Of a stretch of 64,000 nt of DNA, positions 1 to 64,000 are shown piece by piece. The DNA is from Actinoalloteichus hoggarensis (GTDB lineage Bacteria > Actinomycetota > Actinomycetes > Mycobacteriales > Pseudonocardiaceae): positions 3,968,001 through 4,032,000 of the forward strand of contig NZ_CP022521.1 of the NCBI RefSeq assembly GCF_002234535.1, given 5' to 3'. The translations under genes were made by a program, and so were the position numbers. Each line of letters opens with the position of its first letter. The stretch's first letter is position 1. The notes under the pieces are model-generated. The model saw nothing but the letters and a program-made list of their open reading frames with translations, did not search any database and was not told the origin of the DNA.

Positions 1-2874
1 GCGGCGCGGCGACGCGGCGAGTTCCAGCGGACCGTCACCGCTTTTCTGCTGCCCACCGAGCAGTCCTGGCTCGGAGCCGGAGCAGCGGGCTCGGGTAGCA
101 GGGGGATCACGGCCGTCGACTCCCTGCTGGCCCGCACCACTCGGTCCGCGGCCGACGGCTCCCGACTGCTCACCGCGCTGGCGGCCGACAGGAACGCGAG
201 CACCGAACAGTGGTGGAGCCTGTTGTGCACGGCCGCGGACGGCCTCGACGACTACACCGTGCTGATCGGACTCGCCACCACGCTCCTTCACGGCAGACCC
301 CTCGGCGACGGCCGGGTACCGGCGGTGCCGGCGGCACGGGACGTCGCCGCCGCGATCTTGGCGGCGCTTCCGGCGGATGCCGCCTTCACCGCGCTGACGC
401 ACACCTCCGAGGAGGAGTGGGACGTGGGCGCGGCGGTGGCGACGGCGGTGCGCCGCTTCCCGCGCCGTGGCCTGCGGCTGCTGGCAGGCGTGCAGGCGAG
501 CGCGTCGACGGCGGCCGGTCGGCTGTCCCGCAATCTCGCCGCGGCGAATCCGGCGCTCGCCGCCGAGGTCCTCAGCACGCTGTCCGGCGCGGCCGCCGAC
601 CGGCTCGCGACGACGATCCAGGCGAACAACCGGTATCGAGTGGCAGCGGACGACGCCGTGCCCACGCCACTGACCGTCGTCCCGTGGACCCGGACCACGC
701 CTGCGTCGCCGGTACCGGCGATCTTCGATCTGCCCGTGCCGCCCACCGAACCGCCGAGCGCACACTGGTTGCCGGGCGAACAGCACGCGTGGGCTCGGCA
801 TCGAGCGGCCGAGGCCTATCACGATTGGGACGAAGCCTTCGCGGACTGGGCGTCGGTCGCCGATGCCCATCGCCGGGGCGCCCTGTCCGACTCGAAATCA
901 GTCCGTCTGTTCGCCGAGGGGCCTGCCACACTGGTCGGCCCGATGCTCGCGGAGTGGCACCCCGACTACTCCTGGGACATCGGGCGCCACGCGCGGAGGC
1001 TCGCCGGTCGCCACGGCGTCGCAGTGCTGCCGACTCTCCGGCGGATGGCCGCCGAACAGCCTCTCACCTGCGCGGTATCCCTCTTACCCTTTCGCGACGC
1101 CGCGGTGGCCGAGTTGATGGCCGAGCTGTTCTCCCGGAGTGCCACGGTGCGGACCGTGGCGTCGGCCTGGCTGGCTCGGCACGGCGTCCATGCCGCGCGG
1201 CTGCTGCTGCCCGCGGCGCTCGGCGGCGACGGACGGGGGCGGACACGGGCGCGGGCCGCACTGCGCGTCGCCGCCGACGGACACGAGGAGGCCGTCACCG
1301 CCGATGCCGCGCGGTTGTACGGGGAGGCGGCGGGCGAGGTCGTCGCGAGACTGACGGCCGTCGACCCCCTGGACACCGATCCGATGTCCGGGCGTGCCGC
1401 GCGGCAGCCGGTGGTCGGCGACTGGGCGGATCCCGTGCTGCTGCCGCCGATCCTGCTCTCCGACGGGCGACATACCCTCCCCCGCACCGCGATCCTCACC
1501 TTGCTGACCGTCCTGGCGACGCGCGGCATGCGGCGATCCCATCCGCTCCTCGTGGCGATCCGGGCGTCCTGTGACACGGCGTCGCTGGGCGAGTTCGTCT
1601 GGCGGCTTCATCAGATCAAGGAGAAGACGGACCGACGGGAACGGACGGGATGGGAGCAGCGCGCGGGCGCCGACGTCTCGGACTGGGCGGTGACCGCGCT
1701 CGGGCTCCTAGGGGATGACGAGACGGCCCGCCGGATCGCCGGGATCATCTCGGGCCGTGCACGGGTCGTCGGGGCCGCCAGGAACGTCGCGGTCGTGCGC
1801 GCGCTCGCCGAGATCGGCACCGACGCCGCGCTCACCCACCTCCAGCGCGTCGACCGGCGTGACCGGACCGAACGTCAGCAGGATCAGGCACGACTCTGGT
1901 TGACCATCGAGGCCGGTCGACGCGGCCTCGGACTCGCCCAGCTGGCACAGCGGACGGTGCCCCGCCTCGGGTTCGGTCCCGACGGGCGGCAGACCGTGGA
2001 CTACGGACGGCGACGCTTCAGCGTGAGCATCGACGACGGTCTTCAACTCGTCGTCACCGACGAGACCGGCGCCGTCCGCAAGACCCTGCCCGCCGTCCTG
2101 GCGAGTGACGACCACGAACGGGCACAGGCGGGGCAGGACCGGATTCGAGTGCTCCGCGCCGAACTGCGAGCCGTCGTCGACGACCAGGTCCGGAGGCTGA
2201 CCGACGAGATGACCCGACCGGTGCCGCAGCCGGTGGCACTGTTTCGAGAAGGACTGCACCATCCCGTGTTGTGGCCGGTGTCACGCGGTCTGGTGTGGCT
2301 CGCGGTCGAACCCGGCCGGAAGCCGGTGGCGTTCCGGGTCGCCGAGGACCGGACCTTCGCCGACGTCGACGACGATGAACTCGCCGTCACCGATGCGGCG
2401 ACCGTCTCCCCCGCCCATCCCGCACGGCTGGGCGCGGGCCTCGATCGTTGGGCGAAGACGTTCAGCGAGTACGAGATCCTGCAGCCCTTCCCTCAGCTGG
2501 GCAGGCCGGTACCCGCGCTGACCGACGACGAGCGGGGAGCGAGCGAACTGGCGCGGTTCCACGGGCTCGTCCTGACCGGCGCCGCCCTCCGCAGGCTCAC
2601 TCATCCCTCCCACGCCTGGCAGAAGGCCGGACTGCGCCCCGACGGCTCTTACCGTGCGCTCATCCGAGAGACCGGCGACCGGACGGTGGTCGTCGAACTG
2701 GACGTGTCGCCTGCGGGGAGGCGGCGGATACACCGAATCCGGCTCCACGACGAGCCCGGTGGCGGCTGGGGGGATCGCCAGGCAGGACGTCCCTTCGGTG
2801 ACCTCGACTCCGCGACCGCGGCGGAGGTCATCGCCGATCTGACCACGCTGACCGAAGCCGGACAGATCGCGTGA
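1..2874 (+). CDS. DUF4132 (MolR-like) protein, 5' end cut by window edge
   Basis: The reading frame is already open at base 1 (AARRRGEFQRT...) so the gene starts outside the window; 957 codons are visible. The C-terminal 250 residues carry the typical DUF4132 pattern: a beta-rich block around HAWQKAGLRPDGSYR, then VVELD, RRIHRI and GGGWGDR near the end. DUF4132 proteins are large cytoplasmic proteins of unknown biochemical role, loosely linked to the E. coli MolR annotation and to WGR-domain proteins. The middle consists of helical, HEAT-like stretches rich in Ala and Leu. The next 760 bases hold a broken copy of its C-terminus, so the locus has undergone a local duplication. No promoter is visible because the start is missing. 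Confidence 0.8.
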   Translation, partial: AARRRGEFQRTVTAFLLPTEQSWLGAGAAGSGSRGITAVDSLLARTTRSAADGSRLLTALAADRNASTEQWWSLLCTAADGLDDYTVLIGLATTLLHGRPLGDGRVPAVPAARDVAAAILAALPADAAFTALTHTSEEEWDVGAAVATAVRRFPRRGLRLLAGVQASASTAAGRLSRNLAAANPALAAEVLSTLSGAAADRLATTIQANNRYRVAADDAVPTPLTVVPWTRTTPASPVPAIFDLPVPPTEPPSAHWLPGEQHAWARHRAAEAYHDWDEAFADWASVADAHRRGALSDSKSVRLFAEGPATLVGPMLAEWHPDYSWDIGRHARRLAGRHGVAVLPTLRRMAAEQPLTCAVSLLPFRDAAVAELMAELFSRSATVRTVASAWLARHGVHAARLLLPAALGGDGRGRTRARAALRVAADGHEEAVTADAARLYGEAAGEVVARLTAVDPLDTDPMSGRAARQPVVGDWADPVLLPPILLSDGRHTLPRTAILTLLTVLATRGMRRSHPLLVAIRASCDTASLGEFVWRLHQIKEKTDRRERTGWEQRAGADVSDWAVTALGLLGDDETARRIAGIISGRARVVGAARNVAVVRALAEIGTDAALTHLQRVDRRDRTERQQDQARLWLTIEAGRRGLGLAQLAQRTVPRLGFGPDGRQTVDYGRRRFSVSIDDGLQLVVTDETGAVRKTLPAVLASDDHERAQAGQDRIRVLRAELRAVVDDQVRRLTDEMTRPVPQPVALFREGLHHPVLWPVSRGLVWLAVEPGRKPVAFRVAEDRTFADVDDDELAVTDAATVSPAHPARLGAGLDRWAKTFSEYEILQPFPQLGRPVPALTDDERGASELARFHGLVLTGAALRRLTHPSHAWQKAGLRPDGSYRALIRETGDRTVVVELDVSPAGRRRIHRIRLHDEPGGGWGDRQAGRPFGDLDSATAAEVIADLTTLTEAGQIA

Positions 2875-2890
2875 TCACCCACTGCCGACG

Positions 2891-3636
2891 ATGTCCCGCG
2901 CGTCCGGCCGGAGCGGCGCGACCACCGCGATCCGCGGGCGGGACGGCACGTGGCCGGCGGCGCTCGCCCGCCTGGGCCGGACGCGGTCCGCGTCGCGATT
3001 CCGCGGTCTGGTGGCGCACCCGATGCTCTGGCCGCTACTGCGCGGCCTGGTGTGGCTGGCGACGGAACCCGGTGGGGAACCGGTCGCGTTCCGCGTCGCC
3101 GAGGACCGCACCTTCGCCGACGTCGAGGACGACGAGCTCACGGTGAGCGACCTCCCGACCGTCACCGTCGCCCACCCCGTACGGCTCCGCGCCGACCTGG
3201 ATCGGTGGGCGAAGATCTTCGGTGAATACGAGATCATCCAGCCGTTTCCCCAGTTGGGCAAGCCGATTCCTGTGCTGACCGCTGCCGAGCGCGCGGCGAC
3301 CGAGCTGGTTCGATTCCAGGATCGCTCCGTTCCCACCACCGTGCTCGGCCGGTCCCTGCGCGGCGCGAGCGGCCGGTGGGGGCGGGATGGCAGGGCGACG
3401 GCTCGTACCGGTTCCTCGTCCGCCGGACCGCCGTGAACCGCACCGTGGTCGTGGAGCTGGGCGACTCGGTGTCGGGGCGGCGTCGGTTACGCCGGGTGCG
3501 ACTGGAGGACGAGTCCGGCGCGGGCTGGGGGGATCGGAAGTCGGCCGGTTCCTTCGGGGATCTCGACCCGGCGACCGCAGCCGAGGTCCTCACGGAACTG
3601 ACCGAACTGACCGGAGTCGACGAGGCGACGGTCTGA
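2891..3636 (+). pseudogene. Frameshifted partial duplicate of the DUF4132 C-terminus
   Basis: Frame 2 from 2891 encodes RGLVWLATEPGGEPVAFRVA, DRWAKIFGEYEIIQPFPQLG and ELVRF, matching the upstream gene (RGLVWLAVEPGRKPVAFRVA, DRWAKTFSEYEILQPFPQLG) almost residue for residue. Similarity then continues in frame 1 from about 3376 (WQGDGSYR, VVVEL, GAGWGDRKSAGSFGDLDPAT) to the stop at 3636. A frameshift with loss of a few codons therefore lies between about 3320 and 3375. The copy covers only the last 240 or so residues. It is best read as a decayed tandem paralogue; a short functional protein from either half is less likely. A sequencing error could explain the shift but not the missing 5' part. 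Confidence 0.8.
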
Positions 3637-3806
3637 CGGGGTCGGCCGTCGGGCAGGCCGCCCGCGAGGTCGGCGGTGCCGCGGCGAGGCAGGCCGGCCC
3701 TGCCGGGACGACGTCGGCGAGACCCGTGCCGCCCCGCCAGGACCCCCGGTGAGGCCGGGCCCGACGCCGATCGCGACCCGCGTCCCGGCCCGAGCAAGCG
3801 GGACGG

Positions 3807-4598
3807 CTACCCCCTGCGTCCGGTCAGCACCGTCACGGTCACCTCCTCCACGAACGGCGCGTGCGGCTCCAGCGCCCGGTGGATCTCCTCGGCGAAGCCC
3901 GGGCGGTCGGCGGGGACGGGCAGGCGGTCGACCGGGAGGGCGGACAGGACGCCGCCGACGATGTCGTCGCTCGACAGCACGTCCGAGTAGTCGATCTCGG
4001 TCGTCTCGGTCTGGAAGCCCGCGGTGACCAGGTCGGCGTGGTACGCCCGCCGCGTCGCCTCGTCGGATCCACAGGTGCGGGTGAGCCGCTGTCCCCGCCG
4101 ATGTTCCAGGAGGGCGCGCAGCGCCCGTGACCAGTCGGTCTCCTGGAGCCACAACGGGGTCCCGTTGGTCACCACGGCCACCCCGCCGCCCGGCCGCACC
4201 AGCGAGGACAGCATGGGGAACAGCGTGTCCCGGTCCATCCAGTGCAGTGCCTGACCGATGGTCACGGCACCCAGCGACCCGGCGCCCAGCAGAGCGCCGA
4301 GGGCAGGCAGATCCGAGTCGGCGCCGATCAGCCAGTTCACGTTGGTCGTGCCCTGGTCGGCGGCGGCCCGCCGACCAGCCAGCAGCATGTCCGGCTCCGG
4401 GTCCATGCCGATCACCGAGCGGACTCGCGCGGCCAACGGCAGAGTGAGCTGGCCGGTGCCGCAGCCGAGATCGAGGACCACGTCGTCGCCGGTCAGCCCG
4501 AAGACGGCCGTCAGCGCGTCGATCACCTCGTCCGGATAGCCCCGTCGATAACGCTGGTAGTAATCGGCCACCTCGCCGCGAAACCCCAGATCCGTCAT
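3807..4598 (-). CDS. Class I SAM-dependent methyltransferase
   Basis: A 263-residue protein starting MTDLGFRGEVADYYQRYRRG, with SAM-binding motif I VLDLGCGTGQLTLPLA at about residues 41-56, an acidic residue after the second strand (GMDPEPDMLL, about 65), and a motif similar to post II (SLGAVTIGQALHWMD, about 110-124). This is the Methyltransf_11/25 fold common to small-molecule methyltransferases; the ALHWMD segment is typical of trans-aconitate-like and uncharacterised actinobacterial members. The substrate cannot be told. It lies 179 bases downstream of the IclR gene on the same strand but shares no obvious function with it. Its 3' end faces the DUF4132 pseudogene. Confidence 0.85.
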   Translation of the reverse strand: MTDLGFRGEVADYYQRYRRGYPDEVIDALTAVFGLTGDDVVLDLGCGTGQLTLPLAARVRSVIGMDPEPDMLLAGRRAAADQGTTNVNWLIGADSDLPALGALLGAGSLGAVTIGQALHWMDRDTLFPMLSSLVRPGGGVAVVTNGTPLWLQETDWSRALRALLEHRRGQRLTRTCGSDEATRRAYHADLVTAGFQTETTEIDYSDVLSSDDIVGGVLSALPVDRLPVPADRPGFAEEIHRALEPHAPFVEEVTVTVLTGRRG

Positions 4599-4777
4599 GC
4601 CGACACTCTCTCAGGTGACGCGATCGGCGGGACGGCGATTCCGCTCTCGGCGTGATCTTCGACCGTCTGGAGCGCCGGGGCCTGCTCGCCCGCGGTCCGC
4701 CCTGGGCACCGGGCGTCCGCCGAGCCGACTCCGCCGGGCCGGTTCCGCGGCGTCGTCCGACACGGCGACGACCACGG

Positions 4778-5557
4778 CTACCGCCGCCGCGGCGACGCGA
4801 ACCGTTCCAACTCGTCTCTGACGCTGGTCAGCGCGGCGAGGATCCGCGGGGTGGTCGTCTCGTTCCATCGAGCCGAGGGCGCCGTCACACTGATCGCGTC
4901 CAGGGACGCCTGGCCGAGCCGTAACGGCACCGCGACGCAGGACACGCCCGGCTCGTTCTCCTCGTACTCGCTCGCCCAGCCGCGCTCGGCGGCCTGGCTC
5001 AGTTCGGCGAGCAGGGTGTCGACGTCGGTCCGGGTGGCGGCGGTGAGCGCCTCCAGGCGTGGGCCGACGATGCGTCGGACGTCCTCCGGTGGCAGGCAGG
5101 CCAGCATCGCCTTGCCCAGCGCCGTCGCGTGGGCGGGCAGTCTGCGGCCGATGGCCGAAAACAGCCGAAGTGGATGTACCGACTCGCGCTTGGCGAGGTA
5201 GACGACGTCGGCGCCGTCGAGCCTGCCGAGGTGGACGGCCTCCCCGGTCCGCCGCGCGATCTCGTCGAGCGCCTCCTGACATCGGGCGGTGACCGGATCG
5301 GCGTCCACGTAGGCGGTGCCGATCTGGAGAGCGCGCACGCCGAGGGAGAAGCGGGTGCGGGAGCCGTCCTGGTCGATCCACCGCCGGTCAAGCAGGGTGT
5401 GCAGCAGGGCGTGCAGGCTGGACTTCGGAATGTCGAGCCGGGTCCGCAGCTCGCCGAGCGTCAGCTCGCCGTGCTCCGCCAGGCATTCCAGAATCGCCAG
5501 CACCCGGTCCGCGGACTTGACCGGAGCGTGCGCTCCACCGCCGGGGTCCAGGGCCAT
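4778..5557 (-). CDS. IclR-family transcriptional regulator
   Basis: A 259-residue protein. Residues about 12-70 form the winged helix (VKSADRVLAILECLAEHGEL, then LDIPKSSLHALLHTL as recognition helix) and residues about 85-255 the GAF-like IclR effector domain (RTGEAVHLGRLDGADVVYLA, ATALGKAMLACLP, GVSCVAVPL). The chosen ATG has GAGGAG eight bases upstream; the frame stays open for 980 bases further upstream, but that extension has no sensible composition. Divergent from the sugar-acid transport operon, whose expression it probably represses until a sugar acid or breakdown product binds. A strong palindrome at 5648-5672, about 90 bases upstream of the start, is the likely operator and implies autoregulation. 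Confidence 0.9.
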   Translation of the reverse strand: MALDPGGGAHAPVKSADRVLAILECLAEHGELTLGELRTRLDIPKSSLHALLHTLLDRRWIDQDGSRTRFSLGVRALQIGTAYVDADPVTARCQEALDEIARRTGEAVHLGRLDGADVVYLAKRESVHPLRLFSAIGRRLPAHATALGKAMLACLPPEDVRRIVGPRLEALTAATRTDVDTLLAELSQAAERGWASEYEENEPGVSCVAVPLRLGQASLDAISVTAPSARWNETTTPRILAALTSVRDELERFASPRRR

Positions 5558-5647
5558 TCCGGTCTCCTCGTCTCGCGATCTCACGGTTTCCTCCCGATCC
5601 CCGCGACCCTTCCGCAGCGGAGATCGATGCCGTATCTTCCAGAAATC

Positions 5648-5672
5648 TGACCACGGTTCACATATGTGGTCA
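5648..5672. promoter_or_regulatory. Palindromic IclR-type operator
   Basis: TGACCAC at 5648-5654 and GTGGTCA at 5666-5672 form a perfect 7-bp inverted repeat with 11 bases between; inside it sits the perfect 10-bp palindrome CACATATGTG (5659-5668). It is an AT-rich island in the long divergent region between the IclR gene and the transport operon. IclR-family operators are often of the GGTTCA-N-TGAACC kind, which GGTTCACATATGTGG resembles. Assignment to this regulator rests on position. Confidence 0.6.
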
Positions 5673-5702
5673 ACGTCGGCGGCAACGGCGAACGGGGGAC
5701 GC

Positions 5703-5906
5703 ATGTCCGATGTCATCTTCGAACCGAGAACCGGGCTGCGCGGGCGGTCCTCGGGTGGACGACCCGCGACCGCGAGTCCGACCGTCATCCGGTCGACGGT
5801 GATCCGCTCGCCTAGGACGGCGCCGCACACCCCCGCGGCCCGGTCGACGGCTCGGGACGCCCTCGGCGGCGGTCCTGCCGCCGAATCGCCGGAATCGACA
5901 CCGTGA
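5703..5906 (+). CDS. Doubtful small ORF, 67 aa
   Basis: An ATG preceded by GAACGGGGGACGC, a good ribosome-binding site with the G-run about 5 bases upstream. The product begins with an ordinary-looking segment (MSDVIFEPRTGLRG) and then turns into Arg/Pro/Ser/Ala-rich sequence. It starts just 30 bases downstream of the IclR-type palindrome. It may be a leader peptide, the degraded 5' end of a lost gene, or chance. No family recognised. Confidence 0.25.
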   Translation: MSDVIFEPRTGLRGRSSGGRPATASPTVIRSTVIRSPRTAPHTPAARSTARDALGGGPAAESPESTP

Positions 5907-6302
5907 CCGGCCGGGCAGGCGGCCACCCCGCCCTGTCCCCCGGACGATGACGTCGACCGACGCCCCGCGCTCCGCGGCCGTCCTCGGGTTCTGACGACTC
6001 TCAGGCGGCCGGCCCTCGCTCGGAAGCGGCCTCGTCGTGGGCGCCGCGGCACCGAACCGACGTCGTCCCGCGGTGCCCGGCGGGGCGGAGTACCCGCGGC
6101 GACCCGCCACGCGCCTCCGACGAACACGCTTACCCGCCAGGCAGACCGAGTCTGGCCACGACCGACCACCGACGACGGCGAGTCGACGCCCCGTCGAGAA
6201 GGGCATCCCCGCTTCACCCCGGGCGGAGACCGGGCCGCGGCGACGACGCTCGCGAGCCCGCGGCCCGGGTGAGATCGGCAGTGAACTGAGCTGGAGGCAA
6301 CG

Positions 6303-7592
6303 ATGCTGAAGCGACGCGAAGCCCTGCGAATACTGGGACTGAGCGCGGTCCTGGGTTCGGGTGCGCTCGGACTCGCCGGGTGCGGCCGATCGGGGGGCGG
6401 AGCGAACGGCCCGCTGCGGGTGGCCATGGTCAACCACGTGTGGACCGACGCCGTGCGGCCGAAGATCGAGGAGTTCGAGGACCTCGCCGGCCGCCGGGTG
6501 CTCGTCTCGACGATGACCTCGGACCAGCTGTCGAACACCTACAACGTCAAGTTGAACGCCAGCGCCCCCGACCTCGACGTCATGATGTACCGGCCGTTAC
6601 AGGAGCAGCTCCTGTTCGCCCGCAACGGCTGGCTCGCCGAGTTGAACGACCTCGTGGAGTCCGACCCGGATTACGACTGGGACGACGTCCAGGACGCGGC
6701 GAAGGAGCGGGTCACGATCGACGGCCGGATCTTCGGCGTCCCGATCATCAGCGAGCGCCCGACGCTGTACTACCGCCGTGATCTCGTCGACGCGCCGCCG
6801 ACGACGCTCACCGAGATGCTGGAGACGGCCCGCAGGCTGCACGATCCCGGCGCGGGCCTGCACGGTTTCACGGGCCGAGGGCAGCGGGCGGGCGCGGTGA
6901 GCATGTTCTCCAGCTACCTGTACTCGTTCGGCGGGGACTTCATCGTCGACGGCCGCTCCGGGGTCGGCTCGCCGGAGGCCCTGGCCGCCTACGAGTACTA
7001 CGGGCGCCTGCTGCGTGAGGTCGGGCCCATCGGCTCCACCAACATGACCCTGGAGCAGATCACGCCGATCTTCGCCCAGGGCAAGGCCGTCTTCGCGATC
7101 GACGCCGACGCGGTCTATCAGAACTTCATCGACCCGGCGACCTCACTGGTCGGCGACCGTACGGGGTTCGCCGCCTTCCCGGCGGGCCCCGCGGGCTCGC
7201 GCCCCTTCAACATCCCGTCGTGGGGCTTGACCGTGAACGTGTTCTCGGAGCGCAGGGACGCCGCCTGGGAGTTCATCCGCTGGGCCAGCGGCCCGGAGAT
7301 GACGCTGCGGCTGCAGAACGAGGGCGTGCCCAGCGCCAGGGACTCCGCCTGGGCGGACGAGGCGAGTCTGGCCTCCTTCCCGCCGGATCTCGCCGAGTCG
7401 ATGGCCGCGGGCATCGCGACCGGGGTCGGGGCCGACCGACCCGACGTGGTCCAGGTCGGTCGGGCCCGCGACATCGTCGGACGGCCGATCGTGGCGAGCA
7501 TCCTCGGCGACGACGTCGCCTCGTCCGCGCGAGACGCCTCGGCGGAGTTCGACGACTTCCTGGTCCGCGACGCACGACAGAGGCAGCTCTGA
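6303..7592 (+). CDS. Sugar ABC transporter substrate-binding lipoprotein
   Basis: A 429-residue family 1 extracellular solute-binding protein. The N-terminus has the twin-arginine-like KRREALRILG, a hydrophobic stretch and lipobox LAGC with the lipidated Cys at residue 27, so it is an exported, membrane-anchored receptor. Conserved features include LNASAPDLDVMMYRPLQEQLLFARNGWLAELNDLV split over residues 80-115, YYRRDLVD and the WGLTVN near residue 305. It starts the operon with two permeases 1 base downstream. Together with the mannonate-dehydratase-like gene it probably imports a sugar acid or glucuronide. The operon lacks an ATPase, as is usual in actinomycetes that share a single MsiK-like ATPase among sugar importers. 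GGAGGCAACG precedes the ATG. Confidence 0.9.
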   Translation: MLKRREALRILGLSAVLGSGALGLAGCGRSGGGANGPLRVAMVNHVWTDAVRPKIEEFEDLAGRRVLVSTMTSDQLSNTYNVKLNASAPDLDVMMYRPLQEQLLFARNGWLAELNDLVESDPDYDWDDVQDAAKERVTIDGRIFGVPIISERPTLYYRRDLVDAPPTTLTEMLETARRLHDPGAGLHGFTGRGQRAGAVSMFSSYLYSFGGDFIVDGRSGVGSPEALAAYEYYGRLLREVGPIGSTNMTLEQITPIFAQGKAVFAIDADAVYQNFIDPATSLVGDRTGFAAFPAGPAGSRPFNIPSWGLTVNVFSERRDAAWEFIRWASGPEMTLRLQNEGVPSARDSAWADEASLASFPPDLAESMAAGIATGVGADRPDVVQVGRARDIVGRPIVASILGDDVASSARDASAEFDDFLVRDARQRQL

Positions 7593-7593
7593 C

Positions 7594-8484
7594 ATGGCCA
7601 TTCGAACACTCGAGCAGGAGAACCGTCGTCTCAAGTGGACGATGCTCGCCCCGGCGCTGATCTTCATCGGCGTGATGATCGTCTTCCCGATCCTCTACAC
7701 CGTCTATCTCAGCCTGACCGACGCCTTCGGCGCGGTGAACGCCGACAGCTCCTTCGTCGGCCTGCTGAACTTCACCGACTCGCTGAGCGACATGCGTCGC
7801 TTCTGGCCTGCCGTCGGCCGCACGGTCGTCTTCACCCTCGCCGCCGTCGCGCTGGAACTGACCCTGGGCCTCGCCCTGGCGATGCTGCTGCGCCGACCGT
7901 TCCGGGGCATGCGCTGGGTGCGCACCATCATGATGGTGCCGCTGCTGGCCACGCCGGTCGCCGTGGGCGTGCTGTGGCTGCTCATCCTCGACCCCACGAC
8001 CGGCATCGCCAACACGCTGCTGGGCTTCGTCGGCATCCCGCCACAGCCGTTCCTCGGCTCGATCGCCCAGTCGCTGCCGACGCTGGTGCTCATCGACGTC
8101 TGGCAGTGGACCCCGATGATGACGCTGCTGCTGTTGGCGGGCCTGAGCACGCTGCCCACCGAGCCGGACGAGGCGGCGCTCGTCGACGGAGCCTCGCCCT
8201 GGCAACGGTTCCGGCACGTCACGCTGCCCATGCTGACCACCACGATCATCACCGCGCTGGTCCTGCGCAGCGTCGACGCGCTCAAGACGTTCGATCTGAT
8301 CTACGCGACCAAGGGACCCGGCGGCGGATCGAGCCATGAGGCGGAGACGCTCAACATCTACGCCTACGGACTGACGTTCGACTACCAGGAGTACGGGCTC
8401 GCCGCGGCGGTCCTCGTCGTCTTCACCGTCATCATCGTCCTGATCGTCCTCGCGCTCCGGCGCCGTTCATCGAAGGCCTCCTGA
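7594..8484 (+). CDS. ABC sugar permease, MalF/UgpA type
   Basis: A 296-residue inner-membrane permease with six predicted membrane segments. The first is IFIGVMIVFPILYTVYLSL (about residues 24-42). The cytoplasmic EAA loop that contacts the ATPase is visible as EPDEAALVDGASPWQRFRHV (about residues 189-208), matching the EAA---G consensus. The start codon is one base after the stop of the binding-protein gene and the stop overlaps the next start (TGATG), so the three genes are translated as a unit. Imports the ligand captured by the lipoprotein. Confidence 0.92.
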   Translation: MAIRTLEQENRRLKWTMLAPALIFIGVMIVFPILYTVYLSLTDAFGAVNADSSFVGLLNFTDSLSDMRRFWPAVGRTVVFTLAAVALELTLGLALAMLLRRPFRGMRWVRTIMMVPLLATPVAVGVLWLLILDPTTGIANTLLGFVGIPPQPFLGSIAQSLPTLVLIDVWQWTPMMTLLLLAGLSTLPTEPDEAALVDGASPWQRFRHVTLPMLTTTIITALVLRSVDALKTFDLIYATKGPGGGSSHEAETLNIYAYGLTFDYQEYGLAAAVLVVFTVIIVLIVLALRRRSSKAS

Positions 8485-9362
8485 TGACCGTCCTGTCGCC
8501 GAATCCCACGCCCACCTCCGCGCCCTCCGCCGGGGTCCGGGGACACCACCGACGCCGCCGCACGCTCAACGGTCTGCGGCTCGCCGGGATCGCCCTGGTC
8601 AGCGCGGTGTTCGCCGCGCCGCTGATCTGGATGGTGCTCGCCGCGTTCAAGACCAACGTGCAGATCGGCAATCCAGCGGACGCGGTGGTGTTCACCCCGA
8701 CCACGCAGAACTTCCGCAACGTCGTGAGCGAGGGCGTGTTCCTCCCCGCGATGCTGAACTCCGCGATCGTCGGCATCGTCTCGACGGTGCTCTCCGCGCT
8801 CATCGCGGTGCCCGCCGCCTGGGCCATCGGGCGGTTCGCCATGCAACGGGCGGGCAACTGGGTGCTGATCGCGCGCATCATCCCGGCCGTGTCGCTGCTG
8901 GTGCCCTGGTACTACCTGTTCGCCCGGCTGGAGATGGTCGGCGGATACACCGTGCTGGTGCTCAGCCACATGTTCGTCTCGGTTCCGCTGATCACCTGGA
9001 TCATGATCGGATTCTTCTCCGGTCTGCCCGCCGAACTGGAGGAGGCGGGTCGCGTCGACGGCCTCTCCGCGTTCGGCGCCTTCCGGCGGATCTCGCTGCC
9101 GCTGGCGGCGCCCGGCACCGCGACCGCCTGTGTGCTGGCGCTGGTGTTCAGCTGGAACAACTTCATGTTCGCTCTGATCCTGTCCGACGAGTCCACCAAG
9201 ACGCTGCCGGTGGCGCTGTTCAACTTCATGTCCTATGCCAGCGTCGACTGGGGCGGCCTGATGGCGGCGTCCACGCTGATGAGCGTGCCCGTCATCCTCG
9301 CGGCCGTCTTCGGGCAGCGGTATCTCGTCGCGGGCCTCACCGCGGGAGCCACGAAGGGGTGA
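8484..9362 (+). CDS. ABC sugar permease, MalG/UgpE type
   Basis: A 292-residue permease that pairs with the MalF-type subunit. A longer, polar N-terminus (about 30 residues, Pro/Arg-rich) precedes the first membrane segment ([20 protein letters not shown]). The EAA loop reads [20 protein letters not shown] (about residues 182-201). The ATG overlaps the stop of the upstream gene by one base (TGATG), indicating coupling. The next gene, encoding the mannonate-dehydratase-like enzyme, follows after 145 bases on the same strand, so transport and catabolism are probably expressed together. Confidence 0.92.
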
Positions 9363-9507
9363 CCGTCACGCAGGCTCGTCCTCGGGCGATCACGGTCCCC
9401 CGATGCCGACGACACCCGGCCGGTCGCACCGGCGACGACGTCGGCATCGCACCAGAAGAGTCGACTCGGCCTCGTCGCGTCGACGTCGCCATCACGAAAG
9501 GATTCAC

Positions 9508-10740
9508 ATGCGGATCGTCAACGCCGAAGTCGTCGTCACCAGCCCCGGCCGCAACTTCGTCACCCTGGAGATCACCACCGAGGACGGGCTGCGCGGCTAC
9601 GGCGACGGAACGCTGAACGGCCGGGAGCTCGCCGTCGCCAGCTATCTGACCGATCACGTCGTCCCGCTGCTGATCGGCCGGGACGCCCATCGGATCGAGG
9701 ACACCTGGCAGTACCTGCACCGCGGCGCCTACTGGCGGCGCGGTCCCGTGACGATGGCGGCCGTCGCCGCCGTCGACGTGGCGTTGTGGGACATCAAGGC
9801 CCAGGCGGCCGGGATGCCGCTCTATCAGCTGCTCGGCGGGGCCAGCCGCACCGGCATCCGCGCCTACGGACACGCCAGCGGCCGAGACCTTCCCGAGCTG
9901 TTCGACTCGATCCGCGCCCACCTCGACGAGGGCTACAAGTCGATCCGCGTCCAGTCCGCGGTGCCGGGCCTGGGCACCATCTACGGCATCGGCGCGGGCA
10001 GCACGATCGGCGGGACGGGCCGCTACGACTACGAACCCGCCCGCAGGCACCCGGTGCCTTCCGAGGAGGTGTGGGACACCCGCGCCTACCTGCGGCACCT
10101 GCCGACCGTGTTCGAGGCGGTGCGCAACGAGTTCGGCCCCGATCTGCCGCTGCTGCACGACGTGCACCACCGACTGACGCCGATTCAGGCGGCCAGGCTC
10201 GGCAAGTCGTTAGAGCCCTACGACCTGTTCTGGATGGAGGACTGCACGCCCGCGGAGAATCAGGAGTCCCTGCGACTGGTGCGCCACCACACCACGACCC
10301 CGCTGGCGATCGGCGAGGTCTTCAACTCCGTGGTGGACTACCAGATCCTGATCCGCGAGCAGCTGATCGACTACGTCCGCTCGGCGGTCACGCACACCGG
10401 CGGGATCACGCCGATGCGCAAGCTCTTCGACTACGCGGCGCTCTACCAGGTGAAGTCCGGCATCCACGGGCCCACCGACATCTCGCCGGTCGGCATGGCC
10501 GCCGGGCTGCACCTGGACCTGGCGATCCACAACTTCGGCATCCAGGAGTTCATGCCGCACACCGAGGACACCTACCGGGTCTTCCAGCACGACTACACGT
10601 TCACCGACGGCTATCTGCATCCCGGTGAGACGCCCGGTCTCGGCGTGCGGCTGGACCGCGAGGCCGCGGCGGCCTTCCCGTACGAGCCCGCCTACCTGCC
10701 GGTGAACCGGTTGCGGGACGGGACGATGCACGACTGGTGA
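9508..10740 (+). CDS. manD: Mannonate dehydratase-like enolase superfamily enzyme (ManD subgroup)
   Basis: A 410-residue protein starting [20 protein letters not shown], the canonical start of the ManD (RspA) family. In the characterised enzymes the magnesium ligands and catalytic residues lie at Tyr159, Asp210, His212, Glu236 and Glu262; here the equivalents are Tyr159 (TIYG), Asp218 and His220 (HDVHH), Glu244 (MED) and Glu270 (IGE), so all are kept. Reaction: dehydration of D-mannonate to 2-keto-3-deoxygluconate in glucuronate breakdown, possibly also of D-gluconate. The loop HGPTD (320-324) has Pro where, as I recall, the highly active mannonate enzymes have Ala. ATG at 9508 follows GAAAGGATTCAC; an in-frame extension to 9403 lacks family similarity. 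Confidence 0.88.
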
Positions 10741-10754
10741 TCCGCGCCGCGTCG

Positions 10755-10786
10755 GGCGGCGGGTCCCGTTCGCGGAACCCGCCGCC
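10755..10786. terminator. Convergent hairpin terminator
   Basis: GGCGGCGGGT (10755-10764) and ACCCGCCGCC (10777-10786) form a perfect 10-bp stem with a 12-base loop, between the ends of the convergent manD-like and UvrA-like genes. There is no U-tract, as is usual for actinomycete terminators; it could serve both directions. Confidence 0.65.
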
Positions 10787-10801
10787 GGGCCCGGACGCCG
10801 C

Positions 10802-13321
10802 TCAGCCGCGGAGCAGCCCCCGGAGATGACGTGCGGTGGCGCCGTCGCCCGCCGCGACGGCCTCGGGTGTTCCCTCGGCGACGACCAGGCCGCCGTCGGC
10901 GCCGCCGCCCGGACCGAGGTCCACCACCCAGTCGGCGGCGGCCACCACCTCCATGCTGTGCGAGACGGCCACCACGCTGTGTCCCGCCGCGACCAGATCG
11001 TGCAGCACGCCCGCCAGCCGGGCGACGTCCGAGGAGTGCAGTCCGGTGGTCGGCTCGTCCAGCAGGTAGAGCGTGTGCCTGCCCGGCCTGCGCTGAAGCT
11101 CGTTGGCGAGCTTGATCCGCTGCGCCTCCCCGCCGGAGAGGGTGTTGCCCGGCTGGCCGAGCCGAAGATAGCCGAGGCCGACCTCGGCCAGCACGCGCAG
11201 CGGCCGGGCGGCCGCACCGAGGTCGGCGAAGAACTCGGCGGCCTCGTCCACCGACATCGCCAGGACGTCGGCGATCGACCGTCCCCGATGGCGAACGGCC
11301 AGCGTCGCGTCGTCGAACCGCGCGCCGTGGCAGACGTCGCAGGGCAGGAAGACATCGGGCAGGAAGCCCATCTCGACTCGCACGGTGCCGTCACCCGAGC
11401 AGGCCGCACAACGGCCGCCCGGGGAGTTGAAGGAGAAGCGACCGGGTTTGAAACCGCGCCGCCGTGCCTCGTCGGTCTGCGCGAACACCTTGCGAACGGT
11501 GTCGAGGATGCCGGTGTAGGTCGCGGGGGTGGATCGCGCCGAACGGCCGATCGGCGACTGGTCGACGCGGATGACCCGGTCGATCGAGGCGAGACCGAGC
11601 ACCTCGTCGTGGTCGCCCGGCGGCGGGGCGTCGCCGCCGAGCGCGCGGTCGGCCGCCCGACACAGGATCTCGTCGACCAGCGTCGACTTGCCCGCGCCCG
11701 ATACCCCGCTGACGGCGACCAGCATGCCCAGCGGCAGCGTGACGTCGACGTCGCGCAGGTTGTTCGCCCTGGCACCCCGGACCACGAGCTCCCGACCGGG
11801 TCCGGGCGTGCGCCGTGTCCGGGGCACGCCGCCGGGGCGAGCCGTCGCACCGCCGGGGTCGCGCAGGAATCGGCCGGTGAGGGAGTCGTCGTCGACGAGC
11901 AGCTCCTCGGCGGTGCCCGCGAACATCAGCCTGCCGCCGAGTTCGCCCGCGGCGGGCCCCAACTCGACCATCCGGTCGGCGGCACGGATCACCGCGTGGT
12001 CGTGCTCGACCACGATGAGGGTGTTGCCGAGGTCCCGAAGCCCGCGCAAGGTGGTGATCAACGCGGCGGTGTCCTCGGGGTGCAGCCCCACGGTGGGTTC
12101 GTCGAGCACGTAGAGCAGACCGAACAGTCGGGTGCCCAGCTGTCCCGCGAGCCGGATGCGCTGAGCCTCGCCGCCGGAGAGCGTCCTGGCGGTCCGGCCC
12201 AGGGTCAGGTAGCCGAGACCGACCTTGATCAGGAAGGTCAGCCGGTCGGTGATCTCGATGACGGCCTGCTCGATCACCCGTCGATCGCGGTCGCCGACCG
12301 TCAACCCTGCGAAGAACCGTAAGGCATCGGCGACCGGCAGCGCGCACGCCTCGGCGATGCCCAGACCGCCGACCCGCACCGCGGCCTGGGCGGGGTTCAG
12401 CCTCGCTCCGGCGCAATCGGGGCAGGCGACGGTGCGCAGATACGGCTCGGCGGGGTCGGCGGCGCCCTCGCCCGCCGAGGCGCGGCGCCGCTCCAGCCAG
12501 GGGATCACCCCGGGGAGACGTCCGGCCGCCGCCTGGCCGCGGTCCTCGGCGACGCCGTCGGCTCCGGAGCCGCCGACACCGTGCAGGAGGGTCTCGCGCA
12601 GGTCGGAGGGAAGGGTCCGCCACGGGACGGCCGTGCTGCGACCGGCCCGTTCGACCACGGCGACGGCGGCCGCTCGTTCGGCGGGCGCGTTGCGCCACGG
12701 GGCCACCGCGCCCTCGTCGATCGATCGGCTCTCGTCGGGTACCACCAACGCCGGGTCGATCTCGCGAGTGCTGCCCAGGCCCAGACACGCCGGGCACCGG
12801 CCGAAGGGCAGGTTGAAGGAGAAGGCCGGGCCCGTCAGGTCCGGCAGCGCGGTGTCGTGCCCCGCCGGGCAGGCCCGATCGACGAGTGCGGCGGCGCAGT
12901 CCGTGCAGTGACCGCTGCCGACCGTGGCCCACAGCACCCGCATCAGGTCGTAGACCTCGGTCACCGTGCCGACCGTCGACCGGGGGTTCCGGGATGCCGA
13001 GGAGCGCTGGTCCACCGCGACCGCGGAGCAGAGCCCGTCGAGCCGGTCGACGTCCGGCTTCTCCATCTCGTTCATGAACTGCCGGGCGAAGCTGGTCATC
13101 GACTGCACCTGGCGGCGCTGCGCCTCGGCATAGATCGTGTCGAAGGCCAGCGAGGACTTGCCGGAGCCGGAGACCCCGGTGAAGACGATCAGGCTGCGAT
13201 GCGGCAGGTCCAGATCCACCCCGCGCAGGTTGTGCACGCGGGCGCCCCGCACGGAGAGGGTGTCGGGGAGGGCGGGCGTCGAGGAGGCACGGGCCGGGGC
13301 CTCCAGGTCGACTGTGGTCAT
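10802..13321 (-). CDS. UvrA-like ABC protein (class II UvrA paralogue)
   Basis: An 839-residue soluble protein with two ABC ATPase halves. The first has Walker [14 protein letters not shown] (about residue 49) and signature [16 protein letters not shown]; the second Walker [14 protein letters not shown] and signature [15 protein letters not shown]. Cysteine pairs [25 protein letters not shown] and CDVCHGARF are the UvrA zinc modules. It is some 110 residues shorter than housekeeping UvrA (about 950), in the size range of class II UvrA proteins that lack the UvrB-binding domain, some of which (for example DrrC of the daunorubicin producer) give resistance to DNA-binding drugs. GGAAGGA precedes the ATG. 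Three inverted-repeat sites upstream (13456-13628) suggest inducible control. Confidence 0.88.
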
Positions 13322-14048
13322 GACGTTCCTTCCTGCGTGACCGGCCGGGGGTGTGCGTGTGGAGCGGGCGGCTCGGACGCCGCGAGCACGCGGGGACGAC
13401 GGCGGCGTTCGCCCGTCGACGGCTGTGGTGTCGAGTGGTGACCCACACGGCTCCTACTCAAACTTGAGTTTCCGGGCGAGCGGTGGCCGCTCGACGTCGA
13501 GAACCGCTTCGATCGGGTCCCTCGAATCGCGGTTGCTCAAGCTTGAGTTGCCGGCTCGGCTCCGTTGCGGACCTGCGATCGGGGGTTCCTCAACCTAGAA
13601 CATCGCCGTCCGATCCACAAACTTGAGTACACCCGCGAAATCCGCCCGCGCCTCGCCGACGACGCCGGGACGAGTCACCTCATCGCATGCGGGAACCGAC
13701 CGGATGATGACGCCGGTGCCGAGGGCCAGGGCCGAGCCACGCCGGTCGGAACACCGCGCCAGGCACGTCGGACGACGCGGCAGGAGCCGGCGGCGAGCGG
13801 CGGGGCCGGCCGCGACGTCGCCGCCGCGACCGCCATACGCTCGTGCCCTGTCACATCGAGGACCCCGACGGCGGCACCCGGCCCACGACACGGCGAGAGA
13901 GCGCCCGACGACGGCGGTCCGGCCACGACGGCCCGCCACGATGCCGCCCGCTCCGACACCGCCTGTCCGCCACCGACGAACATCGCTCTCTCGCACCCCG
14001 CGACAGCGGGACGCCGAACACCGCGCGCCCCTCACGCCCGGACGGGCG
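13322..14048. other. 727-base region with operator series, no gene
   Basis: The first 300 bases upstream of the UvrA-like gene contain the repeated ACTCAA-NN-TTGAGT sites. The rest (13630-14048) has open frames on both strands, but all translate to Arg/Pro/Ala-rich sequence with no start-site support, so it appears noncoding. Confidence 0.5.
13456..13628. promoter_or_regulatory. Three phased ACTCAA-NN-TTGAGT operator sites
   Basis: Inverted repeats occur at 13456-13469 (ACTCAAACTTGAGT), 13535-13548 (GCTCAAGCTTGAGT) and 13615-13628 (CCACAAACTTGAGT, left half degenerate). The TTGAGT halves start at 13464, 13543 and 13623, that is 79 and 80 bases apart. A weaker CCTCAA half occurs at 13588. They lie 135-307 bases upstream of the UvrA-like start. 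The half-site resembles MerR/SoxR (CCTCAAG) and some MarR operators; the binding protein is not identifiable here. Confidence 0.6.
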
Positions 14049-14666
14049 CTACCGGCGCCGGTCGCCGCGTGCCTCGCCGGACAGCGTCCAGCTCCCCGGG
14101 ACGCCTGCGGCCGCCGATCCGTCCCCGCGCAACAGGTAGGCGCCGTCGGTCAGGCGCGCGATCAGCCGCCGGGTCCACTCGGCGTCACCGCGCGCGGTGT
14201 GTCCGCTGAGGACGGACAACTCGTCGAGATGCGCCTGCCGGTCACGCGGGTCACGGGGCGACGGCTCGGCAGGCAGCTCGGCGATCTCGTCCTCCAAGGC
14301 GGCCAGCCGCTCCCGCAGCAACGCGATCACCTCGTCACGGGACAGCGCGGGCATCAGCGCCAAGCCGGCGGCGAGCACGTCCGGACGGTGCTCCGCCCGC
14401 CGCAGGGCGTCCCGAAGGAGCCGGAAGAACTCGGTCTCCCCCGCCGGGGTCAGCTCATAGTCGACTCGGCCGGGCCACGCCTCGATCTCGGTGGCCCGCA
14501 GGTGTCCCAGCTTGGCCAGTTGCCGCAGCCCGTGGTAGATCGAGCCCCATTTGACGTCGATCCAGCCCTCGGCGGCCCAGGATGACAACTCGGTGTGCAG
14601 CAGGTAGCCGTGCGCCCTTCCGAATCCCCGCACCACACCGAGGACCAGCAGTCGCGTCGCCGACAT
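14049..14666 (-). CDS. PadR-family transcriptional regulator
   Basis: A 205-residue protein starting MSATRLLVLGVVRGFGRAHG. Residues 1-80 form the PadR winged helix (HGYLLHTELSSWAAEGWIDV, WGSIYHGLRQLAKLGHL, then the wing YELTPAGETEF); the C-terminal half is a helical dimerisation domain of the Vir_act_alpha_C kind with charged helices (RERLAALEDEIAELP). The ATG at 14666 follows AGGGAGACG; an upstream in-frame ATG at 14702 is less well placed. PadR repressors usually respond to phenolics or drugs and control a neighbouring exporter; here no exporter adjoins, and the nearest partner is clpP upstream on the same strand, 166 bases away. Confidence 0.85.
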   Translation of the reverse strand: MSATRLLVLGVVRGFGRAHGYLLHTELSSWAAEGWIDVKWGSIYHGLRQLAKLGHLRATEIEAWPGRVDYELTPAGETEFFRLLRDALRRAEHRPDVLAAGLALMPALSRDEVIALLRERLAALEDEIAELPAEPSPRDPRDRQAHLDELSVLSGHTARGDAEWTRRLIARLTDGAYLLRGDGSAAAGVPGSWTLSGEARGDRRR

Positions 14667-14832
14667 CGTCTCCCTGTTCGACCGAGGTATCCGTCCGCGC
14701 ACAGGCTAGACCAGCGTCGGATCGGTTCGGTCCGCCTGTGCCGTCCCCCTGCGGGCCGACCACGCACGACACGAGGACTCCCGGTCGGGGCGCCGCACGG
14801 CAGGCCCCGCCGGGATCGTCCTGGAGCGCCGC

Positions 14833-15438
14833 TCAGGCGCCGTGTCGCGGGCGCTGTGGGCGCGAGACCACGTGGTCGACGAAGCCGTACTCCAGCGCCT
14901 CCTTCGCCGTGAACCAGCGGTCCCGGTCGGAGTCCTTGGTGATGCGCTCCACCGTCTGGCCGGTCTGCTCGGCGATCAGCTCGGCCATCCGCCGCTTCAT
15001 CTTCGAGTAGACCTCGGCCCGGATCGCCACGTCGGAGGCCGAGCCGCCCAGGCCCGCGGACGGCTGGTGCATCAGCACCCGTGCGTGGGCGAGCACATGC
15101 CGCTTGCCCGGTGCGCCGGAGGACAGCAGGAACTGCCCCATCGACGCCGCGAAGCCCATCGCGAAGGTGGCGACGTCCGGCTCGATCAGCTGCATCGTGT
15201 CGTAGATCGCCATGCCCGCCGACACCGAGCCGCCGGGAGAGTTGATGTAGAGGGTGATGTCCTTCTCGCCGTCCTCGGCGGCCAGCAGCAGCAGCTGCGC
15301 GGTGATCCGGTTGGCGATCTCGTCGTTGACCTCGGACCCGAGGAAGATGATCCGTTCCTGGAGAAGTCGTTCGAACACCGAGTCGCTCAGATTGAGCCCG
15401 GACCCGGCATGCATCTCGGGCGTCGAGTTCTCCGTCAT
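14833..15438 (-). CDS. clpP: ATP-dependent Clp protease proteolytic subunit
   Basis: A 201-residue ClpP with all catalytic residues: Ser99 (GFAASMGQ), His124 (VLMHQPSAG) and Asp173 (SDRDRWF). The substrate-binding strand is TLYINSPGGSVSAGMAIYDT. It forms heptameric rings that degrade proteins unfolded by ClpX or ClpC in the cytoplasm. I place the start at 15438 (MTENSTPEMH), preceded by GAGGAAACAGGCGACT; the in-frame ATGs further upstream would add 5-14 residues. A TAAGGT -10-like hexamer lies at 15490-15495. Unlike the usual clpP1-clpP2 operons of actinobacteria, this copy stands alone, so it is probably an accessory paralogue of the clpP3/clpP5 kind. Confidence 0.93.
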   Translation of the reverse strand: MTENSTPEMHAGSGLNLSDSVFERLLQERIIFLGSEVNDEIANRITAQLLLLAAEDGEKDITLYINSPGGSVSAGMAIYDTMQLIEPDVATFAMGFAASMGQFLLSSGAPGKRHVLAHARVLMHQPSAGLGGSASDVAIRAEVYSKMKRRMAELIAEQTGQTVERITKDSDRDRWFTAKEALEYGFVDHVVSRPQRPRHGA

Positions 15439-16063
15439 AGTCGCCTGTTTCCTCATTCCCCGCATCGCTGTCGATGGCACCGCACCTCGACCTTAGGCCC
15501 GGCTCCGCCCGACGGCCGCCGTGTTCGTTCAGGGCAGGACCCGAGCCGCTCACGGCGGGACTCCTGCGCTGAAGGGCCGACGGAGTACGAACCGACTCCA
15601 CGCCGATGATCGCAGAACAGCGGACGCGGTGTGCGGGCGGCGCCGTCGCACAGCATCCGCGACGTCCAGCCGGGTGACGTGTCGGAAGCGGGGGCGCGAC
15701 GCCGGGTCGGCCGCCACGGCCTCTCGGCCCGTCCCACCGCGATCCCGTCCGCCCGTACGACCGCACTCGTACCGTCAGCCCAGCCCGCGCGGTGAGATCC
15801 GCGCCGAGCACACCGCACGGTCGACGCCACGCTCGGCGAGGCCGGGTCGGCGCCGGGTGTCGGCCCGGTACCGGCATCCGGCGCGAGCGAGGGCCCGGGC
15901 CGCCGAGACGCGCGCCGGAGTCCCCGTCCGTTCGGAGGCACGGCCGATTCGGCACCGCGCCGGAGGGAACGTCGTCGGACCCGGCGACCGGATCTCGTCG
16001 ACGAGAACGGACCGACCGCGCGAGGCCTCCGGGGCGGATCGCGGACGACGCGCCCGGCCTGCG
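15439..16063. other. 625-base region without a recognisable gene
   Basis: Lies upstream of clpP and downstream of the tetR-type gene. The long open frames on both strands are Arg/Pro/Ala-rich and lack ribosome-binding sites. Apart from the TAAGGT -10-like hexamer for clpP I see nothing supportable. Confidence 0.4.
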
Positions 16064-16609
16064 TCAGGGTGCCTCGTCCGCGAGCAGGGACTCGACGACC
16101 TGGTCGCTGGTGAGAGTCGCCAGGTCCATCGACAACGCCTCGAACTGCACGATCAGCGCACCGCGGGCGAGGAACACGGTGAGCTCGGCCGGACTCGCCC
16201 CGGTGTGCCGCGCCACCGCCCGCAGGACCCGGGACAGCAGTCGGCGATACCGGTCGGCCACCGCGGGGTCCGTCCGCGCGACGGCGACCGCCTGGATGGA
16301 GAAGCCGCTGATCGCGTCGCCCGCCGCGAGGGCGCGGAACCGCGCGCCCATCTGCTCGAAGCTCTCCCCCGGCACCGCGTCCGCGCCGGTGAACGCCTCG
16401 ATCTGCAACTCCTCCAACCGGTCGAGACAGGCGAGGAAGAAGCCTCGTCTGCCACCGAAGAGCCGGAACACGTACGGCGCGGAGACGCCGATCTCCCGGG
16501 CCGCCCGTGTGACGGCGGCGGTCGTCAGGCCGTGATCGGCGAAGGCCGCCAGTCCCGCCTCGACGGCCGCCGCGCGCCGCTGCTCGGCCGTCCGCCTTGA
16601 CTCGCTCAT
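16064..16609 (-). CDS. TetR-family transcriptional regulator
   Basis: A 181-residue regulator. Residues about 8-55 are the TetR DNA-binding domain (AAAVEAGLAAFADHGLTTAA, then REIGVSAPYVFRLFGGRRGF as the helix-turn-helix); the remainder is a variable helical ligand domain. The start at 16609 (MSESRRTAEQ) follows AAGGTGGGTCGT. Divergent from the amidohydrolase gene with 64 bases between, and the palindrome at 16630-16645 falls in this gap, so it most likely represses itself and the amidohydrolase. Ligand unknown. Confidence 0.88.
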   Translation of the reverse strand: MSESRRTAEQRRAAAVEAGLAAFADHGLTTAAVTRAAREIGVSAPYVFRLFGGRRGFFLACLDRLEELQIEAFTGADAVPGESFEQMGARFRALAAGDAISGFSIQAVAVARTDPAVADRYRRLLSRVLRAVARHTGASPAELTVFLARGALIVQFEALSMDLATLTSDQVVESLLADEAP

Positions 16610-16629
16610 ACGACCCACCTTAGCGTTGT

Positions 16630-16645
16630 AAGTAATCGATAACTT
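16630..16645. promoter_or_regulatory. TetR-type operator palindrome
   Basis: AAGTAATCGATAACTT is palindromic in 14 of 16 positions (AAGT-N-ATCGAT-N-ACTT) and sits in the 64-base divergent gap between the TetR gene and the amidohydrolase. Length and place fit a TetR-family operator that controls both genes. Confidence 0.65.
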
Positions 16646-16673
16646 CCTACCTCGGCGCGATCGGCGATATGAC

Positions 16674-18509
16674 GTGAGTTCCCAGTCCGGCACCGGCTCC
16701 TCAGACACCTCCCCCCTCGTGATCCGCGGCGTGCACGTCGTCTGCGGCGACGGCACCGAACGTCATGACGTCGACGTCGTGATCGCCGACGGCCGCATCG
16801 CCCGGATGACGAACGACCGTGTCTCGATCGACGGAGCTCGAGTGATCGACGGCGCGGGCAAGACCCTGATGCCGGGACTGATCGACGCACATCTGCATCT
16901 CGACTTCCTCACCGTCCGCAACGGACTGCACGGCCGCCTGCACAGCAGGCTTCGGCTCGCCCGCGCCCTTCGCGACCTGCTGCACAACGGCGTCACCGCG
17001 ATCCGATGCATGGGCGATCCGCTCAAGCCGGTCCTCCGACTGCGCGACCGCGTCAACAGCGGCCGAGCCTCCGGGCCGCACATGGTCGTCGCGGGGCCCG
17101 TGCTCACGGCGCCGGGCGGGCACCCGGAGACGACCGTCTGTCGGGACAACCCCTGGCTGCGCAGGCACATGGTCGTCCATCCCGCCTCCCCCGACGACGC
17201 GCGCGCCCAGGTCCGGCGACTGCACGCGGCGGGCGTCGACGTCGTCAAGTTCGTATACCAGGGCGGCCTGTACGGCGAGGACCGGGTGGAGCTCGGCAAG
17301 CTCCCCGAGGAGACGGCCAGGGCGATCGTCGCCGAGGCGACCCGGCTGGGCATGACGGCCAGCGCGCACACCCATTACCAGGACGACGTCGACGTGCTGA
17401 TCGACGCGGGCGTCGACAGCTTCGAGCACGGCGTCATCGAGCACGACCTCGTCGGCACCGAGACGTTGCGACGCTGGGCCGACAGCGGAGCGAAGCTGGT
17501 GCCGACGCTGACCATCGCGGCGCTGGTACGCGATCCCGACGGCGTCTCCCATGAGGAGCGGGCGAGCCGGAACCTCGGGCTCGCGCATCGCGCCGGGGTG
17601 TCGATCGTGGCGGGGACCGACAGCATGGTGGGCGCGATGCCCGCGAACACGCTGCACGGCGAACTGCGGCGCATGGTCGAGGCGGGCATGTCGGAGTCCG
17701 ACGTCGTCCGGGCCGCGACGGCGGACGCCGCCGAGTTCCTGGGCCTCACCGACCGGGGCGTCGTCGCCGAGGGCCGGGTGGCCGATCTGCTGCTGCTCAA
17801 CGGCAGTCCGCTGGACCAGATCGAGAACGTCGGCGACATCGACCGCGTGTTCCACCAGGGCAGGACCGTCTTCACCGCGCCGGAGCGGCACGTGCCCGCC
17901 CTGTCCGACTACACCGCACCCGACCCCGCCGTCCTGACGTTCACCGACGCCACCGGGAACACCGTCGCAGGCGACGTCACGGTTCAGTACGACACCACGC
18001 GCTTCGACGCCGAGGGCGTCCGTGAGCTGCGCTATGTCGACGCCGAGGGACACGTGCTGCGCACCGAGACCGTGACCGCGGGCCCTGATCTGGTGACCAC
18101 GGCCTGGACCTGCGAGATCCCCGGTGAGGACACCCGACTGGCGGTGACGAGCGCGGGCAGCAGGCTGTCCCTCACCGGCACGTTTCAGGGCAGGACCGTC
18201 ACCCGCGGTTATCTGTTGCGCGGCGGCGTCTGGATGCAGTGGCTGCTGTTCGACCCAGCCACGTTCGTCACCTCGGCCGAGTCGTCCCTCCCCTTCCTCT
18301 CTCTCGGCACCACGGGACGCGGCGCCTTGGAGCTGACCGAGTTCGAACTGACCAAGCGGGACTCCGGCGGCGCCGAGGTGGAGACGGAGCTGGTCATGCC
18401 CCGGTGGCGTCGCTTCTGGGGCGCCGTCAACCGGTACGACGCCGCCACGGGTGATCTGATCAGCCACGAGATCCGGAACAAGCCCTCGGCCGTGCTGCGC
18501 CGACGCTGA
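16674..18509 (+). CDS. Amidohydrolase with extra C-terminal beta domain
   Basis: A 611-residue metal-dependent hydrolase. The TIM-barrel part (residues about 15-405) has the metal ligands HLHLD after LMPGLIDA, a candidate carboxylated Lys in VDVVKFVYQGG, His in TASAHTHYQ and SFEHG, and Asp in VAGTDSMVG; this resembles the imidazolonepropionase/prolidase branch. The urease-type beta sandwich includes GRVADLLLLNGSPLDQIENV. About 190 further residues (from 420 on) form a beta-rich domain ending in ELVMPRWRRFWGAVNRYDA that I do not recognise. GTG at 16674 is the only plausible start (an ATG 5 bases earlier meets a stop at once) and has no clear ribosome-binding site, so it may be leaderless. Substrate unknown; probably TetR-controlled. 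Confidence 0.82.
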   Translation: MSSQSGTGSSDTSPLVIRGVHVVCGDGTERHDVDVVIADGRIARMTNDRVSIDGARVIDGAGKTLMPGLIDAHLHLDFLTVRNGLHGRLHSRLRLARALRDLLHNGVTAIRCMGDPLKPVLRLRDRVNSGRASGPHMVVAGPVLTAPGGHPETTVCRDNPWLRRHMVVHPASPDDARAQVRRLHAAGVDVVKFVYQGGLYGEDRVELGKLPEETARAIVAEATRLGMTASAHTHYQDDVDVLIDAGVDSFEHGVIEHDLVGTETLRRWADSGAKLVPTLTIAALVRDPDGVSHEERASRNLGLAHRAGVSIVAGTDSMVGAMPANTLHGELRRMVEAGMSESDVVRAATADAAEFLGLTDRGVVAEGRVADLLLLNGSPLDQIENVGDIDRVFHQGRTVFTAPERHVPALSDYTAPDPAVLTFTDATGNTVAGDVTVQYDTTRFDAEGVRELRYVDAEGHVLRTETVTAGPDLVTTAWTCEIPGEDTRLAVTSAGSRLSLTGTFQGRTVTRGYLLRGGVWMQWLLFDPATFVTSAESSLPFLSLGTTGRGALELTEFELTKRDSGGAEVETELVMPRWRRFWGAVNRYDAATGDLISHEIRNKPSAVLRRR

Positions 18510-18796
18510 GGCCGGGACCGACAGTCCGCCGCGGTGGGGCGGGTGCGGCCGCGGCGCCGATCGTCTGCCTACGAGCCCCGCACGGTCGGGCGGCCCGCGC
18601 CCCCCGCACTCGTGCGGGACGGGCCGGGTGGGCGGTCGGGCGGAGACGGACGCGCCGCGGTGGTGGAGCGGACTCCGGTGGGCTCCGGTCGGACCGCCCA
18701 CGGCGGCACGACTCAACCGGACCCGGGCGGGACCGGCCACATCGGGGCGGGCACACGGAATCGGCGTCCGCGGGCAGGCCCCTCAGTCCGCCCTTC

Positions 18797-19693
18797 TCAG
18801 GCGGCGGCCGCGGCGCGCAGCGCGTCCCGGCAGGCGCGCACCGCCGGGTGCGCCCCGCTGCCCCGCCGCACGGCGGTGAACAGCCGCCGCCTGCCCCACG
18901 GCTCCGGCAGCAGCGACAGGAAGACGGTCGGCGACCGAGCGGCCCACACCAGGTCGGAGATCAACGCCGCACCGTGGCCCTGCTCGACGAACCGAAGGCA
19001 GGTCAGCGCGTCGGACGTCACGAAGCGGACGTCCGGCTCGAACCCCGCGGAGCGACACAGCGACATCGCCCAGCGTCCCGCCGCGTTGTCCGCGGGTTCC
19101 ATGATCCACGGACGGGCGGCGGCCGACCGCAGCCGTGCGGCGGGATCGGCGCCCTCGACGGGCAGGCTGCAGGCCAGCCGGATGACGTCCTCACACAGGT
19201 CCTCCTGCTCGATCTCAAGCGGTCGGGGCTCCGGATCGTGCGGATACTCCTCGGCGAGCACCAGATCGAAGTCCCTGGCCAGCAGCGCGGGCAGCGCCTC
19301 CTCGGGTTCGGACTGCGTGACCTCCACCCGCAGCCGGGGATGGGCCTGCCGCAGGGTCGTCAGGGCCTGCGGCACGAGCGTGAGCATCGTGGTCTGAAAG
19401 GCCGCGATGCGCAGCGTGCCCGTCACCTCCCGCATGGACGCGGCCAGATCCGCCTCGGCTCGTTCCAGCCGTTCCAGCACCGCCTCGGCATGGGCCACCA
19501 GGATCTCGCCCTGCGCGGTCAGCCGGACTCTCCTGCCCACCGGCTCGCGCAGCGGCACGCCGACCTCGGCCTCAAGCTGAGTGAGCTGCTGCGAGATCGC
19601 GGACGGGGTGTAGGACAGCGCCTTGGCCACCGCGGCGAGGGTGCCGCGATGACTGAGTTCGCGCAGCAGACGGAGCCGGTGGAGATCGAGCAC
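18797..19693 (-). CDS. LysR-family transcriptional regulator
   Basis: A 298-residue regulator of usual family length. The N-terminal helix-turn-helix is MLDLHRLRLLRELSHRGTLA followed by ALSYTPSAISQQLTQLEAEV; the effector domain spans about residues 90-290. The SYTPSAISQQL helix is characteristic of the actinobacterial clade beside amino-acid exporters. It is divergent from the EamA exporter gene with 278 bases between, including an AT-rich stretch at 19745-19765, so it probably controls that exporter. Confidence 0.9.
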   Translation of the reverse strand: MLDLHRLRLLRELSHRGTLAAVAKALSYTPSAISQQLTQLEAEVGVPLREPVGRRVRLTAQGEILVAHAEAVLERLERAEADLAASMREVTGTLRIAAFQTTMLTLVPQALTTLRQAHPRLRVEVTQSEPEEALPALLARDFDLVLAEEYPHDPEPRPLEIEQEDLCEDVIRLACSLPVEGADPAARLRSAAARPWIMEPADNAAGRWAMSLCRSAGFEPDVRFVTSDALTCLRFVEQGHGAALISDLVWAARSPTVFLSLLPEPWGRRRLFTAVRRGSGAHPAVRACRDALRAAAAA

Positions 19694-19971
19694 GACGACG
19701 CCCCTTCCACGGGGTGGACCGGTAAGCCCAGCTGACGACGAAGCCTAAATTTCATTCACTTTACTGACGATCGGGCCGCCGGCAGCGTGAACGCCGTGTC
19801 AGATCAGCGACGAACGCCGTCCTCGGCCCCGCTCCCCGCGCCGTGGACCAGGCGGCATCCCGACGAGCGGCCCGCGAGAGATCGCCGCATCGCTCGCCGC
19901 CGCACCTGCCCCGCAGGCCGCGGCGTCGACATCTCGACCGACCACGGACGGCACCCCGGACAGGCGGCGAC

Positions 19972-21165
19972 GTGACCGAACATCGTCGTGACAGGCCCGC
20001 CGGGCTGGGCTTCGCGCTGCTGGCCGCCCTGGCCTTCGGCGCCTCCGGCCCGCTGGCCCGTCCCCTGATCGACGCGGGGCTGGACCCGCTGCACGTCGCC
20101 TGGCTGCGCGTCACGGGAGCGGCACTCTTCCTGCTGCCCGTGGCACTGCGCCGCCGGGCCGCGCTGCGGCGGCACCCCTGGCTGCTGCTGGCCTACGGCG
20201 TCTTCCCGATGGCGGGCATCCAGGCCTTCTACTTCGCCGCGCTGGCGAGGATCCCCGTCGGGGTGGCGCTGCTGCTGGAGTTCCTCGGCCCGGTGCTGGT
20301 CCTGCTGTGGCTGCGTGTGGTGCGTCGCAGACGAGTGTCCCGGCAGGCGGTGGTCGGCGTGATCCTCGCCGTCGCGGGCCTGACGCTGCTGGTCGAGGCG
20401 TTCACCGGCGGCGGCGGACTCGATCCGATCGGAATCGCGCTGGCCCTCGTCGCCGCCGCCTGCCAGGCCGCGTTCTTCCTGCTCTCCGACGCGGGTGGTC
20501 CGGACGTCGATCCGCCCGCCGTGATCGCCTACGGCGCGATCGTCGGCAGTCTGGTCCTGGTGCCGATCGTCCAGCCCTGGTCGCTGCCCTGGGAGCTGGT
20601 GGGCGGCACGGTCGACGTCGCGGGCCTCGCGATGCCCGCGCCGGCTCTGCTCGCCTGGCTCTGCGTGGTGTCCACCTCGGTCGCCTACCTGGCCGGGGTG
20701 GGCGCCGTCCGACGTCTCTCCGCGCCGATCGCCGGGGCGGTGGCCTATCTGGAGGTCGTCACCGCCATCGCGCTGGCCTGGCTGCTGCTCGGCGAGACGC
20801 TGAGCCTCCCCCAGACCGTGGGGGCGGTCGTCGTCGTGCTGGGTGCGTTCATCGCGCAGCTCGCCGTCCCGACGGAGTCGGGGCCGAACGACCCGGCCCT
20901 GGTGTCACCGGCATCGAGCGGCCCGCGGGTCTCGGGCGTCGCGGCGACGGATCCCGCCGCGGGGATCCCTGCGGCCGTCGACCCGGCGGCGGTGAACTCC
21001 ACGGCGGTCGGCTCGGAGCCGAGCCGGGTGACGTCGTCACCGCCCGATCCGGCGATCGGGGTCATGCGACCGCGAACGCGGGCGACGCCGCCGTCCGAGC
21101 CGCCGGCGGGCGACACCGTGCGCACCGGTTGTCCCGATCCGGCGGGGGAGGACGTGCCGCGGTGA
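19972..21165 (+). CDS. EamA/RhtA-family membrane exporter
   Basis: A 397-residue protein with ten predicted membrane segments in two EamA repeats; the first starts GLGFALLAALAFGASGPLAR, the second GIALALVAAACQAAFFLLSD. The glutamate in LLLEFLGPVLVLL and the YLEVVTAIALAWLLLGE segment near residue 270 are family hallmarks (RhtA-like threonine/homoserine or metabolite exporters). After about residue 300 a tail of some 95 residues, rich in Pro, Ala, Ser and Val, is unusual for the family and presumably cytoplasmic and disordered. GTG at 19972, preceded by ACAGGCGGCGAC, is preferred over an in-frame ATG 129 bases upstream. Divergent from the LysR gene. Confidence 0.87.
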   Translation: MTEHRRDRPAGLGFALLAALAFGASGPLARPLIDAGLDPLHVAWLRVTGAALFLLPVALRRRAALRRHPWLLLAYGVFPMAGIQAFYFAALARIPVGVALLLEFLGPVLVLLWLRVVRRRRVSRQAVVGVILAVAGLTLLVEAFTGGGGLDPIGIALALVAAACQAAFFLLSDAGGPDVDPPAVIAYGAIVGSLVLVPIVQPWSLPWELVGGTVDVAGLAMPAPALLAWLCVVSTSVAYLAGVGAVRRLSAPIAGAVAYLEVVTAIALAWLLLGETLSLPQTVGAVVVVLGAFIAQLAVPTESGPNDPALVSPASSGPRVSGVAATDPAAGIPAAVDPAAVNSTAVGSEPSRVTSSPPDPAIGVMRPRTRATPPSEPPAGDTVRTGCPDPAGEDVPR

Positions 21166-21217
21166 GAGAGCAGGCACACCCCGGCGTGCCCTAGCCCGCA
21201 CGTGGCACCGCCGCTTC

Positions 21218-21248
21218 GCCGCCCCCGACCGTGGCGGTCGGGGGCGGC
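21218..21248 (+). terminator. Hairpin terminator of the EamA gene
   Basis: GCCGCCCCCGACC (21218-21230) and GGTCGGGGGCGGC (21236-21248) form a perfect 13-bp stem with loop GTGGC, about 50 bases after the exporter stop. No U-tract follows. Confidence 0.75.
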
Positions 21249-21475
21249 AGACCGGCGCGTGCTCGGGATGGGGCGATCGACGGACAGCCGGCCGTCACGG
21301 GGCAGGCAGCCATCACGGAGCAGCCCGCCGGTGCCGCGGCGATGCTGCTCGGTCTCATCCGGCTCACCCCTTCTCGAGGGGCGACGATCGCGCCGCACAG
21401 GCGACGTCCGGTACGCGGATCGAGGTGCCGAGCGATCGATTCGACCCGGAGGTTCCTGAATGTTTCGCCCATATG

Positions 21476-21490
21476 TCCGATCGTTTCTGC
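21476..21490. promoter_or_regulatory. LacI-type operator candidate (site A)
   Basis: TCCGATCGTTTCTGC, 100 bases upstream of the LacI-type gene, shares TCCGATCGTTTC with the perfect inverted repeat at 23082-23096 and nine of eleven core bases with sites at 31556 and 31735. Right half degenerate. Suggests autoregulation. Confidence 0.45.
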
Positions 21491-21578
21491 CACGGCAGGG
21501 CGAGCGCAGAGAAGGCACAGGGTCCGATCGGCGCAGTCCCCCGCCATCCGGTGACGACGTCCGGCCTAGGGACCTGGG

Positions 21579-21584
21579 TAGACT
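21579..21584 (+). promoter_or_regulatory. -10 element of leaderless lacI-type gene
   Basis: TAGACT fits the actinobacterial TANNNT -10 consensus and ends 6 bases before the ATG, so transcription would begin at or next to the start codon. No ribosome-binding site precedes this ATG, which supports leaderless translation. Confidence 0.55.
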
Positions 21585-21590
21585 CCGGGC

Positions 21591-22643
21591 ATGCGCGCGA
21601 CGACAGACTCGGCCGACTCGGCGAAGACCCCGACCGGCAAGATCACCATCGCGCAGATCGCCGAGGAGGCGGGCGTCTCGGTTCCGACTGTTTCGAAGGT
21701 GGTCAACGGCCGCGCCGACGTCGCCCGCGAGACGCGCAGGCGCGTCGAGGAGATCATCCGCAAGTACGACTACCAACGACGCAGCGATCAGCGGTCCGTC
21801 AAGGCGAACCTGCTCGACCTCGTGTTCCACGAACTCGAGAGCGCTTGGGCGATCGAGATCATCCGGGGTGTCGAGCAGGTCGCCAGGGACAACGACATGG
21901 CCGTGGTCCTCTCGGAGTTCCAGGGCAGACGCACCCCCGGCCGAGGCTGGGTGGAGGACGTGCTGCGACGGCGGCCGGCCGCCGTCATCTCGGTGTTCTC
22001 CGATCTGAGCGTCGAACAGCAGGCCCGGCTGCGCTCCGGCGGCATCCCTCTGGTGGTGGTGGACCCGGCGGGCGAGCCGGGGCCCGACGTGCCCTCCATC
22101 GGCGCGACGAACTGGAGCGGCGGGCTCACCGCCACTCGCTATCTGATCGGCCTCGGCCATCGACGGATCGCCGTCATCGGCGGGCCGGAGCGCACGCTGT
22201 GCAGCCGGGCGCGAGTGGACGGCTACCGCTCGGCGATGGAGACCGCCGGACTCACGGTGGACCCCGACCTGGTGCGCCACGGCGACTTCCACGTGGAGGC
22301 CGGCTATCAGCAGGCCGCGGCGCTGCTCAGCGGACCCGACCGACCCACGGCCGTGTTCGCGGGCAGCGACCTCCAGGCGATGGGCGTCTACCAGGCGGCG
22401 CGGGAGGCGGGCCTGCGCGTGCCGGAGGACCTCAGCGTCATCGGTTTCGACGATCTGCCCGTGGCCCAGTGGATCGGGCCGCCGCTGACGACGGTGCGTC
22501 AACCGCTGGAGGAGATGGCGGCGGCGGGTGCCCGGCTCGCCCTGGCCCTCGCGGTGGGCGACGAACCGGTGCACACCCGTATCGAACTGGCCACCAGCCT
22601 GGTGGTGCGCGGCAGCACTGCACCCCCGAGGCCGCCGGAGTGA
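21591..22643 (+). CDS. LacI-family transcriptional regulator
   Basis: A 350-residue LacI/GalR repressor. Residues 17-70 hold the helix-turn-helix (KITIAQIAEEAGVSVPTVSK, VVNGRADVARETRRRV) with the hinge following; residues 75-340 form the periplasmic-binding-protein-like sugar domain (SVIGFDDLPVAQW near 295). The VPTVSKVVNGR/YDYQRR pattern resembles actinomycete regulators of xylan and cellobiose use such as BxlR. ATG at 21591, 6 bases after a -10-like TAGACT, implies a leaderless mRNA. Operator-like sites upstream of its own gene, the VOC/oxidoreductase pair and the GH3/ABC locus at 31.5 kb suggest these as targets; its 3' end converges on the VOC gene. Confidence 0.9.
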   Translation: MRATTDSADSAKTPTGKITIAQIAEEAGVSVPTVSKVVNGRADVARETRRRVEEIIRKYDYQRRSDQRSVKANLLDLVFHELESAWAIEIIRGVEQVARDNDMAVVLSEFQGRRTPGRGWVEDVLRRRPAAVISVFSDLSVEQQARLRSGGIPLVVVDPAGEPGPDVPSIGATNWSGGLTATRYLIGLGHRRIAVIGGPERTLCSRARVDGYRSAMETAGLTVDPDLVRHGDFHVEAGYQQAAALLSGPDRPTAVFAGSDLQAMGVYQAAREAGLRVPEDLSVIGFDDLPVAQWIGPPLTTVRQPLEEMAAAGARLALALAVGDEPVHTRIELATSLVVRGSTAPPRPPE

Positions 22644-22673
22644 ACCGGCACCCCCGACACCCTGAGTAGAGCC

Positions 22674-23039
22674 TCACCAGGCGACGAGGCAGAACGGATG
22701 CCCGCTCGGGTCGGCGAAGACCCGGAAGTTCGGCGAGTCGCTCGGCAGGCGGCGGGCCCCCAGCGCCAGCACCGCCCGCTCTCCCTCGTCGAGGTCGTCG
22801 ACGCGCACGTCCACGTGCATCTGCTGCGACGAATGCGGATCGGGCCAGCGGGGCGCCCGCTGCTCGGGAGCACGTTGGAACGCGATGCCCGGCCGGTCGG
22901 GGGCGTCGCCGATGACCACCCAGTCCGATTCGTCCTGCACTCGGACCATGCCGAGCAGCTGCTGATAGAACTCCGCCAGCTCGGCGGGTTCGGGACAGTC
23001 GATCACCAGGGCGTGCCAGCGTCCGATCATGAGAGACAT
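22674..23039 (-). CDS. VOC-family (glyoxalase-like) protein
   Basis: A 121-residue protein of one vicinal-oxygen-chelate unit pair: MIGRWHALVIDCPEPAELAE at the start, FYQQLLGM, the metal-site candidate HVDVRVDDLDEG in the middle and FADPSGHPFCLV at the end. Members include glyoxalases, dioxygenases and drug-binding proteins; with this sequence (glyoxalase_6 type) no activity can be assigned. The start at 23039 follows GCGGGACC; a second ATG three codons later is possible. A perfect inverted repeat (23082-23096) lies 43 bases upstream and could control it. Confidence 0.82.
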   Translation of the reverse strand: MSLMIGRWHALVIDCPEPAELAEFYQQLLGMVRVQDESDWVVIGDAPDRPGIAFQRAPEQRAPRWPDPHSSQQMHVDVRVDDLDEGERAVLALGARRLPSDSPNFRVFADPSGHPFCLVAW

Positions 23040-23081
23040 GGTCCCGCGACACCGCCAGGCCGACAATTCGCCGCGGAGGCC

Positions 23082-23096
23082 TCCGATCGTTTCGGA
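23082..23096. promoter_or_regulatory. LacI-type operator candidate (site B)
   Basis: TCCGATCGTTTCGGA is a perfect TCCGA-N5-TCGGA inverted repeat, 43 bases upstream of the VOC gene start and about 250 upstream of the oxidoreductase gene. The same core recurs at 21476, 31556 and 31735. Confidence 0.55.
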
Positions 23097-23229
23097 CGGC
23101 ACGCCTCCGGACCGGACACCTCGCCGGAACCGCTGAACCCGGTGGGCATCGCCTGAATCCCGCCGACTCCGCCGGGAGATCGGCCGGCCTTGACGACTGC
23201 TCACACACTGGAATACCGTCGAGCAGACT

Positions 23230-23238
23230 GAAAGTTTC
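23230..23238. promoter_or_regulatory. GAAA-G-TTTC palindrome
   Basis: GAAAGTTTC, extended to GAAAGTTTCGATATCG, is a perfect odd palindrome about 107 bases upstream of the oxidoreductase start. The CGAAA-N-TTTCG kind of sequence is typical of LacI-family operators of actinomycete hemicellulose genes. Confidence 0.45.
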
Positions 23239-23344
23239 GATATCGTCCCCGGTCGTGTCGGCGCGCGTCCGGCCCGCTCGCCGCGGGCACACCACCGCCA
23301 GATCACCACGCCCCTCCCGGTGCCCGCGATACCAGAGGAGCCCC

Positions 23345-24457
23345 ATGACCCTCTCCCGTCCCCTGCGCGCGGCCATCGTCGGGACCGGCGGAATCGCCGA
23401 GGTCTGCCATATCCCGGCGCTACGAGCCGAGGCCCACCGGGTGGAGCTGGTCGCGGCGGTCGACGTCGATCCCCGCCGACTCGCCGACTTCCAGGCCCGG
23501 ACCGGCGTCCGACACGGGTACACCACGGTCGAGGAGATGCTGGCCCGTCGACGCCCGGATCTCGTGCACGTCTGCACCCCGCCCGCCGCCCACGTCGACG
23601 CGGTCGTCGCGTCGTTGGCGGCGGGTGCCTGGGTCCTCGTCGAGAAGCCGCCGTGTCGATCGTTGGCGGAGTTCGACCGCATCGAGGCAGCCGAACGGCC
23701 GGGCGGCCCCTATGCGTCGGTCGTGTACCAGCATCGGTTCGGCTCGGGCGCGCGGCATGCCGCCGAGCTGATTCGCCGCGGCGAGCTGGGCAGACCCCTG
23801 GTGGCGCTCTGCCAGACCACCTGGTTCCGCGGCCCCGAGTACTTCGACGTGCCCTGGCGCGGTCGCTGGTCCACCGAGGGCGGCGGGCCGACCCTGGGCC
23901 ACGGCATCCATCAGATGGATCTGCTGCTCGCCCTGCTCGGCGAGTGGACCGAGGTCAGCGCGATGGCGGGCAGGCTGGAGCGCGCGGTGGAGACCGAGGA
24001 CGTCTCGGTGGCCTCGGTCCGCTTCGCCTCCGGCGCGCTCGCCTCCGTGGTCAACAGCGTGCTGTCGCCGGACGAGGTGAGCAGGCTGCGGATCGATCTC
24101 ACCGAGGCCACCGTGGAGGTCACGCATCTCTACGGCCATCGCAACGCCGACTGGCGCTACACCCCGGCGCCCTCGGTCGTCGACGCGGCCCGCCCGCTCG
24201 CCTGGGCGTCGCCCTCGGCCGACGTGCCGAGTTCGCACGGCGCTCAGCTCACCCTCGTGCTCGACGCGATGGAACGCGGCGAGCGCCCGCCGGTGAGCGG
24301 CGACCAGGGGCGCGAGACGCTGGAGCTGATCACCGCGTTATACCGGTCGGCGCTCACCGGGGCCGTCGTCCGACGCGACCAGCTCGATCCGGCCGACCCC
24401 TTCTACCACCGACTGCACGGCGACATCCCGGGCTGGGCGCCCTCGGGCGAAGACTGA
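23345..24457 (+). CDS. Gfo/Idh/MocA-family NAD(P)-dependent oxidoreductase
   Basis: A 370-residue sugar dehydrogenase. The N-terminal Rossmann fold begins RAAIVGTGGIAEVCHIPAL (GxGGIA dinucleotide motif, about residues 9-27); the family hallmark EKPPCRSLAEFD (consensus EKP, residues about 102-104) carries the catalytic Lys. The C-terminal domain has GGGPTLGHGIHQMDLLLALL with the conserved His-Asp pair near 188. ATG at 23345 is preceded by GAGGAG 5 bases away, and the frame open upstream of it is not supported. Probably oxidises or epimerises a sugar taken up under control of the neighbouring LacI-type regulator; substrate unknown. Confidence 0.9.
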   Translation: MTLSRPLRAAIVGTGGIAEVCHIPALRAEAHRVELVAAVDVDPRRLADFQARTGVRHGYTTVEEMLARRRPDLVHVCTPPAAHVDAVVASLAAGAWVLVEKPPCRSLAEFDRIEAAERPGGPYASVVYQHRFGSGARHAAELIRRGELGRPLVALCQTTWFRGPEYFDVPWRGRWSTEGGGPTLGHGIHQMDLLLALLGEWTEVSAMAGRLERAVETEDVSVASVRFASGALASVVNSVLSPDEVSRLRIDLTEATVEVTHLYGHRNADWRYTPAPSVVDAARPLAWASPSADVPSSHGAQLTLVLDAMERGERPPVSGDQGRETLELITALYRSALTGAVVRRDQLDPADPFYHRLHGDIPGWAPSGED

Positions 24458-24868
24458 GGCGGCGGGCCCGGCACGAGCTGGACGCTCACACGCACCCGCG
24501 GCGGTGCGGGCGTCCCGGTCGTCGGAGCGCGCGGGACCGGGAAGAGAGACCGGCGCCGTACCGCGCCGTCTGATCGTCGGCGACGGACCGGAGTGACGAC
24601 AGTCGACGCAGGCACCCGCGACGGCGGCCACGCGCGATCGGCGAGGCGGCACGCGCGGGGAATCGCGGACGCCAGGACGAGCCGCGTGTCAAGCACGGTG
24701 TGAGGAACCACCGCATCAGGTGAACCCGAGAAGACGATCTCGGCATTAGGCTCGAAACGATCTTCGGGCCGAGGTCGACGTCGCACCGCCGGCCGTCGGG
24801 CCGCACGGTGCGACGCCGAGCACGCGACGGTTCCGGTCGACGCCCCCACTTCGACGCTGGGAGCAGCG
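24458..24868. other. 411-base region upstream of the XRE gene
   Basis: No gene supported. Between 24660 and 24770 the GC content falls, as in promoter regions. CTCGAAACGATCTTCGG at 24751-24767 contains, on the minus strand, GATCGTTTCG shared with the LacI-type sites A and B; this may be chance. Confidence 0.4.
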
Positions 24869-26050
24869 GTGTCGGCGGAATCCCACATCGGCGCGCGCAT
24901 CCGCGGTCTGCGCGGCCGGGTCCTCACCCAGCGCGAGCTCGCCGACGCGGCAGGCGTCTCGGTCGATCTGATCCGCAAGCTGGAACAGGGGGCCCGACAG
25001 AGGGCGTCCATCGGCAGCCTGCATGCCATCGCCCGCGCGCTGGACGTCGACGTCGCCGACCTCCTGGGCGGCCGCGGCGGGCCGCTCGCCAGCGAGCCGC
25101 AGGCGAGTCTGATCGCCGTCCGCCACGCGTTGACGACCATCGACGACCTGCTGGACGACGAGGCGACGCCAGAGGAGGCGCCGTCGGCGGAGCAGGCCGG
25201 TCGTACCGTCGGCTACGGCTGGGCCGCCTACTGGCGCGGTCGCTACACCCGGCTCCTGGGGCTGCTGCCCTCGATGATCGCGGAGCTTCGAGCGACGGCG
25301 GCGGCGTCGACCCGCCCGGAGCCGCACGAGCTGCTGAGCCGCTGTCTGTGGCTGGCGGGCTGCACGCTGGTGCACCTCGGACAACCCGACCCGGCCTGGC
25401 TGGCGATCCGACAGGCGATCAGCGCCGCCGATCGCGGCGGAGACGATCTGCTCGCCGCCGTGCTGCGGGGCTCCGCGGCCTGGCAGCTGCTCGTACAGGG
25501 TCGCCAGGTCGAGGCACAGCGCCTCGCCGCCCACGCGGCGGCATCGATCCAACCCGGCCCGGACGCGAGCCCCGACCGGCTGGCCGCCTACGGATCGCTG
25601 ATCACCACCGGCGCCACCGCGGCCGCCAGAGCCGGCGGCGCCGCGGAGGCACGACACCTGCTCGCGCAGGCCGCCGACGTCGCCGCGCACACCGGCGACC
25701 GCGTCGACTACGAGACCTACTTCGGGCCGTCCCAGGTGGCGATGCAGACGGTGGACGTCGCCGTGGTCACCGAGGACTATGCGGGCGCGCTGACCGCCGC
25801 CGCCCGGATGCCGCCGAACTCGACCCTCCCCCTGGCCTCCCGCGCGCGCCACCTGACCGATCAGGCGTTCGCCGCCGCCCGGCTCGGTCGACGGGAGCAG
25901 GCGGTGCAGGCACTGCTGGTCGCGGAGCGGATGGCCCCGGACTGGATGGAGTACCAGACACTGCCGCGACGAGTGGTGTCGGAACTGCTCGGTGCCGAAC
26001 GGTCCACCCCGCTGCGCGCGCTGGCCCATCGTCTGGGTGTCTCCGACTGA
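24869..26050 (+). CDS. XRE-family regulator with TPR-like C-terminus
   Basis: A 393-residue protein. Residues about 5-65 form the Cro/C1 helix-turn-helix (GARIRGLRGRVLTQRELADA, GVSVDLIRKLEQGARQ); the remaining 320 residues are helical repeats rich in Ala and Leu with regularly spaced Trp/Tyr, like the TPR domains that bind peptides in Rgg/PlcR-type and WhiJ-type regulators. GTG at 24869 follows GGGAGCAGC. A cassette of three overlapping small ORFs follows 83 bases downstream on the same strand. Such XRE proteins are abundant in Pseudonocardiaceae and Streptomyces and usually act with small partner proteins encoded nearby. Confidence 0.82.
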   Translation: MSAESHIGARIRGLRGRVLTQRELADAAGVSVDLIRKLEQGARQRASIGSLHAIARALDVDVADLLGGRGGPLASEPQASLIAVRHALTTIDDLLDDEATPEEAPSAEQAGRTVGYGWAAYWRGRYTRLLGLLPSMIAELRATAAASTRPEPHELLSRCLWLAGCTLVHLGQPDPAWLAIRQAISAADRGGDDLLAAVLRGSAAWQLLVQGRQVEAQRLAAHAAASIQPGPDASPDRLAAYGSLITTGATAAARAGGAAEARHLLAQAADVAAHTGDRVDYETYFGPSQVAMQTVDVAVVTEDYAGALTAAARMPPNSTLPLASRARHLTDQAFAAARLGRREQAVQALLVAERMAPDWMEYQTLPRRVVSELLGAERSTPLRALAHRLGVSD

Positions 26051-26133
26051 CACATCCGGGCAGTGGTACATGGCGTCCTAGCCGCGCGGACGGTCCCGCT
26101 CCTAACGTCGGCCTCCTCACCGGAGGAGATCAC

Positions 26134-26229
26134 GTGACCCCAGTTCCACCACCAGCAGCCCTGCCCCCGACCCGCGTCCCGAGGACCGTCGCCACGCCGC
26201 GACGCACCAGGACGAGAGCGGGCGGGTGA
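26134..26229 (+). CDS. Possible 31-aa Pro/Arg-rich peptide, coupled to next gene
   Basis: A GTG preceded by CGGAGGAGATCAC, the best ribosome-binding site in the neighbourhood, opens a 31-codon frame whose TGA overlaps the next ATG (TGATG at 26227-26231). The product begins VTPVPPPAALPP and ends RRTRTRAGG: proline-rich then basic. The strong site, short length and stop-start overlap suggest a genuine small peptide or a translational-coupling leader for the downstream gene. The XRE protein upstream has a TPR-like domain, so a signalling peptide is conceivable but unproven. Confidence 0.4.
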   Translation: MTPVPPPAALPPTRVPRTVATPRRTRTRAGG

Positions 26230-26648
26230 TGATCTACCACGACGTGTCCTTCGCGGTGCCGATCTCCGCGACGCTGGTCGGGCCGCGCGATCGACGCCAG
26301 CCGGTGATCGTGACGATCGACCGGACCCAGGGTCGAGTCCTGCTCCAGCTCGGCGGTCGAACGGCACGCGGGCTGGCGGCGCTGGAACCCCAGCAGGCGG
26401 AGGTGCTGTGCCGGGTGCTGCGTGCGCCCCGCGCGCTGTCCCGGCTGCTGCCCGCCCTCGGCCCCGGACTGGCCATCCGAGTGCTCTGGGTGCGGACCTC
26501 GGCAGACGCGGTCGAGCTGTCGTTGTCCGGACGCGGCGCGCTCACCGACGTGTGGCGGCTGGAACGCGCCCCGGCCCGAGAGCTCGCCGACTCCGTGCAG
26601 AAGGGCGTCCGTCTGCTGTGCACCCCGGTGGGGGCGACATGTCCCTGA
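26229..26648 (+). CDS. Hypothetical protein downstream of XRE regulator
   Basis: A 139-residue protein (MIYHDVSFAVPISATLVGPR...) that I do not recognise. It has an alternating beta-strand pattern (RQPVIVTIDRTQGRVLLQLG) followed by a helix-rich middle and another strand pair (AIRVLWVRTSADAVELSLSG). Soluble, no signal peptide. The ATG overlaps the stop of the 31-codon ORF; an in-frame GTG lies one codon earlier. Its last 10 bases overlap the next gene, so the three ORFs form one translational unit. Confidence 0.6.
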   Translation: MIYHDVSFAVPISATLVGPRDRRQPVIVTIDRTQGRVLLQLGGRTARGLAALEPQQAEVLCRVLRAPRALSRLLPALGPGLAIRVLWVRTSADAVELSLSGRGALTDVWRLERAPARELADSVQKGVRLLCTPVGATCP

Positions 26649-26914
26649 TCGACGAGGACATCCCGACGTCGACGGACGACGGTTCTCGACGCCGCGCCGC
26701 CGAGGGCACTCGGCCGCCCAGACGTCGATGGGCCGGAGTGTTCCGCAGGCTCGAACACCGCAGGGACCCGACCTACCGACAGGTGGACGTCGGGGTGTGC
26801 GGGGCGATCTGCGAGCCCGTCGAGGACGGCGGCGCGCTCCCGAGGTGCCCGGTCTGTCATCCGGGTCTCGCCGACCATGTCGCGGGGATGACGGAGCCGC
26901 CCGCCACGAACTGA
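26639..26914 (+). CDS. Small zinc-finger-like protein (zf-HC3-like)
   Basis: A 91-residue protein with a basic N-terminal half (RRRWAGVFRRLEHRRD) and a cysteine set CGAICEP...LPRCPVCHPGLADH at about residues 54-80. The spacing Cys-x3-Cys ... Cys-x2-Cys-His resembles the short actinobacterial zf-HC3 family found next to XRE regulators, though the match is from memory. The ATG overlaps the previous gene by 10 bases and follows GGGGGCGAC. Probably a partner or anti-regulator for the upstream XRE protein (inference from context). Confidence 0.6.
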   Translation: MSLIDEDIPTSTDDGSRRRAAEGTRPPRRRWAGVFRRLEHRRDPTYRQVDVGVCGAICEPVEDGGALPRCPVCHPGLADHVAGMTEPPATN

Positions 26915-27161
26915 GGTCGCACCCGGACATCGGGTGCTCGACGGCGACGGCGAACCGCGGGGCACCTTGCGTTCCGTGGTCCCCGACGGGATCAGGTCGG
27001 GCGTCGTGGTCAGACGTCATGCCGGGCGCTCGACGACGGCCCGCGGGCACGGTCGGAGTCGGTCCTGCGGCGGTCGAAGCCGCAGGACCCGCCCGGGCCG
27101 AGCTCGTGAACCTCTTGCCGCCGAGGCAGGCCGTCGGTGGCAGGCACCGACCCCGGCAGGG

Positions 27162-27362
27162 TCAGTCCTGGCTCTTCGCCGTCTCGCCGTCCGCGTCGGC
27201 GGGTCGCTCGGACAGCCTGCGCATCTTCGCGAGGATCTCCTGTTTCCGATCGACCGCGTCCTGGCTCGGGCCGACGCCCATGCCGTCGGGGTGATGCGCC
27301 GTGCGCGGCGACTTGGTCCGCTGGCCGCCCACCCCGAGAAGGCTGTTGCGCTTCCTGGCCAT
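27162..27362 (-). CDS. Small conserved protein, DUF6243-like
   Basis: A 66-residue hydrophilic protein beginning MARKRNSLLGVGGQRTKSPR and ending in a charged tail. The LLGVGGQR motif near the N-terminus and a following helix (DRKQEILAKMRRLSER) fit the small actinobacterial DUF6243 family as I remember it; function unknown. The start has the very good site AGGAGAGCAGC. It stands alone, with about 250 bases of apparently empty DNA on each side. Confidence 0.65.
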   Translation of the reverse strand: MARKRNSLLGVGGQRTKSPRTAHHPDGMGVGPSQDAVDRKQEILAKMRRLSERPADADGETAKSQD

Positions 27363-27631
27363 GCTGCTCTCCTACCTGCCGAGCTCGTCGCCGACCATCG
27401 CGGCCGTCGCCGCTCATCGTGGCCGACGCGCGCCCCCAGAGCGAATCATTTAGCGACGACGACGGCGGACGGCGGGACCGGGACGGCGAGGCGGTCGAGG
27501 CGCCGTGTCCGACGTGAGGCACGCCGCCGCGCGAAGCGGGACGATCCCCTCGACCGGGACGACGCGAACCGGCTCCCGTCCTCGGCGGACCGCGACGCCG
27601 GAACCGCGTGACCGCGACGACCTGCCCGGTG

Positions 27632-28258
27632 TCACGAGGAGGCGCGCGCCGAGGAGACGGGCTTCGAATCGGGTTCGGCGGCCGTCCACGTCCGGGATGT
27701 CGCCGTCTGTCCGAGGATCGCGCTCACGACCAGTTTCACCAGATAGGCGGGCGCCAGCCAGGCAAGGCCTGCAGGCGGCCCGCCGAAGAACGCGACCGAC
27801 ACCGTCAGGGCGACGGTGGTCGCCACCAGCCCGACGACCGCGACGAGATCGGCGGGCACGCGCGGCAGCACCAGGACCGTGCAGGCCATGGCGAGGAAGA
27901 GGAGCAGACCCCATTCCCAGCGGGCGCCGAACAACAGCACCGCGAGCGCGGGGTGCAGCACGTGCGCGCCGACGACGAGCAGCCGAGCCGGCGCCGTCCG
28001 CTCCGACGCCGTGGTCCGCCGCGACGGGGGCAGCGCTCCCGCGGCCAGCCCGCCGACCAGGTCGACGGCGAGCAGGACGGCCGGCAGCAGCTGCCACGAC
28101 GTCCAGTTCGGCGGGGCGAGCAGCAGCGCGCCGACGCCGCCGCCGAGGGCACAGCCCGCGACGACGGCCGAGCGGACCGGGTCGGCGCTCGGCCCCGTGA
28201 GCAGTCCCCAGGCGCCCACGAGACCTGCTGGCAGACGCCTCACCGGCGAGTTCTTCAT
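27632..28258 (-). CDS. Multi-pass membrane protein of unknown function
   Basis: A 208-residue protein (MKNSPVRRLPAGLVGAWGLL...) with about five or six hydrophobic segments, for example AVVAGCALGGGVGALLLA, LLPAVLLAVDLVGGLAAGAL, LLVVGAHVLHPALAVLLFGA and DLVAVVGLVATTVALTVSVA. No family recognised. ATG at 28258 is preferred; an in-frame GTG six codons earlier is possible. It begins 64 bases downstream of the last gene of the xylo-oligosaccharide ABC operon on the same strand and may be co-transcribed with it. Confidence 0.6.
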   Translation of the reverse strand: MKNSPVRRLPAGLVGAWGLLTGPSADPVRSAVVAGCALGGGVGALLLAPPNWTSWQLLPAVLLAVDLVGGLAAGALPPSRRTTASERTAPARLLVVGAHVLHPALAVLLFGARWEWGLLLFLAMACTVLVLPRVPADLVAVVGLVATTVALTVSVAFFGGPPAGLAWLAPAYLVKLVVSAILGQTATSRTWTAAEPDSKPVSSARASS

Positions 28259-28322
28259 CCGGCCATGATCCCCCACCGCGAATCGCGCGTGCCGTCGAGA
28301 TGTCCGCGGCGGGCGGTCGACG

Positions 28323-29219
28323 TCATTTCCCGCCCACTCCGGCCAGTCCCGCGATGAGCCAGCGCCGGGCGAAGAGGTAGGCGACGAAGACCGGCAGCGC
28401 CGACAGGAGCACCGCCGTCATGAGGCCCGGCACGTTGACCCCGAACTCACTCTGGAAGCTCCAGAGTCCCAGGGTGAGTACCCGCTGATCCTCGGACTGG
28501 GTGAGGATGAGCGGGAAGATGAAGCCGTTCCACGCCGTGAGCGCGGTGTAGATGCCCACGGTGATCACGCTGCCCAGCGACATCGGGACGACCAGCGAGA
28601 ACATCATCCGCCAGGAGCTCGCACCGTCGAGAGTCATCGCCTCGTACTGTTCACGCGGCACGTCCCGCAACGCCGAGGCCAACACGAGCACCGCGAGCGG
28701 CAGGCTGAAGGCCGTGGTGGGCAGGATGATCGCGCCGAGCGTGTCGTACAGCCCCATGCGGGCGATCATCAGGTAGATGGGGATGATCGTGGCCTGCGCG
28801 GGGATCGCGAGTCCCAGGAGGAACCCTCGGAACCCCGCCGCGACGATCCGGCTCGGCGACCGGACGATGGCGTAGGCGGCGGGCACCGCGACCATCAGGG
28901 TGAGGCCGACGCAGGCGACGGTGACGACGGCGGTGTTGAGGAAGAACTGAAGGAACCCGGAGTCGAACACCGTCACCAGGTTCTCGGCCGTGATCGCTCT
29001 GGGCGGGGCGAGCGGTCCCTCCGCGAGATAGGCGTCCCGGCTCTGGAGACTCCAGCTGATCATCACCAGCAGGGGGACGGCGACGACGATCAGCCAGCCG
29101 ATCGTCAGCAGGCCCGCCCAGCGGTTCGGCGGCTCCAGCCGACTGCGCCGCGCCTGCCGACTCCGGCGACCTTTCGGGCCCGGCGCCGCGGGCGGCGCCG
29201 TCGCGGTCGTGAGGCTCAT
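28323..29219 (-). CDS. ABC sugar permease, MalG type (bxlG-like)
   Basis: A 298-residue permease. After a basic Pro-rich N-terminus of about 30 residues (PKGRRSRQARRSRLEPPNRW) come six membrane segments, the first WAGLLTIGWLIVVAVPLLVM. The EAA loop is REQYEAMTLDGASSWRMMFS near residue 195. It is the third gene of a binding protein-permease-permease operon, separated by two bases from the MalF-type gene. The set, divergent from a GH3 glycosidase, matches the BxlEFG importer arrangement for xylo-oligosaccharides; energising ATPase presumably MsiK, encoded elsewhere. Confidence 0.9.
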   Translation of the reverse strand: MSLTTATAPPAAPGPKGRRSRQARRSRLEPPNRWAGLLTIGWLIVVAVPLLVMISWSLQSRDAYLAEGPLAPPRAITAENLVTVFDSGFLQFFLNTAVVTVACVGLTLMVAVPAAYAIVRSPSRIVAAGFRGFLLGLAIPAQATIIPIYLMIARMGLYDTLGAIILPTTAFSLPLAVLVLASALRDVPREQYEAMTLDGASSWRMMFSLVVPMSLGSVITVGIYTALTAWNGFIFPLILTQSEDQRVLTLGLWSFQSEFGVNVPGLMTAVLLSALPVFVAYLFARRWLIAGLAGVGGK

Positions 29220-29221
29220 GG

Positions 29222-30118
29222 CTACAGGCCCTCCAGGGTCGAGCGCATCTTGCTGAAGCCGCTGAAACGGACCATGATCAGCGACAACAGGGTGCCGATC
29301 AGCACGAGCGCGGAGGCGATGGCGGCGCCGTACCCCATCTCGTAACTGCGGAAGCCCGCCTCGTACATCCGGTACGGCAGCACCTCGGTCGCCCTGCCCG
29401 GCCCGCCGTCGGTGACGATCAGAATCGTCTCGAAGTAGGTCAGCGAGCCGACCACCATCAGCAGCGACGAGGTGATGATGGTGTTGCGCAGCTGCGGCAG
29501 CGTGATGTGGCGGAACTGGTGCAGCCGGTTCGCGCCGTCTATTCGGGCCGCCTCGTAGAGCTGACGCGGGATGCGTCGGGCCGCGGCCTGGTAGAGGAGG
29601 GTGTGGAAGGGCACGAACTGCCAGGCCACGATGACGACGATGACCAGCAGCGCGCTGGTGCCGCTGCCGAGCAGGTTGCCGTCGGGGACGCCCACCAGCG
29701 GACCGAGCACCGAGGCGAGTCCGAAGTTCGGGTCCAGCAGCGAGCGCCACACGATGGCGACGGCGGCCCCGGACAGCAGCAGCGGCAGGAAGAACACCGC
29801 GGACAGCACCGCCCGGTTGCGCTGATGCCCGGCCGCCCAGACACCGAGGAGCAGGCTCAGCGGCGTCTGCACGAGCCAGCACACGACGCCGAGCACCACG
29901 GTGATGCGCAGGGAGTCCAGGACCGTCGGGTCGGCGGCGAGCCGCTCCCAGTTGGCCCAGCCCGCGGCCTGCGGGTCGCCGAGACCGTTCCAGTGGGTGA
30001 AGGACAACACGAGGACGAAGACCAGCGGAACCAGGGCGAACAGCCCGAAGAAGACCATCGCGGGCACCGCGTACCAGACTCCCGGCCGGGTGGTCCGGTC
30101 GAGGGCTCGGTCGCTCAC
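29222..30118 (-). CDS. ABC sugar permease, MalF type (bxlF-like)
   Basis: A 298-residue permease with six membrane segments (GVWYAVPAMVFFGLFALVPL is the first) and an EAA loop RQLYEAARIDGANRLHQFRH at about residues 190-209. Its GTG start overlaps the stop of the binding-protein gene by four bases (GTGA), and its stop lies two bases from the next start, showing tight translational coupling of the operon. Confidence 0.9.
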   Translation of the reverse strand: MSDRALDRTTRPGVWYAVPAMVFFGLFALVPLVFVLVLSFTHWNGLGDPQAAGWANWERLAADPTVLDSLRITVVLGVVCWLVQTPLSLLLGVWAAGHQRNRAVLSAVFFLPLLLSGAAVAIVWRSLLDPNFGLASVLGPLVGVPDGNLLGSGTSALLVIVVIVAWQFVPFHTLLYQAAARRIPRQLYEAARIDGANRLHQFRHITLPQLRNTIITSSLLMVVGSLTYFETILIVTDGGPGRATEVLPYRMYEAGFRSYEMGYGAAIASALVLIGTLLSLIMVRFSGFSKMRSTLEGL

Positions 30119-31413
30119 CTGCCCGACTCCAGCACCTCGACGAAGCTCGCGGAGTCCCGCTCACCGAGGAAGACCTCCTGGAGGGTGGTCAGCATGAGCT
30201 GGGCCTCCTCCGGCGGCAGCGCCTGGTCCCAGGAGGGGGTGAAGGCGGCGGCGCCGCCGACGAGTTCGTAGATGAACAGGGCGTACTCCGCGTTGGGCGC
30301 CGTACGCAGGCGGTCCTCGATGCCGGTGATGGCGGGCACGTCGCCCGCGTCGATGAGGGCGTCGACGTAGGCTTCGGAGTTCATGTGCTCGCGCAGGAAC
30401 TCCACCGCCTCGTCCACGTCGGCGGCCGCGCTGTTGACGGAGAAGTAGTTGGTGGGGTTGCCGACCACCGCGCTCGGATCGCCGGTGCCGTCCTCCAGGG
30501 CCGGGAAGGTCGTCCAGCCGAGGGCGTCGCGGGCGAAGTCCGGCTGCTGATCGAGCTGGTTGGGGTACTCCCAGGTGCCCATGAGGTGCATGGCGGCGTC
30601 ACCCATGGCGAAGAGGGTGGAGGCGCCGCCCGCGCCGTAGTTGACGGAGGAGAAGTTGGTGCCGAAGGCGCCCCGGTCGACGAGTTCGGTGATCCGGTCG
30701 AGCGCCCCGGTCACCGCGGGGTCGCCCCAGGCGCCTTCCTCGCCCGCGGCGATGCGTTCGAAGACCTGCTCGCCGCCGAGACGGTCCACGAGGTACTCCA
30801 GCCACATGAGCTGGGTCCAGCTCTCCGTGCCCGCGAGGGCGAACGGGGTGACCCCCATGGCCTGGAAGCGATCGACCAGGTCCAGCAGCTCCGCCCAGTT
30901 CTCGGGCGGGCGCAGGTCGTTCTCGGCGAACAGCTCCGTGTGGTAGAAGAGGACGACCGGCTGCATTCCCCGCAGGGGGATGCCGTAGTTGCGGCCGTCG
31001 ATGCGCCCGGCGTCCAGCACCGCCGGTAAGAAGGAGTCCCGCCAGTCGGTGTCCGCCGCCAGCCGGTCGGTGAGGTCGGCGACCTGGTCGACCTCCACAT
31101 AGGAGCGGATGCTGGCCCCGCCCCAGTTGAAGAAGACCGCGGGAGCGTTCGGCGTGCCCATCGACACCCGAAGCCGCTGCGCGTAGGCGGTGTTGGCGAA
31201 GGTCTCGAGTCGAAACCGGCTGGTCGCGCCCTGATTGAACGCATCGATCGCCGCCTCCTGGATGGGGTTCTGCACCGGGTCCTCCAGGGACCACACGGTG
31301 GTGCCGCTCCGCGTCGGATCGCTGCCGCCGCCGCACGCGGCCAGGCCGAGGACGGCCAGGCCTGCCGCCGAGGCGGTCATGAATCGCCGACGTCCGAGCA
31401 TGATTTCCTTCAT
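30115..31413 (-). CDS. Sugar-binding lipoprotein of ABC importer (bxlE-like)
   Basis: A 432-residue family 1 solute-binding protein. The signal sequence has a twin-arginine motif (GRRRFMTASAAG) and lipobox LAAC with the lipidated Cys at residue 27, so it is a cell-surface lipoprotein. The mature part shows typical features (RLRVSMGTPNAPAVFFNWGG, FYHTELFAENDLRPPENWAE, WEYPNQL). The start at 31413 is preceded by CAGGAGCGGCG. First gene of the three-gene importer operon; divergent from the GH3 gene across a region with two operator-like sites, so uptake and hydrolysis are probably co-induced. Confidence 0.9.
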   Translation of the reverse strand: MKEIMLGRRRFMTASAAGLAVLGLAACGGGSDPTRSGTTVWSLEDPVQNPIQEAAIDAFNQGATSRFRLETFANTAYAQRLRVSMGTPNAPAVFFNWGGASIRSYVEVDQVADLTDRLAADTDWRDSFLPAVLDAGRIDGRNYGIPLRGMQPVVLFYHTELFAENDLRPPENWAELLDLVDRFQAMGVTPFALAGTESWTQLMWLEYLVDRLGGEQVFERIAAGEEGAWGDPAVTGALDRITELVDRGAFGTNFSSVNYGAGGASTLFAMGDAAMHLMGTWEYPNQLDQQPDFARDALGWTTFPALEDGTGDPSAVVGNPTNYFSVNSAAADVDEAVEFLREHMNSEAYVDALIDAGDVPAITGIEDRLRTAPNAEYALFIYELVGGAAAFTPSWDQALPPEEAQLMLTTLQEVFLGERDSASFVEVLESGR

Positions 31414-31555
31414 CGCCGCTCCTGGAAGCACATCGAGGGCACGAGAGCCTCCGTTGACGCGGCCGCCGGATCGGGTCGTCCGCGAATCCGGACGCCATCG
31501 TCGAGTCGATCCGATGGCTGCCGGGAAGCCGACACGCCCAGGCGATCGAAAAATA

Positions 31556-31570
31556 ACCGATAGTTTCGGT
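31556..31570. promoter_or_regulatory. LacI-type operator candidate (site C)
   Basis: ACCGATAGTTTCGGT is a perfect ACCGA-N5-TCGGT inverted repeat, 143 bases upstream of the binding-protein gene. Its core CCGATAGTTTCG differs from site B (23082) at one position. Fits a LacI-family (BxlR-like) repressor site. Confidence 0.6.
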
Positions 31571-31734
31571 GAGAACGCAGCGTACGGAGGTGTCATTGCT
31601 CACGTCAAGACCCGGCATCGCGAAAACGCGCTCGCGGGACTATTCGTCAAGAACCGACCCTTCACCTGCGGTGTCTACGACAACAGGCTCTTCGGCCCGA
31701 CCATGATCTCCACCCTGGACCGCGCTCGATTCTT

Positions 31735-31749
31735 TCCGATAGTGTCGAG
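31735..31749. promoter_or_regulatory. LacI-type operator candidate (site D)
   Basis: TCCGATAGTGTCGAG repeats the first eight bases of site C exactly (CCGATAGT) and most of the remainder; it lies 134 bases upstream of the GH3 start. Two sites 179 bases apart could allow looping by a tetrameric or dimer-of-dimers repressor. Confidence 0.5.
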
Positions 31750-31882
31750 GGTCGGACCGGAACATCAGTCGCCGAATCGACGTGCACGACGAGGACCATC
31801 CCCGGCGACGGTCCACAGCCCTGCCTGTCCACCCCGCCCGCCGACACCGCGCGGTCGGCCGTCCAGAGTGGAGAAGTTCGAC

Positions 31883-34426
31883 ATGGACCAGCAGAATCCC
31901 GGCCGCGCCGACTCGTCCGCTCCCGACTCGACGGCACTCGACGCCGCCCGCGAGCGTCCCTCCGCCGCAACCGCCGCGGATGACGTCGAGCCGTGGCGGC
32001 GGCCGGAACTCCCGGTCGACGAACGGGTGGCGGACCTCCTGCCCCGGATGACCCTGGGCGAGAAGCTGGCCCAGCTCGTCGGCGTGTGGGTCAGCGCGGC
32101 CGACGGCGCCGACGGCGTCGCACCCCATCAGCACGAGCAGACCGAGGAGCCGCCCGCCTGGCCGGAGGCGATCCGTCTCGGACTCGGTCAGCTCACGAGG
32201 ACCTTCGGCACCACGCCCGTCGACCCTGCCACCGGGGCCGGGATGCTGGCCGACGCCCAGCGCGAGATCGTCGCGGCAGGCCGCTTCGGCATACCCGCGA
32301 TGGCGCACGAGGAGTGCCTGGCCGGGTTCGCCGCCTGGAAGGCGACCGTCTATCCCGTTCCGCTGGCCTGGGGCGCGTCCTTCGATCCGGAACTGGTGCA
32401 GACGATGGCGGCGGCGATCGGCGCCGACCTGCGTTCGGTCGGCGTGCACCAGGGGCTGGCCCCGGTGCTCGACGTCGTCCGGGACGCCCGCTGGGGGCGC
32501 GTGGAGGAGACCATCGGCGAGGACCCGTTCCTGGTCGGCACGATCGGCGCCGCCTATGTGCGCGGTGTCGAGGGGGCGGGCGTGGTGGCCACGTTGAAGC
32601 ATTTCGCCGGTTACTCCGCCTCGCGGGCGGGCCGGAACCTCGCCCCGGCGGCGCTCGGGCGCCGCGAACTCGCCGACGTCATCCTGCCGCCCTTCGAGAT
32701 GGCGTTGCGCCACGGCGGCGCGCGATCGGTGATGCACTCCTACGCCGAGATCGACGGTGTGCCGGTCGCCGCCGACGAGGAGCTGCTCACCGATCTGCTG
32801 CGAGATCAGTGGGGCTTCGCGGGTGTCGTGGTCGCCGACTACTTCGGCGTCGCGTTCCTGCACCGCCTGCACGGGACCGCGGCCGACGAGGGCGAGGCCG
32901 CGGAGCAGGCGCTCACCGCAGGCGTCGACGTCGAGCTGCCGACGGTGCGCTGCTTCGGCGAGCCGCTGGCCGAACGGCTGCGCGCCGGACTGGTGCCGGA
33001 ATCACTGGTGGACCGCGCCGTGACCCGAGTACTGCGGCAGAAGTGCGAACTGGGGCTGCTCGATCCGGACTGGTCGCCGGAGCCGCCCGCGCTGCGGGAC
33101 CGCCGGGCCGCCGACGATCCCGGGACCGCCGAGTCGCCCGTCGTCGACCTCGATCCGCCCGCGAACCGCCGAGTGGCGCGCAGGCTCGCCGAGGAGTCGG
33201 TGGTGCTGTTGTCGAACCGGCAGGAGGTGCTGCCGCTGCGCGACACGGGCACGGTGGCGGTACTGGGGCCGCTGGCCGACGACGTCCACGCGATGCTCGG
33301 CTGCTACTCGTTTCCCGCCCACGTCGGCGTCTCCTACCCGGATCTGCCGGTGGGCGTGGAGATCCGCACGGTGCTCGACGTCCTGCGCGCCGAGCTGGGC
33401 ACGAGCACCCTCCGCGCCGAACGGGGCTGCGCCGTCGACGACGACGATCGATCCGGGATCGGCGCCGCCGTGGCGGCGGCGAGAGACGCGGAGCTGGCGC
33501 TGGTGGTGGTCGGCGACCACTCGGGACTGTTCGGCCGCGGCACCTCCGGCGAGGGCTGTGACGCCACGGACCTGGCCCTGCCCGGTGTGCAGGGCGAACT
33601 GCTCGCCGCGGTGGTCGACACCGGGGTGCCGACCGTGGCCGTCGTGATCAGCGGCAGGCCGTATGCGCTGGGCGCGGTCGCCGACCGGCTCGCGGCGGCG
33701 GTGCAGGCGTTCCTGCCCGGGGAGGAGGGGGCGGCGGCGCTGGTCGGCGTGCTCACCGGCCGGGTCGACCCGTCGGGCAGGCTGCCCGTGAGCCTGCCCG
33801 CCACGCCGCACGGGCAGCCCGCCACCTATCTGACCCCGCCGCTGGGGCTGCGCTCGCAGGTCAGCTCGGCGGATCCCACGCCGCTGTTCCCGTTCGGCCA
33901 TGGGCTCTCGTACACGACGTTCCGTTACTCGGCGCTGCTGGTCCGGGCGGTCACGGCGTCGGCGGACGACGGGCCGTCCAGCGCGGCGGGCGTGTCCGGC
34001 GGCGCGGACGTCGACGACGCCGTGGCGCGGGTCTCGACGGACGGCGTCGTCGAGGTGTCCTGCGTGGTGGCCAACGTCGGCGACCGCGACGGCGTGGAGG
34101 TCGTCCAGCTCTACCTGCGTGATCCGGTGGCCCAGGTGACCAGGCCGGTCCGTCAGCTCGCGGGCTTCGCCCGGGTCGCGCTGCGGGCGGGAACGGAACG
34201 CGAGGTCCGCTTCCGGCTGCACGCGGACCGGACGTCCTTCACCGGCCGCGCCGGACACCGGCTCGTCGAACCCGGCCTGGTGGAGGTGCACGTCGGCGCG
34301 TCGAGCGCCGATCTGCGCCTCCAGGGCGAATTCGTCCTCACCGGCTCCCCGAGGCAGGTCGGCCCGGATCGGGTGCTTGACACGCCTGTGACCCTCGGGG
34401 ACGAGCGGCCCGCGACGACGGGCTGA
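31883..34426 (+). CDS. Glycoside hydrolase family 3, beta-xylosidase/beta-glucosidase type
   Basis: An 847-residue cytoplasmic enzyme (no signal peptide). Domain order: about 35 polar residues, GH3 N-terminal barrel (to about 350), GH3 C-terminal alpha/beta sandwich (about 400-650) and fibronectin III-like domain (about 710-815). Nucleophile Asp319 in VVADYFGV; acid/base candidate Glu557 in TSGEGCDATDL. The DYF motif instead of SDW is, as far as I recall, typical of the actinomycete BxlA-type beta-xylosidases. ATG at 31883 follows GTGGAGAAGTTCGAC. Expected to split imported xylo- or gluco-oligosaccharides to monomers. Divergent from its importer; followed at once by a strong terminator. Confidence 0.9.
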   Translation: MDQQNPGRADSSAPDSTALDAARERPSAATAADDVEPWRRPELPVDERVADLLPRMTLGEKLAQLVGVWVSAADGADGVAPHQHEQTEEPPAWPEAIRLGLGQLTRTFGTTPVDPATGAGMLADAQREIVAAGRFGIPAMAHEECLAGFAAWKATVYPVPLAWGASFDPELVQTMAAAIGADLRSVGVHQGLAPVLDVVRDARWGRVEETIGEDPFLVGTIGAAYVRGVEGAGVVATLKHFAGYSASRAGRNLAPAALGRRELADVILPPFEMALRHGGARSVMHSYAEIDGVPVAADEELLTDLLRDQWGFAGVVVADYFGVAFLHRLHGTAADEGEAAEQALTAGVDVELPTVRCFGEPLAERLRAGLVPESLVDRAVTRVLRQKCELGLLDPDWSPEPPALRDRRAADDPGTAESPVVDLDPPANRRVARRLAEESVVLLSNRQEVLPLRDTGTVAVLGPLADDVHAMLGCYSFPAHVGVSYPDLPVGVEIRTVLDVLRAELGTSTLRAERGCAVDDDDRSGIGAAVAAARDAELALVVVGDHSGLFGRGTSGEGCDATDLALPGVQGELLAAVVDTGVPTVAVVISGRPYALGAVADRLAAAVQAFLPGEEGAAALVGVLTGRVDPSGRLPVSLPATPHGQPATYLTPPLGLRSQVSSADPTPLFPFGHGLSYTTFRYSALLVRAVTASADDGPSSAAGVSGGADVDDAVARVSTDGVVEVSCVVANVGDRDGVEVVQLYLRDPVAQVTRPVRQLAGFARVALRAGTEREVRFRLHADRTSFTGRAGHRLVEPGLVEVHVGASSADLRLQGEFVLTGSPRQVGPDRVLDTPVTLGDERPATTG

Positions 34427-34464
34427 GGGCGCGGATCCGACACGCCGGGGTCGGATCCGCGCCC
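34427..34464 (+). terminator. Strong hairpin terminator after GH3 gene
   Basis: GGGCGCGGATCCGAC (34427-34441) and GTCGGATCCGCGCCC (34450-34464) form a perfect 15-bp stem with an 8-base loop, beginning at the base after the stop codon. No U-tract. Confidence 0.85.
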
Positions 34465-34669
34465 GCCGCGGGGGCGCTCCGGGCACCGCCGGGTGACCGG
34501 GGCGCCGACGCGCGCCGTCGGGAGGCGGTCCGGGCGGCACGATCACTCGGCGCGGCGCCGGAGCGCGGCGGAGGTGATCGGCGTTTCGGCGACGACGCGG
34601 GGGGACGGTCCGAGCAGGCCGACCGTCGCGGTTCCCGCCTCACCACGCTCGGGCTCGAGCGTCCGTCGA

Positions 34670-35212
34670 TCAGGCGCGCGGGTTCCGCTCGGGCGCGGCC
34701 GGGTCTGGCCAGGCCGCCGTCGGGTCGTCCGCCGTCGGGTCGTCCAGGCTCACCGAACTCTCGCCGAGGTTGGCGAGGACGGCGGCGGCGATCTCGGTGA
34801 ACACGGCGAGCTGCTCGGAGGTGAGCAGGTCGACGAAGTGGGCGCGCACCGCGTCGACGTGGCCCGGCGCGGCGGCCTGGAGGGTCCGCAGGCCCGCGTC
34901 CGTGAGCACCGCGACGGCGGCTCTTCCGTCGGTGGCGCACACCTGTCGGGTGACGAGTCCGCGCTGTTCCATGCGGGTGAGGTGGTGTGACAGCCTGCTC
35001 TTGGACCACAGCATTCGACCGGCCAGCTCGCTGATCCCGCGGCGATGCCCTTCGGACTCGGAGAGCGTGGACAGGACGTCGTAGTCCGACATCGAGAGCC
35101 CGGAGTCGGCGGTCAGATCCCTGGCGAGCCGGGCGTCGAGCAGCAGCCGCATTCGACGGTAGCCCCGCCAGGCCCGCTGTTGGTCGCCGTCGAGCCAGTT
35201 CGGGTCGGTCAC
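34670..35212 (-). CDS. MarR-family transcriptional regulator
   Basis: A 180-residue protein with the MarR winged helix at residues about 35-130: LTADSGLSMSDYDVLSTLSE, RRGISELAGRMLWSKSRLSH (helix-turn-helix) and the wing TRQVCATDGRAAVAVLTDAG. A Pro/Asp-rich tail of about 25 residues follows. GTG start at 35212, with AGGGTGGTGGC upstream. Divergent from the YczE-like membrane protein with 83 bases between, where two TTGA-N4-TCAA-type sites lie; this implies repression of both genes. The downstream oxidoreductase genes may belong to the same regulon. Confidence 0.88.
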   Translation of the reverse strand: MTDPNWLDGDQQRAWRGYRRMRLLLDARLARDLTADSGLSMSDYDVLSTLSESEGHRRGISELAGRMLWSKSRLSHHLTRMEQRGLVTRQVCATDGRAAVAVLTDAGLRTLQAAAPGHVDAVRAHFVDLLTSEQLAVFTEIAAAVLANLGESSVSLDDPTADDPTAAWPDPAAPERNPRA

Positions 35213-35232
35213 GCCACCACCCTACAACCTTG

Positions 35233-35277
35233 TTGACACGTCACACATCCCCGCCTACATTCTCGTTGACATATCAA
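35233..35277. promoter_or_regulatory. Two MarR-type operator sites
   Basis: TTGACATATCAA (35266-35277) is palindromic apart from one position (TTGA-N4-TCAA), and TTGACACGTCAC (35233-35244) repeats it 33 bases away with a weaker right half. Both lie in the divergent gap of the MarR gene and the membrane-protein gene, covering the likely promoters. Confidence 0.65.
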
Positions 35278-35295
35278 TCAATGAGAGGTCGGCAC

Positions 35296-36030
35296 GTGAC
35301 GGGCGAGTCGAATTCACTATCGGGAAGCGCTCCATCGCAGGTCAGGATGCGGCAGCCTCGCGCAGCGCGCTCGAGCGTCGACCTCGCGGGCCGCCTCGTC
35401 AGGCTCGCCGTCGGCCTCGTCCTGTTCAGTCTGGGGCTGGGGATGATGCTCGCCGCAGGCCTGGGGGTCTCCCCCTGGGACGTCTTCCATCAGGGTGTGG
35501 CGCTGCGCACCGGCCTGCCGTTCGGCGTCATCGTGATCGCCTCGGGCGTCGTCGTCCTGGCACTGTGGATTCCGCTACGGCAGCGCCCGGGCATCGGCAC
35601 CGTCCTGAACGTCGCCTCCATCGGCCCGCTCAGCGAGGCGGCGCTCAGCATCCTGCCCGAACCTGGTCATCCCGCCGTCCGTGCGGCCTTCCTTCTCGGC
35701 GGAATGCTCGTCAACGGCATCGGACTGGCGCTCTACCTGGGTGCGGGGCTCGGCCCGGGACCTCGGGACGGTCTGATGACCGGACTCGCGGCACGAGGCT
35801 GGTCGATCCGTGTCGCCCGCACGGGCATCGAGGTGGGCGTCCTGGCGATCGGCTGGTTGATCGGCGGAACCGCGGGCATCGGCACCGTGCTGTACGCGGT
35901 CGGCATCGGCCCGCTGCTGCAGGTGCTGCTGCCCCGTCTCTCCGCTCCGCCTCGAGCCCGAGCCGCCGAGCCCGCGCCCGTCGACGCCGCCGAGCCCGCC
36001 ACCACGGCCGACGCGCCGACCTGCGGCTGA
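35296..36030 (+). CDS. YczE/YitT-type membrane protein
   Basis: A 244-residue protein with five hydrophobic segments: LVRLAVGLVLFSLGLGMMLA, then FGVIVIASGVVVLALWIPL, FLLGGMLVNGIGLALYLGAG and IEVGVLAIGWLIGGTAGIGT among others. The GLGVSPWDVFHQG and GLGPGPRDGLMTGLA motifs are those of the YczE family (uncharacterised integral membrane proteins; the B. subtilis protein affects surfactin and bacillaene production). I prefer GTG at 35296 because GAGAGGTCGGCAC precedes it; an ATG five codons earlier has no such site. Divergent from the MarR gene and probably repressed by it. Confidence 0.82.
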   Translation: MTGESNSLSGSAPSQVRMRQPRAARSSVDLAGRLVRLAVGLVLFSLGLGMMLAAGLGVSPWDVFHQGVALRTGLPFGVIVIASGVVVLALWIPLRQRPGIGTVLNVASIGPLSEAALSILPEPGHPAVRAAFLLGGMLVNGIGLALYLGAGLGPGPRDGLMTGLAARGWSIRVARTGIEVGVLAIGWLIGGTAGIGTVLYAVGIGPLLQVLLPRLSAPPRARAAEPAPVDAAEPATTADAPTCG

Positions 36031-36130
36031 ACCAGTCGACGTACAGCGATCCGGCCGCGCCGCGCTTCGAGTGCCCGCCCCGCCGCGTCGATGCACCTCT
36101 CCTCCACGCCACCAGCACAGGAGTGATTTC

Positions 36131-36706
36131 ATGCCAGTTCTTCACGTCATCGTCGCGAGCACCCGACCGGGCCGGGTCGGACCCGCCGTCGCGCGATGGT
36201 GCGCCGCCGTCGCCGCCGACCATGGCGGGTTCGATGTCCGGACGGTCGACCTCGCCGACATCGGCCTCCCCTTCCTCGACGAACCCGAGCATCCGGCGAC
36301 GGGCCGTTATCACCATCAGCACACGAAGGACTGGAGCACGCTGGTCGACTCGGCTGACGCCTTCGTGTTCGTCATGCCCGAATACAACTTCGGCTTCCCC
36401 GCCGTCGCCAAGAACGCCGTCGACTTCCTCTACACGGAATGGCGGCACAAGCCGGTCGGGTTCGTCAGCTACGGAATGAGCTCCGGGGGCGTCCGCGCGG
36501 TGCAGATGTTCAAGCAGGTGGTGACCACCGTGAAGATGCATCCGGTCACCGAGGCCGTGGCGATCCCCTTCGTGAACGGCGTGATCGAGGACGGCGAGGC
36601 CGCGGACGACCCTGGACGGCGGGCCGCCTGCGTCCGAATGCTCGACGAACTGGAGCGGCTGTCCGCCGCGCTGGCCCCGCTGCGCGGCGAGCGGGTGGCG
36701 TCATGA
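36131..36706 (+). CDS. NADPH-dependent FMN reductase
   Basis: A 191-residue flavodoxin-fold reductase: phosphate-binding loop VIVASTRPGRVG (residues about 6-17), FVMPEYNFGFPAVAKNAVDF (about 80-99, the flavin-contacting PEYN motif) and the strand GFVSYGMSSGGVRAVQ. Such enzymes reduce FMN, quinones or chromate in the cytoplasm with NAD(P)H. ATG at 36131 follows AGGAGTGATTTC. It overlaps the next gene by four bases (ATGA), so the two form an operon, 100 bases downstream of the YczE-like gene. Confidence 0.9.
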   Translation: MPVLHVIVASTRPGRVGPAVARWCAAVAADHGGFDVRTVDLADIGLPFLDEPEHPATGRYHHQHTKDWSTLVDSADAFVFVMPEYNFGFPAVAKNAVDFLYTEWRHKPVGFVSYGMSSGGVRAVQMFKQVVTTVKMHPVTEAVAIPFVNGVIEDGEAADDPGRRAACVRMLDELERLSAALAPLRGERVAS

Positions 36707-37179
36707 TCATCAGCTCCGACGACCCCGGCCTCGGCGCACTGCTTCCGCTGCTGCGCGAGCAGCGACGCGGGGTCCTCCTGACACTGCGCGCCGATGGTCG
36801 CCCGCAGTCCTCGGTGATCTCCTACGCTCTGTGCCCGGAGACCGGCGAGATCCTGGCGTCGCTGACCGAGGGCCGGGCCAAGACCCGCAATCTTCGGCGC
36901 GACCCCCGAGCCTCCTTCCAGGTGAGCGCGACAGACCTCGGGGCCTATCTGGTCCTGGACGCCACGGCGACGCTGTCACCGGTGGCCGAGGACCCGGCGG
37001 ACGCGACCGTGGCCGAGCTGGTCGAGGTGTACCGCGCGGTCGCCGGCGAGCATCCCGACTGGGACGAGTACCGCGCCGCCATGGTCGCCGACCGACGACT
37101 TGTCCTGCGGCTCCGGCCGGAGCGCGCCTACGGCTGGTCCCCGGCGGGCGGCACCGTGGGCGTCGACCTGCCGTCCTGA
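36703..37179 (+). CDS. PPOX-class F420/FMN-dependent oxidoreductase
   Basis: A 158-residue split beta-barrel protein of the pyridoxamine-phosphate-oxidase-like fold. GVLLTLRADGRPQSSVISYA (residues about 23-42) is the phosphate-binding strand pair, with KTRNLRRDPRASFQV at about 62-76 and the helix VAELVEVYRAVAGEHPDWDE. The size and LRADGRPQSS pattern fit the actinobacterial F420-dependent TIGR03618-like group. Starts within the stop of the FMN reductase gene (ATGA). F420 use would fit an actinomycete; the substrate is unknown. Confidence 0.85.
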   Translation: MIISSDDPGLGALLPLLREQRRGVLLTLRADGRPQSSVISYALCPETGEILASLTEGRAKTRNLRRDPRASFQVSATDLGAYLVLDATATLSPVAEDPADATVAELVEVYRAVAGEHPDWDEYRAAMVADRRLVLRLRPERAYGWSPAGGTVGVDLPS

Positions 37180-37317
37180 GAACCGAGTCGCCGCGGACGT
37201 CGACCTGCCGCTCCTGGCCCGTCGATCATCGCGGCGGTTCGGGCAGGCGGCGGACTCGGCCCCGGCGAGCCGGGCCGGCACCCGTATGGCGCCGGCCCGC
37301 ACCGGCGGCAGGCCGAC

Positions 37318-37686
37318 TCAGGCCGACGGGGCCTTGTCGAGGAAGCCGTGGACCTGCCGGATTCGGCCGTCCGCGGCCACGGCCGCCACGTCGAGTCCCA
37401 CGGCCACCGCTTCGCCGCCGCCCGCCGGGACCAGTTCCCAGCGGAATCGGACGATGTCATGGTGTGCCTCGGCGCCGTCGAGCAGCCGGAACACGTGGCC
37501 CGCGAACATCTCCTGCGCGGCGCCGATGACCGCCGAGATGCCGTCGTGCCCGGTGACCGAGGCCAACGGATCGGTGTAGACGCCGTCCTCGGTCCACAGC
37601 TCGGCCAGCGCCCGCAGCCGGGCGGCGGGATCGGTCTCGTTCCAGGTCTCGATGTAGCGGGGCAGCAGGTCGGTCATGGCGTTCAT
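37318..37686 (-). CDS. SnoaL-like / NTF2-fold protein
   Basis: A 122-residue single-domain protein of the SnoaL-like polyketide cyclase fold: DLLPRYIETWNETDPAARLR at the N-terminus, LWTEDGVYTDPLASVTGHDG, then the beta sheet IVRFRWELVPAGGGEAVAVG and a final VAADGRIRQVHGFLD. Members are cyclases, isomerases or ligand-binding proteins; no catalytic assignment is possible. Start at 37686 with AAGGGAACCCC upstream. Divergent from the MmyB-like regulator, which probably controls it through the palindrome at 37777-37806. Confidence 0.85.
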   Translation of the reverse strand: MNAMTDLLPRYIETWNETDPAARLRALAELWTEDGVYTDPLASVTGHDGISAVIGAAQEMFAGHVFRLLDGAEAHHDIVRFRWELVPAGGGEAVAVGLDVAAVAADGRIRQVHGFLDKAPSA

Positions 37687-37776
37687 GGGGTTCCCTTCGT
37701 GGCACCGTCGCGGCGAGCCGGATTCGGCCGCCGAATCGGCCTTCTCGGCCGGACACGGGGATCATGCCGAGCCAGA

Positions 37777-37806
37777 GGTAATGTCGTCGATTACCTGTCA
37801 GGTAAT
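37777..37806. promoter_or_regulatory. Operator cluster of the MmyB-like regulator
   Basis: ATTACCTGTCAGGTAAT (37790-37806) is a perfect palindrome around a central T; a third half-site GGTAAT (37777-37782) pairs with ATTACC (37790-37795) over 7 bases. The cluster lies in the gap between the SnoaL-like and MmyB-like genes and would block transcription in both directions when occupied. Confidence 0.7.
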
Positions 37807-37825
37807 GCTCGTGAATCGGGGTCCG

Positions 37826-38635
37826 ATGACACGCCACACCGCGGCCACGCCGGTCGGCACGCTGCTGCGCGCCTGGCGGGAGCGCAGACGCTGGAGTCAG
37901 CTCGAACTCTCCAACCAGGCCGAGGTCTCCACCCGCCACCTGAGCTTCGTCGAGACCGGCCGGGCGGTCCCGAGCAGGGAGATGGTGCTGCGGCTGGCCG
38001 AGCATCTCGACGTCCCGCTGCGCGACCGCAACGGCCTGCTGATCGCGGCGGGACATGCTCCCGGCTATCCCGAGTCCGACCTCGACTCGGCCCGCCTGGA
38101 GGCGGTGCGGGCCGCCGTGTCCAGGGTCCTCGCCGCCTACGAGCCCTACCCCGCGGTGCTGGTCGACCGGGCGTGGAACATCGTCGACGGCAACACGGGC
38201 GTCGCCCTGCTCACCCGAGGCACGGCACCGGAACTGCTCGCCGCGCCCGCCAACGCGTTGCGCATCAGCCTGCATCCCGACGGGATGGCACCCCGGATCG
38301 TCAATCTCGGACAGTGGCGCACGCACCTCCTCGACCGGCTGAGCCGTCAGGCGGCCAACGGCGGCGATGCCGAACTGCGGGCGCTCCACGCCGAACTCGA
38401 CGGATATCCGGCGCCGGACCGCTCCGACGGCGGGCCGGATCTCGGAGACCTCGCCGTGCCGCTGCGGCTGCGACATGACGGGGGCGTGCTCTCCTTCATC
38501 AGCACCGTCACCACCTTCGGTGCCCCGCTGGACGTGACGATGGACGAACTGGCCGTCGAGTCGTTCCTGCCCGCCGACGACGAGACCGCGGCGGCGCTGC
38601 ACGCCCATCGCGCCAGGACCGCCTCGGCGAGCTGA
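37826..38635 (+). CDS. XRE-family regulator with MmyB-like ligand domain
   Basis: A 269-residue regulator. Helix-turn-helix at residues about 8-65 (VGTLLRAWRERRRWSQLELS, NQAEVSTRHLSFVETGRAVP), followed by the MmyB-like PAS-type domain (VLAAYEPYPAVLVDRAWNIV, NALRISLHPDGMAPRIVNLG) that binds a fatty acid in a characterised homologue. This family usually controls a neighbouring short-chain dehydrogenase or SnoaL-type gene and itself. I use ATG 37826 (MTRHTAATPVG); an ATG seven codons earlier (37805) overlaps the operator palindrome. Confidence 0.9.
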   Translation: MTRHTAATPVGTLLRAWRERRRWSQLELSNQAEVSTRHLSFVETGRAVPSREMVLRLAEHLDVPLRDRNGLLIAAGHAPGYPESDLDSARLEAVRAAVSRVLAAYEPYPAVLVDRAWNIVDGNTGVALLTRGTAPELLAAPANALRISLHPDGMAPRIVNLGQWRTHLLDRLSRQAANGGDAELRALHAELDGYPAPDRSDGGPDLGDLAVPLRLRHDGGVLSFISTVTTFGAPLDVTMDELAVESFLPADDETAAALHAHRARTASAS

Positions 38636-38984
38636 CCTGACCGAGGCGGCGGGCAGGCGGCGACCCTCCGCCGGGTGCCGGCGCGGATGCGGCCATCCGG
38701 GCCTGTACCGATGCAGGCCGGCACTCCTACCGTCCGAAGGAGACAGAGCTCGCCACTCCGGCGGTACCGGAGAGGAGCGATCCGATGACCAGTCGACGCA
38801 GCGTGGCGTCGCGATCCGGGACCGACGTCCGCATGCCGGTGGGCCGAGGGCGACGCCCCGCCGTCCTCGCGGCACACCACCGCGCCGGGCGCCGCGATGC
38901 CACCGCCCTTCGGCCGTCACCGCATCGTGAGCACCGAGTCCCCGCCCGCAACGCCGGGCCGGGGCCGACAAGGAGGTCACGTCT
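38636..38984. other. 349-base region upstream of a lipoprotein gene
   Basis: Contains a doubtful 71-codon ORF (38785-39000) with a good ribosome-binding site, and GAAGGAG at 38735-38741. No recognised gene. Confidence 0.4.
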
Positions 38985-39000
38985 GTGGACATCGCGCTGA
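38785..39000 (+). CDS. Doubtful small ORF, 71 aa, Arg-rich
   Basis: ATG preceded by GGAGAGGAGCGATCCG, with AGGAG seven bases upstream. The product is Arg/Pro/Ala-rich (MTSRRSVASRSGTDVRM...), as expected for noncoding GC-rich DNA, but the site is good and the stop overlaps the start of the lipoprotein gene by 16 bases, so it could serve as a coupled leader. No similarity recognised. Confidence 0.25.
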   Translation: MTSRRSVASRSGTDVRMPVGRGRRPAVLAAHHRAGRRDATALRPSPHREHRVPARNAGPGPTRRSRLWTSR

Positions 39001-39632
39001 ACAGCAGGAGGTTTCGGACGACGGCGGCGGTGCTGCTCGCGTTGGTCGTGGCGACAGGCTGCGCCGGTGCGGACGGCGGCGCCGATCGCACCGCCCCGAG
39101 TCGCGACGTCGAGAGCGGCGCCCCGGGCATCGCGGGCTCGGACGCCGCCGACGCGGACCAGCACGCGGGCCACGGACCGGGCGGCATCGCCGCGCTCGGC
39201 GAGCCCGTCGACTCGATGGACGAACTGGCGAGCTGGGTCCAGGAGGAGACAGGCGAGTGCGGCGACCTCGCGCCCGCCGACCGAGACGACCTCGTCGACT
39301 ACCTCGGCCCGCAGCTGGCCGAGCACTACGCGCCCTTCGTCGCCGAGTGGGCGACGTGCTCGATCCCGCCGTACGACCGACTCGGTCTGGTGCGCTTCGA
39401 ACCCGATCGGCTGATCGAGTTCCAGCGGTCCTGGCAGCAGGCCCAGGAGGAGGACCGACTCGTCGACGACCCGACCTGGGCGTTCGGCAACGGCTTCGCC
39501 GTCACGGCCGGGCCGGTGGGCAACGACGAACTGGGCCTGCACTATCTGTGGTGCACGCCGGTCGACATCGAGGCCCACCGCATCCCGGCCGACGTCGAGG
39601 GCTGCGAGTTCGCCAGGACCGGACACCACTAG
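38985..39632 (+). CDS. Putative secreted lipoprotein of unknown function
   Basis: A 215-residue protein with a basic N-terminus (NSRRFRTTAAV), hydrophobic core and lipobox VATGC (Cys26). A low-complexity Asp/Ala/Gly/His-rich linker follows (about residues 27-70), then a soluble domain with four further cysteines (ECGDLAPADRDDL, WATCSIPPYDRLGLVRFEPD, LWCTPVDIEAHRI, EGCEFARTG), which could form two disulphides outside the cell. GTG at 38985 follows AAGGAGGTCACGTCT. Family not recognised. Confidence 0.75.
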   Translation: MDIALNSRRFRTTAAVLLALVVATGCAGADGGADRTAPSRDVESGAPGIAGSDAADADQHAGHGPGGIAALGEPVDSMDELASWVQEETGECGDLAPADRDDLVDYLGPQLAEHYAPFVAEWATCSIPPYDRLGLVRFEPDRLIEFQRSWQQAQEEDRLVDDPTWAFGNGFAVTAGPVGNDELGLHYLWCTPVDIEAHRIPADVEGCEFARTGHH

Positions 39633-40027
39633 AGGGAACCACAGCCGTCACGGCGGCGTCGTCGACCGGACCGCAGCGAGACGACCGACGGCGCCGCTCG
39701 GCGGCATTCGACGCGCCGATTCACGACCCCGCGTCGAAAGGCGATCGACGAATCACACACCACGATGTCGAATCACATTTCGATACATAAGCGCGCCGAT
39801 AACGCCCCAGAAGAACCGTCGTCGAACGCTCGAGTTCGACGATGCGACACCATTGACAGGATTCTGGGGATATGTGAATCTCGGCAGCGGACCGGCGGTG
39901 CGAGTCGACCGAGGAGAAACGGCCCTGACCTGCGGCATGGCATCTCGAAATCCCGGCGAACATCGTTTCCTCGGGCCGAATGCGCCACCGCCGTCCGACC
40001 GACGTCAACTCGAGGAAGAGGTTCGAC
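39633..40027. other. 395-base promoter region of the GH74 gene
   Basis: AT-rich around 39750-39800 and 39850-39885. A TTGACA hexamer at 39853-39858 is a candidate -35; the following 15-20 bases have no strong -10. The palindrome at 39821-39840 may be an operator. A CGATACATAAG sequence at 39781-39791 may be another promoter element. Confidence 0.45.
39821..39840. promoter_or_regulatory. Palindrome upstream of GH74 gene
   Basis: GTCGAAC (39821-39827) and GTTCGAC (39834-39840) are perfect 7-bp inverted arms separated by GCTCGA, itself part of a CTCGAG palindrome. It lies 188 bases upstream of the GH74 start. Half-sites equal those of LexA, but the spacing of six instead of four argues for another regulator. 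Confidence 0.45.
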
Positions 40028-42655
40028 GTGACCGAGCGTAGATTCCTTTCCGCCCTGCTGGCCGCCGCGTTGGCCGCGGGCGCGCTGGCGCTCACCCAAG
40101 TGCCCACCGGCGGGTCCGAGGCGGCGGCACAGACCCTCGACGAGCCCTATTCGTGGCGCAACGTCGAGATCGCGGGCGGCGGGTTCGTCCCCGGCATCGT
40201 GTTCAACCAGACGGAGCCGGACCTGATCTACGCGCGCACCGACATCGGCGGGGCATACCGATGGGAGCCCGACAGCGGCCGATGGACCCCGCTGCTGGAC
40301 TGGGTCGGCTGGGACGAGTGGGGGTACAACGGCGTCGCCGGCCTGGCCACCGACCCCGTCGACCCGGACCGGGTGTACGTCGCGGCCGGCATGTACACCA
40401 ACGACTGGGACCCGAACAACGGCGCGATCCTGCGTTCCGCGGATCGCGGCGAGACCTGGGAGGTGACCGAGCTGCCCTTCAAGCTCGGCGGCAACATGCC
40501 CGGCCGCGGCATGGGAGAGCGGATCGCCGTCGACCCCAACGACAACAGCGTCGTCTACCTGGGCGCGCCCAGCGGCCACGGACTGTGGCGCAGCACCGAC
40601 TACGGCGTGACGTGGTCGGAGGTCTCGAACTTCCCCAACCCGGGGAACTACGCGGCGGACCCGGACGACCCGAACGGCTATCTGGACGACAATCAGGGCG
40701 TCACCTGGGTGGCCTTCGACGAGTCCTCCGGCAGCGCAGGCGACCCGACACCGGACGTCTACATCGGCGTGGCCGACAAGGAGAACACCGTCTACCGCAG
40801 CACCGACGCGGGGGCAGGCTGGGAGCGGATCGCGGGTCAGCCGACCGGATTCCTGGCGCACAAGGGCGTCGTCGACCACGTCAACGGACTCCTCTACATC
40901 GCGACCAGCGACACGGGCGGCCCGTATGACGGCGCCGAGGGCGACGTCTGGAAGTACGCGACCGACACCGGCGAGTGGACGCGGATCAGTCCCGTGCCCT
41001 CCGGGTCGGAGGGGGCCGACTTCGGGTACAGCGGGCTCACGATCGACCGGCAGAACCCGGACACCCTGATGGTCGCCACCCAGCTGCTCTGGTGGCCGGA
41101 CATCGTGATCTTCCGCAGCACCGACGCGGGCGAGACGTGGACGCGTGCCTGGGACTGGACGAACTATCCCGAGCGCTCCTTCCGCTATGAGATGGACATC
41201 TCCGAGGTGCCGTGGCTGGACTTCGCGACCGAGCCCGAGCCGCCGGAGGTCACCCCGAAGCTGGGGTGGATGACCGAGGCGCTGGAGATCGACCCGTTCG
41301 ACTCCGATCGGATGATGTACGGCACCGGGGCGACGATCTACGGCACCGAGAACCTCTCCGCCTGGGACGAGGGCGGCCGGATCACCATCGAGCCGATGGT
41401 CGGCGGGCTGGAGGAGACCGCGGTGCTCGACCTCGCCAGCCCGCCCAGCGGGGCGCCACTGCTCAGCGCGCTGGGCGACATCGCCGGATTCCGGCACGAC
41501 GACCTGGACACCGTGCCGACGCGGATGTTCTCCGCGCCGAACTTCACCAGCACCACCAGCCTCGACTTCGCCGAGACGAACCCGGACGTCGTGGTCCGCG
41601 CGGGCAACGCCGAGGGAGTCGCCCGCGCGGCGTTCTCCCAGGACGGCGGCGCGAACTGGTACCCGGCGAGCAGCGAGCCCGACGGCGTGACCGGCGGCGG
41701 AACCATCGCCTCGGCCGCCGACGGCGGCTCCGTGGTGTGGAGTCCGGCAGGCGCCGGCGTGCATCGCGCGGACATGGGCGGCAGCGCGTGGACGGCGTCC
41801 GCCGGCATCCCGGCGGGCGCGATCGTGGAGGCCGACCGGGTGAACCCCGAGGTGTTCTACGGGGCGAGCGGCGGCCGGTTCTACATCAGCACCGACGGCG
41901 GCGCGAGCTTCACCGCGAGCCCCGCGGCCGGGCTGCCGACCGGAAACGTGAAGTTCACGGCCCTGCCGGATCGCGAGGGCGAGATCTGGCTGGCGGGCGA
42001 CGGCGGGCTGGTGCGCTCCACCGACGGCGGGACCACGTTCACCGCGGTCGCCGGAGTGGACGGTGCGCGCAACATCGCGCACGGCGCGGCCGCGCCCGGT
42101 GTCGACCATCCCGCGCTCTACCTGGTCGGCACGGTCGACGGCGTCGAGGGCGTGTTCCGGTCCGACGACGCGGGAGCCGCCTGGGTTCGGATCAACGACG
42201 ACCAGCACCAGTGGGGCAACATGGGCGAGGCGCTCAGCGGCGACCCCCGGGTCTACGGCCGCGTCTATGTGGGCACGAACGGCCGCGGCATCCAGGTGGG
42301 CGAGTCGGCGGGCACCGAACCCCCCACGACGACTCCGCCGCCGACCGGCGACGGCTGCTCCGCGACCTACGCGGTCGCCCACTCCTGGGCGGGCGGCTTC
42401 CAGGCCGCGGTGACCGTCCGCAACACCGGTTCGACCGCGTTCGACGGCTGGTCGGTGTCGTGGACCTTCCCCGGCGCGCAGACCGTCGCGCAGGCGTGGA
42501 ACGGCGAGGCGACCCAGGCAGGCCGCGAGGTCACCGTCCGCAACGCCGGGTACAACGGCGTCGTCCCACCGGGCGGATCGGTGACGGTCGGCTTCAACGG
42601 CACCGGCTCGGGCCCGGACAGCACCCCGGCCCGGATCGACTGCACGGGCGGCTGA
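40028..42655 (+). CDS. Secreted xyloglucanase, GH74 with C-terminal CBM2
   Basis: An 875-residue extracellular enzyme. A signal peptide (RRFLSALLAAALAAGALALT) ends near SEAAAQ, residue 35. The two seven-bladed propellers of GH74 run to about residue 755 with repeated blade motifs such as RSADRGETWE, RSTDAGETWTRAWDW and RSTDGGTTF. The catalytic aspartates correspond to Asp72 (ARTDIGGAYRW) and Asp484 (SALGDIAGFRHDDL). A Thr/Pro linker (EPPTTTPPPTGDG) leads to a family 2 carbohydrate-binding module (about 773-873) with flanking cysteines and surface Trp residues for cellulose. GTG at 40028 follows GAAGAGGTTCGAC. Endo-cleaves xyloglucan, supplying oligosaccharides for import. Confidence 0.94.
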   Translation: MTERRFLSALLAAALAAGALALTQVPTGGSEAAAQTLDEPYSWRNVEIAGGGFVPGIVFNQTEPDLIYARTDIGGAYRWEPDSGRWTPLLDWVGWDEWGYNGVAGLATDPVDPDRVYVAAGMYTNDWDPNNGAILRSADRGETWEVTELPFKLGGNMPGRGMGERIAVDPNDNSVVYLGAPSGHGLWRSTDYGVTWSEVSNFPNPGNYAADPDDPNGYLDDNQGVTWVAFDESSGSAGDPTPDVYIGVADKENTVYRSTDAGAGWERIAGQPTGFLAHKGVVDHVNGLLYIATSDTGGPYDGAEGDVWKYATDTGEWTRISPVPSGSEGADFGYSGLTIDRQNPDTLMVATQLLWWPDIVIFRSTDAGETWTRAWDWTNYPERSFRYEMDISEVPWLDFATEPEPPEVTPKLGWMTEALEIDPFDSDRMMYGTGATIYGTENLSAWDEGGRITIEPMVGGLEETAVLDLASPPSGAPLLSALGDIAGFRHDDLDTVPTRMFSAPNFTSTTSLDFAETNPDVVVRAGNAEGVARAAFSQDGGANWYPASSEPDGVTGGGTIASAADGGSVVWSPAGAGVHRADMGGSAWTASAGIPAGAIVEADRVNPEVFYGASGGRFYISTDGGASFTASPAAGLPTGNVKFTALPDREGEIWLAGDGGLVRSTDGGTTFTAVAGVDGARNIAHGAAAPGVDHPALYLVGTVDGVEGVFRSDDAGAAWVRINDDQHQWGNMGEALSGDPRVYGRVYVGTNGRGIQVGESAGTEPPTTTPPPTGDGCSATYAVAHSWAGGFQAAVTVRNTGSTAFDGWSVSWTFPGAQTVAQAWNGEATQAGREVTVRNAGYNGVVPPGGSVTVGFNGTGSGPDSTPARIDCTGG

Positions 42656-42670
42656 GGCTCGGCAGGCATG

Positions 42671-42705
42671 CCGGGCCCGACCCGCGGCGACGCGGTCGGG
42701 CCCGG
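42671..42705 (+). terminator. Hairpin terminator of the GH74 gene
   Basis: CCGGGCCCGACC (42671-42682) and GGTCGGGCCCGG (42694-42705) form a perfect 12-bp stem with an 11-base loop, 16 bases after the stop. No U-tract. Confidence 0.75.
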
Positions 42706-42944
42706 CGGCCGAGGTATTCGAGAAGGCCGCCGGCGCGGGGTTCCGGGCCGGGGTTTCGTGGGCGCCGACGAGGCTCCCGCCCGACCGCCGGCTGTGCTGG
42801 TGAGTCACTCACCCGGCAGGTTCGGCGTCATCAGGACGGTCACATCGATGCCGCGTTCCCGCGCCGAACCCGTCACGGGACTTCGACGCGGTGCACTTCT
42901 CGCTTTTCCGCTTGTCCCGTGCCCTGGGACGCGCGCAACTCCGG

Positions 42945-42950
42945 TATGGT
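42945..42950 (+). promoter_or_regulatory. -10 element of leaderless pentapeptide-repeat gene
   Basis: TATGGT ends 6 bases before the ATG at 42957; there is no ribosome-binding site, so the mRNA is probably leaderless. Confidence 0.5.
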
Positions 42951-42956
42951 CCGTGC

Positions 42957-43622
42957 ATGGACTTCCGCGATCTGGGCGACCGCCGATCCATTCAGCGCCC
43001 GTCGTTCGAACTCGCCGACCTCGATGAGAACGAATTCTCGTTCCAAGGAGAATTCGACGGCGACGAACTTCTCGTCGAATCCGGCGGTTTCTCCCACGCC
43101 AAGGGCGAGGGCACCCTCGCGCGGTCACTGGTACGTTCCGTCAACCTGTCAGAATCGCAGTTGTCGCCACTGGAACTGGCCGACGTCCGGTTCGAGGACG
43201 TCGACCTGTCAAACGCGTCATGGCAGCCCGTCACGATGCGCCGCACTGAGATCATTCGCAGCCGCACGATGGGCTTCCGACTTTTCCTGGAGTCAGCCAA
43301 AGACGTCTATATCGACGGTTGCCGCTGGGACTACTCCTCGATCCACATCGAAGGTGTCAAGGGTGCGCTGGTGTTCAATGACTGCATGTTCCGCGAGGCC
43401 GTCATCACCGGCGACCTGTCGAACGTGATGTTCCGTGACTGCGACCTAGGCGGCGTCGAGTTCGAGGCCGACAAGGCCGCGAACTGCGATCTGACGACGT
43501 CGCGGGTCTCCGACGTGGCCCGCGGACTGCTTGGCCTCCGAGGTGCCCGGATCACCGCAGAGCAAGCAGGCTCGGCGGCGATCCTGATCGCCGCCGAGGC
43601 CGGCCTCACTGTGAGCGACTAG
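42957..43622 (+). CDS. Pentapeptide-repeat-like protein beside RiPP genes
   Basis: A 221-residue soluble protein with degenerate pentapeptide repeats, A(D/N)LxF-like: FELADLDENEF, SVNLSESQL, PLELADVRFEDVDLSNASW, LVFNDCMFREAVITGDLSNV and MFRDCDLGGVEF, which should fold as a right-handed quadrilateral beta-helix. The C-terminal GLRGARITAEQAGSAAILIA is a capping helix common in actinobacterial members. Related proteins (Qnr, MfpA, McbG, AlbG) protect DNA gyrase from drugs or RiPP toxins, so an immunity role in the amc locus is a reasonable guess. It converges on the precursor gene, the two stop codons sharing CTAG. Codons are noticeably richer in A/T than in neighbouring genes. Confidence 0.75.
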   Translation: MDFRDLGDRRSIQRPSFELADLDENEFSFQGEFDGDELLVESGGFSHAKGEGTLARSLVRSVNLSESQLSPLELADVRFEDVDLSNASWQPVTMRRTEIIRSRTMGFRLFLESAKDVYIDGCRWDYSSIHIEGVKGALVFNDCMFREAVITGDLSNVMFRDCDLGGVEFEADKAANCDLTTSRVSDVARGLLGLRGARITAEQAGSAAILIAAEAGLTVSD

Positions 43623-43804
43623 CGCTTGTTCCAGTTGTCCCACGAGGGACGGTTATCGAAGCCGCCCCCCACGTTGTCCCACGAGTCGCGATTGTCCCAG
43701 GCGCCAGTCGCCGCCGGTTGCGGACGGAGACTCAGCAACACCCGCAATCCGGATTCGACTTCGCGTACACTACCTGACAGTTCGACTATTTCTCCGAGCT
43801 GCAT
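43619..43804 (-). CDS. amcA: RiPP precursor peptide with four W/F-Asp-Asn motifs (AmcA type)
   Basis: A 61-residue peptide. Residues 1-30 look like a leader (MQLGEIVELSGSVREVESGL, then RVLLSLRPQP). The core carries Trp36-Asp-Asn38, Trp42-Asp-Asn44, Phe49-Asp-Asn51 and Trp55-Asp-Asn57, ending WNKR. Aromatic-x-Asn triplets are the substrate of radical SAM three-residue cyclophane enzymes, which join the aromatic ring to the beta carbon of the third residue; four rings would be expected here. As I recall, the annotated name for this kind is multiple cyclophane-containing RiPP AmcA. AAGGGG lies 6 bases before the ATG, and the first 35 bases overlap the end of the maturase gene, so both come from one mRNA. 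Confidence 0.85.
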   Translation of the reverse strand: MQLGEIVELSGSVREVESGLRVLLSLRPQPAATGAWDNRDSWDNVGGGFDNRPSWDNWNKR

Positions 43805-44897
43805 CGAGAACCCCTTCGATCAATGCCATTCTGCCGTTTCGGCAGTAGTTGGTCTCCGTTCCATCAAATCGGCCGTGCTCGAAGTACTTGTTTGACGGTT
43901 GACCACCTCCACAGAAATCGAAAAATCGACAGGTCGAACGGCACCGATCGAGGCCGCGCCGATACTCGACGACCCATTCCGAGCTCATTCCGCGCTCGAT
44001 GATGGAATCGAGTCCGAGCGCTAGAACATTGCCACATTCGAACCGGTTGAACCGGTTGGACTTGAACCCGGCGAGTTCGGGCGAAATCAGGGTCACGGCA
44101 CCGTTCCATGCGACCGTCGGCAGCGGATCGATCGCAGCCGCACCGTAGGGCGCTCGGCCGTCGAGGACTTCGCTCGCATAGGAGAGCACCCGGTCGACGT
44201 CGCGCAACTCGATTCGGCAGTCGCTCGACCACGCCTCGGCAAGCGCCGACCAGAACGCCCGCACCTGGCCGGAGTCGTGCACGTTATTGCGGCTGTTGAC
44301 TCCCTCGCGTTCCTCGATGTTCACGCCCAGCCAACGGGCTCCCAGGTCAGCCGCCGCCGTGTACAACCGGCGTGCCCGCTCCGGCGTCGGATCGGACACG
44401 ACCGCGATCACCGACACGTCGTGTCCGTCGTCGACCAGGCGCCGAATGCCGCGCTCGATACGCGGGAACGCTGGACGGCCGGCGAGGTCGACGCGCGCGC
44501 CGTTGTCCTGCTCGACGCCGTCCACGCTCACGCCGACTCGCACACCCCGTTCGGCGAACCACGCCGACCAGGCCTCGTCGATCAACACCGCGTTGGTCTG
44601 CACGCTGTGCGAGACCTCGACATCGGCGAACTGGTCGAACAAGGCGCCGAGCCGTTCACGGCCGGCCGCCAGCGGTTCACCGCCGTGCCACACGATGTCG
44701 ACCGGACGTTCCGGCGTCCAGTTCCGAACCGACTCGGCAACCGCCCGCGCGACGGCTGGTGCCATCGGACGGTTGTCCTTGCGGTGCGGCAGGTAGCAGT
44801 ACCGGCAATCGAGGTTGCACAACGTCGTCGGCTGCATGATCACGCTGTCGGGTTCGGCGACGGGAATGATCTCGGACGCTCGGGCCTGTTCTGACAC
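43770..44897 (-). CDS. amcB: Radical SAM/SPASM cyclophane-forming maturase (AmcB type)
   Basis: A 375-residue enzyme. Residues 27-34 hold the radical SAM cluster motif CNLDCRYC (Cys27, Cys31, Cys34), followed by WHGGEPLAAGRERL (SAM contact) and QTNAVLIDEAWSAWF. The C-terminal SPASM region supplies further iron-sulphur ligands: RFECGNVLALG, RCRSTCRFFDFCGGGQPSNK and TETNYCRNG. The enzyme should reductively cleave S-adenosylmethionine and build carbon-carbon cyclophane links in the precursor encoded just downstream. GTG start at 44897 with GGAAGGACCACGCT upstream; the frame is open further upstream without support. Part of a minus-strand unit with the precursor and possibly the small membrane protein. 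Confidence 0.9.
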   Translation of the reverse strand: MSEQARASEIIPVAEPDSVIMQPTTLCNLDCRYCYLPHRKDNRPMAPAVARAVAESVRNWTPERPVDIVWHGGEPLAAGRERLGALFDQFADVEVSHSVQTNAVLIDEAWSAWFAERGVRVGVSVDGVEQDNGARVDLAGRPAFPRIERGIRRLVDDGHDVSVIAVVSDPTPERARRLYTAAADLGARWLGVNIEEREGVNSRNNVHDSGQVRAFWSALAEAWSSDCRIELRDVDRVLSYASEVLDGRAPYGAAAIDPLPTVAWNGAVTLISPELAGFKSNRFNRFECGNVLALGLDSIIERGMSSEWVVEYRRGLDRCRSTCRFFDFCGGGQPSNKYFEHGRFDGTETNYCRNGRMALIEGVLDAARRNSRTVR

Positions 44898-45003
44898 AGC
44901 GTGGTCCTTCCCTCGCAGTGGTCGAGTTGGATACGGCCCGGCCGAAGCGTCCGACTCGACACCTCGGCCAGACCGTGTGACTCGGTGCCGGTCGGGCGGC
45001 GAA

Positions 45004-45261
45004 TCACGCAAGCCGGGTTCTAGACCGCTTCACGCCCGCGAACACGCGATGCAACACAGAAGGTTGCGTGAGAACCCCATGCCAGACGGCGCAGTCCTGC
45101 CACAACGGTCGGTCTCCGGCGAGTCCACGGGGTGCCGCCTCCAGCCCGTTCGGCGCCCCCGGCTCGGTCTTGCGCCGCGATCGCTCGCGCCGTGTCCGCG
45201 CCTCGTCGACGTAGACGACTGACCCGCTGATCACGGCTAGCCCGAGGACGAAGACGGCCAC
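45004..45261 (-). CDS. Possible small membrane protein upstream of maturase
   Basis: An 85-codon frame beginning VAVFVLGLAVISGSVVYVDE, a single N-terminal membrane segment, followed by the basic run ARTRRERSRRK and a soluble tail. GTG start at 45261 with only a weak GGCGGCGGAC site upstream. It precedes the maturase by 107 bases on the same strand and could help in membrane attachment or export of the peptide, but may also be unrelated or noncoding. Confidence 0.4.
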   Translation of the reverse strand: MAVFVLGLAVISGSVVYVDEARTRRERSRRKTEPGAPNGLEAAPRGLAGDRPLWQDCAVWHGVLTQPSVLHRVFAGVKRSRTRLA

Positions 45262-45381
45262 CGCGACGTCCGCCGCCGTGCAGGATGCGCATCGTGGCCC
45301 TCCCTTCGGTTCTGGTCGACGCAGCCGCTTCGTCTGCTCTACGCAGCCATCACGTAACCGTGTGGAACCGTTGTGGGGGAC

Positions 45382-45404
45382 GGTGTGGGCGGAACTCCCA
45401 CACC
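45382..45404. promoter_or_regulatory. Inverted repeat upstream of XRE regulator in RiPP locus
   Basis: GGTGTGGG (45382-45389) and CCCACACC (45397-45404) are perfect 8-bp arms with 7 bases between, about 82 bases upstream of the XRE start and on the other side 121 bases upstream of the small membrane gene. Good candidate for the operator of the XRE protein. Confidence 0.6.
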
Positions 45405-45485
45405 TGGCCGTGTCCAGTCCTTCGTGCGGCCGGCTGCGCTGAGGCGCGTACCGGATACGTGCCGCGCACTCGACTGGAGACCTTC

Positions 45486-46931
45486 ATGGCCCGTACGCCA
45501 GAAGCGATCACAGAACTGCGCCGCGCCCTGGGGGCCGCGCTCCGCGGCTATCGGGAGACGTCACCGCTCGACCAGAGCGCCATCGGGCGGATCACCGCCT
45601 ACTCGCGAACATCGATCTCCCACATCGAGGCAGGCCGCCAGTTTCCCGGCCGCGACTTCTGGGAGACCACCGATCGAGTGCTCGACGCCGACGGCGATCT
45701 TCTCGCCCACTTCGACCGTGTGGTCGCGGACGAGAAGCGGATCAGGATCGCCGAGCTGCACGGCGCGCCGGTGCGAAGGAGTGACCCGGCGACACGATCA
45801 CCGCGGTCTCCCGGCTCGCCGCCCGACGACGATCGGCACCATGACGACGTGAATCGCCGTGAACTACTCCGCCTGGTGGCGGTCACGGGCAGTCTGCTCG
45901 CGATCCCCGCCATCGACGTCGACCGAGTCCGGCACGCCGCGGCGCACCCTCGCCACCTCGACCCCGCGACCGTGGACGTCTACGAGCGGCTCAACGCCGA
46001 GCTGTGGACACGATTCGCCGAGTCGCGGTCCAAACGTGATGTCCTGCCGGCCGCACGCCGGCAGCTCACCGCCGTGAACGCCAGTCTGAACGAGCCGCAG
46101 CCCGCCGACGTGCACCGCCGGTTGTGCGCGCTCGCCGGTGACCTGTTCCAGCTCTGCGGGGAGGTCCTCTTCGACAGCGACGACTACGCGGACGCCGCGC
46201 AGTGCTACGCCGAGGCCGCCCACGTCAGCAAGGAAGCACGCGAGTTCGACCTCTGGGCATGTGCGATGACCCGGCACGCCTTCATCAGCATCTACGATCG
46301 CCGATACACACACGCCGCCACGTTGCTCGACGGCGCCGCACAGCTCGCCGCGAGGGGCGACCCCACCCGGACTACTCGGCATTGGGTCGCGGCCGTCCAG
46401 GCGCAGACGTACGCCGGACTCGGGAACCTGCCCGCCTGCCAACGCGCGTTGGACAGGGCCGAGCAGGTCGCCGGCCTGCCGGACATGGCGCCCGCGACCG
46501 GTTGGCTCCGCTTCGAGGGGTCCCGGCTGGATGAGGAGCGCGCCTCATGTCTTGTCACGCTGCGCCGCCCGGACCTGGCCGAGCCCGCGCTGGACAAGGC
46601 CTTGGGGCAGGCCGCCTCGGCGCGACGTCGCGGTAGCGTGCTCGTCGACCTCGCGGCCGTCGGCGCCCAACGAGGCGACGTCGATCAACTGATCATGAGT
46701 GGCGCCGCGGCAGTGGACAGCGCCCGACAGACGGCATCGGCCGGCTACCTCGGCCGCAGGCTCCGAGATCTGCGCGAGCACCTGGTGCCGTTCCTCGGCG
46801 ACCGGCACGTGCGGTATCTGGATTCGCGGATCACAGACGTGGTGACCGTATTCGGCCCGAGACAGCAAGGAGAGAGTCAGTGTCGGACGAGCAGGGACGG
46901 ACCTTCCGGGATGCATGGATCGCCGGGGTGA
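45486..46931 (+). CDS. XRE-family regulator with TPR domain (RiPP locus)
   Basis: A 481-residue protein: helix-turn-helix at about residues 8-65 (ITELRRALGAALRGYRETSP, GRITAYSRTSISHIEAGRQF), a Pro/Asp linker, the segment VNRRELLRLVAVTGSLLAIP (about 120-139) and helical TPR-like repeats to the end (YADAAQCYAEAAHVSKEARE, YTHAATLLDGAAQLAARGDP). This architecture is common in actinomycete regulators of specialised peptides. ATG 45486 follows CTGGAGACCTTC. Divergent from the maturase side; its 3' end overlaps the next gene by 52 bases. Likely binds the inverted repeat at 45382-45404 and may sense a peptide. Confidence 0.82.
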   Translation: MARTPEAITELRRALGAALRGYRETSPLDQSAIGRITAYSRTSISHIEAGRQFPGRDFWETTDRVLDADGDLLAHFDRVVADEKRIRIAELHGAPVRRSDPATRSPRSPGSPPDDDRHHDDVNRRELLRLVAVTGSLLAIPAIDVDRVRHAAAHPRHLDPATVDVYERLNAELWTRFAESRSKRDVLPAARRQLTAVNASLNEPQPADVHRRLCALAGDLFQLCGEVLFDSDDYADAAQCYAEAAHVSKEAREFDLWACAMTRHAFISIYDRRYTHAATLLDGAAQLAARGDPTRTTRHWVAAVQAQTYAGLGNLPACQRALDRAEQVAGLPDMAPATGWLRFEGSRLDEERASCLVTLRRPDLAEPALDKALGQAASARRRGSVLVDLAAVGAQRGDVDQLIMSGAAAVDSARQTASAGYLGRRLRDLREHLVPFLGDRHVRYLDSRITDVVTVFGPRQQGESQCRTSRDGPSGMHGSPG

Positions 46932-47254
46932 ACAAGCACTACCCCGGCGAGCCGAAGCCCGGCTACATCGCCCCGTGGGCGGACACGCCCGATTGGGAGC
47001 GCGCCTGCGCGGCGGCCGTGTACCGGCAGGTGCACGACTTCATCGTCGCGACCGACGGCAGCACGGCCAAGCTCACTCGCGAGCAGAAGGGCCGGTTCGT
47101 CGCCCTGTGCTGGATCGGCCAGATTCACCGGCACTTCGCCGACCCCAGGCCCGCGTACGTCGCCGACTGGGCGGACATGCCCGAATGGCAGCGCGAGACC
47201 GATGCGGACATCTTCGAGCGCATCGAGAACGCGGTCGCGCCGCGCACGGCTTGA
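46880..47254 (+). CDS. Small protein with duplicated W-ADxPxW motif
   Basis: A 124-residue acidic protein built of two similar halves: HYPGEPKPGYIAPWADTPDW at residues about 20-39 and HFADPRPAYVADWADMPEWQ at about 84-103, each followed by a helix (ERACAAAVYRQVHDFIVATD; RETDADIFERIENAV). Between them lies LTREQKGRFVALCWIGQIHR. The shape resembles RyR-type repeat proteins found beside XRE regulators, function unknown. GTG at 46880 follows AAGGAGAGAGTCA and overlaps the XRE gene by 52 bases, so the two are co-translated. Confidence 0.75.
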   Translation: MSDEQGRTFRDAWIAGVNKHYPGEPKPGYIAPWADTPDWERACAAAVYRQVHDFIVATDGSTAKLTREQKGRFVALCWIGQIHRHFADPRPAYVADWADMPEWQRETDADIFERIENAVAPRTA

Positions 47255-47360
47255 CACGCGGTCGGCGGCGGTCGCGAGGCACCCGCCCCGGCACCACGGC
47301 CGGGCGGGTGTCGGCGCGCCTGCCCGCGTCTGGACTGTCGCGGAGTTCGTCGGGCTCGGG

Positions 47361-48443
47361 TCACAGCAGGGAGAGCTGCCGCTCCCGATCTCGATCGGCG
47401 TCGGACCGCGGCGGATCATGCTGCCTCGTCCGAAAGTTCTCCGATCGACGCGGGTCCGCCAACCCATGACGACGCCTGGCCTGCTCGACGCGGTCGGCGA
47501 CTTCCCGCCGATAGGACTTCGGGGCGTACGCGCCGTCGCGGTACAGCCGCTCGTACAGCGGCAGCAGAGCGGGACGCTCGCGGCTGAGCCAGGCGTGATA
47601 CCACTCCCGCGCGCCCGGCCGCAGGTGAAGCACGACAGGTGTCAGGTTCACCGCCCCCGCCTCGGCGATCGCCGCCACCGTGCGATCGATCTCGGCAGGC
47701 GAGTCGCCGAGCCCCGGCAGGATCGGCGCCATCAGCACCGAACAGGCCACGCCTGCCTCGGCGAACCGGCGCACCACCTCCAATCGCCGCACCGGCGACG
47801 GCGCGCCCGGCTCGACGGCCCGCCACAGCCGCTCGTCGACCGAGCCCACCGAGAGCGCCACCGACACCGGCGCCACTCGCGCGGCCTGCACGATCAGGTC
47901 GAGGTCGCGCAGGATCAGCGTCCCCTTGGTCAGGATGGAGAACGGGTTGGCCCGGTCGCGTAGCGCCGCGATGATCTCCGGCATCAACCGGTAGCGCCCC
48001 TCCGCACGCTGGTAGGGGTCGGTGTTGGTGCCCATCGCGACGGGTTCGCCCGCCCAGCGTGGGCTCGCCAGCTCCTTGCGCAGCAACGTCGCGGCGTTGA
48101 CCTTCACGATGATCCTGGTGTCGAAGTCGCGGCCCGTGTCGAGGTCGAGGTAGGTGTGGGTGTTGCGTGCGAAGCAGTATCGACAGGCATGTCCGCAGCC
48201 CCGGTAGGGGTTGAGCGTCCACTCGAAGGGCATCCTCGATCCGCCCGGCACCCGATTGAGGATCGACTTCGCGGTGATCTCGATGGCCATCGCCTCGTCG
48301 TCGGTCCCCGCCTCGATCGGCACCGGGGGCGGCAGCCGCAGCCCGCCGCGACCGCCGCCGCGCACGATCCCGCCTCGTCCGGTCACCTCCAGCGGCAGCG
48401 CCTGTTCGCCACCCTCGTCCATGCGTTGCGCGTCCCACCTCAT
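47361..48443 (-). CDS. Rv2578c-family radical SAM protein
   Basis: A 360-residue enzyme with the cluster motif CGHACRYC (Cys83, Cys87, Cys90) within WTLNPYRGCGHACRYCFARN, then AMGTNTDPYQRAEGRYRLMP and SILTKGTLILRDLDLI typical of the DNA-photolyase-related (spore photoproduct lyase-like) radical SAM group. A His/Arg/Asp-rich tail ends the protein. The M. tuberculosis homologue Rv2578c is, to my knowledge, an SOS gene; here a nearly perfect SOS box (48453-48468) lies 10 bases upstream of the start, implying LexA repression and a DNA-damage role. The start at 48443 (MRWDAQRMDE) fits family length. Confidence 0.9.
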   Translation of the reverse strand: MRWDAQRMDEGGEQALPLEVTGRGGIVRGGGRGGLRLPPPVPIEAGTDDEAMAIEITAKSILNRVPGGSRMPFEWTLNPYRGCGHACRYCFARNTHTYLDLDTGRDFDTRIIVKVNAATLLRKELASPRWAGEPVAMGTNTDPYQRAEGRYRLMPEIIAALRDRANPFSILTKGTLILRDLDLIVQAARVAPVSVALSVGSVDERLWRAVEPGAPSPVRRLEVVRRFAEAGVACSVLMAPILPGLGDSPAEIDRTVAAIAEAGAVNLTPVVLHLRPGAREWYHAWLSRERPALLPLYERLYRDGAYAPKSYRREVADRVEQARRRHGLADPRRSENFRTRQHDPPRSDADRDRERQLSLL

Positions 48444-48452
48444 GCCGATGAT

Positions 48453-48468
48453 TCGATCATACGTTCGA
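48453..48468. promoter_or_regulatory. LexA SOS box
   Basis: TCGATCATACGTTCGA matches the actinobacterial SOS box TCGAAC-N4-GTTCGA at all but one of the 12 defined positions. It ends 25 bases and begins 10 bases upstream of the Rv2578c-type start codon, where it would cover the promoter. Confidence 0.8.
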
Positions 48469-48545
48469 ATATCTGTCCATCGCGGCGGCCGCCACCGCTC
48501 CCGACGACGACTCGCCAGGGCGAGCAGGGAGTAAAATAACGCTTT

Positions 48546-48557
48546 GCTTATATAAGC
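48546..48557. promoter_or_regulatory. Palindrome upstream of VOC-ArsR pair
   Basis: GCTTATATAAGC is a perfect 12-bp palindrome in an AT-rich stretch (48532-48560), 82 bases upstream of the VOC gene. It may contain the -10 element and be the operator of the ArsR-type regulator two genes on; ArsR sites are commonly of this AT-rich dyad kind. Confidence 0.5.
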
Positions 48558-48638
48558 TAGGGCTGTTACCTTCGAGGTGCACGCGAGCCACGCCCGCACC
48601 GCCCCCGAGCACCCGACCCGACACGGAACGAGACACGA

Positions 48639-49037
48639 ATGATCAAGATCACCGTCACCAGCGTCTTCGTCGAGGACCAGGCCAAGGCGTTGGACTTCTA
48701 CACCCGCGTCCTCGGCTTCCTGCCGAAGACCGACGTGCCCGCGGGCGGCGCCCGCTGGCTGACCGTCGTCTCCCCCGCCGACCCCGACGGAGTCGAGCTG
48801 CTGCTGGAGCCGAACAGCAGCTCGATCGCGACGACCTACCAGGAGTCGCTTCGTGCGGCGGGTATTCCGGCCACGCTCTTCGGTGTCGACGACCTCGCGG
48901 CGGAGTACGAACGGCTGCGCGGCCTCGGGGTGGAGTTCCTGTCACCGCCGGTGGAGGCGGGCGACGTCATGATGGCGGTCTTGGACGACACCTGCGGCAA
49001 CCTCATCGGGATCAGTCAGCCGATCGACGCCTCCTGA
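48639..49037 (+). CDS. VOC-family (glyoxalase/bleomycin-resistance) protein
   Basis: A 132-residue protein with the usual two beta-alpha-beta units: MIKITVTSVFVEDQAKALDF, YTRVLGFLPKTDVPAG at the N-terminus and FGVDDLAAEYERLRGLGVEF, VLDDTCGNLIGI at the C-terminus. The last part (DTCGNLIGI instead of DPDGN) is typical of the group encoded beside ArsR regulators. Possible metal ligands include Glu in GVELLLE. Followed after 145 bases by the ArsR gene on the same strand; a chaperone-free lyase or binding protein, activity unknown. Confidence 0.87.
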   Translation: MIKITVTSVFVEDQAKALDFYTRVLGFLPKTDVPAGGARWLTVVSPADPDGVELLLEPNSSSIATTYQESLRAAGIPATLFGVDDLAAEYERLRGLGVEFLSPPVEAGDVMMAVLDDTCGNLIGISQPIDAS

Positions 49038-49182
49038 GGCGTCGAGCCGACGGCCCGGCCGCATGGTCCGCCGCCTCGGCGAAGGAGCGTCCGGGACACG
49101 TCGGCGGCCCGGAGACGGACGGTCGCCCGCGGCGCGGACACCGCTTGACTTTCCGACGACGAGCTTGGAAGGCTGTCAGATC

Positions 49183-49554
49183 ATGCACGCGTTCGACGTA
49201 CTGGGCGATCCGGTCCGTCGTCGCATCCTCGAACTGCTCGCGGACGGCGAACGAGCGGCGGGCGAGATCACCTCGATCGTCCAGGAGGAGTTCGGCATCT
49301 CGCAGCCCGGTGTGTCCCAACACCTGCGCGTGCTACGGGAGAACGGCTTCACCACCGTCCGAGCGGTCGGCGCCCGCAGGCTGTACTCGGTGGACCCGGA
49401 ACCGCTGCGTGAGATCGACGGGTGGTTGGAGCGCTACCGTCGCTTCTGGACTCAGCCCTTGGACGCGCTGGCCACCGAACTCGCCAGGGGCAGGCGCGAA
49501 CGCCGTTCCGTCTCGGCCGCGGACTCCGCGCCGCCTGAGGCCTCCGCCCGCTGA
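49183..49554 (+). CDS. ArsR-family transcriptional regulator
   Basis: A 123-residue winged-helix protein: MHAFDVLGDPVRRRILELLA, GEITSIVQEEFGISQPGVSQ (recognition helix) and LRVLRENGFTTVRAVGARRL (wing). There is no cysteine pair of the metal-sensing kind, so it is probably a non-metal member (the DUF/VOC- or SRPBCC-associated group). A charged tail follows. ATG at 49183, after GGAAGGCTGTCAGATC, is preferred to an upstream in-frame GTG at 49063. Probably controls itself and the VOC gene. Confidence 0.88.
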   Translation: MHAFDVLGDPVRRRILELLADGERAAGEITSIVQEEFGISQPGVSQHLRVLRENGFTTVRAVGARRLYSVDPEPLREIDGWLERYRRFWTQPLDALATELARGRRERRSVSAADSAPPEASAR

Positions 49555-49809
49555 TCTCGGCCCCGCTTCAGGCCGGGGCACGGTCTCCCGGCCGTCGCGC
49601 GCCCCCGATCCGTCGACGGATCGCGAACCCGGCCCGAACGGGCGCCTGGGCAGTGAGGTCGAAGCGCCTTTCGAACGGGAGACGGCCGTCTCCTCGCGTC
49701 GCTCGCGATCCGACCGGCTCCGGCAGGACTCCACAGACGTCCGGCGTCGTCCTCCGCGACCGACGGGAGAAGCCCGCGCCCACCGAGCCGATGCGTCCGG
49801 CTCTCCCGC

Positions 49810-50328
49810 TCAGCGGGGCCGGGCGGCGGGGAAGCGCAGCTCGGCGAAGTAGTCCTCCGACTCGCGATGCCGCACCTCGCGGACGCCCGCCAGCATCCGC
49901 TCGGTGGCCGCACGCCGCACGCGGTCGGCCTCCTCACCGGTCAGGCCCGCCGCCTCCTCCTGCCGCAGCCGCCATTCCCAGAGCAGCTCGGTGAGGGACG
50001 ACTCCGCGGCCCGCAGCGTCGCCCACGACTTGTCCCAGCGGTAGAAGGTCTGCAGTCCGGTGAGCACGGCGATCACCACGCCCGCCGCCGAGAGCACGAA
50101 GTCCTTGTTCTCGTACTCCAAGGTGGTGAGCAGCGGAAGCGAGGCGCTGGCCAGGATGATCAGCAGCCCGCCCAGCCTGAAGAAGCGACGATGCCACTCC
50201 GCACGCCAGTCGTAGCGGGCCCGAAGCCGACGAACATGGGCCTCGGCGAGGCCGTGCACGTCCGCGGTGGGCGAGGAACGGTCCGGTGCCGCCGATCGCG
50301 GCCCCCGGTCGAGAAGTCGTCCTGTCAT
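49810..50328 (-). CDS. DUF4231 membrane protein
   Basis: A 172-residue protein with two adjacent hydrophobic segments (FFRLGGLLIILASASLPLLT and DFVLSAAGVVIAVLTGLQTF), joined by a short loop, followed by YRWDKSWATLRAAESSLTEL and a charged C-terminal helix: the DUF4231 (SLATT-like) layout. SLATT-domain membrane proteins have been linked to nucleotide-activated effector systems, but isolated DUF4231 proteins are common and uncharacterised. Start at 50328 (MTGRLLDRG) is uncertain; in-frame GTG/ATG codons lie up to 90 bases upstream. Confidence 0.75.
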   Translation of the reverse strand: MTGRLLDRGPRSAAPDRSSPTADVHGLAEAHVRRLRARYDWRAEWHRRFFRLGGLLIILASASLPLLTTLEYENKDFVLSAAGVVIAVLTGLQTFYRWDKSWATLRAAESSLTELLWEWRLRQEEAAGLTGEEADRVRRAATERMLAGVREVRHRESEDYFAELRFPAARPR

Positions 50329-50823
50329 CCGCACAGCCCTGATCACCCCCGGCGATCGAGGCCGCCCGGCCCGGACGGATCGTCCGTGCACCCACTCCCG
50401 ACGCGCCGCGATCGCCACGTCAGGTTAACGATCGACGACGCTGGGTGCGGCCGTTTCCGGTGAACCCGGCCGCACGTCCGCGCCGCAGACGGGGACGACG
50501 CGCCGCCGCACTCCTTCCTTCGAGGCAGCACACGACGCGCCCTGCCCGACGGACACGTCCTGCCCGGCACGGCCCGGACGGCGCCATCCGCCGCGGCGAC
50601 CCGCCGGCCCGCGCGACGAGGAGGCGGCGTCCCCCGCACCGGTTCGGCCCCGTTCCCACGCGCGGCGTCGAGCACCCGCGCCGACGCGGTCGCGGGCAGC
50701 ACGCCGGACTCCCGGAAACCCTGCATGCCCTTTTCGTTGAGATCACTCAGCGTCGGAACGGATCGCATCGCGGCGGCGCCCGTCCGATCTGACTCGACTC
50801 GGCGTCGGCCGCTGTGCCGACTC

Positions 50824-50860
50824 GGCGGCGGGATTACCGGCGGCGGGATTACCGGCGGCG
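50824..50860. repeat. 15-bp tandem repeat, 2.5 copies
   Basis: GGCGGCGGGATTACC occurs at 50824-50838 and 50839-50853, followed by GGCGGCG. Noncoding; probably slippage. Confidence 0.7.
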
Positions 50861-51027
50861 CGGCGAAGGTCGGAACGAAGCGATGGCACGGGCCGCACCC
50901 GGTCGGACCGCGAGGCCTGCGGCGATCTCGCAGCCCTCGACGCGGGCACCGCGTCGGCGGCGGACGGGTTGGCAGACCCCGTCGTCCGGCCGGGAACCGG
51001 TCCGCCGGCACCGCGGCCCCGCTCTTC

Positions 51028-51050
51028 CCCACACCCGCCGAGAGTGTGGG
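51028..51050 (-). terminator. Hairpin downstream of GrpB-type gene
   Basis: CCCACAC (51028-51034) and GTGTGGG (51044-51050) form a 7-bp stem with a 9-base loop, 14 bases past the stop of the minus-strand gene. Confidence 0.5.
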
Positions 51051-51063
51051 CTCTTCCCGCGAC

Positions 51064-51612
51064 TCAGGCCCCCTGCGGGTCCGAGACCGGGTGTTCCGCG
51101 CGGGCGGCGTCCGCGACCTGGTCGAGGACCTGACTGATGAAGGCCGTCTTTCCCTCGACATAGGCGGCGGCGTCGTCGGGATGCCGGGCCGCCAGCGTCC
51201 GCTTCAACTCCGCGTAGGCGGCCGCGGTGTCGGTGCTGCGCCGCAGCTGGTCGCGGAACGCCAGATGCCGGGCGAGCGCGAGGCTGTCCTCGGTGCACAC
51301 GTAGAGGTGATGCGGCGGCGGCCGGTGCGGCGGTCTGGTGAAGGCCTCCCGGCCGGGGACGCCGAGGTCGCCCTGGTGGGTGTACCCGAGGGGTCGCAGC
51401 CTGCCGATCACCGGAGCCAGCGCCCGCTCGTCGGCGATCACCACGTCGAGGTCGACGATCGGGCGGGCGGCGAGGCCGGGAACCGCGGTGCTGCCGACGT
51501 GCTCGACACGTTGACTGTGGAAACCCAGGACGCGGCTGATCCGGGTACGGAGTTCCTCGAACACCGACGACCAGCGTGAGTCGTGGTCCACGATCTCGAC
51601 GGAGTCGGTCAT
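51064..51612 (-). CDS. GrpB-family (UPF0157) nucleotidyltransferase-fold protein
   Basis: A 182-residue protein. The hallmark VEHVGSTAVPGLAARPIVDL (residues about 36-55) followed by DVVIADE carries the GS...DxD pattern of the nucleotidyltransferase fold; YTHQGDLGVPGREAFTR and HHLYVCTEDSLALARHLAFR are the other family blocks. Activity is not established; members are often fused to or near CoaE and N-acetyltransferase genes. Here it stands between the broken recombinase and the DUF4231 gene. Start at 51612 gives the usual family length. Confidence 0.88.
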   Translation of the reverse strand: MTDSVEIVDHDSRWSSVFEELRTRISRVLGFHSQRVEHVGSTAVPGLAARPIVDLDVVIADERALAPVIGRLRPLGYTHQGDLGVPGREAFTRPPHRPPPHHLYVCTEDSLALARHLAFRDQLRRSTDTAAAYAELKRTLAARHPDDAAAYVEGKTAFISQVLDQVADAARAEHPVSDPQGA

Positions 51613-51713
51613 CGCTCTCTCAGTCCTTCATCACGTGCGGGGCGGGTGTGGGCGAGGTGTCGGCCGGAGCGGGAGTCTGGGGGCGGCCCCGGCTCGGCGG
51701 GCGCCGCGCGGGG

Positions 51714-52663
51714 TCATCCCGGAACGTCGTCCGGCGGGCGGCCCGCGCGGACCGCCCCGTATCGCCGGGCGGTGTCGCTGCTGCGGTGACCCATCAGTTC
51801 GGCGACCCGGTCGGGAGCCGAGCCGTTCGCGAGCAGGCGATGGCCGAAGGTCTGCCGCAGGACGTGCGGGGTGATCGGCTGCCCGGCGTCTGCCTCCAGG
51901 CCCGCGATGCCGCCGATCCGGACCACCAGCGTGTCCACCGAGCGGGTGGACAGTCGGCCGCCCCGCCGGTTGAGGAACAACGCGGGCGTCCGCTCGACGC
52001 CCGACCGGCCCCGACGAGTGGCGACCCAGTCACGCAGGACCAGCCGGGGCTCCTCCGACAAGGGGATCTCCCTCGGCTCGATGCCGCGCGCCGTGACCCG
52101 GATGTGCGCCTGTCGAACGCCGAGACGCACATCGTCGACGTCGAGCGCGACCGTTCGGTCACCCGGACCCCGGTGTGCAGCAGGGTGTGCACGACGGCGA
52201 TGTCTCGCGGCAGTCCGCCCGCCAGCACGGCCGCCACCAGCCTGCGGGTCTCGTCGACCTGCAGAGCCCTGGACTGCGGCGCCGTCTGTTCCTCCCGATC
52301 GATCGGGGCATGGCCGACCCGCAGGCAGTGATCGTAGAAGTGATCGAGCGCCGTGAGGACCGCGTTGATCGTGGCGGGTCTACTGCCCAGAGCGGTCTTC
52401 AACCACGAGCGGTAGGCACGCACGGCCGCGTCCCTGGCCGGTGGCTCGGTGAGCGGGTCCTCGGGGCCGCTGTCGTGCTCGACGAGCCAGGTGAGAAAGC
52501 CCGCAATCTGGAACCGATAGGCGCGGCGGGTCGGCGAGGCGAGGGTGGAGTTCGCGAGGGCGCGTTCGTAGCGGGTGAACACCCGATGTGCCCGCTGCGG
52601 GGCGACCCCGCTCACGGACTCCCCGGCGACCTCGCCCACGGGATCTCCGGCGACCTCGCCCAC
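51714..52663 (-). pseudogene. Tyrosine recombinase (XerC/D-like), frameshifted
   Basis: The N-terminal SAM-like core-binding domain (VFTRYERALANSTLASPTRR, YRFQIAGFLTWLVEH) and the catalytic domain up to HTLLHTGVRVTE (Arg of the first catalytic box) lie in one frame; the continuation VALDVDDVRLGVRQAHIRV, ITPHVLRQTFGHRLLANG (His-x-x-Arg), LMGHRSSDTARRYG (His and Tyr) lies in another. A loss of one base in the codon after VTE, near 52157, restores the reading. All five catalytic residues are therefore present but split. Probably a dead integrase, unless it is a sequencing error. Its N-terminus includes an 8-codon repeat (GEVAGDPV/GEVAGESV). Confidence 0.85.
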
Positions 52664-52665
52664 GG
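52623..52665. repeat. 24-bp tandem repeat in recombinase 5' end
   Basis: CCGGCGACCTCGCCCACGG occurs at 52623-52641 and 52647-52665, period 24, encoding the duplicated GEVAG segment at the N-terminus of the recombinase reading frame. The true start may lie downstream of it (GTG at 52615). Confidence 0.6.
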
Positions 52666-53147
52666 CGGCCCTCTCGCTTTCTCGGCGGCACGACTCCTCG
52701 TGATCGTACTGCGCTCGAGACTCGAAACATCAGAAGTCGATCGTGCGTGCCGTTCTGATATTTCGATCGGGCGACGCCGGACGGCGCGCCGGGCCGCGCC
52801 GCCGACCACCCCCGCGCTCGCGGGGAACGCCGACTCGGCGCGCTGCGCCGCGACCCGGTGGCCGGACCACCCCCGACCGCATGCGGGGAGGCGATGTCCG
52901 CGAGGTCGACGACATCCCGACGCCGCCGATCAGCGGCGATCACGGCAGCCGAGTGCCGAGACGCCTCGCGAACACCTGCGAAGCCAACACCCGTTCACGG
53001 GCGACGACCACCGCCGGCAGGGGGAGATCGTCTTCGACATGGGGGGACACTCGGGCGTGGACGACCACTGAGCGTGGCGTCCGCGACCTTCGGCGGTGAC
53101 GGGCGAGCCGACCGCCACGACACCGCCGAGGCCGTCGACCCGTCGAC
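52664..53147. other. 484-base region with CRISPR-like remnant
   Basis: Upstream of the broken recombinase. Contains two CRISPR-repeat-like sequences (52803-52892) and no supportable gene. The part 52666-52760 has a lower GC content (CTCGAAACATCAGAAGTCGA). Confidence 0.45.
52803..52892. CRISPR. Two type I-E repeat-like sequences, 61 bp apart
   Basis: At 52803 the sequence CGACCACCCCCGCGCTCGCG continues GGGAACGC; at 52864 GGACCACCCCCGACCGCATG continues CGGGGAGGC. Both share GACCACCCCCG and a CGGGGA end flanking a GC stem-loop, like actinomycete type I-E repeats (GGACCACCCCCGC...GCGGGGAGCAC kind). Start-to-start distance is exactly 61 bp, the 28-29 plus 32-33 period of I-E arrays, leaving a 33-bp putative spacer (52831-52863). 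Second copy has a 2-base insertion. No further repeats at 61-bp steps and no cas genes in the window, so at most a decayed remnant; could also be chance in GC-rich DNA. Confidence 0.4.
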
Positions 53148-54839
53148 TCAGCCGAGGAGCGCCGTGACCGGCAGTCCGGTGTGCTCGGCCGCCACGACGC
53201 CGGCCTCGTCGTCGATCGGATCGAACGGCGTGCGGTCCGGCGCGCAGACCGTGCCGTCCGCGGGCGGCTCGCCACCCAGGTAGTACTCGATCACCGCCGC
53301 GTCCACGCAGTCGCTGATCTGAAGACCGAACGCGCCGTGACCGAAGGCGTCCAGCGACAGCAGACGGCCGTCACCGAGCAGGTCGGCGAGTTCACGGCCG
53401 CCCTCATACGGTGTGGCCGGGTCGCCCAGCCGATTCCCCAGCACGAGCACCGGATTCGCCGTCGGACGATCCCACGGACCCTGATATCGATCCTCGTCGA
53501 CTCCCGGCCAGGTGGCGCAGGGCAGCGACTCGTACGTCCACATCGCCCCGAAGCCCGGCGCCTCTCGGTCCGAGGCGGCCGCCGCCTCGGACCACCGCGC
53601 CGGATCACTCGGGTTGTCGGAGTCCAGACAGGCCACCCCGAAGTTCTGCTCCGGACCCGCGTACCGCTCCTGCCCGCCGACGGCGGCGGCGACGTCGGCC
53701 GCGACGGCGGTGACAGCCGCGGACGCACCGCGGGCGGCTCGGCCCTCGACCGCGTCGACGAGCGACTGGAGGTAGTCGCCGAGGAACGCCGAACCGCGAG
53801 CGTCGTAGAGCGCCGAGCCGACCACGCCGACGACCAGCGGATACGACCATTCCATGACCCAGCCGTCCTCGTCGGGGACCTCGATCGGCGCCGTGCGCGC
53901 CGCGTCGAGCACCCGGTCGTACTTCTCGCGCAGATCGACGCCGGGCTCCCGGAACGCGCATCGTTCGTCCTCGGCACAGACGTCCAGGAAGGTCGACAGG
54001 GCCCGCTGCGCGCCGGCGGCGCTGCCGATGCGCGTGGTGTACGGCAGCTCGGCGTCGGCGGGGGAGGCCCCCGTCGTCCAGGCCACCGGGTCGAGGCCGC
54101 CGTCCAACGTCATGGCCCGCACCCGGTCCGGGAAGAGGTTGGCGTAGACCGCCCCGAGATGAGTGCCGTAGGAGAAGCCGTGGAAGGTGAGCTGCTCGTC
54201 GCCGACGGCGGCCCGCAGCAGGTCGAGGTCGCGAGCGACGTTCGCCGTCGACATGTGGTCGAGAACGGGGCCCGCCTCCTCCGCGCAGGCGTCGGTGCCG
54301 GTCCGCGTGGCCTCGATCACCCGCCGCTCCTCGCTCGGCGTGGTGGGAAAGACGTGACCGAAGCTGTCGGCGGCCTCCCACACGTCGGCGAAGCAGCGCA
54401 GCGGCGTGCTGTCCGCCACCCCGCGCGGATCGAATCCGACGAGGTCGAAGCGTTCGTGCAGCTCAGGAGCCAGCACCGGCGGGATGCGACCGGAACCACC
54501 GGGGCCGCCGGGATTGAAGAACAACGAGCCGATCCGGTTCTCCGGGTCGGCGGCGGGCAGCCTGCCCACCGCGACCTCGATCCGCTCGCCGTGCGGGTCC
54601 TGATAGGACAGCGGGACCGCCGCGGTCGCACACTCGTAGGCCGCGGACGCCGTCCCCTCGGGGCACGGCCCCCACTCCAGCACGGGGACCGCGGCACCGC
54701 CGGTGCCCAGCACGGCGGGTTCGGCCGCCACCGGGGAGTCCTCGACGGCGAAGGCCGTCGCGGGCAGGCCGCAGACGGTGACGACGAGCGCCATGGCCGT
54801 CGCGACCCGACCCGTACTTCGGCGGATAGGTGGATGCAT
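53148..54839 (-). CDS. Secreted alpha/beta hydrolase, tripeptidyl aminopeptidase-like
   Basis: A 563-residue exported protein. Signal peptide: basic HPPIRRSTGR, then VATAMALVVTVCGLPATAFA, cleavage near residue 31. The alpha/beta-hydrolase core has FFNPGGPGGSG (oxyanion loop, about 108-116), nucleophile Ser223 in GFSYGTHLG, Asp in LGNRLGDPATPYEGG and His in DAFGHGAFG near the end; the last 100 residues form the TAP-like C-terminal domain. Matches Streptomyces tripeptidyl aminopeptidases (SlpD/SlpE, TAP), which release N-terminal tripeptides outside the cell. Start at 54839 with GAGGAGGCAACG upstream. Even number of cysteines, as expected for disulphides. Confidence 0.9.
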   Translation of the reverse strand: MHPPIRRSTGRVATAMALVVTVCGLPATAFAVEDSPVAAEPAVLGTGGAAVPVLEWGPCPEGTASAAYECATAAVPLSYQDPHGERIEVAVGRLPAADPENRIGSLFFNPGGPGGSGRIPPVLAPELHERFDLVGFDPRGVADSTPLRCFADVWEAADSFGHVFPTTPSEERRVIEATRTGTDACAEEAGPVLDHMSTANVARDLDLLRAAVGDEQLTFHGFSYGTHLGAVYANLFPDRVRAMTLDGGLDPVAWTTGASPADAELPYTTRIGSAAGAQRALSTFLDVCAEDERCAFREPGVDLREKYDRVLDAARTAPIEVPDEDGWVMEWSYPLVVGVVGSALYDARGSAFLGDYLQSLVDAVEGRAARGASAAVTAVAADVAAAVGGQERYAGPEQNFGVACLDSDNPSDPARWSEAAAASDREAPGFGAMWTYESLPCATWPGVDEDRYQGPWDRPTANPVLVLGNRLGDPATPYEGGRELADLLGDGRLLSLDAFGHGAFGLQISDCVDAAVIEYYLGGEPPADGTVCAPDRTPFDPIDDEAGVVAAEHTGLPVTALLG

Positions 54840-54982
54840 CGTTGCCTCCTCGTCCGGATGGGAGCCGGCCCCACACCACGGGAGCCGGCCGTACCGAGAC
54901 ACTGAAGCCGAAGGCGACGATGACCACATCGGGTGAGGGACCTAGGGAGGATCCCTGCGGGCCGGTCGGCCGCCGCGCCCGA

Positions 54983-56005
54983 TCAGTTCTCGGCGCGCAG
55001 CACCGGTTCGGCGATCTCGACGAGGCGGGGGAGGAAACGCAGGACCTCGTCGGCACGTCGCCGCAGGTCCCCGGTGTCGGTGATCCCGAGATCGGCGACG
55101 GCGGCCCGGAACGCGGGTTCCCGCCGCACGTCCAGCTCGGGCGCGTCGGCGGCCAGCACCGCATGACAACGGGCGAAGGTGGCGACGATCCAGAAGAAGG
55201 CCTCGCGGTGCAGGCCCGCCGCGATGAGGTCGCGGCTGCCGTCGACGACGATCGGCCGTGCCTCGGCGGTGAGGTCGCCTCGGAAGAAGAACGGCGTCCT
55301 GGCGACCTGCGCGGCGACGTCGAAGGTCGTGGCCAGCGCCGCGAGATGGTCGCGTACCCGGGCGGCGGTCAGATCACGGACACCGAGCAGGCTCAACAGC
55401 TCGGGATACCGGGCGTCGAGCCCGTGGTCGGCCAGGACGGCCTTGGCGGCGGGATATCGCAGCCGTATCGTGGGATTGCGGCGGGCGGCCACCAGCAGCA
55501 CGTGGGTCGTGACGCCGGTCGGGAACAGCCACGACGTGACCTGCTGGTGCCATGGCGCCGCGCCGTCGACGGTTCGCAGCCCGCTCTCGATGCGGCGGAG
55601 GGCGTCGGCACAGCGCCGCCGCACCCACCTCCGTTCCCCGAAGTGTTCGGCCACCACCGGTTGCAGGCGACGCAACAGCCCCTCGGGGTCGGCGACGATC
55701 GTGTCGAGGCGCAGCCCGCCAGCCAGGTGATACGAGCCCAGGACGTGCTCCGCGGCGGCGAACAGATCACGGCCGAGGTACGTCACCTCCAGCAGAACGC
55801 CGCGGTGCCGGAACTTGCCCGGTCCCGTCGGCGGCGGCGCGGCGGTCACCACCACGACGTCGAGGTCCGAGGTCGGCGGCAGCTCGGCGTCGTCGGGCAG
55901 CTCGATCGTCGAACCGTGGAGATAGGCGCCCGCGAAGCCTTCCGTGTGCCGGGCATGCCGACTCACCCAGTCGGCGGCGACGACCCGTGCCTCGGACATC
56001 AGCAT
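54983..56005 (-). CDS. Nucleotidyltransferase-fold protein (aminoglycoside-type)
   Basis: A 340-residue protein with the polymerase-beta-like motif AGAYLHGSTIELPDDAELPP followed by TSDLDVVVV (GS...DxD, about residues 26-54), so a nucleotide-transfer activity is plausible. The rest is helical (WLFPTGVTTHVLLVAARRNP, LLSLLGVRDLTAARVRDHLA). Such proteins include aminoglycoside adenylyltransferases and many of unknown substrate. The ATG at 56005 (MLMSEARVV) follows AAGGGGGTCGAG; in-frame upstream codons lack support. Stands between the secreted peptidase and the divergent thioesterase. Confidence 0.78.
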   Translation of the reverse strand: MLMSEARVVAADWVSRHARHTEGFAGAYLHGSTIELPDDAELPPTSDLDVVVVTAAPPPTGPGKFRHRGVLLEVTYLGRDLFAAAEHVLGSYHLAGGLRLDTIVADPEGLLRRLQPVVAEHFGERRWVRRRCADALRRIESGLRTVDGAAPWHQQVTSWLFPTGVTTHVLLVAARRNPTIRLRYPAAKAVLADHGLDARYPELLSLLGVRDLTAARVRDHLAALATTFDVAAQVARTPFFFRGDLTAEARPIVVDGSRDLIAAGLHREAFFWIVATFARCHAVLAADAPELDVRREPAFRAAVADLGITDTGDLRRRADEVLRFLPRLVEIAEPVLRAEN

Positions 56006-56293
56006 CTCGACCCCCTTGCATCGTCCGGGTCGGGCCGACCCGCGGCGCATCGCCCGAGCCGCGGTCTCCCGCGCGACTCGGCTCACCCCGACAAGGTGAC
56101 AATGCGGAGATCGATCCGGCAAGATCGATCCCCCGCCGCCACGGCCGCCCGACCGACGGCGCCGCACGGGCGGACGCGCCGCGGCGCATCGGCGACGACG
56201 AGTCCACGACGAGAAGAACGACTCGGACCGCCGCACGTCGACACCGTCCCCCCACGAACCGTCCCCACGAACCCGGAACAGGTGAGAGCAGCG

Positions 56294-56773
56294 ATGACCA
56301 GCCCCGAGGACACGCCGACGGATGTTCCGGCGCGCTTCGGCCACGTCGCCTCCGTTCGCATCAACTTCGAGGACCTCGATGCGACCGGAACGGTTCATGA
56401 CTCGCGCTACCTGCTGTTGGTGGAACGCGCCGTCATGGACTACTGGCTCGACCGGGGCTGGCATCTGGATCCCTCGCTGTCCCGCTTCGCCGACGTGCTC
56501 CAGGTGGTCCGACACTTCGCGATCACCTACCACCTTCCTATCGCGGGCATGGGCCTCGTCGGGGTGCACTTCTGGATCGAGCAGGTGGGCACCACGGACC
56601 TGACCTACGGCTTTCACGTGCACTCCGCCGATCGATCGGTGCTGCATGCCGAGGGAAGCCGGACGCAGCTCCGACTCGACCCGGCCACCCACCACGCCGT
56701 CCCGTACAGCGTGGAGTTCGTCGCCGAGGCCCATCGACTGCGCCGCCCGCGCGGCCTGGTCGTCGGCGGCTGA
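56294..56773 (+). CDS. Hotdog-fold acyl-CoA thioesterase
   Basis: A 159-residue protein of the 4-hydroxybenzoyl-CoA thioesterase/YbgC type: [20 protein letters not shown] (residues about 22-41; the Asp in [10 protein letters not shown] is the usual catalytic Asp), [13 protein letters not shown], then [16 protein letters not shown] and [20 protein letters not shown]. It hydrolyses acyl-CoA or acyl-carrier thioesters in the cytoplasm; substrate length unknown. ATG at 56294 follows AGGTGAGAGCAGCG. Confidence 0.85.
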
Positions 56774-56894
56774 CCCGCCCGGTCCGACCGCGCCCCGCCG
56801 GGTTCCCCGACCCCCGAGTCCGGCGGCGGGGCGGCGCTCCCGTGCCGCGTCGACGACGCCTGGACAGGGGCAACACCGCCGGTCCGGCCGCGAG

Positions 56895-56913
56895 CCGAGT
56901 CCATTAGACTCGG
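56895..56913. promoter_or_regulatory. Inverted repeat over the glyS promoter
   Basis: CCGAGTC (56895-56901) and GACTCGG (56907-56913) are perfect 7-bp arms around CATTA; the -10-like TAGACT (56905-56910) lies inside. A bound regulator would block transcription of the glycyl-tRNA synthetase gene; as RNA it would form a short hairpin if transcription starts upstream. Confidence 0.5.
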
Positions 56914-57020
56914 CCGATCTCGTGTGCCACCCGGCTGGTGCTCGCGTCGTTCACGCCGTCCGTACAGCGGGCAGTCGACAGGCCCGCCATGACTGTCTGA
57001 GGTTGTCCTCCGTGTTGACC

Positions 57021-60048
<3,028 letters not shown>

Positions 60049-60062
<14 letters not shown>

Positions 60063-60082
60063 GTGCTGAGCAAGGACTGAGT
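60049..60082. repeat. 18-bp tandem duplication over the glyS stop
   Basis: TGAGCAAGGACTGAGT occurs at 60049-60064 and 60067-60082 (period 18). The first copy encodes the last residues (LSKD) and stop; the second repeats them, with the same stop, behind it. Confidence 0.75.
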
Positions 60083-60117
60083 CGCGGCGGGCCTCGCCCG
60101 GCTCGGCCGCGGCCCCT

Positions 60118-60148
60118 CGGGCGGCACACCGACACGGTGTGCCGCCCG
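60118..60148 (+). terminator. Hairpin terminator of glyS
   Basis: CGGGCGGCACACC (60118-60130) and GGTGTGCCGCCCG (60136-60148) form a perfect 13-bp stem with loop GACAC, about 55 bases past the stop. No U-tract. Confidence 0.8.
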
Positions 60149-60237
60149 ACGTCGTCTCGGGGGCACGGTCGTCCGGTGCGAGCCGGTTCGCGTGCGCGCG
60201 TCGTCGGACGGCCGCATCGACCGAGTGCGCGTCAGGT

Positions 60238-60287
60238 GTGGGCACCTCGCCCGAGCAGGCACGTCTTCCGGTGGGCACCTCGCCCGA
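60238..60287. repeat. 17-bp direct repeat
   Basis: GTGGGCACCTCGCCCGA occurs at 60238-60254 and 60271-60287, 33 bases apart, in the leader region of the kinase gene. Purpose unknown. Confidence 0.65.
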
Positions 60288-60479
60288 TGACCGCATCGCC
60301 GGAGTACGCACCGTCGCCCTCGCGTCGACGTGACGCGCCGGCCGCGGGCACGGCCTCCCGCACGGTGCCGTCGGACGATCACGCGACAGGGACCCGAACG
60401 CGGCCTCGGTCCCCTACCATGATCTTCTCGCAGGTCCGACTCGTTCGGGCCTGCTCAGACCTGCCGGGGGTGGGTGGTC

Positions 60480-62366
60480 ATGCGACCGCTGGGGGCGTCC
60501 GAACCACGCGAGGTCGGCGGCTGTCGGCTGCTCGCCGAGCTGGGGCGAGGCGGAATGGGCCGAGTGCTGCTGGGCGGCGGCCCGGACGGACGGCTGGTCG
60601 CCGTCAAACAGGTGCACTCCCATCTCGTCGAGGAGGACGGCTTCCGCGCCCGTTTCGAGCGCGAGATCCGCGCCACCCGTGCGGTGCCCGGGGTCTACAC
60701 CGCGACGGTGGTCGACGCCGACGCACGGGCGGCGACGCCGTGGCTGGCCTCCGAGTTCGTCTTCGGTCCCTCGCTCCGGGAGGCGGTCGAGGCCACCGGC
60801 AGGCTCCCGGAGGAGTCCCTGCCGCGGCTGGCGGCCGGTCTGGCCGCCGCGCTGGTGCGCATCCACCAGGCGGGCCTGGTGCATCGAGACCTCAAGCCCT
60901 CCAACATCCTGCTCGCCGACGAGGGGCCGAGGCTGATCGACTTCGGGATCGCCCGCGCGCTGGACCGCAGGGACGGGCGGGAGCTGACCCGCACCGGACT
61001 CGTCGTCGGATCGCCTGAGTTCATGTCGCCGGAGCAGGCGTTGGCCGGGGCGATCACCCCGGCCAGCGACGTGTTCTCCCTCGGTGCGGTGCTGGTGACG
61101 GCGGGGACCGGGACGAGCCTGTTCGCGGGAGCGTCCGACTTCCAGGTCTTGTACGACGTCGTGCACACCGAACCCGATCTCGACGCCGTGCCCGCGAGCA
61201 TTCGGACGATCGTCGCCGCGTGCCTGGCGAAGGACCCGGCCGCCCGACCCGACGCGGCGCGGCTGGTCGAGATGATCGGCCGGATCGCACCGTATGCCCG
61301 ACCCTGGCCCGACGAGGTGCACGCGCTGACCAGGGCCCAGCGGGCGGAGGTCGAGCGGCTGGTGGAGCAGTCGGAGGGACCGCGGGCGCACCCGGAGCCC
61401 GCGGCCGCCTCGGCGCAGGCCGACGCCGCCCGAGCCGCGCCGCCGCGCACGCGACTACAGGTTCGGCGACTCGACGACTGGGACGCCGACGACAGCGGAC
61501 GGGCGGACGGCGGCCCCGAGCATTCGGCGGCGGAACAGCGGGCGGCCGCCCCGGCGCTGCCGCCGCGCGCGAGCCGGTGGAAGGCACTGCGCGGCCGGGC
61601 CCGCCGCGCGCTGACGAGCGGCCGAGGGCGACTGCGCACCGGAGTGAACAGCCCCGCACTCCGTCAGGTCCGCACGACGGCGGGCCTGCTGATCCTGACG
61701 CTGGCCGGGATCGTCGCCGGGGTGTACGCCGCGAACTTCGCCGTCGACACCCGTCTCCTCGACGAGGGCTCCGTCGACTCGCGACTCCGCCGGGTCCTGG
61801 GCCCCGTGGAGTGGATCGTGGACAGCCCCGGCGGCTTCGGGCTGCTCGCGGGCGCCGCCGTCGGTGTGCTCGTCTGCACGCTGATCAGCGCGGTCGGCGG
61901 ACGGGCCGTCGAAGGGCGCACCGCGCTCCTGCGCCGGTGTCTGCTCCTCGGGATGCCGGTCGGCGGCTTCGTCCTGGGCAGACTGACCGAACGTGACGGG
62001 CTGCCCATCGACGTCATCACCGTCGACACGGGCATGCCGGACCTCGAGATCGTCATCGCCGTCGGCTGTGTGGCGGGACTGACCATCGGCAGCGCCGCCG
62101 TCTCGGTCGTCCTCGGGACGTTCGCGGTCCCCCAGGCTCGACGAGGCACACTGATGTTCCTGGTCTGGCTGGTCGGCGCGTTCGCCGGTTTCCTCGTCGG
62201 CATGCTCTGCGCCCGCTACGGCTGGCTCGGCATCGTCGTCGTCGACGGCCTCACGATCAATGTGCTCTCCCTCGTCGGGGGGTGCGTCGGCGGCAGCTGG
62301 GCGTTGCGTGCCGCCGACCGATTCCGCACCCGGCGCAAGCCCGAGCCCCGGCGCGTCACGGTCTGA
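60480..62366 (+). CDS. Membrane Ser/Thr protein kinase
   Basis: A 628-residue Hanks-type kinase. Catalytic domain at residues 12-285: glycine loop LGRGGMGRVLLG, Lys43 (VAVKQV), catalytic Asp137 in VHRDLKPSNIL, Asp154 in IDFGIA, and GSPEFMSPEQA as activation-loop end. A linker rich in Ala, Pro and Asp (about 290-385) joins a C-terminal half with five or six membrane segments (AGLLILTLAGIVAGVYAANF, GLLAGAAVGVLVCTLISAVG, MFLVWLVGAFAGFLVGMLCA and others), unlike the usual single segment with extracellular sensor. ATG at 60480 follows GGGGGTGGGTGGTC. Signal and targets unknown. Confidence 0.9.
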   Translation: MRPLGASEPREVGGCRLLAELGRGGMGRVLLGGGPDGRLVAVKQVHSHLVEEDGFRARFEREIRATRAVPGVYTATVVDADARAATPWLASEFVFGPSLREAVEATGRLPEESLPRLAAGLAAALVRIHQAGLVHRDLKPSNILLADEGPRLIDFGIARALDRRDGRELTRTGLVVGSPEFMSPEQALAGAITPASDVFSLGAVLVTAGTGTSLFAGASDFQVLYDVVHTEPDLDAVPASIRTIVAACLAKDPAARPDAARLVEMIGRIAPYARPWPDEVHALTRAQRAEVERLVEQSEGPRAHPEPAAASAQADAARAAPPRTRLQVRRLDDWDADDSGRADGGPEHSAAEQRAAAPALPPRASRWKALRGRARRALTSGRGRLRTGVNSPALRQVRTTAGLLILTLAGIVAGVYAANFAVDTRLLDEGSVDSRLRRVLGPVEWIVDSPGGFGLLAGAAVGVLVCTLISAVGGRAVEGRTALLRRCLLLGMPVGGFVLGRLTERDGLPIDVITVDTGMPDLEIVIAVGCVAGLTIGSAAVSVVLGTFAVPQARRGTLMFLVWLVGAFAGFLVGMLCARYGWLGIVVVDGLTINVLSLVGGCVGGSWALRAADRFRTRRKPEPRRVTV

Positions 62367-62370
62367 TCGA

Positions 62371-62385
62371 GCCCGCCACGCGGGC
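62371..62385 (+). terminator. Short hairpin after kinase gene
   Basis: GCCCGC (62371-62376) and GCGGGC (62380-62385) around CAC, immediately after the stop. Weak. Confidence 0.35.
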
Positions 62386-62521
62386 GGCCCGCCGGACACT
62401 GGAACCGACGACAAGGCCCCCTGGAGCCGACGACGGTCACAGCATGCTGCGAACCGTCGGCGCCAGGGGTCTCACTCATGTGGCGGCCGACGACGTCGGA
62501 ACCGCCGGCCGCACCGGTGGT

Positions 62522-63520
62522 TCAGTACCCGATGGAGCGCAGATAGTCGGCGAACTTCTCCGCCCCGTCCACGATGCGCGGGCCGCTGATCGCCTCGCCG
62601 TAGTCCAGGACGTAGAAGTGCTCGTCGCGCACGGCGGGCACCGATTCCAGCGCGGGGTGCGACCGCAGGAAATCGATCTTGTCCTCGGCGGGCAGATCAC
62701 CGTAGTCGATGATGACGATCACCTCGGGCTGCGCCTCGATCACGGCCTCCCAGCCGATCGACGTCCACCGCTCGTCCAGGTCGGCCAGGATGTTGCGGCC
62801 ACCCGCCACGGAGATGATGTCGTTCGGCGGGGCGTGTGCCGCGGCGGTGAACGGCTGGTCGGTCCCGGAGTCGTAGACGAACACCTCGGCGGGCTCGCCC
62901 TCGGGGTGGTCCTCCTCCACGGCGGCGACCCGGTCGCGCAGCTCCGCGACGACCTCGGCAGCCCGGTCCTGGACGCCGAAGATCTCACCGAGATCGGTGA
63001 GGTCGATGTAGAGACCCTCCAGGGGCGTGACGTCCACCGCGCCGTCGCCGTAGTTGTAGCAGCTCTCGGTGTGCATGTAGCTGTCGATCCCGAGGTCGTC
63101 CAGCAACTGCGGGGTGATCCCGCGTTCTTCGCTGAAACCGGAGTTCCAGCCGGCGAACACCCAGTCCGCGCCGGCATCGACCACGATCTCCCGGTTCAAC
63201 AGGTCGTTGCTCAGCCGTTCGATCTGCTCGAACTGCTCCCGGTACGGGGAACGCTCGATCGCCGGGTCGTTGGTGGGGGTGGCGATCCACCCCCGGATCT
63301 CGTCGGTCACGCCGAGCACGAACAGCTTCTCGGCGCCGCCGCCCTCGTAGACGACGGGACGCTCCGGGCGCGGATAGGTGGTCTCGCGCCCGCAGTTCTC
63401 GATGGTGACGAGGTCGGCGTCGTCGACGGCCTGCGGTGCCACCTCGGCCCCGCAGGCGCTCACGGCGAGCACGCCGACGGCCAGCATCGGCCACACTCGG
63501 CGTGGGAGGCGCAGGGTCAT
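62522..63520 (-). CDS. Siderophore/cobalamin ABC transporter binding lipoprotein
   Basis: A 332-residue periplasmic-binding-protein type II (PF01497) receptor. Signal: basic LRLPRRVW, hydrophobic PMLAVGVLAV, lipobox VSAC (Cys23). Characteristic parts are EKLFVLGVTDEIRGWIAT, EIVVDAGADWVFAGWNSGFS, the hinge helix, ISVAGGRNILADLDERWTSI and WEAVIEAQPEVIVIIDYGDL. It binds an iron-siderophore or corrinoid complex outside the cell and delivers it to the importer. ATG at 63520 overlaps the stop of the ATPase gene (ATGA). Any iron-dependent (DmdR/IdeR) control site lies outside the window. Confidence 0.87.
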   Translation of the reverse strand: MTLRLPRRVWPMLAVGVLAVSACGAEVAPQAVDDADLVTIENCGRETTYPRPERPVVYEGGGAEKLFVLGVTDEIRGWIATPTNDPAIERSPYREQFEQIERLSNDLLNREIVVDAGADWVFAGWNSGFSEERGITPQLLDDLGIDSYMHTESCYNYGDGAVDVTPLEGLYIDLTDLGEIFGVQDRAAEVVAELRDRVAAVEEDHPEGEPAEVFVYDSGTDQPFTAAAHAPPNDIISVAGGRNILADLDERWTSIGWEAVIEAQPEVIVIIDYGDLPAEDKIDFLRSHPALESVPAVRDEHFYVLDYGEAISGPRIVDGAEKFADYLRSIGY

Positions 63521-64000
63521 GTCCTGGTTCCTTCCGGATGGTGTTCGGTCAGCTCGTAGAGGAGCTGCGGTGTTCCGGTGACGGGATGGCTGACGACGGT
63601 CGCCGCCACCCCGAACACGTCGTGCATCAACTCCGGGGTGAGCACCTCTCCGGGCTTCCCGACGGCGACCAGCTCGCCGCCGGAGAGCACACCGATCCGA
63701 TCGCAGGCCGCGGCGGCCAGGTTCATGTCGTGCAGCGCGATCAGGACGGTCAGGCCGGCGGTGCGCAGGAAGGACAGCAGCTCGATCTGGTGTCGGACGT
63801 CGAGATGGTTGGTCGGCTCGTCGAGCACGAGGACCTGCGGCTCCTGGGCGAGGGCCCTGGCGATGTACACCCGCTGCCGCTCGCCGCCGGACAACGTGAG
63901 GATGCTGCGATCGGCCAGGTGCGCGACGTCGGCGCGGCGCATCACCGCCGCGCACAACTCCTCCTCGCGCGCGTCGAGCGCCTGATCGTCTCGCAGGTGT
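63517..64000 (-). CDS. FecE/BtuD-type ABC ATPase, 5' end beyond window
   Basis: The last 161 codons of an ABC transporter ATPase. Visible: signature LSGGERQRVYIARALAQEPQ, Walker B VLVLDEPTNHLD, H-loop LIALHDMNLAAAACDRIGVL and the C-terminal SGGELVAVGKPGEVLTPELM typical of the FecE/FhuC/BtuD group. Upstream residues (LDAREEELCAAVMRRADVAH) continue to the window edge, so Walker A lies outside. Its stop overlaps the start of the binding lipoprotein by four bases; permease genes presumably precede it. Confidence 0.9.
   Translation of the reverse strand, partial: HLRDDQALDAREEELCAAVMRRADVAHLADRSILTLSGGERQRVYIARALAQEPQVLVLDEPTNHLDVRHQIELLSFLRTAGLTVLIALHDMNLAAAACDRIGVLSGGELVAVGKPGEVLTPELMHDVFGVAATVVSHPVTGTPQLLYELTEHHPEGTRT

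What the first reader, a model, noticed from the sequence alone, without database searches (positions are those of the whole stretch)
42957..47254. Cyclophane RiPP locus: precursor, radical SAM/SPASM maturase, regulator and possible immunity gene
A 61-residue peptide with four aromatic-Asp-Asn triplets lies directly downstream of, and overlaps, a radical SAM protein with CNLDCRYC and a cysteine-rich SPASM end. Known three-residue cyclophane enzymes act on such triplets. The pairing matches the AmcA/AmcB type as I recall it; the product, target and the role of the neighbouring genes appear undescribed.
Basis: partly seen in the sequence, partly recalled or inferred. Interest (0 to 1): 0.88.

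Follow-up and report, generated by a model that had tools for sequence, protein, structure and literature searches.

The report
Cyclophane peptide locus with guardian protein
An actinobacterium carries a small gene set for a ring-stapled peptide of a known kind, and the gene that always sits beside it looks like the one that shields the maker from its own peptide, which hints at what that peptide attacks.

Summary
The enzyme passes NCBI's curated AmcB model (450 bits, cut-off 425) and the 61-residue peptide passes AmcA_1 (65.9 bits, cut-off 40), so the locus is a member of a curated family. The new part is the pentapeptide-repeat protein (PRP) beside the peptide gene. Each AmcA_1 gene found (30 of 30 genomes) lies next to a PRP (two of these PRPs are broken); 0 of 18 AmcB loci without AmcA_1 have one in the stretch held. 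Gene order is tail-to-tail in Pseudonocardiaceae-type genomes, same-strand in another family. The dependence is one-sided: of 56 family genomes with this PRP, 24 keep AmcA, and amcB is often broken where the PRP is intact. That is how a self-protection gene behaves. By sequence profile and predicted fold the PRP is nearest to EfsQnr, with QnrB1, AlbG and MfpA in the same lists, although it fails the curated Qnr and MfpA cut-offs. Best reading: AmcB staples up to four Trp/Phe-Asp-Asn rings, and the PRP guards the maker's own target, possibly DNA gyrase (inferred). The regulator type varies between loci; the 124-aa gene was matched in one relative only.

The parts
43619..43804 (-). AmcA_1 precursor peptide, 61 aa; core GAWDNRDSWDNVGGGFDNRPSWDNWNKR
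   Evidence: NF041721 65.9 bits, cut-off 40; core under purifying selection against relative L077, pS 0.69 and pN 0.015 over 28 codons
43770..44897 (-). AmcB radical SAM/SPASM cyclophane maturase, about 375 aa from GTG 44897 (start chosen by eye from a GGAAGG site just upstream; searches used 43770-44879)
   Evidence: NF041718 450.1 bits, cut-off 425; next TIGR04261 GrrM/OscB 217 bits, cut-off 310; Radical_SAM 52 bits
42957..43622 (+). Pentapeptide-repeat protein, 221 aa, convergent with amcA, stop codons overlapping; proposed self-protection gene
   Evidence: PF13599 33.7 bits (cut-off 38) and PF13576 24.3 (cut-off 27), both just under; five relatives scanned all pass PF00805 and PF13599; beside AmcA_1 in 30 of 30; AF2 mean pLDDT 94.4
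45486..46931 (+). Divergent HTH_31 / TPR-like regulator of the NsdA family, 481 aa
   Evidence: NF053720 155.2 bits, cut-off 75; PF13560 52.2 bits, cut-off 27
46880..47254 (+). 124-aa gene overlapping the regulator's end; two similar halves by eye; no family
   Evidence: matched only in L060, 80% identity

Best explanation
amcB-amcA-prp is a three-gene unit. AmcB, a radical SAM/SPASM three-residue-cyclophane enzyme, joins the aromatic ring of each Trp/Phe to the beta carbon of the Asn two residues later in the four Trp/Phe-Asp-Asn triplets of AmcA, giving up to four rings (inferred from family membership). The stapled core is the active part; its sequence hardly changes while the leader drifts (shown on close relatives). 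The neighbouring pentapeptide-repeat protein is its dedicated self-protection gene (inferred from the one-sided dependence, which is shown). It would act like AlbG, Qnr or MfpA, a DNA-shaped dimer that keeps the peptide off the cell's own target; that target is most likely a type II topoisomerase (inferred, weakest step). A nearby XRE-type regulator, different from lineage to lineage, probably controls it. Export and leader removal are left to genes elsewhere, since I saw no transporter or protease at a fixed place beside the unit.
For: Curated models. PRP beside AmcA_1 in 30 of 30 genomes: 26 by tblastn, G014 on another contig, and G376, G020, G142. 0 of 18 AmcB loci without AmcA_1 have it in the stretch held (leaving out L061, whose AmcA and PRP lie on another contig). 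The window genome has only 2 PF13599 matches in 6.6 Mb, one being this PRP (other PRP models not counted). Gene order is convergent in 21 of 26 loci and same-strand in the 5 of f19. One-sidedness: 56 family genomes hold this PRP, 24 with AmcA, 3 more with amcB scraps, 2 beside another radical SAM gene, 27 alone; 23 of the 27 lone ones have an open frame of 200 aa or more. Of 27 AmcA_1 loci with AmcB, the 25 with an open amcB all have an unbroken PRP frame; broken amcB with intact PRP occurs in L077, L089, L114 and L125. A clade of 14 lone PRPs lies beside two PRPs still linked to amc in the same genus (joining fork 93/82). Nearest solved structures by profile: EfsQnr, 6fls, designed repeats, MfpA, QnrB1, AlbG; by fold EfsQnr first, TM 0.74/0.78, AlbG up to 0.63/0.70. 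C-terminal helix 201-214, as in the gyrase-acting PRP dimers of PMC8145042 (passages). Net charge negative in 26 of 26. Precedent: speirobactin, whose cluster holds a PRP and whose target is gyrase (PMC12406682, passages).
Against: The PRP fold serves many functions; this one falls far below the curated cut-offs (MfpA 22.9 of 360, Qnr 16.4 of 240). TM-scores to MfpA are low (0.24-0.54). 6fls, second nearest, has no confirmed function (PMC8145042). The f19 PRPs are only 23-31% identical to the window's, so they may be a separate recruitment, and they hit HetL about as well as Qnr. HetL shows that a PRP can guard a transcription factor against a peptide (PMC7476756). One AmcB of the AmcA_1 clade, L074, with an altered C-terminus, has neither AmcA_1 nor PRP in the stretch held, so amcB too can outlive the PRP. 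No exporter at a fixed place, odd for a secreted antibiotic. Lone PRPs could have a job of their own; 4 of the 27 are short or broken. Loci are related by descent, so counts are not independent events; some broken frames may be draft errors. In the PRP search only 7 candidates a genome were scored.
Confidence: 0.55

Rival explanations
1. The peptide is a signal, not an antibiotic. It binds a transcription regulator (such as the XRE/TPR protein next door), and the PRP competes for the same site, as HetL does against PatS on HetR in cyanobacteria.
For: HetL is a PRP that gives immunity against a peptide by binding its target HetR (PMC7476756, passages). HTH_31 was found in 17 of 28 ORFs, the nearest large ORF upstream of amcB in 27 loci (L058 gave two; picked from 58 candidates). 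In the window genome HTH_31 has 59 matches in 6.6 Mb (150 of 366 candidates scored, so a lower bound), so about 2% or somewhat more would be expected by chance within 2.5 kb. No fixed exporter. The core is conserved as a signal would be.
Against: The regulators are not one family, 2 of the 28 are GntR and 2 are methyltransferases. Lone PRPs persist without the peptide. By profile the PRP scores higher against Qnr-type structures (60-82 bits for EfsQnr, MfpA, QnrB1, AlbG) than against 3du1 (44 bits; that this entry is HetL is recalled).
Confidence: 0.2
2. The PRP is a maturation or carrier partner that AmcB or AmcA needs.
For: Always present with AmcA_1; distances of AmcB and PRP correlate (Mantel r 0.94 for 26 pairs, 0.86 for 20 family pairs, 0 of 5000 permutations as high), though descent alone gives this too.
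Against: 27 of 56 family genomes keep the PRP with no amc trace found within 6 kb, and intact PRPs outlive broken amcB.
Confidence: 0.08
3. The PRP has its own role inside the cell (for example tuning gyrase) and the peptide inhibits or titrates the PRP, a toxin-antitoxin-like or regulatory pair.
For: Lone PRPs in shared surroundings in genus g10; no fixed exporter; tail-to-tail genes that overlap in 9 of 19 f1 loci measured.
Against: 334 of 390 family genomes lack this PRP at the level used, so it is not housekeeping in general.
Confidence: 0.1

Closest known systems
AmcA/AmcB multiple-cyclophane RiPPs (NCBIfam NF041718, NF041721)
   Same: Both proteins pass the curated cut-offs; gene order amcB-amcA; four aromatic-Asp-Asn triplets.
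   Different: The PRP partner is not part of either model. Whether the family's own paper mentions it could not be checked.
Triceptides / three-residue cyclophane enzymes (GrrM/OscB, XncB, FxsB)
   Same: Second best model is GrrM/OscB (217 bits, below its cut-off of 310). OscB joins Trp C7 to Asn/Asp beta carbon, and XncB or OscB Phe C4 to Asn beta carbon (PMC11002830, passages).
   Different: AmcB is a curated family of its own; the product of this locus has not been made.
Qnr / MfpA / AlbG pentapeptide-repeat proteins
   Same: Nearest solved structures by profile and fold; C-terminal helix; acidic.
   Different: Far below the curated Qnr and MfpA cut-offs; tied to a ribosomal cyclophane peptide; no gyrase data.
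HetL (guards HetR from PatS peptide)
   Same: A PRP that gives immunity against a peptide.
   Different: Cyanobacterial; target a transcription factor; weak match (NF047416 16.6 bits, cut-off 260).

Membership tests
AmcB (NF041718, equivalog) | Score above curated cut-off 425 bits | tested here: met
   450.1 bits
AmcA_1 (NF041721, equivalog) | Score above curated cut-off 40 bits | tested here: met
   65.9 bits
Triceptides (three-residue cyclophanes) | Aromatic-X-X triplet substrate beside a radical SAM/SPASM enzyme | tested here: met
   Four WDN/FDN triplets; CX3CX2C invariant in 41 of 41
Triceptides (three-residue cyclophanes) | Ring carbon to beta carbon bond, minus 2 H per ring | not testable with these tools
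   Needs mass spectrometry and NMR
Qnr / MfpA gyrase-protecting proteins | Score above curated cut-offs (Qnr 240, MfpA 360) | tested here: not met
   16.4 and 22.9 bits; so it is not filed as Qnr or MfpA
[quoted passage not shown]
   Predicted beta solenoid and helix 201-214, EfsQnr TM 0.74/0.78; dimer not modelled
Qnr / MfpA gyrase-protecting proteins | Binds and protects DNA gyrase | not testable with these tools
   Needs supercoiling and cleavage assays
NsdA family regulators (NF053720) | Score above curated cut-off 75 bits | tested here: met
   155.2 bits; it is not NsdA itself (NF050130, 42.7 of 830)

The most novel reading that the evidence does not exclude
AmcA_1 peptides are ribosomal, radical-SAM-stapled inhibitors of DNA gyrase or topoisomerase IV, each made together with its own Qnr/AlbG-like guard. 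They would give triceptides a molecular target, and the 27 genomes that keep only the guard would be immune non-makers. In the related AmcA_4 type the guard seems to be replaced by a phosphotransferase-like protein, so the resistance-like partner would track the peptide type.
Probability: 0.3. Interest if true: 0.8.

Novelty: new member of a known kind. Interest (0 to 1): 0.55.

Why it matters
A 2025 paper states that the bioactivities of triceptides are not yet elucidated (PMC12257519, passage). A fixed partner that looks like a target-guard gives a concrete, cheap hypothesis for what one group of them does, and a list of makers, guard-only genomes and genomes without the guard on which to test it. 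In the speirobactin case a PRP in the cluster and gyrase as the target went together (PMC12406682, passages).

Tried and rejected
Defence system: PADLOC gave nothing for the PRP, only viperin hits (39 and 24.5 bits) for the radical SAM enzyme; rejected. Sulfatase maturase: rejected on scores. Plasmid carriage: no AmcB in the plasmid collection at E 1e-40. The NsdA-like regulator and 124-aa gene as core parts: rejected. A fixed transporter or protease: none seen in the 30 most widespread clusters of neighbouring ORFs (3 or more loci each, named by eye). A cluster that looks like an ABC-transporter ATPase does occur in 4 of 45 loci (L076, L079, L085, L065), at scattered places and on both strands, so it is not fixed. 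Genome-contig scan with AmcB gave no confirmed relative, with the PRP two, Saccharopolyspora spinosa and Halosaccharopolyspora lacisalsi, both Pseudonocardiaceae; their contig lengths equal those of G364 and G210. Literature: nine searches of ten allowed. No held paper has both 'pentapeptide repeat' and 'cyclophane'; the single paper with 'pentapeptide repeat', 'radical SAM' and 'precursor peptide' (PMC9231227) was seen in listings only. PMC7476756, PMC12406682, PMC11002830, PMC8145042, PMC12257519 and PMC10885120 were seen as passages. Phan and Morinaka 2022 was seen only as a reference; that it describes AmcB is recalled, not read.

Limits and rows dropped: the genome searches score only the best candidates of a first look (5 a genome as a rule, 4, 7, 150 of 366), so absences and counts there are bounds. 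In one search four short PRP pieces (L116, L119, L126, L127) were left out of the tree; L049 was left out, four of 45 AmcB. G742 counts as AmcA_1 at 25.1 bits and G020 at 28.4, both below the cut-off of 40. The A1 profile was built from the 26 PRPs it finds; what it tests is their absence elsewhere. The labels f1, f19, f20, g10 are the tool's; Pseudonocardiaceae for f1 is inferred.
Full report
What is there. On the minus strand a radical SAM/SPASM gene (43770 to about 44897) is followed by, and overlaps by 35 nt, a 61-aa peptide gene (43619-43804) with four aromatic-Asp-Asn triplets. The triplets are not chance: 0 of 100,000 shuffles, and no second place in the window with three such triplets close together. 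Facing them on the plus strand is a 221-aa pentapeptide-repeat protein (PRP, 42957-43622) whose stop codon overlaps that of the peptide gene by 4 nt. Divergently upstream lie an NsdA-family regulator (45486-46931) and an overlapping 124-aa gene (46880-47254).

Family. NCBIfam calls the enzyme AmcB (450.1 bits, cut-off 425) and the peptide AmcA_1 (65.9 bits, cut-off 40); the next enzyme family is GrrM/OscB at 217 bits, under its cut-off. NCBIfam also holds AmcA_3a, AmcA_3b and AmcA_4 models; of four peptides from relatives that I scanned, two pass AmcA_4, one passes AmcA_3a and one has no hit. The family and its subtypes are thus already curated, and filing the locus as a new member of a known kind is right.

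How common. With AmcB at E 1e-80 or better: 33 of 390 genomes in the family, 10 of 394 in a sample of the class (the window genome is in both; only the best candidates of each genome were scored). AmcA_1 peptides: 27 of 42 AmcB genomes at E 0.01, 24 of 390 family genomes at E 1e-4; together 30 genomes.

The partner. I fetched up to 8 kb on each side of 44 AmcB loci (less where contigs end) and clustered the ORFs with those of the window. Apart from AmcB and the ORFs opposite to it, the PRP is the most widespread neighbour, in 26 loci. A profile built from these 26 PRPs finds none in the ORFs of the other 19 loci; one of these, L061, has its AmcA and PRP on a second contig (L090), which leaves 0 of 18. 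Three further AmcA_1 genomes with broken amcB (G376, G020, G142) also have the PRP. So 30 of 30 AmcA_1 genes lie beside a PRP. In G020 and G142 the PRP is itself interrupted, and there amcB is broken too. The PRP is on the same strand as amcA in the five f19 loci and convergent in the other 21. Of 19 convergent f1 loci measured, 9 have overlapping stop codons and 10 have gaps of 0 to 15 nt; the f20 locus has 8 nt. The f19 PRPs are 23-31% identical to the window's; they pass Pfam pentapeptide models but may be a separate recruitment.

One-sided dependence. The same profile over 390 family genomes gives 55 genomes at 146 bits or more, then a gap to 113 bits, plus G013 with a PRP split over two frames: 56. 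Of these 24 have AmcA_1, 3 (G013, G195, G365) only amcB scraps, 2 (G211, G044) stand tail-to-tail with a different radical SAM protein, and 27 have no amc trace within 6 kb at E 0.01; 23 of these 27 have an open frame of 200 aa or more. Fourteen of the 27 form one clade in one genus, beside two amc-linked PRPs of that genus (fork 93/82), and 13 of the 14 share a neighbour gene (cluster c1). In the 25 AmcA_1 loci with an open amcB the PRP is never broken, while L077, L089, L114 and L125 have broken amcB and an intact PRP. A gene that the peptide never lacks but that readily outlives the peptide is what one expects of self-protection, and not of a maturation partner. Against this: L074, an AmcB of the same clade with an altered end, has neither AmcA_1 nor PRP, so amcB can also be the last to go. 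Caveats: shared descent, draft genomes, and a label tree with 20 of 54 inner branches open.

What the PRP resembles. AF2 gives a confident solenoid (pLDDT 94.4, pTM 0.90) with a C-terminal helix at 201-214. Against the PDB the profile ranks EfsQnr first (4e-22), then 6fls, a designed repeat, MfpA, QnrB1 and AlbG among others; Foldseek ranks EfsQnr first, with 6fls, designed repeats, QnrB1, AlbG, MfpA and AhQnr among the 39 matches at E 0.001. The review PMC8145042 (passages) describes head-to-head dimers through the C-terminal helix in MfpA, EfsQnr and AlbG, DNA mimicry, and AlbG as self-resistance to albicidin. Net charge is negative in 26 of 26 (-6 to -16, window -16). Against: curated Qnr and MfpA models reject it, 6fls has no proven function, f19 PRPs hit HetL about as well as Qnr, and HetL shows another way for a PRP to confer immunity against a peptide. 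The gyrase step is a lead, not a result.

The peptide. Between the window and relative L077 the 28-residue core has pS 0.69 and pN 0.015, while the last 60 codons compared have pN 0.14; the core, not the leader, is what selection keeps. In the 25 AmcA_1 peptides listed both halves usually keep the spacing aromatic-Asp-Asn-x-x-x-Trp-Asp-Asn, with exceptions such as FNN, WDD and FGN, and only two clear triplets in L079.

Regulation and export. Among 28 ORFs, the nearest large ORF upstream in 27 loci (two from L058), 17 have an HTH_31 domain and 15 HTH_3 (counts overlap), 2 GntR, 2 methyltransferase. HTH_31 has at least 59 matches in the 6.6-Mb window genome, so this is more than chance, but the regulators are not orthologues. 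I saw no exporter or protease at a fixed place in the clusters that I read; an ABC-ATPase-like cluster is in 4 of 45 loci at scattered places. This is the main gap in the antibiotic reading.

Novelty. Within the held papers I found nothing linking PRPs with cyclophane RiPPs, but key subscription papers are not held, so I do not claim that the link is unpublished.

Noticed in passing
L047-L053, L055, L057, L075, L088: These 11 AmcB loci without PRP share a gene directly downstream of the precursor region that looks phosphotransferase-like (cluster; the one member scanned, from L048, has APH 20.8 bits, cut-off 23.2). Two of their peptides (L052, L050) pass NF041724 AmcA_4, L057's has no hit. The resistance-like partner seems to track the peptide type.
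   Followed up: partly
L118, L120: The same PRP subfamily stands tail-to-tail with a different radical SAM protein that ends in a Cys-rich tail, in two genera; the L118 copy passes Radical_SAM and SPASM.
   Followed up: partly
L083, L084: AmcB loci without PRP in the stretch held; the peptide of L084 (...CAWNHFENIPTFYNWNNRPR) passes NF041722 AmcA_3a.
   Followed up: partly
L067, L077, L081, L089: Four AmcA_1 loci share a methyltransferase-like ORF cluster; the L089 copy, just upstream of amcB, is PCMT-like (PF01135, 82 bits). Such enzymes act on Asp, which the WDN triplets hold (recalled).
   Followed up: no
L114, L116, L119, L125, L128, L129: Decaying amc loci: amcB broken or reduced to scraps beside the PRP.
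   Followed up: partly
window 39980-42655 +: 891-aa protein with BNR/Vps10-type repeats and a C-terminal CBM2 cellulose-binding domain.
   Followed up: no
window 47361-48599 -: Second radical SAM protein, Rv2578c family (476.7 bits, cut-off 430).
   Followed up: no
window 45004-45261 -: Small ORF between amcB and the regulator whose first residues look like one membrane span (by eye).
   Followed up: no
window 51714-52663 -: Pieces of a tyrosine-recombinase-like gene in two overlapping frames (by eye).
   Followed up: no
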